From IMG/VR virus record IMGVR_UViG_3300030012_002261, positions 1 through 24,293 of that record: a stretch of DNA of 24,293 bases; one strand, 5' to 3'. How positions within the stretch are numbered: the stretch's first letter is position 1; each line of letters starts with the position of its first letter. The translations under genes were made by a program, and so were the position numbers. This DNA is from a virus. Below, piece by piece: positions 1 through 24,293 of this stretch. The notes under the pieces are model-generated. The model made no database searches and was not told the DNA's origin. It worked only from the letters and a program-made list of their open reading frames with translations.

Positions 1-594
1 AGATTTTTTACAATGGCAGGAAGTGGTGGCGAAGGTGAGCACTTAACAATTAAACACAATGGTAAAATAGGTATAGGTACTACTAGTCCTACTTATACAT
101 TAGATGTAGCAGGAAATATAGGTGTAGACCAATTTATACATCATAATGATGATGATAATACTGCAATTAATTTTACTACAGATACTATTAAGTTACAAAC
201 AGATGGAACAACAGGTTTTACTCTTGATTCTAGTCAAAATGTTGGTATAGGTACTACAAGTCCTGCTACTACACTTGATGTAGAAGGTACTGTATCATAT
301 AAAAAGGCAAATTTATCGTCAAGCACTGATGCTTTAGATGTTTCAGGCGTTACAATAGTTACTGCAAATTCAGCATCAGGCAATATAATATTAGGTGGGT
401 TTGCTAATGGCGTGGAAGGACAAATTATATACGTCATACATCGTTCAACTACAAATACTTTAAGATTTGAACATAATGAAGCAACAGCCACACAACCAAT
501 ATTTACAAGCACTTCAGCCGATAAAGATTTAAGTGGTTATGGTGGAATGACACTATTTTGTGATGGTAATAATTGGTTTGAAGTAGGTAATTAG
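1..594 (+). CDS. Phage fibre-like protein, 5'-truncated by the window edge
   Basis: The frame is open from base 1, so the ATG at 13 is probably internal and the gene starts outside the window. Two copies of the motif GIGTTSPxxTLDV lie about 56 residues apart. This motif is typical of phage tail or head fibre repeats and of their trimeric beta-rich shafts. The C-terminal half (from about residue 100, counting from the ATG at 13) is Ser/Thr/Gly rich and ends in an aromatic-containing tip (NNWFEVGN), like fibre tip domains. It lies in a same-strand virion cluster, and an AGGAGA ribosome binding site for the next gene overlaps its stop. Receptor binding is inferred only from the repeat family. 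Confidence 0.75.
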   Translation, partial: RFFTMAGSGGEGEHLTIKHNGKIGIGTTSPTYTLDVAGNIGVDQFIHHNDDDNTAINFTTDTIKLQTDGTTGFTLDSSQNVGIGTTSPATTLDVEGTVSYKKANLSSSTDALDVSGVTIVTANSASGNIILGGFANGVEGQIIYVIHRSTTNTLRFEHNEATATQPIFTSTSADKDLSGYGGMTLFCDGNNWFEVGN

Positions 595-602
595 GAGAAC
601 AA

Positions 603-743
603 ATGGATCTAAAAGAAAAACTAGAACAACTAACTAAACAAAAAGACCAACTAGAAGTTGCACTACTAAAAACATTTGGTGCTATGGAAATGGTACAATC
701 ATTAATTGATCAAGAAGAAAAGCCAAAGAAAAAGGATAAATAA
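603..743 (+). CDS. Small coiled-coil-like virion-cluster protein (46 aa)
   Basis: A 46-residue protein preceded by AGGAGA at 593-598, with its TAA overlapping the ATG of the next gene (TAATG at 741-745). It is rich in Lys, Glu, Gln and Leu with heptad-like spacing (LKEKLEQLTKQKDQLEV), so a short coiled coil is likely. The tail is basic (KPKKKDK). No known family is recognised. Its place between fibre-like genes suggests an accessory or assembly role in the virion, but that is inference. The strong ribosome binding site and the stop-start overlap are the main evidence that it is real. Confidence 0.7.
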   Translation: MDLKEKLEQLTKQKDQLEVALLKTFGAMEMVQSLIDQEEKPKKKDK

Positions 744-1525
744 TGGGAAGTTTAGCAGGTAAAAGTCCAGCAAATACATATAAAAGTTTATTAAAAGTAG
801 CAGATGAAACAAATGGTGTTTCAGGTACTATTTCAAGAGTAGAAGATGGAGAAGGTACTGAATCAAGTTTACAATTAAGTAGTAGTCAAACTAGAGTTAA
901 ACCAAACAACGATACAACTTTAACTTTTGCAGTTAAAAAAAATAATGGCGATAGTTTATTGGTGGTAGATTCTTCAAACGATTTAGTCAAAGTTGGAACA
1001 TCACAAGTAAGTGCTACTACACAGTTATTGACATTTAATGCTTATAGAATTGTACCTGCATCGGCAGGAACTCATTATTTTGTAGGACTACCAACAGGCG
1101 AGTTTCAATCACATAATGTTGAATTTGCTCAAGGTACAGGAACAGACCCTGCAACTACAAAAGACGCAGGAACTTCAACACAATATTTAGCAAACTTTAT
1201 ATTTCCTGTACCATATAATATTACAATAGATGCTTGTAAAGCACTTATATCAACACATTCTGATACAGATAGTACAATAAATGCTCATTTGTATAGTTAT
1301 GATATGGTAGCAGATGGAACAACAAATGATGGTAATTTAACTAATGGTACAGTATTAGCAGATGGACAAGCAACATCAGTCGATAGGAGTGTAATTAAAA
1401 CATTAGATATGACAATACAAAGTTCAAGTGTATCAAGTGGTAAAGTGATTGCTTGTTTTGTAGAAAATGAAACAGACACAAATTATATTAATATTCAGGT
1501 ACAAGTCAAGTATCATATAGCATAG
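743..1525 (+). CDS. Fibre-like virion structural protein (260 aa)
   Basis: Starts inside the preceding stop codon (TAATG), which implies translational coupling. The protein is rich in Ser, Thr, Asn and Gly with many short beta-prone segments and few charged clusters. Its N-terminal part (about residues 35-85: SSLQLSSSQTRVKPNN, FAVKKNNGDSLLVVDSS) reads like the beta repeats of phage fibres. The rest (from about residue 100) is a probable globular beta domain. There is no signal peptide or membrane segment. It follows a gene with classic fibre repeats and precedes another structural gene. I would call it a virion fibre or decoration protein; a specific receptor role cannot be shown. Confidence 0.65.
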   Translation: MGSLAGKSPANTYKSLLKVADETNGVSGTISRVEDGEGTESSLQLSSSQTRVKPNNDTTLTFAVKKNNGDSLLVVDSSNDLVKVGTSQVSATTQLLTFNAYRIVPASAGTHYFVGLPTGEFQSHNVEFAQGTGTDPATTKDAGTSTQYLANFIFPVPYNITIDACKALISTHSDTDSTINAHLYSYDMVADGTTNDGNLTNGTVLADGQATSVDRSVIKTLDMTIQSSSVSSGKVIACFVENETDTNYINIQVQVKYHIA

Positions 1526-1533
1526 GAGAAGAA

Positions 1534-3144
1534 ATGGCAAAATTAGAAGCGAATTTAACAGTAAAAGCAGGGCAAGACAAAGAGTATCTATGCTCTATGA
1601 GTAATAATTATACAGAAGTGTATTCTGAACTAGCAAAGGTTGATAATAGTGATGGATTTATACAAATAGCATCTTTAGCAAAAACTAATGCAAGTATATT
1701 AAAAGGCTCAAAATTAATAATAATAAAAAACAATAGTCCTGTAGGTCTAGAAGTGCTATTTACAGTAATTGGATATAAAGATGATAGTGATATTGACCAA
1801 AATAATTTAGTTGATTTAGGTAGTGGCAGTCCTACTCCATATAGATATATAAATTATGTTATGGCAGCTAATCAATATATAGTTTTGCCAACACAATACT
1901 TGGTATCTTATAATGGTGGTGTTTCAGCAGGTAATGCTAAGACTATAGACAATAAAGCTGGTTATGATGTTAATAGTGGTAAGTTATATAGTGCTGCTGT
2001 AACTGATATTAAAGTAAAATTAGAAAATACTGCTACTACATTAGATGTAGATGATACAGATTTTTTTAGAGTAGGCGATTTAATACAGGTTGGCTCTACA
2101 ACAGGAACAACTGTTAGTAATATAGAAATTATGAGGGTTACATCTATAACTGATTCTGACACTTTAGTTGTAGAAAGAGGTTTGTATGGCTCAATAATAG
2201 CAGATGGTGATACACAAACTGATTCGACTAATGGTGCTGTAGTTAATGCTAAAGTTTATTTTCCTTTCTTTAACACACAAGAAAGATATAACAAATATCA
2301 CGATGATGCTAATGCAGTAGGAATAGTACAAACTAATGCAAGTGGTAGATACACATCACAAAACTTATTTGGTTATGGTAGAAGTGCTACATATCCAACA
2401 GGTATTGTTAAAGGTTCTTTTGCTATGAAGTTTTACAATAATGGTTACCAAGAACTTGGAATGTCAGGAGTAACGCCAAACACAGAATCAGGACTAGCAG
2501 CTTCAACAGCTTATGGTATTAATATAACAGTAGATGGTGGTACTGAGTTTGTTGATTTAACATTTACAACAGATGCTAGTAATACTAAATTTGGTGGAAA
2601 TAATGGTGTTTTAAGCAAGATTCAATCTGCACTTGATACTCAGTTCTATACAACAAGTTCTAATCTTTTTGAAAAAGGTGTTACTGTAAGTATTGTAAAT
2701 GGCGATATAAGATTTGCTTCTACTAATAGAACTAGAAATTCAGCTATTTTATTAGCTACACCAGGATCAGCAACAACACCATTTGGAGTAGGTAGAATAC
2801 CTGCTATTGCAAACGTAGAAGATGCAGTTGCAGCTAGATTACCTGATGATACTGTGTTTGATAATACAAATTATGTAGAAACTAAAAACGAAGCAGCATT
2901 TGCTTACGATGATGGTAAAGGTAATATTTTAGGTGCTGCAACAGGTACTATTAACTATGAAACAGGTGCTTTAGACTTTACAGGACCTGCTAATGCAGAG
3001 TTTGCAGCTAGTTTTAATTATGATTCGGCTTATAGTGGTGGTTTACGAGCAGATGGATTATTACAAAATACTATAATTAATATAGAAGCAAGAAGTATGA
3101 ATAGTAAAATTGATGCAGAAGTAGAACTATTAGGATTTGTATAG
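1534..3144 (+). CDS. Large virion structural protein (536 aa)
   Basis: Preceded by AGGAGA eight bases before the ATG. The middle of the protein (about residues 165-230) has a pattern common in phage head and tail structural proteins: TTLDVDDTDFFRVGDLIQVG, then an IMRVTSI strand, then LVVERGLYGS. The composition is beta-rich (Ser/Thr/Gly/Asn/Asp), with no membrane segment or protease motif. At 536 residues it is too long and too beta-rich for me to call it the major capsid protein with confidence. A head fibre, decoration or baseplate-type protein is equally possible. It is followed by two tiny basic proteins and then the neck genes, so a head-proximal role is plausible. Confidence 0.6.
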   Translation: MAKLEANLTVKAGQDKEYLCSMSNNYTEVYSELAKVDNSDGFIQIASLAKTNASILKGSKLIIIKNNSPVGLEVLFTVIGYKDDSDIDQNNLVDLGSGSPTPYRYINYVMAANQYIVLPTQYLVSYNGGVSAGNAKTIDNKAGYDVNSGKLYSAAVTDIKVKLENTATTLDVDDTDFFRVGDLIQVGSTTGTTVSNIEIMRVTSITDSDTLVVERGLYGSIIADGDTQTDSTNGAVVNAKVYFPFFNTQERYNKYHDDANAVGIVQTNASGRYTSQNLFGYGRSATYPTGIVKGSFAMKFYNNGYQELGMSGVTPNTESGLAASTAYGINITVDGGTEFVDLTFTTDASNTKFGGNNGVLSKIQSALDTQFYTTSSNLFEKGVTVSIVNGDIRFASTNRTRNSAILLATPGSATTPFGVGRIPAIANVEDAVAARLPDDTVFDNTNYVETKNEAAFAYDDGKGNILGAATGTINYETGALDFTGPANAEFAASFNYDSAYSGGLRADGLLQNTIINIEARSMNSKIDAEVELLGFV

Positions 3145-3152
3145 GAGGAAAT

Positions 3153-3221
3153 ATGCCGAGTTATATGTACAAAAACAAAAAGAAAAAGACTAAAAAGACT
3201 AAACGTAGAAAGAAGAAGTGA
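3153..3221 (+). CDS. Ultra-short polybasic peptide (22 aa)
   Basis: A 22-codon frame with a near-perfect ribosome binding site (AGGAGGAA) five to ten bases before the ATG. Thirteen of its 22 residues are Lys or Arg, and the peptide ends KKKTKKTKRRKKK. Its stop at 3219-3221 lies one base before the ATG of the next gene, so the spacing fits a real cistron in a packed operon. No family is recognised. The charge suggests binding to DNA, RNA or an acidic capsid surface, but that is inference. It could also be only a leader whose translation couples the next gene. Confidence 0.6.
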   Translation: MPSYMYKNKKKKTKKTKRRKKK

Positions 3222-3222
3222 A

Positions 3223-3480
3223 ATGGCTAAATACAAAGGTAGAACAGTTCGTTTGAATAAGCCAAGTCGTATTAGAAAAGGTCAAACAAGTTATGGAAGA
3301 AAAAAGTTCCAAGTCTTTGTAAATGATGGTGGAAGAACTAAAAGAGTAACTTTTGGCGACCCTAATATGAGAATTAAGAAATCTAGTCCTGCTAGACGTA
3401 GATCATTTAGAGCAAGACATAGATGTGCAACAGCAAAAGATAAAACAACAGCAAGATATTGGTCTTGCAAAATGTGGTAG
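3223..3480 (+). CDS. Small basic protein with conserved-looking Cys/Trp C-terminus (85 aa)
   Basis: A strongly basic 85-residue protein. The N-terminal half (MAKYKGRTVRLNKPSRIRKG) carries many Lys and Arg. The C-terminal 25 residues contain an SFRARHRC stretch, then Cys68, Cys82 and two Trp residues, finishing WSCKMW. From memory, marine phage genomes often carry small uncharacterised proteins with a similar KSFRARH...ARYWSC ending; I could not check this by search. The ribosome binding site is weak (GAAGAAGTGAA), so translation may depend on the 22-residue peptide ending just upstream. A role as an internal capsid or DNA-associated protein is a guess from charge and context. Confidence 0.75.
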   Translation: MAKYKGRTVRLNKPSRIRKGQTSYGRKKFQVFVNDGGRTKRVTFGDPNMRIKKSSPARRRSFRARHRCATAKDKTTARYWSCKMW

Positions 3481-3489
3481 GAGGATTAA

Positions 3490-4455
3490 ATGGCAGCACC
3501 AATATACTGTACACACAAAGAATTAAAGAGAGTATTCCCACAACTTGATAGTTTTGATAATAAAAAACCAGTTTATGGTTGGAAGGAAGTTACAAGCAAT
3601 AAATACGCAGCACATAATAGTGGTATAGTAACTCAATTATTTGCTGATGGCGAAGATTTAGGTCCTGCACAGTCAGCACATACTGATTTAGATGTTGAAG
3701 GTGAATGGTTTTACAATTCAGCAGAAGATGTGCTTTATTATTATTCTGCTAGTAATCCTATTGATAAATTAATGGAAGCAGGTGAAGAATTTACTGCTAT
3801 GGTTACTCAATACAGAACTGATGCTAGTAGATACCTTGATAGTATGCTTGATCCTAATATGCCTAAAGAGGCTTGGAAAGACAAAGAAGGTAATTATGAT
3901 TATATGATTATTCGTACTACAGCTTTAATTTCTGCTAACTTTATGATTAAAAGCCACGACCCTAATAGTGAACTTGCTAATGCTCTTATAGAAGAAGCGA
4001 TGCAAAACATAGAAAACATCAATCAGGGTAGAGCAGCATTATCTTGGCAAACATCAAGAGATTCATCTCAAGGTGTAGTAAGAGATGTTACTTATACATC
4101 AGGTAAAATTAGACCTGTAGATACTAGAGGTGAATGGACAGGTACTTATGATTTAGTTAAAGTTAAAATAGGAACAGGTGGTGTATTAGGTACGGCCACA
4201 TATTCTGTATGGGTTAAAGATGGCGATAAACTTAAAAACAATCAAATAGTAATTGATAAGATAATAAATGGTGATTATCAAGAATTAGCAGGTGGTTTAG
4301 AGATTAGGTTTGCTGGTTCAAATGATGCTACACAAGCTGCTGCTAATGATGAATGGGAAATAGAAGTATTTGGTAGACACGAAGATATTGACGCTTCTAG
4401 TGGTAGAGCTGTTAAAATGACAAGAACTAGAAAATATGGAAGGTACAATAATTAA
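3490..4455 (+). CDS. Putative head-tail adaptor/connector protein (321 aa)
   Basis: AGGAGG lies eight bases before the ATG, and the stop shares a base with the next start (TAATG). The N-terminal segment (APIYCTHKELKRVFPQLDSF), a middle helical block with repeated acidic and aromatic residues (about 105-185) and the position before a terminator-like gene fit the HK97 gp6-type head-tail adaptors. Helical adaptor proteins of this kind join the portal ring to the neck. About 130 extra residues at the C-terminus (about 190-321) are beta-rich and contain WTGTYDLVKVKIGTGG, which could be an added decoration or binding domain. At 321 residues it is longer than ordinary gp6-like adaptors (about 100-200), so the call is moderate. 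Confidence 0.55.
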   Translation: MAAPIYCTHKELKRVFPQLDSFDNKKPVYGWKEVTSNKYAAHNSGIVTQLFADGEDLGPAQSAHTDLDVEGEWFYNSAEDVLYYYSASNPIDKLMEAGEEFTAMVTQYRTDASRYLDSMLDPNMPKEAWKDKEGNYDYMIIRTTALISANFMIKSHDPNSELANALIEEAMQNIENINQGRAALSWQTSRDSSQGVVRDVTYTSGKIRPVDTRGEWTGTYDLVKVKIGTGGVLGTATYSVWVKDGDKLKNNQIVIDKIINGDYQELAGGLEIRFAGSNDATQAAANDEWEIEVFGRHEDIDASSGRAVKMTRTRKYGRYNN

Positions 4456-4898
4456 TGCCAGTAACTTTTACTAACAACTTTACTAATATTCTTAATAAAT
4501 TACGAAACGTATTAAGAACAGAATTTAAGGGTACTCTACCTGTATATATTGGACACGAGCAAAAAGAGCAAGGTAATCAATATTTACGGCTAGACCCTGT
4601 AGGTAGCACATTAAGTGAATACAATGTTAATGGTGAAATTAGGGAATTTCAAGTTAATATGTTTTATTACTTTTCAGATCCTAACGTAAACAAAACATCA
4701 TTAGACCACGTTTTACGATTTGTATCAAGGATTGAGGCGTTAATACACGATAACATTACTATGGATTTAGACGATACACCTACAACACAATGTTTTAATT
4801 GTAGGATAGAATCAACAGAACTAAACGCCTTAGATGACGAAAATGAGTATGTTGTACAGTTTGAATGGCGTGGACAGCATCATAGTAATACAGGTTAG
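4455..4898 (+). CDS. Putative tail terminator / tail completion protein (147 aa)
   Basis: Coupled to the preceding gene by a TAATG overlap. Size and pattern fit the tail terminator family (lambda gpU / neck type): an N-terminal helix (FTNILNKLRNVLRTEF), a central strand-rich part, a helix around RFVSRIEALIHDN, then a final strand YVVQFEWRGQ. In such phages this protein forms the ring that stops tail-tube polymerisation and joins the tail to the head connector. Its position just before the tail-tube gene matches that role. The assignment rests on pattern and gene order, without a database comparison. Confidence 0.6.
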   Translation: MPVTFTNNFTNILNKLRNVLRTEFKGTLPVYIGHEQKEQGNQYLRLDPVGSTLSEYNVNGEIREFQVNMFYYFSDPNVNKTSLDHVLRFVSRIEALIHDNITMDLDDTPTTQCFNCRIESTELNALDDENEYVVQFEWRGQHHSNTG

Positions 4899-4906
4899 GA
4901 GTATAT

Positions 4907-5098
4907 ATGAAAATAAAGATTAAAGATAAAGATAATCCTATTACACAACTTTGGTGTTTTAGTATTAGAGGATATGATTCGTCTTTGATAGACAAACTAA
5001 ATTCTGGGAAGCAAGTTAAGGTTGATAAAGTGCCAAAACCTGCTTGGGATTATGTAGAAGAAGTAAAAACAGTAAAAAAGAAAAAGGAGAGTAAATAA
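4907..5098 (+). CDS. Small hypothetical protein between neck and tail tube genes (63 aa)
   Basis: Preceded by AGGAG eight bases before the ATG, and its TAA overlaps the tail-tube ATG (TAATG at 5096-5100). The protein begins with basic and acidic alternation (MKIKIKDKDNP) and ends in a lysine-rich tail (VKKKKESK). A central segment QLWCFSIRGYDSSLIDKLNSG looks like a compact helix-strand unit. No known domain is recognised. Small proteins at this spot are common in siphovirus tail operons and are usually of unknown function. The gene is well supported by its spacing and coupling. Confidence 0.7.
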   Translation: MKIKIKDKDNPITQLWCFSIRGYDSSLIDKLNSGKQVKVDKVPKPAWDYVEEVKTVKKKKESK

Positions 5099-6117
5099 TG
5101 GCTATTTCAACAGCAGCACACTCGCCAAAAGAATTTCAGTTTTTAATAGCAGAACAAGACGCTTTTGGCACAATCGAAGCAGGTGGTGGTAACGCTTATC
5201 ACGCTTTAGATGTTGATTCAGTAGGTACACCATCTTTAAATCCAACACAAGTATTGGACGTAAGAAATGGTAGTAGAGTATTACAAAAAGAAGATTTCTT
5301 TCAAGATGTAAGAGCATCAGTAAAGGAATTATCAGTATCAGGAACAGCAACAACTAATGCTTTAGATATGTTATTAGAGAATATTACAGGCGAAGCAGAA
5401 GGTTCAGCAAGTAGTATTTATTCTTTTGCGTCTAATCAAGCTACAACAAATGTTGGTTCAGGTGATTCTAGTCAAGCAGGAACATTACTATCAATAGTAA
5501 TTAAATCTGCTTTTGGAACAAATGCTGATATGGCGTTTAAAGATTGTGTATGTACATCTTTAACATTAAATGCTGATACAGGTACAGAGGGTGGTAGAGT
5601 TAAGTTTTCTGCTACATTCCAAACTGGCTCAACAGTTGAAGATTTAACAGACGCAGCAACAACAGTAGACACAACTTTTGCAGCTTCTGAAAATTATTTT
5701 ATGACTAATTTTGTAGCAGGATATAGACAAGTATATGGTGTTGCAGACTTAGTTATGAGTTCATTTTCTATGACTATGGAAAACCCTGCTACATTTTCTG
5801 GTGTTACATCATCAGGATATGAAGTTATATCAAGAGCAGGTGAATTTTCTGTAACATTAGATGCTACAGTTAAATACGATGACAAAACTGAAGATTTCTT
5901 TGAGAAGTTTAATAATCAAACACAACAAGGTGCTACAGCAGCACAAGCTACATTATTAAATCATCAAAGTGGTTTAGCAGCAGATAATTTTGGTATTAGT
6001 ATTCCAAAAACAGTATTAACTAATGTTGCATTTAATGAAGCAGATGTTATGATGTTAGACTTATCTGTTAAAGGTGTTGGCGATGGATCTAACGCTTTAG
6101 TAGAAGTTGCTTGTTAA
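5098..6117 (+). CDS. Major tail protein (tail tube subunit)
   Basis: A 339-residue protein starting inside the upstream stop. It lies right before the frameshifted tail-assembly chaperone and the tape measure, the classic place for the tail-tube gene. The composition is Ala/Thr/Ser/Gly rich with many beta strands. It has a tail-tube-like pattern: an N-terminal extension, a strand-rich core (VKELSVSGTATTNALDMLL), and later FSVTLDATVKYD and the closing LDLSVKGVGDGSNALVEVAC. Hexamer rings of such proteins stack to make the DNA conduit. It is longer than a minimal tube protein (about 200 residues), so an added surface domain is possible. Gene order is the strongest evidence. Confidence 0.7.
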   Translation: MAISTAAHSPKEFQFLIAEQDAFGTIEAGGGNAYHALDVDSVGTPSLNPTQVLDVRNGSRVLQKEDFFQDVRASVKELSVSGTATTNALDMLLENITGEAEGSASSIYSFASNQATTNVGSGDSSQAGTLLSIVIKSAFGTNADMAFKDCVCTSLTLNADTGTEGGRVKFSATFQTGSTVEDLTDAATTVDTTFAASENYFMTNFVAGYRQVYGVADLVMSSFSMTMENPATFSGVTSSGYEVISRAGEFSVTLDATVKYDDKTEDFFEKFNNQTQQGATAAQATLLNHQSGLAADNFGISIPKTVLTNVAFNEADVMMLDLSVKGVGDGSNALVEVAC

Positions 6118-6137
6118 TTAAAATAAAGGAATAAACA

Positions 6138-6419
6138 ATGGAATTTAAACTTGAATCTGGTAATAAGATTAAGTTAAAAGATGTATCTATAGATGAGAGA
6201 GATGAACTTCTTGATTCAGTAGAGTATCAATATGATGAAAAAGGTAATCCTAAAGGTATGAAGATGATGAATAGTACGATTACTAAATGGTTACGAATTT
6301 GTATTGACGGCGATACATCTGATAAGTTTCTAAAAACACTTACATTAAAAGATAGAACTGATATTTTTGTTAAAATGCAGGAGTATCTTTTAGTGGGGGA
6401 AGAGAAAGCCTCCAAGTAG
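6138..6419 (+). CDS. Tail assembly chaperone, short form (gpG-like)
   Basis: A 93-residue acidic and basic helical protein, ribosome binding site AAAGGA nine bases before the ATG. It sits between the tail tube and the tape measure, where siphoviruses encode the gpG chaperone that coats the tape measure during assembly. The sequence has helices around SIDERDELLDSVEYQYDE and TITKWLRICIDGD. The frame ends at TAG 6417-6419, just after a GGGGG slippery run, and the -1 frame continues into the long form described separately. Ribosomes that do not slip make this product, normally the majority. Confidence 0.8.
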   Translation: MEFKLESGNKIKLKDVSIDERDELLDSVEYQYDEKGNPKGMKMMNSTITKWLRICIDGDTSDKFLKTLTLKDRTDIFVKMQEYLLVGEEKASK

Positions 6420-6850
6420 AGCTGACTATATTGTCTGACGGCTGTGGAGGCTGTTCTTATTGTGAATTTCCATACGAAGCACAGTTACCTGTAAAGACGG
6501 AAAACGGATACGAAACACGAGAGTTTGAATCACAAGATGATGTTTGGGCAGTTATTGAGTTAATTGCCCAAGAAACTAAGAATTTTAACGAAGAAAAGGG
6601 AAAGGATTTTGATGTGGCAAAAAGCATATCTGCACAATTACCTTTCTTTGCGTGTGTAAATCACGTTAGAGATGAGAAGTATATAAAACTTCTTAATCAA
6701 TACATATATTGCACCGAAACAGGCACACCAGCATACTCAGGTAGTTATGGTGAGCAACCTGCAAGATGGGTACAATATTTTTTTATAATTAAAAATGCGA
6801 TGGCGAAAAAGAGTAAAATGATACAAGAGAAAGCGAAAAAAGATGTCTGA
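6138..6850 (+). CDS. Tail assembly chaperone, frameshifted long form (gpGT-like)
   Basis: The predicted -1 frameshift fusion has about 237 residues: 87 from the zero frame up to GGG 6396-6398, then 150 from the -1 frame to TGA 6848-6850. The -1 frame is closed upstream by TAA 6371-6373, so slippage must occur between 6374 and 6419. The alternative independent start for the second part, TTG at 6431, has no visible ribosome binding site. The second part has a Cys cluster (CGGCSYC) at its junction and ends in helices. Its end overlaps the tape-measure start by eight bases. In lambda the T domain brings in tail-tube subunits; that role is inferred here by analogy. Confidence 0.75.
6395..6452 (+). 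promoter_or_regulatory. Programmed -1 ribosomal frameshift signal
   Basis: In zero frame the codons read GTG GGG GAA with a run of five G at 6395-6399, so a GGG-paired tRNA can re-pair with GGG one base back. After a spacer of about five bases (6402-6406) comes a perfect 7-bp stem, AGCCTCC 6407-6413 with GGAGGCT 6446-6452. Its loop can form an inner GAC/GTC pairing (6424-6426 with 6433-6435). Slippery run, short spacer and stem are the standard layout for -1 frameshifting in tail chaperone genes. The A-site codon does not re-pair perfectly, so slippage is mainly on the P-site GGG. Confidence 0.75.
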
Positions 6851-9002
6851 TATTATCGTAAAGTTTAAACCAATGGGTCAAAAACAACTCATTGAAGCTA
6901 TTAAAAAATTAGAAACAGCACAAGGTAAAGCGACAGCAGCTACAAAGAAAAATAGGTTAGAAACTGGTAGGTTGCGTGGCAGTATGTCAGGATTAGAAAA
7001 AAGTTTCGCTACTATTCGTTCAAATATGTTGCTTTATAGTTTTGCAATGAGTTTAGGTATCAGGCAAATGGGTTTATTTGCACAACAAGCAGCCAAAATA
7101 CAAACTATGGAAAAAGCCTTTGATAATCTTACTGGAGGTGCAGATAATGCAACCATAGCTATAAATAAATTAAGACAAGCAACTGATGGCACTATTTCAG
7201 ATTTTCATTTATTTCAACAAGCTAACAACGCTATGATTCTTGGTTTGAGTACAAACTCTGATGAAATGGCACAAATGTTTGATATGGCACAAAGATTAGG
7301 TGATGCTTTAGGTAGAGATGTCAAAACTTCAATAGAATCTTTAGTTACTGGTATCGGTCGTCAATCAAGACTGATGCTTGACAACATTGGTATTATTGTA
7401 AAAGCAGATGATGCTTATAGAAGCTATGCAGCAGAAATAGGTAAAACGGCTGATACATTAACTCAATCTGAAAAAAAACAAGCATTTATGAACGCTGCTT
7501 TAGATGCAGCAAGAGAAAAATTAGAATCTTTACCACAAGAAGTAATAACAGCAGATAAAAAGTTTCAACAATTTTCTGCTTCAATAGAAAATTTACAAAA
7601 AACTATTGGAGATACTTTATTACCAGACGTTTTAGATTTAACTGTTGCTATTACTGATATGGCAAATGCTTTTGATGCTGAAAGAGCTCAAGCATACGCA
7701 ACTGTTATAAAAGTAGGTTTAGTAGGAGGTATGGTTTTATATGCTGAAGCTGTTATGAAAGCTGTAATAGCACAAAAAATGTTAGGGTGGCCTTTATTAA
7801 TTGGTACTATAGTTACTATGGCATCTGAATTGGTGGTGTTAAGTGGAATTTTTGAAGGAGCAGGGGATTCTGTAAATAAAGCTGAACAATCAACTTCTGC
7901 TTATTTAAAAAGTTTAGTTAGTATGAAAAAAGAAGATATTGTTAAAGAACTTGACAAACAACAAAAATCACAATCAGATTTAAACAAACAATTAAAAGAT
8001 AGAGGTATTAATACAAAAGAAACCACAAATTTAGATTTAATAGCTAAACAAATTATAGATGGCCAAACAACATCAATTCAAGATAATGTATTTGTGTATC
8101 AAAATTTAAACAAACAAAAAGACCAATTTAATAAAGTTACTAAAGAAAGTAATGCAGATTTAGCATTAAATAAACAAGAGGTTGATAGTAATGTTGAAAC
8201 TTTAACAGAATATCTTGAAATATTAGAGGCTGGATTTGATACTGTTCAATCTTATACAGATTCTCAAGGAAATGCTTTAGAAATGTATGGAAAAACAAGA
8301 GAATCACAAAAAGAAACTTTAGATGCTCAAATGATAGAGCTTGAAAATTTACTTAAATTAGAAAAAGGTAATAAAGAATATGTTGCTGTATTAGAAATGC
8401 TTAAAAATAAAAAAGCAGCTATTTTACAAGCAGAATTACAAGCACAATTAAAAACATATTCAAGAATGGCTCAAGGCATAGCCACAGTAGCTGATGCTAT
8501 GGGAGCAGGAGCAAAAGAAGTTGCAGCTATACAAGCAGCAGGTGCTTTAGTTGATGCGTTTGCTGGTGCTTCAGCAGCAAGATTTAATGCTAACAAAGCT
8601 AATTTGCCTGTTCCAATTCCTGGTTTAATGTATGCTATTGAACTTGCAGCAGGATTAGCTAATGCAAGAGCTGTTGCTATGGCTGCTAATAAAGTAGGTG
8701 GAGGAGCTTCTGGTGCTGGTGGAGTATACGGAAAATTTGAACAAGGTGGTTATGTTGGTGGTAGACCACACTCACAAGGTGGTACTATTATAGAAGCAGA
8801 ACGTGGCGAGTTTGTAATGAGTAGAAATGCAGTAGAATCTATCGGCTTAGAAACACTTAACCAAATGAATCAAACAGGTGGTGGTGGAAACATCAATGTA
8901 AACGTATCAGGTAATGTTTTAACACAAGATTTTGTAGAAGGTGAACTTGCAGAATCAATTAAAGAAGCTGTCCGTAGAGGTAGCGATTTTGGTATCGGTT
9001 AA
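6843..9002 (+). CDS. Tail tape measure protein (719 aa)
   Basis: Starts eight bases inside the end of the frameshifted chaperone, the usual place for this gene. Long helical stretches dominate. A hydrophobic segment lies at about residues 288-338 (VGLVGGMVLYAEAVMKAVIA, then WPLLIGTIVTMASELVVLSG), as expected for a tape measure that is later ejected into the cell envelope. A coiled-coil-rich region follows (about 365-540). An Ala-rich segment and a Gly-rich C-terminus with FEQGGYVGGRPHSQGG and ERGEFVMSRNAVESIG are typical of tape measure ends. From the usual 0.15 nm per residue, the tail would be about 110 nm, an estimate only. Confidence 0.88.
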   Translation: MSDIIVKFKPMGQKQLIEAIKKLETAQGKATAATKKNRLETGRLRGSMSGLEKSFATIRSNMLLYSFAMSLGIRQMGLFAQQAAKIQTMEKAFDNLTGGADNATIAINKLRQATDGTISDFHLFQQANNAMILGLSTNSDEMAQMFDMAQRLGDALGRDVKTSIESLVTGIGRQSRLMLDNIGIIVKADDAYRSYAAEIGKTADTLTQSEKKQAFMNAALDAAREKLESLPQEVITADKKFQQFSASIENLQKTIGDTLLPDVLDLTVAITDMANAFDAERAQAYATVIKVGLVGGMVLYAEAVMKAVIAQKMLGWPLLIGTIVTMASELVVLSGIFEGAGDSVNKAEQSTSAYLKSLVSMKKEDIVKELDKQQKSQSDLNKQLKDRGINTKETTNLDLIAKQIIDGQTTSIQDNVFVYQNLNKQKDQFNKVTKESNADLALNKQEVDSNVETLTEYLEILEAGFDTVQSYTDSQGNALEMYGKTRESQKETLDAQMIELENLLKLEKGNKEYVAVLEMLKNKKAAILQAELQAQLKTYSRMAQGIATVADAMGAGAKEVAAIQAAGALVDAFAGASAARFNANKANLPVPIPGLMYAIELAAGLANARAVAMAANKVGGGASGAGGVYGKFEQGGYVGGRPHSQGGTIIEAERGEFVMSRNAVESIGLETLNQMNQTGGGGNINVNVSGNVLTQDFVEGELAESIKEAVRRGSDFGIG

Positions 9003-12000
9003 TGCTGACGTTACCTCCTAAATTTAAACAAGCACTAGGTAATGGTACTAGAACGTCTTTATACCCTTTGGTTAGGATATATAAGGGTGTACAGATAGAT
9101 GATCCATTAGATTCGGCAACAGAAGTTATTAATTTATCAATTAAGGAAACAAACATAGGTGGTGAGGCGTATAATGGTTTACTACTTAATAGTCCTTCTA
9201 TTAGCTCAAAAGCAGATATTATAAACAATAAATACACAATTTCGAGTGTATCCCTGTCTATATCAAATGCTCCCTATAATGGCAAGATTTTCTCAGACGA
9301 TATTCCTAGTTTACTTAATGCAGTAGTACAAGTGTATTATGCTGCTAATGGATTAGATAGTTTAGATGATTGTCTTTTAGTCTATACAGGTACTATTAGA
9401 CGTTATAGTCAATCGGCAGAAACTTTAAACCTTACACTAGAAGATCTAACTGAACAAAAACTTAAAACACAAATACCATCTACTTTAATAGATGATGCTG
9501 ATTCTTATACTGATGAACAGTTAGGGCAACCTTATCCTATGGTATATGGATATGTTGATAAATCGCCTGTAATACTTAATAAATTTGATAGTTTGGCTAT
9601 AGATAAGCCTGAGATAGAAATCAAGGGTATATGGTCTAAAATAGCAAAAATAAACTATAAAAATGAATATATGAATAACCAAAATTATCTTATATCTACA
9701 GGATTTTTAAAAGAAAATGCTTTTTTATATATTTATAACAATGCTTATTTACCAATAATGGAAGAAATTCCTAGTTATTTTGGAAGTAGACCTTATGACC
9801 AATTAGATGGTTTTACATATACGTTTGAAAGTAATGTATCGCCAAAAATTAATTTAAATTCTAATAATTTTCTATATGAAGAATATCACGAAGTAACTAC
9901 AGAAGAAGACGGCGAAGAAGTTACTAGAACAGAAGGAAAAGGAAATGTTGGTATTGCCACTCGTATATATAGACCTGTAGTTAAAGTTAGTTTTTTTGCT
10001 AATAATTTAAGCACATACAATAGATTTGAAGATTATTTTGCAGGTTCAACTAATAAGTTTTTTGGTTTTAGTGATGTAAACAATTTAGAAATGAGCAAAA
10101 CAATTAGAAATGCAAGTTTGGAAAGTGATTCAGACCCTGTTGATGAAAACATTAATAATATTCAGTCAAATGCAGATGATTTATATGAAAATAATTGGAA
10201 CGATACTAACGAAGAAGGTTTGTTTAGTTGGTGGAAAACTACTGAACTAAATGATGCTAGTGGTACTGATGATGAAGATGGAATATTTGATGATAAAGAT
10301 TTAAATTGGCAAGGCGAAGGAGTAAACGCACAATTTCCTATAAATTGGATTCAAAACAATGATGATAAATCAGGTATTTGTATGGATTCTCAACTTAGAC
10401 AAGATAAAGAAGGTGGTTCTTATGCTAGATTAGAATTTAATACTGATGTTGCTAGTTTTCCTTGTGTAACTAAAATATTTTATTATATAGATTATTTTGC
10501 TCCTTCAAATATTGATACACAAGTAGGTGATGATATTGAGGCTGAACCTACTGCTTTTTGGGTAGAAAGAAATCTTATAGAAAGAAAACGTAATGATGTT
10601 GATAGATTTCATAAAATTACAGAAAAAAATAATTGGGAAATTAATTACGATGAAGAAGATTGGATAACATATTGTGAAGTTCCTAATGCACAACACGATT
10701 TTGATAGTTCTAATATAAATAATGATTTTAGAGTATCAACTTTAGGTGCTATAAATGATTTAAATGATTATCACAATATTATTTTAAATTTTGGTAGCAC
10801 AGATTCTTACGATAGTATACAATGGGGAGTGCCACAGTTATTAGGTAATACCAATAAAATATCATCTTGTATTGCTAACTTAAAACAATTTTATGTAACT
10901 CAAGACGTATTGGCAACAGAATATACTACACAAGACTATTATGCTAGTATAAAAGGTAGGGTAGATGATAATGAAAATGTTATTTCTAAATCTCAAGATA
11001 TTTTACAAAATATATTAGAAAAAGAATTGAATTTCGGTAAAGATATTGTTATGCCAGAAACAGATGATGATTATATTCATAGCTTTTCTATGAATGAGCA
11101 ACAAGAAGCTAAAAGTGTTATTGAAAATTTATTTAAATCTTCAATTTATATACCTTCTTTTGATAGTACTGGTAATTTTAAAATTATTGATCTTAAACAA
11201 AATATAGAAGATTATGAGCAGTTTGAAACTATAGATAATTTAGACATTATTAAATACTCTTTTGGTCTTACAAAATTAGAAGATGTTAAAAATCAAATCA
11301 ATGTTAAGTACAAAAAAGATTATGGTTCAGGTGATTTTGCCGAAGAAACTACTTATGGTATAGAAGATAACAATGGTAATTTTTTAAATACATTAGACGA
11401 ATTAACACAAGAATTAACTCCTGATATGTTATATGAGCTTAGTTACTATGGAATGAAAGACGAAGATGCTAAACTAGAAATAGAATCTGAATACATTAGA
11501 GATAAAGATACAGCAAGAAAACTACAAAGAAGATTATTGATGTGGTATGCTAATCAGCACTTAACAATGAAATTAGATCTTCCTCCTAGTTATATGCACT
11601 TAGAATCAGGTGATTATTTGAGATTTGATGAACTTATAGGTGGTAAACTTGCTTTTGGTTTTGATTACACACAAGAGTTTGTCAAAAATGGACAACTTAT
11701 ATATCCTGTGTTTTTTGTTACTAAGGTAGCAAAATCTTTAAGTAAAGTAAGTTTAGAGTTAGTGCAAGTACATCGTGGCGACTTTGGTATGAATGATGAT
11801 GATTTAGGATTTTACAACATACCTAACCCTTATGAAAGTGATATATATCAAGATGAAGTTATAGATGAAGAAGATACATATTTTGAAGGGTCTTGGTATC
11901 AAGATAACGCAAATTTAAACACAGGTGCAATATCAGCAATAACAAATACAAATTATGAAACAAGTATAGAGTATGAATTGAATCTTGTTTTTGTAAATGC

Positions 12001-12427
12001 TAATATTTCTTATGATGGAGAACCTTTAACAAATGGTATGGACGCTACAAATTTGGTTAATTCATACATAGTTGAAAATAATTCTATTTATGGTGATAAT
12101 GTAGATATATCAATCAAATTAAATAATGAAAACGTGGAATTTTTAGATGATAATACACAAGCAACCTTATTGTATAAACTAAAAGTTAAATCTAATATTA
12201 ATGATGATTTTTATGAATTACAGTTTAACCAGCAAATAGAAAAAGAAACTGATGTATTATTAGGTGATTTAAATGGTGATGGTGGTTTAAATATTTTAGA
12301 TGTAGTTCAATTAGTACAAATGATAGTTAATGCAGATGAATATGAGCCTATAGCTGATATGAATGGTGATGGTCAAAATAATGTTTTAGATGCTATAATT
12401 ATGGTAAACTTAATATTAGGAAATTAA
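9002..12427 (+). CDS. Large tail-tip/baseplate hub protein with C-terminal dockerin-like domain
   Basis: A 1141-residue protein whose ATG overlaps the tape measure stop, the normal position for distal tail or central hub proteins. The N-terminal about 200 residues (LPPKFKQALGNGTRTSLYPL...; TGTIRRYSQSAETLNLTLED) resemble baseplate hub start domains. The middle is rich in Asp, Asn and Tyr. Residues about 985-1080 form a beta-rich segment. Residues 1084-1141 carry two EF-hand-like loops, DLNGDGGLNILD (1089-1100) and DMNGDGQNNVLD (1119-1130), each followed by a hydrophobic helix. This is the dockerin type I pattern DxNxDGxxNxxD twice. Calcium binding is expected from those residues; the partner is unknown. 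Confidence 0.75.
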   Translation: MLTLPPKFKQALGNGTRTSLYPLVRIYKGVQIDDPLDSATEVINLSIKETNIGGEAYNGLLLNSPSISSKADIINNKYTISSVSLSISNAPYNGKIFSDDIPSLLNAVVQVYYAANGLDSLDDCLLVYTGTIRRYSQSAETLNLTLEDLTEQKLKTQIPSTLIDDADSYTDEQLGQPYPMVYGYVDKSPVILNKFDSLAIDKPEIEIKGIWSKIAKINYKNEYMNNQNYLISTGFLKENAFLYIYNNAYLPIMEEIPSYFGSRPYDQLDGFTYTFESNVSPKINLNSNNFLYEEYHEVTTEEDGEEVTRTEGKGNVGIATRIYRPVVKVSFFANNLSTYNRFEDYFAGSTNKFFGFSDVNNLEMSKTIRNASLESDSDPVDENINNIQSNADDLYENNWNDTNEEGLFSWWKTTELNDASGTDDEDGIFDDKDLNWQGEGVNAQFPINWIQNNDDKSGICMDSQLRQDKEGGSYARLEFNTDVASFPCVTKIFYYIDYFAPSNIDTQVGDDIEAEPTAFWVERNLIERKRNDVDRFHKITEKNNWEINYDEEDWITYCEVPNAQHDFDSSNINNDFRVSTLGAINDLNDYHNIILNFGSTDSYDSIQWGVPQLLGNTNKISSCIANLKQFYVTQDVLATEYTTQDYYASIKGRVDDNENVISKSQDILQNILEKELNFGKDIVMPETDDDYIHSFSMNEQQEAKSVIENLFKSSIYIPSFDSTGNFKIIDLKQNIEDYEQFETIDNLDIIKYSFGLTKLEDVKNQINVKYKKDYGSGDFAEETTYGIEDNNGNFLNTLDELTQELTPDMLYELSYYGMKDEDAKLEIESEYIRDKDTARKLQRRLLMWYANQHLTMKLDLPPSYMHLESGDYLRFDELIGGKLAFGFDYTQEFVKNGQLIYPVFFVTKVAKSLSKVSLELVQVHRGDFGMNDDDLGFYNIPNPYESDIYQDEVIDEEDTYFEGSWYQDNANLNTGAISAITNTNYETSIEYELNLVFVNANISYDGEPLTNGMDATNLVNSYIVENNSIYGDNVDISIKLNNENVEFLDDNTQATLLYKLKVKSNINDDFYELQFNQQIEKETDVLLGDLNGDGGLNILDVVQLVQMIVNADEYEPIADMNGDGQNNVLDAIIMVNLILGN

Positions 12428-12937
12428 ATGAAATACGATAAAACAAAATTAGGTTATGGTAAATCGTCAATTATATGTAATGATGGCGAATGTTCTATAG
12501 AATCTAATGTAGATATACTAGGTATAGAGATTGATTTTGTAGGTACAGCAGATATTACGCCAACACTTCCAGATGGTTGGATAATGCAAGGAAATAAAAA
12601 TAAAATGCTACTAATAGGGTTACAAGGCTCACCTATTAAAAATCAAAAACTATTCACTTATGAGGGTAGTTTTACGATAAAAAAGGTAATCGTAGCAAAC
12701 AATGAAGCTAAACGTATAATATGCAATATAGAAAAAGTAAACCCAACTTGGACTGAGCAAAATTGGTCTATTGATATTGAGGCAGATCAATGGGATAATT
12801 TCAAAAGTAAAGTAAAAAAAGGTAAGGCGACAACAACTAAGTACAATCTACCTGATTATGGATTACCAGAAGCACAACCAACTAAAAAAACAAAAATTAA
12901 AACCCAAACAAGACGTAGTAGTACAGGAGGATATTAA
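12428..12937 (+). CDS. Hypothetical tail protein (169 aa)
   Basis: Begins directly after the TAA of the tail-tip gene and ends in a TAATG overlap with the next gene, so it belongs to the tail operon. The N-terminus (YDKTKLGYGKSSIICNDGEC) and middle are strand-rich with an acidic core. The C-terminus is Lys/Thr rich (KKTKIKTQTRRSSTGGY) and probably disordered. Three cysteines lie within the first 30 residues or so and one near residue 98. No domain is recognised. By position it may be a tail-tip accessory or a protein assembled on the hub, but nothing in the sequence proves this. Confidence 0.65.
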   Translation: MKYDKTKLGYGKSSIICNDGECSIESNVDILGIEIDFVGTADITPTLPDGWIMQGNKNKMLLIGLQGSPIKNQKLFTYEGSFTIKKVIVANNEAKRIICNIEKVNPTWTEQNWSIDIEADQWDNFKSKVKKGKATTTKYNLPDYGLPEAQPTKKTKIKTQTRRSSTGGY

Positions 12938-13998
12938 TGGGAAAGCAAGTTAAAACGCCAAGATTTTATGTAGATATGGTAACATTTTTACACGCCACAG
13001 GACAACTAGGTTGGGATTCAACGTCTAAAGGTGGTGCAGAACTTCTGTATATGAATTGTGCTAATCCATTTTTAGAGTTAGAAGAATCTGATGACCCACA
13101 AGTTAAGTTTATTTTAGGTAGCACTTCTAACAATCCTATTAAATCATCTTTTCCTATAAACTTTTGTGCTTTATTAAATCATAATCTTGGTAGTGATTCT
13201 AATCATTTTAGTATAATAGGCAAAGGTGGATATGCTGATGACTTAGAAATAGATTTGACAGCAGATACTGTTAATATTCTTAATTATTACCCAAAACCAT
13301 ACTATAATGGAACAAGTATATTTACCTTTAATGAGGAAAATGATTATTTTAATAGCTTTAATTTATCATACAATGCAAATCAATTTGATGAATATACACA
13401 TCAATTAGGCTCTTTTGTTTTAGGGAAGTATTTTGATGCTCCAAATAGTCCTGATTTAAACCTTACAATGTCAAGACGATTTGATGGTATTAAACGTCAA
13501 AAAACTGTAGGTGGTAAAACACTAGCCAACATCTACTATGATGGACCAACAGAATGGACTATGAATGATAGATACAATGGTACTTACAAATATCCACCAT
13601 TTGAATTAGATTATCCTGATGATTCAACAGAAGAACAAAATGGTCAGTTTAGACCTAAAAGTGGTTTAGGTAGAAAAGGTCTTAGAAGCTGGAAGCTTAC
13701 ATTTTCATATATAGCAGAAAGTGATATGTGGATAGATAATGAAGTATCTAATATATTTGTATCTGGTGGCTCTGCTGGATCAGGTGATAATGATAATTCA
13801 ATGTTATCAGATAATAGTTTTAATTTTGTGTGGAATTGTACATTAGGTGGTACTCTGCCATTTATATTCACAGACGATAAAGATTCTAACGAACCTGATA
13901 GATATGCTATATGTAATTTTAGGGAAAATAGTTTAAGTGTACAACAAGTAGCTTTTAATACTTATAAAGTAAGTATGACTATTGATGAGATTGCTTAG
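12937..13998 (+). CDS. Putative tail-tip/minor tail protein (353 aa)
   Basis: Last gene of the rightward virion block, coupled to its neighbour by TAATG after AGGAGG. It has an aromatic- and Asn-rich, strand-rich composition with features of minor tail proteins: FYVDMVTFLHATGQLGW at the start, a strand-turn core with SFPINFCALLNHNLGSDSNH, and GLRSWKLTFSYIAESDMWID around residue 250. No catalytic motif is visible. Its last 20 bases overlap the end of the convergent minus-strand gene at 13979, leaving no room for an intergenic terminator. I would describe it as a tail structural protein of unknown detail. Confidence 0.65.
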   Translation: MGKQVKTPRFYVDMVTFLHATGQLGWDSTSKGGAELLYMNCANPFLELEESDDPQVKFILGSTSNNPIKSSFPINFCALLNHNLGSDSNHFSIIGKGGYADDLEIDLTADTVNILNYYPKPYYNGTSIFTFNEENDYFNSFNLSYNANQFDEYTHQLGSFVLGKYFDAPNSPDLNLTMSRRFDGIKRQKTVGGKTLANIYYDGPTEWTMNDRYNGTYKYPPFELDYPDDSTEEQNGQFRPKSGLGRKGLRSWKLTFSYIAESDMWIDNEVSNIFVSGGSAGSGDNDNSMLSDNSFNFVWNCTLGGTLPFIFTDDKDSNEPDRYAICNFRENSLSVQQVAFNTYKVSMTIDEIA

Positions 13999-14329
13999 CG
14001 TTCGGCAGAACTATACCCATATCTATAACTGCCCATCTTTTTATAGTTTCCAGAAGTTCAGTAAACTCTGGCTTTGATAGTTGTTTAGTAGATCCAATAT
14101 CATACTTTTCTTTTATAACATTGTGCATTTCGTGTTCTGTGTAGCCTAGTTCTTTCGCCAGTATTCTTATAATAACTCTATAATAGGCATTTTGTTGGGG
14201 AGAACGCACTTTTTCGGCAGGTTTTATTTCTAAGTGAACATCACCCTCAATTTGACGTAAATAATCCCTAAATCCAAGATTATCATCTAGGGTAAGTTTG
14301 CCTTGTTCTACTTTACCTGCAAATTTCAT
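13979..14329 (-). CDS. NinB-like recombination protein (116 aa)
   Basis: I place the start at ATG 14329, which forms an ATGA overlap with the upstream HNH gene; an earlier in-frame start at 14371 would lie inside that gene. The protein begins MKFAGKVEQGKLTLDD. It contains RSPQQNAYYRVIIRILAKEL and ends with FTELLETIKRWAVIDMGIVL, the layout of phage NinB/Orf-like proteins (the S-x-x-Q-N motif before a helix, then a helix with RWA). Lambda NinB binds single-stranded DNA and helps recombination. The SSB-like, annealing and Hjc-like genes on the same strand fit a recombination module. Family assignment is from motif recall. Confidence 0.6.
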   Translation of the reverse strand: MKFAGKVEQGKLTLDDNLGFRDYLRQIEGDVHLEIKPAEKVRSPQQNAYYRVIIRILAKELGYTEHEMHNVIKEKYDIGSTKQLSKPEFTELLETIKRWAVIDMGIVLPNAKQSHQ

Positions 14330-14583
14330 TCTGCGAAATATCCTCTCAATAAATAAAATGCTTCTTTCCATAGACTAATACCATAAGTCCACTCAAAATC
14401 TTTTATACCCATATCGTGTCTTTCTCTATGGTGTTTACGGCAAAGAGGCACACAAGAGTAGTCTTTAAGACCACCCTTGTTTGCTCCACCCATACCCAAA
14501 TGTTCCAAATGGTCAGGGTCTACTGGCGACACTCCACACACCAAACAATTCTTAGACTTAATATATTTAAGGTAATCTTTCAT
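14326..14583 (-). CDS. HNH-type zinc nuclease-like protein (85 aa)
   Basis: The start at ATG 14583 overlaps the stop of the upstream 32-codon gene (TAATG); a TTG two codons earlier is less likely. Zinc ligands are visible as C13xxC16 and C44xxxC48, with a D24-H25 pair and the HHRERH motif at 51-56. This is the HNH treble-clef layout found in small phage nucleases of the NinG/DUF968 type. Such proteins nick or cut DNA in replication, recombination or packaging. It sits directly upstream of the NinB-like gene, which recalls the lambda nin region. It is short, a bare domain, so activity is not certain. Confidence 0.7.
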   Translation of the reverse strand: MKDYLKYIKSKNCLVCGVSPVDPDHLEHLGMGGANKGGLKDYSCVPLCRKHHRERHDMGIKDFEWTYGISLWKEAFYLLRGYFAE

Positions 14584-14681
14584 TAGCAAAGCTCAAGAAA
14601 TCGCATTATAACTGCATACCAGAATAAGAATCCAAGCACACCTATTGTTGTATAAACCATAACATTAGTCCATCTAACCAT
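14583..14681 (-). CDS. Tiny single-span membrane protein (32 aa)
   Basis: A 32-codon frame with AAGGAA upstream of its ATG. It overlaps the preceding small gene by eight bases and the HNH start by one (TAATG). Most of the peptide is hydrophobic: MVYTTIGVLGFLFWYAVIM forms one predicted membrane span, with a short basic N-terminus (MVRW). No family is recognised. Together with the next listed gene it forms a pair of tiny overlapping membrane proteins in the middle of replication genes. A lysis, superinfection-exclusion or membrane-tether role is possible, but nothing proves one. Confidence 0.55.
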   Translation of the reverse strand: MVRWTNVMVYTTIGVLGFLFWYAVIMRFLELC

Positions 14682-14784
14682 TTCTTTCCTTTCTTCTGTA
14701 ATACATTTCAACCGATTCTATTATAATAGCCATAATAAGTATCATACCTATTGCAACTAATGCAAATCCAAATATTACTTCCAT
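14674..14784 (-). CDS. Tiny single-span membrane protein (36 aa)
   Basis: A 36-codon frame with the strong ribosome binding site AAGGAGAA before ATG 14784, starting one base after the stop region of the 47-residue gene upstream. The N-terminal 22 residues are a hydrophobic span (EVIFGFALVAIGMILIMAII). They are followed by an amphipathic basic tail with Tyr-Tyr-Arg-Arg and Lys-Glu-Arg. This predicts an N-out/C-in single-pass inner-membrane protein. The C-terminus overlaps the start of the 32-residue gene by eight bases. Size and layout resemble small phage membrane peptides, but no specific family is identified. Confidence 0.6.
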   Translation of the reverse strand: MEVIFGFALVAIGMILIMAIIIESVEMYYRRKERNG

Positions 14785-14785
14785 T

Positions 14786-14929
14786 CTATTCTCCTTTTAG
14801 TTTATTAAACCATTGATCTATTAAATCACTTGGCTCAATCAGCTCTTGATGTTTCTCGGCTTCATCTCTATTCAGAAACTTCTTGCCGTCTTTTGTTATC
14901 CATACAAAGTGTAATTCTTTTTTGATCAT
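14786..14929 (-). CDS. Small hypothetical protein (47 aa)
   Basis: Starts at ATG 14929 after TTGGAG, seven bases upstream, and ends one base before the next small gene starts. The sequence begins MIKKELHFVWITKDGKKFLN, which reads as a strand-turn-strand, then an acidic helix (RDEAEKHQELIEPSD). No known domain. Its leader is the folded element 14946-15012, so its translation or mRNA end could be set by that structure. The gene is supported by the ribosome binding site, spacing and codon frame, and its function is unknown. Confidence 0.6.
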   Translation of the reverse strand: MIKKELHFVWITKDGKKFLNRDEAEKHQELIEPSDLIDQWFNKLKGE

Positions 14930-14945
14930 AAATTCTCCAATTTTA

Positions 14946-15012
14946 AGAGATAGTGCGAAGAAAGGGAAACGCTAAAGGTGGGAAGAATGAATAAAACCCA
15001 CCACCTATCTCT
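14946..15012 (-). other. Intercistronic folded RNA element A (outer stem plus inner hairpins)
   Basis: On the minus-strand transcript an 8-bp outer stem pairs AGAGATAG (15012-15005, containing the stop codon of the Hjc-like gene) with CTATCTCT (14953-14946). Inside lies a 6-bp GC-rich hairpin, GGTGGG 15002-14997 with CCCACC 14982-14977, and a weaker three-base GCG/CGC hairpin. The closing strand ends seven bases before the TTGGAG of the next gene. This would make a three-way junction. There is no T-run typical of a terminator and no hammerhead core. It is a real inverted-repeat layout; the function is inferred only. Confidence 0.5.
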
Positions 15013-15304
15013 TTTTATCAACTAACCAATCATTTAATTCTTGTACGACATACATCTTTCCTCTGTCCTCTTTTATAACTTGTATATCAACGTGTTCTGA
15101 GGGTTTAATCCATTTCGGCAAAGCCTTACGTACTTTAGCTTGTACTTTAATCTCATCATCAATAAGTATGTCTACTTCTTCGTGGTGTCCAAATGCTCTG
15201 CCGTTACTTCCCCAGCTTCTCACACATTTAATTTCGTGAAGCTCTACTGCTTGTACAATCTCACGTTCAAATCTATTACCTTTTGCTTTACTTTTGTTCG
15301 GCAT
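15005..15304 (-). CDS. Hjc-like PD-(D/E)XK nuclease (putative Holliday junction resolvase)
   Basis: A 99-residue protein with the layout of small archaeal/phage resolvases. It has a basic start with KGNRFEREIV (Glu13/Glu15), then VRSWGSNGRA, the acidic VDILID with Asp45, then QAKVRK with Lys57. In Hjc the second carboxylate before the Lys is usually Glu. Here the position reads Gln55, a possible variation of the (D/E)xK half. Such enzymes cut four-way DNA junctions after recombination or before packaging. It lies among recombination genes, overlaps the upstream zinc-ribbon gene by 17 bases, and its stop forms part of folded element A. Family assignment is good, exact substrate is not shown. 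Confidence 0.7.
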   Translation of the reverse strand: MPNKSKAKGNRFEREIVQAVELHEIKCVRSWGSNGRAFGHHEEVDILIDDEIKVQAKVRKALPKWIKPSEHVDIQVIKEDRGKMYVVQELNDWLVDKKR

Positions 15305-15494
15305 TATAATCCTCTTTCAAATCATTAATTCTATCTTGTAAAGTATCTATATCGTCAAAACCATTTAATTGTATAACCATATCAGTCATAGAAGAAACAC
15401 ACCAAACACAAAATGCAACTGGACTTATTCCAAATTGACCAATTATATCGCCATTATCTTCTTCTATCTTACTATCACAAATATTACAATTCAT
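15288..15494 (-). CDS. Small zinc-ribbon-like protein (68 aa)
   Basis: The start overlaps the upstream stop (TAATG) with AGAGGAT upstream. Two Cys pairs are seen, C3xxC6 and C29xxC32, consistent with a four-Cys zinc ribbon. The C-terminal half is an acidic helix (FDDIDTLQDRINDLKEDY). Small zinc ribbons in phage early regions often bind DNA or host transcription proteins, but no target can be named. The gene end overlaps the Hjc-like gene by 17 bases, so the two are probably co-translated. Confidence 0.65.
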   Translation of the reverse strand: MNCNICDSKIEEDNGDIIGQFGISPVAFCVWCVSSMTDMVIQLNGFDDIDTLQDRINDLKEDYNAEQK

Positions 15495-15712
15495 TATGAT
15501 CCTCTCTTAAAACTTAAATCAGCCATTATAGATTGATATACCCACCAACACTTACCATTATTAGTCGCATCAAGTATTTTTTGCTTGTTTTTAGCCAACT
15601 TTTTACTATTATAAACATTTTGACATAACCTACATAAAAAGCTCCTATTATCCGAACCTCTGTTAAATTCAGTCAATGGCTTCTTTTCTTTACAATGGCT
15701 ACATTTTCTCAT
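15494..15712 (-). CDS. Zinc-finger protein, endonuclease VII N-terminal-like (72 aa)
   Basis: Begins MRKCSHCKEKKPLTEFNR and has C4xxC7 and C27xxC30. The pattern C-x2-C-K-x2-K-P-L-x2-F with the later C-R-x-C is the zinc-binding start seen in recombination endonuclease VII-like and related HNH proteins. The usual catalytic HNH part is absent here, since the protein is only 72 residues. It could be a truncated nuclease or a stand-alone DNA-binding finger. The ATG is preceded by TTGGAG six bases upstream, right after folded element B at 15731-15794. Confidence 0.65.
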   Translation of the reverse strand: MRKCSHCKEKKPLTEFNRGSDNRSFLCRLCQNVYNSKKLAKNKQKILDATNNGKCWWVYQSIMADLSFKRGS

Positions 15713-15730
15713 ATATACTCCAAATATAAA

Positions 15731-15794
15731 GGGTAGGCAATCTCAAGGAGGAGATGCTAGAGTGTGCGAAACTCTGTGGTATGGTTACCTACCC
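15731..15794 (-). other. Intercistronic folded RNA element B (three-way junction)
   Basis: A 7-bp outer stem pairs GGGTAGG with CCTACCC (minus-strand 15794-15788 with 15737-15731); its first G is the last base of the upstream TAG stop. Inside are two perfect 5-bp hairpins: AGAGT/ACTCT (15775-15771 with 15763-15759) with a 7-base loop, and ATCTC/GAGAT (15755-15751 with 15744-15740) with a 6-base loop. All three stems nest into one three-way junction of 64 bases. It is followed by an AT-rich stretch and TTGGAG of the next gene, the same arrangement as element A. No hammerhead core is present. Confidence 0.55.
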
Positions 15795-15913
15795 TATAAG
15801 TTATTTAATTCTTCTAATGTTTTTTCTGCTATAATTCTTGCAGGAGATAATTCGGCAGATTCTTGTATAATCGCCTCTAATCCTTTTATAGCTATTTCTA
15901 ATTTATCTTCCAT
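15794..15913 (-). CDS. Small hypothetical acidic protein (39 aa)
   Basis: A 39-codon frame whose ATG lies two bases after the stop of the replication-like gene upstream. Its ribosome binding site is weak (TAGGT), so it is probably translated by coupling. The peptide is a predicted pair of amphipathic helices (DKLEIAIKGLEAIIQE, then PARIIAEKTLEELNNL). No family is recognised. Its TAG is the first part of folded element B, which suggests that RNA structure may set the mRNA 3' end or the start of the next gene. Confidence 0.55.
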   Translation of the reverse strand: MEDKLEIAIKGLEAIIQESAELSPARIIAEKTLEELNNL

Positions 15914-15915
15914 AA

Positions 15916-16422
15916 TTACCTATATTGGTTTATTTTTGCTTTACAACAATCACTATCGTCTTTATGTATAGTGAATTTATTACCTAGAACAACTCCACCA
16001 CAAGCCGAACAACGACCTTTACGACTGAATCCAGAAGTGTCATACGGATATAATTCATCTAAATCAATTTTCTTTTCAGGATTTTTATACTCAATAATTT
16101 CATCGTAATATGCTTCGTCCCTTAAATATCTTATAGGATCCTTTCTTTTTGATTTGTCTTCTCTTGCTTTAACGTATTTTTTCGTATGATTCATTATGGT
16201 TTCAACCAAATCTGGCTTTATATTTTTTTTCCAAAATTCTATTGTTTGTTTTCTTGTTGTCTTTTTATTATATAAATTCCACCATTTTTTAAAATCATCT
16301 TCATCAAAAAGAGAGGGTTGAGTAATTGCTTTCTGCTTTTTAGTCCCCACTAAACCCAAGAAAGTTTTAAAGTCTACCCAAGTAGGCTGTTTACCTTTAC
16401 CCTCTCTAATTAATACTTCCAC
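15916..16422 (-). CDS. Replication initiator-like protein with C-terminal zinc finger (168 aa)
   Basis: Starts at GTG 16422 inside a TAGTG overlap with the winged-helix gene. Residues about 38-100 (FDEDDFKKWWNLYNKK, then IEFWKKNIKP and MNHTKKYV) and the following RKDPIRYLRDEAYYDEII match the F-x-x-W-x-L-Y-P-K-K / DP-x-x-W-L-x-x-x-x-W pattern found at the C-terminal side of phage replisome organiser proteins (lambda O, DnaD-like loaders). The tail has CxxC at 138-141, His153 and Cys159-Cys160, a possible zinc finger. Together with the upstream winged-helix gene it may make a split initiator. The role is inferred from motif recall. Confidence 0.55.
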   Translation of the reverse strand: MEVLIREGKGKQPTWVDFKTFLGLVGTKKQKAITQPSLFDEDDFKKWWNLYNKKTTRKQTIEFWKKNIKPDLVETIMNHTKKYVKAREDKSKRKDPIRYLRDEAYYDEIIEYKNPEKKIDLDELYPYDTSGFSRKGRCSACGGVVLGNKFTIHKDDSDCCKAKINQYR

Positions 16423-16691
16423 TAAAACCTCAATGCAGTAACTGGTGTTATAGTCTTACAAGTAACTGAGCATTTTCTTTTTTCAGCTTCAACTACTTGG
16501 TTTGCTTTTTTCAAGTCGTTCACTCTACCTGAAACTGCATTTATAGCAAAACCAGTTTTACTACATATCTCTTGTAAACTCAAAGGGTTTGTGCTATCTC
16601 TTAAAACATTTAATATAATGTCTTTTTGTTTAGGTTGCTTACCAGTAGCTTTTAAATCATTGTAAGCAATTCTTGATGTAGTTCTTACCAT
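16422..16691 (-). CDS. Winged-helix DNA-binding protein (89 aa)
   Basis: The sequence has the three-helix plus wing pattern of a winged helix: an N-terminal helix (QKDIILNVLRD), then LSLQEICSKTGFAINAVSGR as the helix-turn-helix, then NDLKKANQVVEAEKRKC as wing. The fold is common in phage replication initiators and regulators. It overlaps its neighbours by one base on each side (TAATG at 16691, TAGTG at 16422), so it is tightly coupled to the replication-like gene. It may act as the DNA-recognition half of that protein. Alternative: a stand-alone MarR-type regulator. Confidence 0.65.
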   Translation of the reverse strand: MVRTTSRIAYNDLKATGKQPKQKDIILNVLRDSTNPLSLQEICSKTGFAINAVSGRVNDLKKANQVVEAEKRKCSVTCKTITPVTALRF

Positions 16692-16942
16692 TATTCATTC
16701 TCCTTTTTTATTATATCTTCTTTCATTTTTTTTATTATTTGTTCTTTGGTAAATACTCCTTCTCCCTTCAAATACCATTTCTCTTTCCTTTTTTCTAACA
16801 CTCTATTATAATCTTGTGCATCTATATCATTCTTCTCGCACAATTTCATATCTTCAATTTTAGGATAAAAGGACATACTAAAACCTTGACGTTTTCCATA
16901 CCTATCTAACCAATCTTCTATGTATGATTTAGTTTTGCTCAT
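16691..16942 (-). CDS. Hypothetical protein sharing a C-terminal module with the gene at 19301 (83 aa)
   Basis: Begins inside an ATGA overlap with the upstream gene. The N-terminus (SYIEDWLDRYGKRQGF) is helical and basic, and the middle is acidic with DIDAQDYNRVLEKR. The C-terminus carries KWYLKGEGVFTKEQIIKK followed by MKEDII. This is close to KWYWKGKGVFKKDELIKK followed by MKEDII in the protein encoded at 19301-19504. The shared module suggests gene duplication or domain shuffling within the early block. No known family is recognised. A peptide-binding or regulatory surface is conceivable from the aromatic WY pair. Confidence 0.65.
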   Translation of the reverse strand: MSKTKSYIEDWLDRYGKRQGFSMSFYPKIEDMKLCEKNDIDAQDYNRVLEKRKEKWYLKGEGVFTKEQIIKKMKEDIIKKENE

Positions 16943-17073
16943 CTTATCTCCTCTTCTTCTATTTTTGTTAATAAATCATCAATGGGTTGTGCTATATAAT
17001 CAGATATATCAGAAAGATATTCTTCTGTTCCATCTTCCCAAGTATATTTTATAGTCCAATGTATTATTTTCAT
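16939..17073 (-). CDS. Small acidic hypothetical protein (44 aa)
   Basis: A 44-codon frame with a good ribosome binding site (AAAGGAGAA) and an ATGA overlap with the next gene. The sequence starts KIIHWTIKYTWEDGTEEYLS, a likely beta pair, and ends in an acidic helix (DDLLTKIEEEEIR). No domain is recognised. The strong ribosome binding site and coupling make it a probable gene. Acidic small proteins in phage early regions often bind host proteins, but nothing here supports a target. Confidence 0.6.
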   Translation of the reverse strand: MKIIHWTIKYTWEDGTEEYLSDISDYIAQPIDDLLTKIEEEEIR

Positions 17074-17089
17074 TCTTTTTCTCCTTTAT

Positions 17090-17311
17090 TTAAAATGGTA
17101 TATCGTCATTTTGGGTTGGTGTGTTGTCTTGTTTAGTTTCTTCATTAACTTTTAAGCTAATGTATTTTTTCCCACTTTTAGCAACATTACTCCAAGCCGA
17201 TATATAATACTTCTCGCCTTTTATAATAACATTACCAGTAAGATTAGGGTGTTTGTCTGATTTTTTATTTTCTACTGGAAATAATACACCAGTCATATCC
17301 TTACTTTCCAT
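17090..17311 (-). CDS. SSB-like / DUF736-like protein with acidic tip (73 aa)
   Basis: The core GVLFPVENKKSDKHPNLTGN followed by IKGEKYYISAWSN and KKYISLKV matches the short beta-barrel proteins of the DUF736/SSB-like type: T-G-x-L-F, K-x-x-x-x-H-P, x-Y-x-x-x-A-W, K-Y-x-S-L. The protein ends DDIPF, the acidic tip by which bacterial single-stranded DNA-binding proteins recruit partners. Ribosome binding site AGGAG lies seven bases before the ATG. The neighbours are an annealing protein and a replication protein, so a role on single-stranded DNA is plausible. At 73 residues it lacks a full SSB fold, so the name is cautious. Confidence 0.65.
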   Translation of the reverse strand: MESKDMTGVLFPVENKKSDKHPNLTGNVIIKGEKYYISAWSNVAKSGKKYISLKVNEETKQDNTPTQNDDIPF

Positions 17312-17504
17312 TTTGATCTCCTATTTCATTTTCTATTTCATCTAATGTATACACACTAAACTCTATATGTACGTTTTTGTGCATAGACATCAATTTTTTA
17401 GCAAAATCATTACATTCTGCTTGAAGTTCTGATTTAATTAGTTCATTATTAGGTTTTGCATATCCAAATAAAGATTCTGCAAAATTAACCATATCTACTT
17501 TCAT
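17301..17504 (-). CDS. Hypothetical protein (67 aa)
   Basis: ATG 17504 shares an ATGA overlap with the upstream small gene, and the end overlaps the SSB-like gene by 11 bases. The sequence starts KVDMVNFAESLFGYAKPN, then an acidic and helical centre (ELQAECNDFAKKLMSMH), and ends with an acidic helix (TLDEIENEIGDQ). No known domain is found. Coupling and codon frame make it a probable gene of unknown function in the replication block. Confidence 0.55.
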   Translation of the reverse strand: MKVDMVNFAESLFGYAKPNNELIKSELQAECNDFAKKLMSMHKNVHIEFSVYTLDEIENEIGDQNGK

Positions 17505-17647
17505 TCTTTCTCCTTTTTTGTTAATGGTACTGTGTTTCCAAATATTTTGACGTATTCGTAGAGTATATCCTCATCAGACATTGACATATAATCATTATTA
17601 TCATCAGATAATATAATTCTCATCTTATTATAATCTGGAACTCTCAC
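17501..17647 (-). CDS. Small acidic hypothetical protein (48 aa)
   Basis: Two starts are possible. GTG 17647 makes a GTGA overlap with the upstream stop and gives 48 residues; ATG 17623 gives 40. I prefer the GTG because four-base overlaps are the rule in this block and neither start has a clear ribosome binding site. The protein is acidic (DDNNDYMSMSDEDILYEY) and ends in a basic tail (LTKKEKE). No family is recognised. It ends in an ATGA overlap with the next gene. Confidence 0.55.
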   Translation of the reverse strand: MRVPDYNKMRIILSDDNNDYMSMSDEDILYEYVKIFGNTVPLTKKEKE

Positions 17648-18069
17648 TTTTGAAAAATCTGCCTTATATAATCTTCAAGTGGGTGTTTTTGGTCTTTATC
17701 CTTATTTACCACGTTTTTTGCGAGAGAATCAAACTTAGTGGGTATATGCTTGGCTTTTTGTTTTTCTGCCTTATTTATGTCAATTTTAACCTCTACAACA
17801 TTATTAAGATAAAACTCTCTAATATTATAATTGTTATTTTTGACGTTTACAAATATACCACTACAAGTTGGACAACCTTTATCGGCACAATCTACTAACC
17901 ACCTAAAAGTCTTATTATTATCACTTACAAAGACGTTTTTAACAAACTTACCAGTTAGTGCATTATTTCTAAGTAGTGCATATTGTGCATCTAAATCGCC
18001 ATCTTTATCAATATGATTACATAATTCAAGTTGTTTATTGTTTCTGTTATAAATAACGTAATTATCCAT
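17644..18069 (-). CDS. Hypothetical protein with one CxxC (141 aa)
   Basis: Start ATG 18069 overlaps the end of the annealing gene by eight bases, suggesting the two are co-translated. The N-terminal half is Asn/Tyr rich (VIYNRNNKQLELCNHIDKDG). A CADKGCPTCSG stretch at about residues 61-71 provides one CxxC plus a nearby Cys, possibly a zinc site. The C-terminal half is basic and helical (NKAEKQKAKHIPTKFDSLAK). No known domain is recognised. Pairing with the annealing protein hints at a partner role in recombination, but this is only context. Confidence 0.65.
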   Translation of the reverse strand: MDNYVIYNRNNKQLELCNHIDKDGDLDAQYALLRNNALTGKFVKNVFVSDNNKTFRWLVDCADKGCPTCSGIFVNVKNNNYNIREFYLNNVVEVKIDINKAEKQKAKHIPTKFDSLAKNVVNKDKDQKHPLEDYIRQIFQK

Positions 18070-18694
18070 TGATTTTGCCTTTCATTTGGCTATCAAGATC
18101 TTGATTTAGTTCTTCTGCTTGTTGATTCTCGTATTCTTTAATAGTTTTCTTCATTTTATTAAGAACACGTTGATAGTTAGATTTTGATGTAGATTTACGA
18201 AGTTCGTCTTTAACTTTGTTCTTTTTACCTTTAAAACATTCGTGTTCTATAAGTTCAGCAAACTCAGCAGTTTGTTCTTCTGTGTAAAATTCTTCTTGTG
18301 GTAACCCTTCACCTTTATATATATAAAAACCCAATCCATAGCCAGTAGCTATGCATTTTGTTAAACATCTCATTTTAGTATTAGCAATATCTACACAACT
18401 AGGATTTTTAATAGGTCTATTATTAAAGTCGGTTACAGCTAACCACATTTTTTTAGTTATACCACTTATAGTAACTTGACATTCAACTGAGCAAGATCCA
18501 TCTGGAGCTACAATATAATCTTTAACCATACCATTACTATCAGTATAATGTAAGAAGTCATAATTTACATCTGGATAATGTTCCATTATAGTAGATATAG
18601 CAAAATTCCAGCCAAGATATGTAAATTGACCTTTCTTTTCAGTATGTTCATTTACATTTATAGTGCTAAGTTTATTCCATATTTCTTGTATCAT
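18062..18694 (-). CDS. DUF1071-type single-strand annealing protein (Rad52-like)
   Basis: A 210-residue protein with the DUF1071 layout. It has EKKGQFTYLGW near residues 19-29, a central strand region with MWLAVTDFNNRPIKNP around 83-98, and an IANTKMRC-LTKCIA-GYGLGFYIY stretch at about 103-126 followed by GEGLP. DUF1071 proteins are phage annealing proteins of the Rad52 superfamily that pair complementary single strands for recombination. The C-terminal 70 residues are Lys/Glu/Gln rich and probably helical. Ribosome binding site AGGAG lies ahead of the ATG. Neighbouring SSB-like, Hjc-like, NinB-like and HNH genes complete a recombination module. Confidence 0.78.
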   Translation of the reverse strand: MIQEIWNKLSTINVNEHTEKKGQFTYLGWNFAISTIMEHYPDVNYDFLHYTDSNGMVKDYIVAPDGSCSVECQVTISGITKKMWLAVTDFNNRPIKNPSCVDIANTKMRCLTKCIATGYGLGFYIYKGEGLPQEEFYTEEQTAEFAELIEHECFKGKKNKVKDELRKSTSKSNYQRVLNKMKKTIKEYENQQAEELNQDLDSQMKGKING

Positions 18695-18718
18695 TCTTTT
18701 ATTCTCCTATATAAAAAT

Positions 18719-18946
18719 TTATTGTCCTAAATCGTAGTAATTTATTCTTGATACCTTACATTGAGGGTAGAGATCCTTAACCGAAACCTTCAACAATTTA
18801 GCCATAGCTTTAACTCTTGATTGTGAAGGAATACGCTTACCATTTATAATAAGACTAAGAACGCTCTCATTAATCTGTAATTTCTGACAGACATAGGTTT
18901 GCTTAATCCCTTTTTCCCTTAGTATCTCTTTTATACGAACTTCCAT
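18719..18946 (-). CDS. Cro/XRE-family repressor-like protein (75 aa)
   Basis: A helix-turn-helix of the XRE type is clear: IKEILREKGIKQTYVCQKLQ (helices 1-2), then NESVLSLIINGKRIPS as the recognition helix, then VKAMAKLLKVSVKDLYP, the typical helix 4 and turn. At 75 residues it is the size of Cro or a small repressor. It is the first gene after the 354-base regulatory gap, with a TTGACA promoter and an ATTTAAAT repeat directly upstream. It probably represses its own promoter and the downstream replication genes. No partner CI or integrase is seen. Confidence 0.82.
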   Translation of the reverse strand: MEVRIKEILREKGIKQTYVCQKLQINESVLSLIINGKRIPSQSRVKAMAKLLKVSVKDLYPQCKVSRINYYDLGQ

Positions 18947-18970
18947 TTATAATCTCCATTTGTTTTAAAA

Positions 18971-19021
18971 ATTTAAATATTCTATTATAAGAATTTAAAT
19001 ATAATTTTTTATTTGTGTCAA
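18971..19021 (-). promoter_or_regulatory. Promoter with putative twin operator for the Cro-like gene
   Basis: On the minus strand TTGACA (19021-19016, perfect -35) is followed after 17 bases by TTAAAT (18998-18993) as -10. Two copies of the palindrome ATTTAAAT lie at 18993-19000 and 18971-18978, with centres 22 bases apart, about two helical turns. The first overlaps the -10, and the second would lie downstream of the start. This is the usual arrangement for autoregulation by a small dimeric repressor. A TATAAT at 18990-18985 is also present but its spacing from TTGACA (26) is too long. Confidence 0.6.
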
Positions 19022-19224
19022 GTTTTATTTTATTTTTATTAATTTCTTTTATAATTCATTTTAATTGTTTATAATATAATCCTTGTTATTGGTTTGGCTT
19101 ATCACTTTTGGCGATAACAAGTTATAAAGAGTTACCAAAAGGAATCGTAAAGCTCAAGGTTAGGACTAATTATAACAGACCTACGATGAAAAAAATGTTA
19201 TAAGCTAAATAAGCCACGATGTGA

Positions 19225-19240
19225 GGGTTATAATAGTAGT
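19225..19240. repeat. 16-base repeat copy 1 (GGGTTATAATAGTAGT)
   Basis: Nearly identical to the copy at 19290-19305, differing at one base. The two copies are 65 bases apart and flank the long hairpin at 19234-19277, which copy 1 partly overlaps. The core TTATAAT also looks like a plus-strand -10. It could be a protein-binding repeat or a pair of promoters. Confidence 0.5.
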
Positions 19241-19277
19241 CATTCCTAGATCAAAAGTCTAGGAATAAGGACTACTA
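19234..19277. other. Long hairpin, 17 bp with a 3-base bulge
   Basis: TAGTAGTC 19234-19241 pairs with GACTACTA 19270-19277 and ATTCCTAGA 19242-19250 pairs with TCTAGGAAT 19258-19266, leaving a 7-base loop and an AAG bulge. This is the strongest inverted repeat in the window. Neither strand has a T-run after it, so it does not look like a standard intrinsic terminator. It may be an RNA processing or stability hairpin, or a DNA cruciform/protein site. Confidence 0.7.
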
Positions 19278-19289
19278 CGCCAAATATAA

Positions 19290-19305
19290 GGGTTATAATA
19301 TTAGT
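19290..19305. repeat. 16-base repeat copy 2 (GGGTTATAATATTAGT)
   Basis: Copy 2 of the repeat described at 19225-19240. Its end overlaps the stop codon of the minus-strand gene at 19301. One mismatch (G to T) separates it from copy 1. Confidence 0.5.
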
Positions 19306-19504
19306 TATTAACATCTTTTTTAAAAATACTATTAAGATAATCAAAAAATGAATTTACTCCAAACACATCTTCATCAAGAAAGTATTTATAACCCTTTTCA
19401 CTCGTTTGATTGTCGTTAGAAATTATATCTTCTTTCATTTTTTTTATAAGTTCATCTTTTTTAAATACTCCTTTACCTTTCCAATACCATTTTTGATCAG
19501 TCAT
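19301..19504 (-). CDS. Hypothetical protein with KWY/KMKEDII module (67 aa)
   Basis: I choose ATG 19504, in an ATGA overlap with the upstream stop and after AGGAGA, over the in-frame start six codons earlier. The N-terminal part reads TDQKWYWKGKGVFKKDELIKK then MKEDII, almost the same as the C-terminus of the protein at 16691-16942. The rest is acidic and aromatic (YKYFLDEDVFGVNSFFDYLN), ending in a short basic tail. No known domain is recognised. The repeated module in two early genes suggests duplication of a protein-protein binding segment. Confidence 0.6.
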   Translation of the reverse strand: MTDQKWYWKGKGVFKKDELIKKMKEDIISNDNQTSEKGYKYFLDEDVFGVNSFFDYLNSIFKKDVNN

Positions 19505-19671
19505 TCTTTTTCTCCTATCCATTTATTATTTATTTTATAATATGTTGTTGTAAGATTATCGCTTAATGGGTAGCAATAATGTTCTGGGATATAATCCTTA
19601 TCAATATCGCCATTATCTTTTATAAGTGCTTCTGTTTCATAATCACACTTTGGGCAACTTATTGTATTCAT
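19501..19671 (-). CDS. Small zinc-ribbon-like protein (56 aa)
   Basis: ATG 19671 is preceded by AAAGGATC and gives MNTISCPKCDYETEALIKD; an earlier in-frame ATG at 19704 would overlap the upstream stop and add 11 basic residues. A CPKC pair near the start and a single HYC later give a partial zinc site. The C-terminus (TTTYYKINNKWIGEKE) is strand-like. No known family is recognised. It couples to the next gene through an ATGA junction. Confidence 0.55.
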   Translation of the reverse strand: MNTISCPKCDYETEALIKDNGDIDKDYIPEHYCYPLSDNLTTTYYKINNKWIGEKE

Positions 19672-19697
19672 TTTTTGCCGATCCTTTCTATTAGTTA

Positions 19698-19925
19698 TTA
19701 ACATTCTTTTAAATACTTATTATAATTATTAATTTGTTTATTATTAAGCTTGTTTTTTGATTCTGTTTCGTGAAATTGATTGTCTGTTGTTTCGTCAATA
19801 CATACAATTCTAAATATTTCGCCATTTAATAATTGTTCATTTATTGATTGACAAATTTCATCAATTTGTTTTTCATTCATTTTATATAAACCTTTTGAGT
19901 TTACATCTAGTATAAATCTAGCCAT
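19698..19925 (-). CDS. Small hypothetical protein (75 aa)
   Basis: AAAGGA lies before ATG 19925. The protein starts MARFILDVNSKGLYKMNEKQ, a strand followed by an acidic helix (IDEICQSINEQLL), a strand (FRIVCIDETT) and a Lys/Asn-rich tail. The MARFILDVN start resembles small proteins I recall from other phage genomes, with no known function. The ribosome binding site and its fit in the gene train support it as real. Confidence 0.6.
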   Translation of the reverse strand: MARFILDVNSKGLYKMNEKQIDEICQSINEQLLNGEIFRIVCIDETTDNQFHETESKNKLNNKQINNYNKYLKEC

Positions 19926-19940
19926 TTTTATTCCTTTCTA

Positions 19941-20072
19941 TTAGTTATTTTCATTTTCGTATTTTTCTATTAATAAAGCTATTTGATTATAGCTTAAATT
20001 GTCCATAATTTGCCCATAATACCAGCAAATATCATTTATTTGATTAATATTATAATAATCGTAAAAGTTCAT
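19941..20072 (-). CDS. Tiny Tyr/Asn-rich hypothetical protein (43 aa)
   Basis: A 43-codon frame after GAGGGTTATAAA, with ATG 20072 overlapping the upstream stop (ATGA). Its sequence is Tyr/Asn rich (FYDYYNINQINDICWYYGQ). The helical end (NQIALLIEKYENENN) is acidic. No family is recognised. Being very AT-rich, it could partly be a chance frame. Coupling and the ribosome binding site raise the support. Confidence 0.5.
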   Translation of the reverse strand: MNFYDYYNINQINDICWYYGQIMDNLSYNQIALLIEKYENENN

Positions 20073-20221
20073 TTTATAACCCTCTTATTTTCGATTGTAA
20101 GTATTAATTTATAATATAATTTTTTGATTGTATATATTATAATATTCTCATCATCTTGTAATAAATTGTGTTTATCTGTTGCTATTGCATATTTTATGCT
20201 CATTAGTTTTTTTCTATTCAT
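20069..20221 (-). CDS. Small basic hypothetical protein (50 aa)
   Basis: ATG 20221 follows GGAACGG (eight to fourteen bases upstream). The protein begins MNRKKLMSIKYAIATDKHNL and ends in a Lys/Ile/Tyr-rich segment (IYTIKKLYYKLILTIENK), predicted as helix and strand. It ends in an ATGA overlap with the next gene. No known domain. Confidence 0.5.
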   Translation of the reverse strand: MNRKKLMSIKYAIATDKHNLLQDDENIIIYTIKKLYYKLILTIENKRVIK

Positions 20222-20233
20222 TTTTTTCCGTTC

Positions 20234-20293
20234 CTATATTAGTTTAATTAATGTTATAATAAGTATTGATCCAAGTATAAAATATATATCCAT
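20234..20293 (-). CDS. Nineteen-residue hydrophobic peptide, possible membrane span
   Basis: A 20-codon frame with AAAGGTTATAAT before its ATG, the same leader type as its neighbours. The product is MDIYFILGSILIITLIKLI, essentially one short membrane span with one basic residue. It ends 13 bases before the next ATG. A peptide this small can arise by chance in AT-rich DNA, so confidence is low, but the ribosome binding site and spacing are those of the surrounding genes. Confidence 0.35.
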   Translation of the reverse strand: MDIYFILGSILIITLIKLI

Positions 20294-20305
20294 ATTATAA
20301 CCTTT

Positions 20306-20461
20306 CTATTTATATTGATTATAATTTTTAATAAACTCTTTAAAATTTGATGTATATTTATTTTTATCAAATTCAATCAATAAATTATAAATATCAAGTA
20401 TTGTATCATCTGTAAACCAATTAGTTAATGGTTTTTTAATTTTTTCAAAAGTCCAACTCAT
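20306..20461 (-). CDS. Small hypothetical protein (51 aa)
   Basis: ATG 20461 is preceded by AGAGAGTTAAAAA, a weak ribosome binding site. The protein begins MSWTFEKIKKPLTNWFTDDT and continues as an acidic then basic helix (ILDIYNLLIEFDKN, FKEFIKNYNQYK). No known domain. It is followed by the membrane peptide at 20234-20293. Support is moderate because the region is very AT-rich. Confidence 0.5.
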   Translation of the reverse strand: MSWTFEKIKKPLTNWFTDDTILDIYNLLIEFDKNKYTSNFKEFIKNYNQYK

Positions 20462-20478
20462 TTTTTAACTCTCTCTTT

Positions 20479-20715
20479 CTATTTATTATATAAATCAATT
20501 AAAAGTTTTTCAAATTTTAAGCCTTTTTCAGACTTACACGCTTTTAACCAGCTTTTATCTTTTTCTGTTAATTGTATTTGCTTTAAGGCTTCATTTAAAC
20601 CTCTTTTAATACCTTTTAAAAATATTTTATCTCTTTTTATGTCTGCTTCTTCAATATATATATTATATTTTTTAATTTTTTCTTTTATCGCTTTTTTTAT
20701 TTCATTATTTATCAT
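20479..20715 (-). CDS. Lys/Glu-rich helical hypothetical protein (78 aa)
   Basis: ATG 20715 overlaps the end of the 33-residue gene upstream. The sequence is nearly all helix with Lys and Glu (MINNEIKKAIKEKIKKYN, then KGIKRGLNEALKQIQLTEKD) and ends with a Leu/Tyr segment (FEKLLIDLYNK). It may form a coiled coil. No family is recognised. Lysine-rich composition and low GC match the rest of the early block. Confidence 0.55.
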   Translation of the reverse strand: MINNEIKKAIKEKIKKYNIYIEEADIKRDKIFLKGIKRGLNEALKQIQLTEKDKSWLKACKSEKGLKFEKLLIDLYNK

Positions 20716-20806
20716 TTTTTTTGCTCACTTTCTTTAATAATTGTGGTGATATTCTTGTTTTGTTTTTAGTTTTTGTTTTGACGTGTAAATATATAAGACG
20801 TTTCAT
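20705..20806 (-). CDS. Tiny basic peptide (33 aa)
   Basis: A 33-codon frame with AAAGGG before ATG 20806, ending 11 bases inside the next gene. It carries 12 Lys/Arg residues (MKRLIYLHVKTKTKNKTRIS at the start, LLKKVSKKNDK at the end). No known domain. A nucleic acid or acidic-protein binding role is possible from the charge. Ribosome binding site and operon fit are the evidence. Confidence 0.5.
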   Translation of the reverse strand: MKRLIYLHVKTKTKNKTRISPQLLKKVSKKNDK

Positions 20807-21163
20807 TTATACCCTTTCTATTACGTTTTTTGCTATTGTTTTTAGTTCGTGATTCATTTGCATAGATTGCCCAAAATCAGTTTTACCCCAAATATATAAA
20901 CCTTTAAATTGAGCAACACAGCCGTTAATTTTATCAAGTTCTTCGTATAACCATTCACTTATAATAAAATACTGGTATATTTCTTTATATTCATCATATT
21001 CATCAACTATATTGTCCATTTCCATATAGCAATCATTTTCAGACGCATACTCTACTAATTCATTACATAGAGTGAAAACATCTCTATTGATAATGGTTTC
21101 TACAAAATTTTGCTCTTTTTCTGTTAAACCATTCCAGTTTAATATTTTTGTTTCTTTTTTCAT
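20807..21163 (-). CDS. Acidic hypothetical early protein (118 aa)
   Basis: AAAGGA lies nine bases before ATG 21163. The protein is acidic in the first two thirds (NELVEYASENDCYMEMDN, DEYDEYKEIYQYFIISEWLY), then a strand-rich segment with CVAQFKGLYIWGKTDFGQSM and a helical end. The pattern YQYFIISEWLYEEL followed by FKGLYIWGKT recalls small uncharacterised proteins of phages and plasmids that I remember, but I cannot name a family. Its length makes it the most robust gene of the early train. Binding to a host protein is inferred from acidity only. Confidence 0.65.
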   Translation of the reverse strand: MKKETKILNWNGLTEKEQNFVETIINRDVFTLCNELVEYASENDCYMEMDNIVDEYDEYKEIYQYFIISEWLYEELDKINGCVAQFKGLYIWGKTDFGQSMQMNHELKTIAKNVIERV

Positions 21164-21177
21164 TTTATTTCCTTTAT

Positions 21178-21363
21178 TTAGTTAACTATAATTTTTTTAT
21201 TGTTATATTTATGAGGTTTGTTCCAAACATTTACAGGTAACATAAAAACGTTATCCCCTGCGTATTGTTTAGATATTTTAAGCATTAATTTTAATGCTTG
21301 TTTTTCAGAAATTGCTTTTTTTGTGAATAAATCACCATATATAGAAGCTACAATATATTTCAT
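21178..21363 (-). CDS. Small hypothetical protein (61 aa)
   Basis: Begins at ATG 21363 after AAGGAATAAAATAAA. The protein (MKYIVASIYGDLFTKKAISE, then QALKLMLKISKQY and a basic end YNNKKIIVN) is predicted strand-helix-helix-strand. No known domain. Its leader lies directly downstream of the predicted hammerhead cleavage site, so its mRNA may start with a 5'-hydroxyl about 31 bases before the ATG. Confidence 0.55.
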   Translation of the reverse strand: MKYIVASIYGDLFTKKAISEKQALKLMLKISKQYAGDNVFMLPVNVWNKPHKYNNKKIIVN

Positions 21364-21388
21364 TTTATTTTATTCCTTAATTTAGTTT

Positions 21389-21439
21389 GTCTATGACGGC
21401 TTAATTAAAAGCCGTTTCGCGTTCGCTCATCAGATAGAC
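21389..21439 (-). ncRNA. Type I hammerhead ribozyme
   Basis: Reading the minus strand: stem I GTCTAT 21439-21434 pairs with ATAGAC 21394-21389. Core CTGATGA is at 21433-21427. Stem II is GC/GC (21426-21425 with 21420-21419) closing a GAAC loop. Core GAAA is at 21418-21415. Stem III CGGCTT 21414-21409 pairs with AAGCCG 21402-21397 with a TTAATT loop. UC is at 21396-21395, so the cleavage triplet is GUC. A15.1 (21415) pairs with U16.1 (21396). Cleavage is expected between 21395 and 21394. All core bases are canonical and three stems close in the right order, with stem I open (type I). Stem II is unusually short, about 2 bp. It begins five bases after the upstream gene's stop. Confidence 0.9.
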
Positions 21440-21443
21440 TTAT

Positions 21444-21635
21444 TTATTTTAGATATTTTTTAAATAATTTTTTCATTTCATCATCAGTAAATGCTTGATA
21501 ATTTGGATTAGATAAAATTTTTAATTTTTCGTTAGTGAAATAGTTTTCTGGATATTCATTTAAGCCACCACCTTCAAACGCCTCAATATATAAATCTTCT
21601 AAAGCCATTACTTGTATTTCTTGTTTAATATTCAT
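21444..21635 (-). CDS. First leftward early gene, hypothetical (63 aa)
   Basis: AAGGAAAATAAA precedes ATG 21635, and upstream lies the 543-base divergent region, so this is the first gene of the leftward transcript. The protein is acidic and helical (MNIKQEIQVMALEDLYIEAF, then YPENYFTNEKLKILSNPNYQ) with a basic end (MKKLFKKYLK). No family is recognised. Its TAA at 21446-21444 sits just before the hammerhead ribozyme, so its mRNA would be released with a ribozyme-derived 3' end. Confidence 0.6.
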   Translation of the reverse strand: MNIKQEIQVMALEDLYIEAFEGGGLNEYPENYFTNEKLKILSNPNYQAFTDDEMKKLFKKYLK

Positions 21636-21672
21636 TTTATTTTCCTTAATTAGTTAATTATTTAATTGTTAA

Positions 21673-21712
21673 ACTTGTATAAATCTATTATGAATATATT
21701 TTATTTACAAGT
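21673..21712. promoter_or_regulatory. Inverted repeat around the presumed early promoter
   Basis: ACTTGTA 21673-21679 and TACAAGT 21706-21712 form a perfect 7-base inverted repeat with 26 bases between, just upstream of the first leftward gene. It overlaps the weak -35-like TTGTAA. It could be an operator bound by a dimeric regulator. Chance occurrence in AT-rich DNA cannot be excluded. Confidence 0.35.
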
Positions 21713-21854
21713 AAAAAAAGAATTATTTTCAATTTATTTTAATTTATCGAGAAGAAAAAAGTTTTATTTTATTTTGTAATGTCAATTAAAGGCGTAATAT
21801 CGTGCCGTTATTGATACATTTTATATATATATAGATAAAACAATTAATTAAGTA

Positions 21855-21883
21855 TTTGGTTTTGGTTTTTGGTTTGGTTTTTA
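21855..21883 (+). repeat. GGTTT-type repeat array, possible two-tetrad G-quadruplex
   Basis: Four GG pairs at 21858-21859, 21864-21865, 21871-21872 and 21876-21877 are separated by 3-5 T bases. This is a pattern able to form a weak two-layer quadruplex, or to act as a short iteron array. It stands out from the surrounding AT-rich DNA. Function is unknown. Confidence 0.4.
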
Positions 21884-22056
21884 GATTTAATCAGCTATCA
21901 TTTAAAATTGCTAAAAAGTGTTAAAAATGCAATATATCCCTTTTTACGCCTCTTATAGTGTTTTTAATTACTACAATACCACCAAACAAGCAAGATTATT
22001 TGCTAGGAATACTGACACTAGGGTCTAGGTGTATATTTGCTTAAAATGGGGTGTAT

Positions 22057-22092
22057 GGGGGATAGGCGCACGACACAAAGCGTCAGATCCCC
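22057..22092 (+). other. GC-rich hairpin, candidate cos/packaging site
   Basis: GGGGAT 22058-22063 pairs with ATCCCC 22087-22092, with an inner GAC/GTC (22072-22074 with 22082-22084). This GC-rich island lies about 90 bases before the terminase small subunit gene, where cos sites often occur. A packaging role is inferred from position and base composition only. Confidence 0.35.
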
Positions 22093-22178
22093 TTCCACAA
22101 AAAAAGTAGATTCTTACTACCAAATCCCAAATAAAAAAAGTATTGCAAATTTCTACCAAATATGTAGTAAATTAAGGT

Positions 22179-22808
22179 ATGAGTGATAAAATAGCAGAAA
22201 AGAAACCAGCCAAAGTCCTCGCAATAGAGTGTTTTGCACTAAATCCAGACATTACTACAAAGGAAGTTGCTGCTCAAGTAGGTGTTAGTCCTAGAACTAT
22301 TTCTTACTGGCGTGAAGATCCTATGTTTATAGATAAGATATATGAGAGGTATATGACTGAGTTCGGCTCACAGTTACCTGCTGTTATTAGTTCTATGGTA
22401 AGAGAAGCTAAGCACGGCAACGTACAGGCTGCTAGACTTGTATTAGAACATAGTGGTAGATTAGTGAAAAACGTCAATATCACTATAGATAGTCCTTTTG
22501 AGAAGTTTCTTAAAGCAGAGGAAGTACAAGAAGCTGAGGTTATTGAGGTATTTGAAGATGTAGAAATGCCTATGGACCTACCAGAACGTATTAAACCTAA
22601 GACTGTTAAAGAAGAGAAGATTAAGATAAAAACTATCATAGATAGGGAAAAAAAGAAACTTACCTACAATGAGAAGCGTAAAGAGTGGTATAAGTGGAAG
22701 AAAAGAGCTAAAGCTGTGGGTATAGAACCATTACCTGCTAAGAAACCTACTAAGGGTCAAAGAAAAGAGTGGGAACAGCGTATTATAGAAGCTGAGAACG
22801 CTATCTAA
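22179..22808 (+). CDS. terS: Terminase small subunit (phBC6A51-like)
   Basis: The N-terminal 55 residues carry a helix-turn-helix (about 24-44: ITTKEVAAQVGVSPRTISYW) of the type in phage terminase small subunits. It is followed by REDPMFIDKIYERY and helices with VREAKHGNVQAARLVLEHSG (about 73-92), another mark of this family. The C-terminus is Lys/Glu rich and probably binds the large subunit. Small subunits recognise the packaging site on DNA. The only upstream ribosome binding site-like AAGG is one base from the ATG, poor spacing. No large subunit follows; the next gene is convergent. Confidence 0.78.
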   Translation: MSDKIAEKKPAKVLAIECFALNPDITTKEVAAQVGVSPRTISYWREDPMFIDKIYERYMTEFGSQLPAVISSMVREAKHGNVQAARLVLEHSGRLVKNVNITIDSPFEKFLKAEEVQEAEVIEVFEDVEMPMDLPERIKPKTVKEEKIKIKTIIDREKKKLTYNEKRKEWYKWKKRAKAVGIEPLPAKKPTKGQRKEWEQRIIEAENAI

Positions 22809-22953
22809 CGTATTTTTTTAATAAATACCTTAATACTACAAATATTAACATAACGCCAACAATACTCAAGAAATCATTAAAATGGTTACCTGAATCGCTT
22901 TCAATACTACCCATAGGCGTTACTATTGTCATCTTTTTAGTTTGCTTAGTCAT
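22801..22953 (-). CDS. Small single-span membrane protein, C-terminal anchor (50 aa)
   Basis: Start ATG 22953 after AAAGGTGG and overlapping the upstream gene by eight bases; the stop overlaps the convergent terminase end by eight. The N-terminal half is polar with short basic stretches (MTKQTKKMTI, then GSIESDSGNH). Residues about 26-43 form a hydrophobic span (DFLSIVGVMLIFVVLRYL), ending in a basic tail (KKYVR). The layout fits a tail-anchored inner-membrane protein, for example a holin partner or spanin-like peptide. No family is recognised. Confidence 0.55.
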   Translation of the reverse strand: MTKQTKKMTIVTPMGSIESDSGNHFNDFLSIVGVMLIFVVLRYLLKKYVR

Positions 22954-23254
22954 TGTCCATACCACCTTTTTCCATCATTCTCATAAATTTGTCTTTTAAT
23001 CCGTTACCTGAAAGTCTTGCGATTATTTCTACTTGTGCTTTGAATATACCATTTAACTTCTTTTGTTCCATTTGTACCATTTTTTGCTGATCTATCAACT
23101 TAATAATAATACCTTCCAACCTCTTGAAGTCTTGGTCTAACTCTGTCATTAGAGTTTCTTGTATGAATCTGTTTTGTTTCCATATAAAGAATCCGAACGC
23201 TATTGTCATCGCCACAGGTATTCCAAACTGTTCCAATATTGTGATAAAATCCAT
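22946..23254 (-). CDS. Holin-like membrane protein with coiled-coil tail (102 aa)
   Basis: One membrane span lies at residues about 8-25 (EQFGIPVAMTIAFGFFIW). It is followed by a long helical, coiled-coil-like tail (FIQETLMTELDQDFKRLEGI, then IKLIDQQKMVQMEQKK). This is the arrangement of BhlA/UviB-type holins: a short N-terminal span and a polar helical tail. It overlaps the 50-residue membrane gene by eight bases, giving a membrane pair next to structural genes, as in lysis cassettes. No endolysin is in the window. A non-lysis membrane role cannot be excluded. Confidence 0.55.
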   Translation of the reverse strand: MDFITILEQFGIPVAMTIAFGFFIWKQNRFIQETLMTELDQDFKRLEGIIIKLIDQQKMVQMEQKKLNGIFKAQVEIIARLSGNGLKDKFMRMMEKGGMDND

Positions 23255-23263
23255 TTTTCTCCA

Positions 23264-23488
23264 TTACGCTATGCCCATAAAGGGTATTGTATTACTTTCC
23301 ATTAAATCGCACATTTGCTGATAGGTATCTTTTTCTATTTCTACTAACCTATCTTCTTCACTATAAAATTGTCTTTCGTATTGTTCTTCTGTGATGTCTT
23401 TAGCCATATACTCTATGAGTATGTTTAGCTTTTCGTGCATATTGATTATATTCTTTAAAAGGATTTCTATTTTTTCTTCTTCGCTCAT
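23264..23488 (-). CDS. Small acidic hypothetical protein (74 aa)
   Basis: Starts inside the stop of the upstream morphogenesis gene (TAATG). It is acidic and helical (MSEEEKIEILLKNIINMHEK, then YERQFYSEEDRLVEIEKD) and ends in a hydrophobic patch (IPFMGIA). No domain is recognised. It lies between the neck gene and the holin-like gene, and its function is unknown. Coupling supports it as a real gene. Confidence 0.65.
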   Translation of the reverse strand: MSEEEKIEILLKNIINMHEKLNILIEYMAKDITEEQYERQFYSEEDRLVEIEKDTYQQMCDLMESNTIPFMGIA

Positions 23489-24003
23489 TACTTTTTCCTT
23501 ATACGTTTGTTAAGTAATCTAACGAATTTTTTCTGAAATTCCTTGTAAATTTTGTTGTTAGCTGACTTTTCTGTAGGTATTGCAGCAGTAATAAATTCTC
23601 TTTTAGGTACTACTACAGAATCTTTAGCAGCTTTGTAATCAGGGTTTTTAGGTCTATCTGACCAAGTAAAAGGACCTTCTCTGTGTTTTCTGTAATTATT
23701 TTTACCAAACTTAGCAGGATTTGATTTTATACCTTCTTTTGTACCTTTTAAAGAGTTTGCTAAATTACCTGTCATTAGCATTGGTTTTTTATGAGTTACG
23801 CCAAAATGTTTTTTACGCTGTCTAATAGTTATATCGTGTAAAGGTTCATTTTCTAACTTTCCTACTTTACCTTGTTTTATAAATTTTGCTGAATTTTTAG
23901 CAAATTTATCTGCAACACCTTCATTTAAGGTATCTTCTAGCTTTTCTTGCTCTAATTCCTTTAAAACTCTCTTAAAATCTATATTATACTTGACTTCTAT
24001 CAT
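23488..24003 (-). CDS. Virion morphogenesis / HK97 gp10-like neck protein (171 aa)
   Basis: Overlaps the portal end by 20 bases. The sequence has a helical start with acidic clusters (VLKELEQEKLEDTLNEGVAD), then the mark of this family: DITIRQRKKHFGVTHKKPML with MTGNLANSLKG, later FTWSDRPKNPDYKA and PKREFITAAIP. These match phage virion morphogenesis (gp10/gp29-like) proteins that sit at the head-tail junction. It follows the portal gene in the expected order. Assignment is from motif recall. Confidence 0.62.
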   Translation of the reverse strand: MIEVKYNIDFKRVLKELEQEKLEDTLNEGVADKFAKNSAKFIKQGKVGKLENEPLHDITIRQRKKHFGVTHKKPMLMTGNLANSLKGTKEGIKSNPAKFGKNNYRKHREGPFTWSDRPKNPDYKAAKDSVVVPKREFITAAIPTEKSANNKIYKEFQKKFVRLLNKRIRKK

Positions 24004-24293
24004 CTTGAGGCTCCATTTGTGCTTGGTTTTCTTTTAATTTAGCATTTGCTTCCTCAATAGTCAAGTCCTTATTGTATTCAACCATAAGTTCGGCTTTATT
24101 TACAAGTCCTAAGTTTAGTCTGTGGTTGTCTAGTGCTATCTGATCCTGTACTGTCATTGGATATTCTGGCTCATTAAAGTCTAGTTTTAACGCCTCTGGC
24201 ATAGCTATATTGAATGTTTGTGCTATTTTACGCTCTATTTGGTACATTTCGTGTTCATATTGTGTCCAAAGTGCTAAATCGTCTTGATAATCC
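23984..24293 (-). CDS. Portal protein, C-terminal part, truncated by the window edge
   Basis: The frame is open to base 24293, so the start lies outside the window. Visible residues begin DYQDDLALWTQYEHEMYQIE and continue with FNIAMPEALKLDFNEPEYPM, then DNHRLNLGLVNKAELM and LTIEEANAKLKENQ. These fit the C-terminal helical end of phage portal proteins, with an acidic-basic helix and a PEY turn. Portals form the 12-mer ring through which DNA enters the capsid. The following morphogenesis gene supports the call. Only about 102 residues are seen, so confidence is moderate. Confidence 0.55.
   Translation of the reverse strand, partial: DYQDDLALWTQYEHEMYQIERKIAQTFNIAMPEALKLDFNEPEYPMTVQDQIALDNHRLNLGLVNKAELMVEYNKDLTIEEANAKLKENQAQMEPQDDRSQV

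Follow-up and report, generated by a model that had tools for sequence, protein, structure and literature searches.

What is the 51-nt motif that lies between two small genes of a phage operon, and does it belong to those genes or to the junction that separates them? We explored this question in a 24,293-nt stretch of viral DNA (positions 1 to 24,293 of IMG/VR record IMGVR_UViG_3300030012_002261; hereafter the window), which comes from an AT-rich tailed phage encoding TerL, TerS, and a major capsid protein, with a Sak annealing protein in its leftward operon. This operon is presumably early, because it diverges from the structural genes and carries the Sak single-strand-annealing gene. Cultured phages gave no BLAST relative of the motif region, and their terminase matches all fall below 60% identity (31-33% among the matches listed). 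Hammerheads have been known in phages since about 2010-2011, and their purpose is unsettled. We consider it likely that the motif is a functional type I hammerhead ribozyme (HHR) of the leftward early operon, self-cutting after C17 and most likely serving as mRNA punctuation.

Read directly on the minus strand, 21439-21389, the motif runs GTCTAT-CTGATGA-GCGAACGC-GAA-A-CGGCTT(TTAATT)AAGCCG-T-C^ATAGAC, and each element of a type I HHR is present in the correct order (table 1). The core reads C3-U4-G5-A6-N7-G8-A9 and G12-A13-A14; stem I is open and stems II and III are closed by loops, both in the reading and in the fold; in stem III, 21415-21409 pairs with 21402-21396. The NUH triplet is GUC at 21397-21395, and the A15.1-U16.1 pair recurs in 31 of the 31 distinct sequences compared below. 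Folded as a single isolated RNA, the motif gives the exact hammerhead three-way junction (-14.8 kcal/mol, z -3.1). The element at 21389-21439 is a genuine, complete type I HHR in the structural sense, as the original prediction had proposed, and reading, fold, and a model built from relatives only bear this out. The core elements, their order, the strand, and the 6-bp stem I that it listed hold base for base; its coordinates for the cut, 21395|21394 (C17 being 21395), and for an ATG 31 nt downstream (at 21363) are correct; and the seat directly after one gene and before the next is as described, with the preceding stop codon 4 nt before stem I. Stem II, which it called unusually short at about 2 bp, does have 2 bp, but is not unusual, since two pairs are often found there in HHRs (Perreault et al. 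2011; PMC3088659). At the stem II position the relative L141 carries GCGAAUGC.

Table 1. Features of the window ribozyme and its neighbors, and related junction elements. Positions refer to the window unless another contig is named.
Feature	Position	Strand	Basis or remark
Type I hammerhead ribozyme, whole motif	21389..21439	-	Direct reading, fold, independent covariance model (51.9 bits)
Stem I 5' strand, GTCTAT	21434..21439	-	Partner 21389-21394; 6/6 pairs vary on both sides across 31 relatives
Core CUGAUGA (C3-A9)	21427..21433	-	Reading; C3, U4, G5, A6, G8 invariant in alignment A2
Stem II, GC/GC 2 bp with GAAC tetraloop	21419..21426	-	Reading, fold
Core GAA (G12-A13-A14)	21416..21418	-	Reading; invariant in alignment A2
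Stem III, 7 bp (A15.1-U16.1 and CGGCTT/AAGCCG), loop TTAATT	21396..21415	-	Reading, fold, covariation
Predicted cleavage point, 3' of C17 in the GUC triplet	21395/21394	-	Placed from the HHR consensus
Stem I 3' strand, ATAGAC	21389..21394	-	Reading; would begin the downstream mRNA with a fresh 5'-OH
Upstream gene, 63 aa, function not assigned	21444..21635	-	ORF; 4 nt separate its stop codon from stem I
Downstream gene, 61 aa, function not assigned	21178..21363	-	ORF; start codon 31 nt past the cleavage site
HHR array of L097	10.05, 10.69, 11.13, 11.69, 12.22, 14.22, 15.32 kb		HHR ahead of essentially every substantial gene there
Junction elements of L007-L009	L007, 18 sites (e.g. 2704-2760, 3180-3241); L008 and L009, 10 each

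Relatives of this phage abound in IMG/VR, and we sampled 80 loci with a TerL at 75-97% amino acid identity; HHRs were sought with a descriptor scan, a covariance model (R1), and stem-I patterns. They occur in 19 further contigs, and 31 distinct sequences entered the model-fitted alignment A3; a second alignment, A2, was made with MAFFT, the window sequence being excluded. In A2, 95.5% of cells are paired and 80 cells vary on both sides, and the covariation score is 0.718, compared with 0.177 for shuffled controls and no more than 0.107 for slid ones; in A3, standard pairs reach 99.3%, with 126 both-side changes spread over 12 of 14 pairs. Covariation is strong in all three stems. For instance, stem I exists as GTCTAT/ATAGAC, GTTCAA/TTGAAC, GTCCAA/TTGGAC, GTAACT/AGTTAC, and other variants. 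Outside the stems the core is invariant, bar N7 and an A inserted in one of the L137 copies; a further copy from that contig has a U10.1-U11.1 mismatch at the start of stem II. An HHR is carried by nine of the 27 terminase relatives that span 4.5 kb or more of the early side, a lower bound given that the contigs are fragments, and about two thirds have none in the stretch covered. A stem-I-specific pattern run against 85,000 genomes returned ten matches, all due to chance and without stems II and III, and looser viral patterns gave mostly chance matches in coding sequence. In L096 (12890-12966) the stem III loop of an HHR contains AGGAGG, followed by an ATG within the stem, in a frame of only six codons.

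The placement of these copies is strict. None of 33 surveyed HHR sites is spanned by an ORF longer than 60 aa; the copies sit between genes, on the coding strand, and most abut or overlap the preceding stop codon. Where a downstream gene was called, a same-strand start codon lies 21-59 nt beyond the predicted cut for 27 of 28 HHRs, and a ribosome-binding site (RBS) falls in the gap; in the sole exception, a weak L137 hit near 7581, the distance is 97 nt. Copy number varies widely. The window operon has about 20 junctions and a single HHR; L097, with a terminase 88.5% identical to that of the window phage, has seven (table 1), and L137 has five, one of them weak, in a covered stretch holding none of 14 tested window-phage proteins. 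Two of the L137 copies flank an ArdC-like anti-restriction gene (5969-6871; Pfam ArdcN plus zincin peptidase). Just upstream of the first HHR of the L097 array lies a long stretch without a clear gene or an Rfam match (9330-10050); it may be a structured leader RNA that the first ribozyme of the array sets free.

What would follow in the cell, that is, cleavage, the chemistry of the ends, and an effect on expression, we infer as follows. Once the operon is transcribed, the RNA would fold and cut itself after C17 (21395). The 63-aa message would keep a structured 3' end, made of the ribozyme body with a 2',3'-cyclic phosphate, and the downstream part of the operon would gain a short 5'-OH leader that begins close upstream of the RBS, 31 nt from the next start codon. 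In bacteria, 5'-end-dependent mRNA decay starts poorly from a 5'-OH, and exonucleases are impeded by a folded 3' end; separate fates are thus likely for the neighboring messages, and such punctuation would uncouple the stability and translation of the first from those that follow. Most likely, then, the HHR separates the mRNAs of its flanking genes. We tested loop II and the 3' flank for a pseudoknot and rejected it, the Watson-Crick pairing being no better than in mismatched combinations. Nor does the window HHR, with its 2-bp stem II and open stem I, show a visible tertiary contact, and cleavage may therefore be slow at physiological Mg2+. The element is also dispensable, given that it occupies one of about 20 operon junctions and is absent from about two thirds of the relatives covered.

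Could the motif be a chance match, or a decayed and inactive relic? Its scores lie under the Rfam cut-offs, and several chance pairs of CTGATGA...GAAA occur elsewhere in the window genome. The covariance search advised in the original prediction was indeed negative with Rfam, where no family matched at gathering threshold in the window or in eight relatives; the best sub-threshold match of the window HHR was RAGATH-1-hammerhead, at 25.9 bits against a gathering value of 56.3. The same search succeeded with a relatives-only model (R2), built from 21 HHRs of other contigs with the window sequence and its twin left out, which gives the window HHR 51.9 bits (E about 1e-10). Sub-threshold scores of this kind explain why HHR copies are overlooked by standard annotation. 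Moreover, simulated dinucleotide-matched sequence holds no comparable site (stem I of at least 6 bp and stem III of at least 5 bp) in 12.6 Mb searched on both strands, the window HHR is the single site of that stringency in the whole 31,557-base record, and all 51 nt are conserved in a phage that has diverged by about 20% elsewhere. A chance or relic origin is thus very improbable, and the comparative data already contradict chance. A different objection accepts a real, cleaving HHR and takes it mainly for a hitchhiker that recombines between phage junctions, its cutting here bringing no benefit. The L012/L080 phage is 75-88% identical in nucleotides to the window phage over longer aligned stretches; its HHR matches in 51 of 51 nt and has the same place in the operon, yet lies between different, unrelated genes. 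The same stem I recurs in L137, L140, L173, and L174, none of the 14 tested window-genome proteins being found in the stretches covered. Presence is patchy: the L052/L136 junction has an HHR and the homologous window junction, around 20715, has none. The upstream 63-aa gene, whose homologues are confined to L007-L009, is kept there at 79-93% amino acid identity with no HHR after it; relatives of the downstream 61-aa gene were searched for and none was found. Retention of the flanking genes with loss of the core was the outcome that the original prediction regarded as fatal, and for the upstream gene it is literally what these three phages present. It does not refute the ribozyme: an identical HHR between unrelated flanking genes indicates that the element belongs to the junction, not to these genes. 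From such copies, and from the phages that keep the upstream gene without an HHR, the HHR behaves like a portable junction element. Mobility without benefit is nonetheless unlikely, if worth keeping in mind, for the strict placement and orientation, the conserved core with its compensatory changes, and the arrays whose stems II and III have diverged at successive junctions all suggest selection for cutting at junctions.

The phages L007-L009 offer a further reading. Nearly every one of their early-gene junctions has a short variable hairpin, then a conserved GTYTTGAATT (GUYUUGAAU in the RNA), then an RBS (table 1), and the 3' part resembles the cleavage-site side of the L097 HHRs (GTC^TTGAAC). 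This looks like a second, non-hammerhead junction element. As HHRs these sites failed, model R1 finding none and CTGANGA sites being almost absent nearby; a trans-acting HHR was likewise set aside, because the sequence 5' of GUY is variable and closed in its own hairpin. Since a hairpin without the HHR core may suffice at these junctions, the window element might also be mainly a stable intergenic hairpin that protects 3' ends or insulates translation, with cleavage incidental or absent. A plain hairpin needs no catalytic core, however, and the unpaired core is invariant across HHR copies while the stems drift; we regard this explanation as improbable. Returning to self-cleavage as mRNA punctuation, a broader model can be tentatively proposed, to which we give a little less than an even chance: HHRs may serve as interchangeable, gene-by-gene punctuation, a series of ribozymes cutting the early operon to nearly single-gene mRNAs (seven in L097), with modules moving between junctions and lineages and relatives substituting the hairpin-GUYUUGAAU element.

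The window HHR fits the published picture of phage hammerheads, in which a short stem II and clustered cutting are already described (PMC3088659). With the Rfam type I family, RF00163, it shares the CUGANGA/GAAA/NUH core, the three stems, and the open stem I, but differs in its 2-bp stem II and the lack of a stem I loop or bulge; several relatives' copies reach 25-31 bits under that model (best 31.4, against a gathering value of 34), and the window copy was not reported. To RF03152 (RAGATH-1-hammerhead) it aligns in core and stem order across the full model, although its 25.9 bits are far under the gathering threshold and the model's 5' accessory hairpin is not evident. Closest in arrangement are the prophage clusters of Agrobacterium tumefaciens, Azorhizobium, and Clostridium scindens, where multiple HHRs flank single phage genes on one transcript, short stems II are common, and cutting of transcripts into operon- or single-gene mRNAs was proposed (Perreault et al. 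2011; PMC3088659). Native HHR clusters cleave in vitro, and that of A. tumefaciens also in E. coli (PMC3088659). Anti-restriction neighbors occur in both settings, ardA in those clusters and the ArdC-type gene in L137. The present group, on the other hand, consists of different, uncultured phages, shows one conserved stem I sequence common to many copies, and in L097 attains up to seven copies, nearly one per junction. What we add is a phage group with a conserved and portable junction ribozyme in arrays of up to seven, for which we claim no priority, together with a comparison set. It amounts to a natural experiment, in which the ribozyme count of the same operon ranges from none through one to many, a ribozyme of unchanged sequence sits between different genes, and close relatives use another junction element; this natural variation makes the idea of mRNA punctuation directly testable.

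Some further elements accompany these operons. At the operon start, L009 (2560-3010) and L007 (approximately 380-850) have an apparently non-coding leader of several hundred nucleotides. Blocks of it are conserved across both phages, and it ends GGTTATGGGTTAARAAACCGAAACAAGCCC...GGGTGTCAAGTTTTGAAT. In L009, the upstream AATTCAACTGATGA could pair with TTGAATT in a hammerhead-like, off-consensus arrangement; at E <= 1, Rfam returned nothing relevant for L009. On the plus strand of the window, GGCGTAATATCGTGCCGTTATTGA (21779-21817) recurs in L080 with 90% conservation over 39 nt, and L009 has the reverse complement, ACGGCACGATATTGCGCCG, near 2374, upstream of the leftward operon; this element is a probable promoter or operator. 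Finally, an 87-nt stretch is present in the window in two copies, 80% identical (16694-16780 and 19406-19492), and probably derives from duplicated small early genes.
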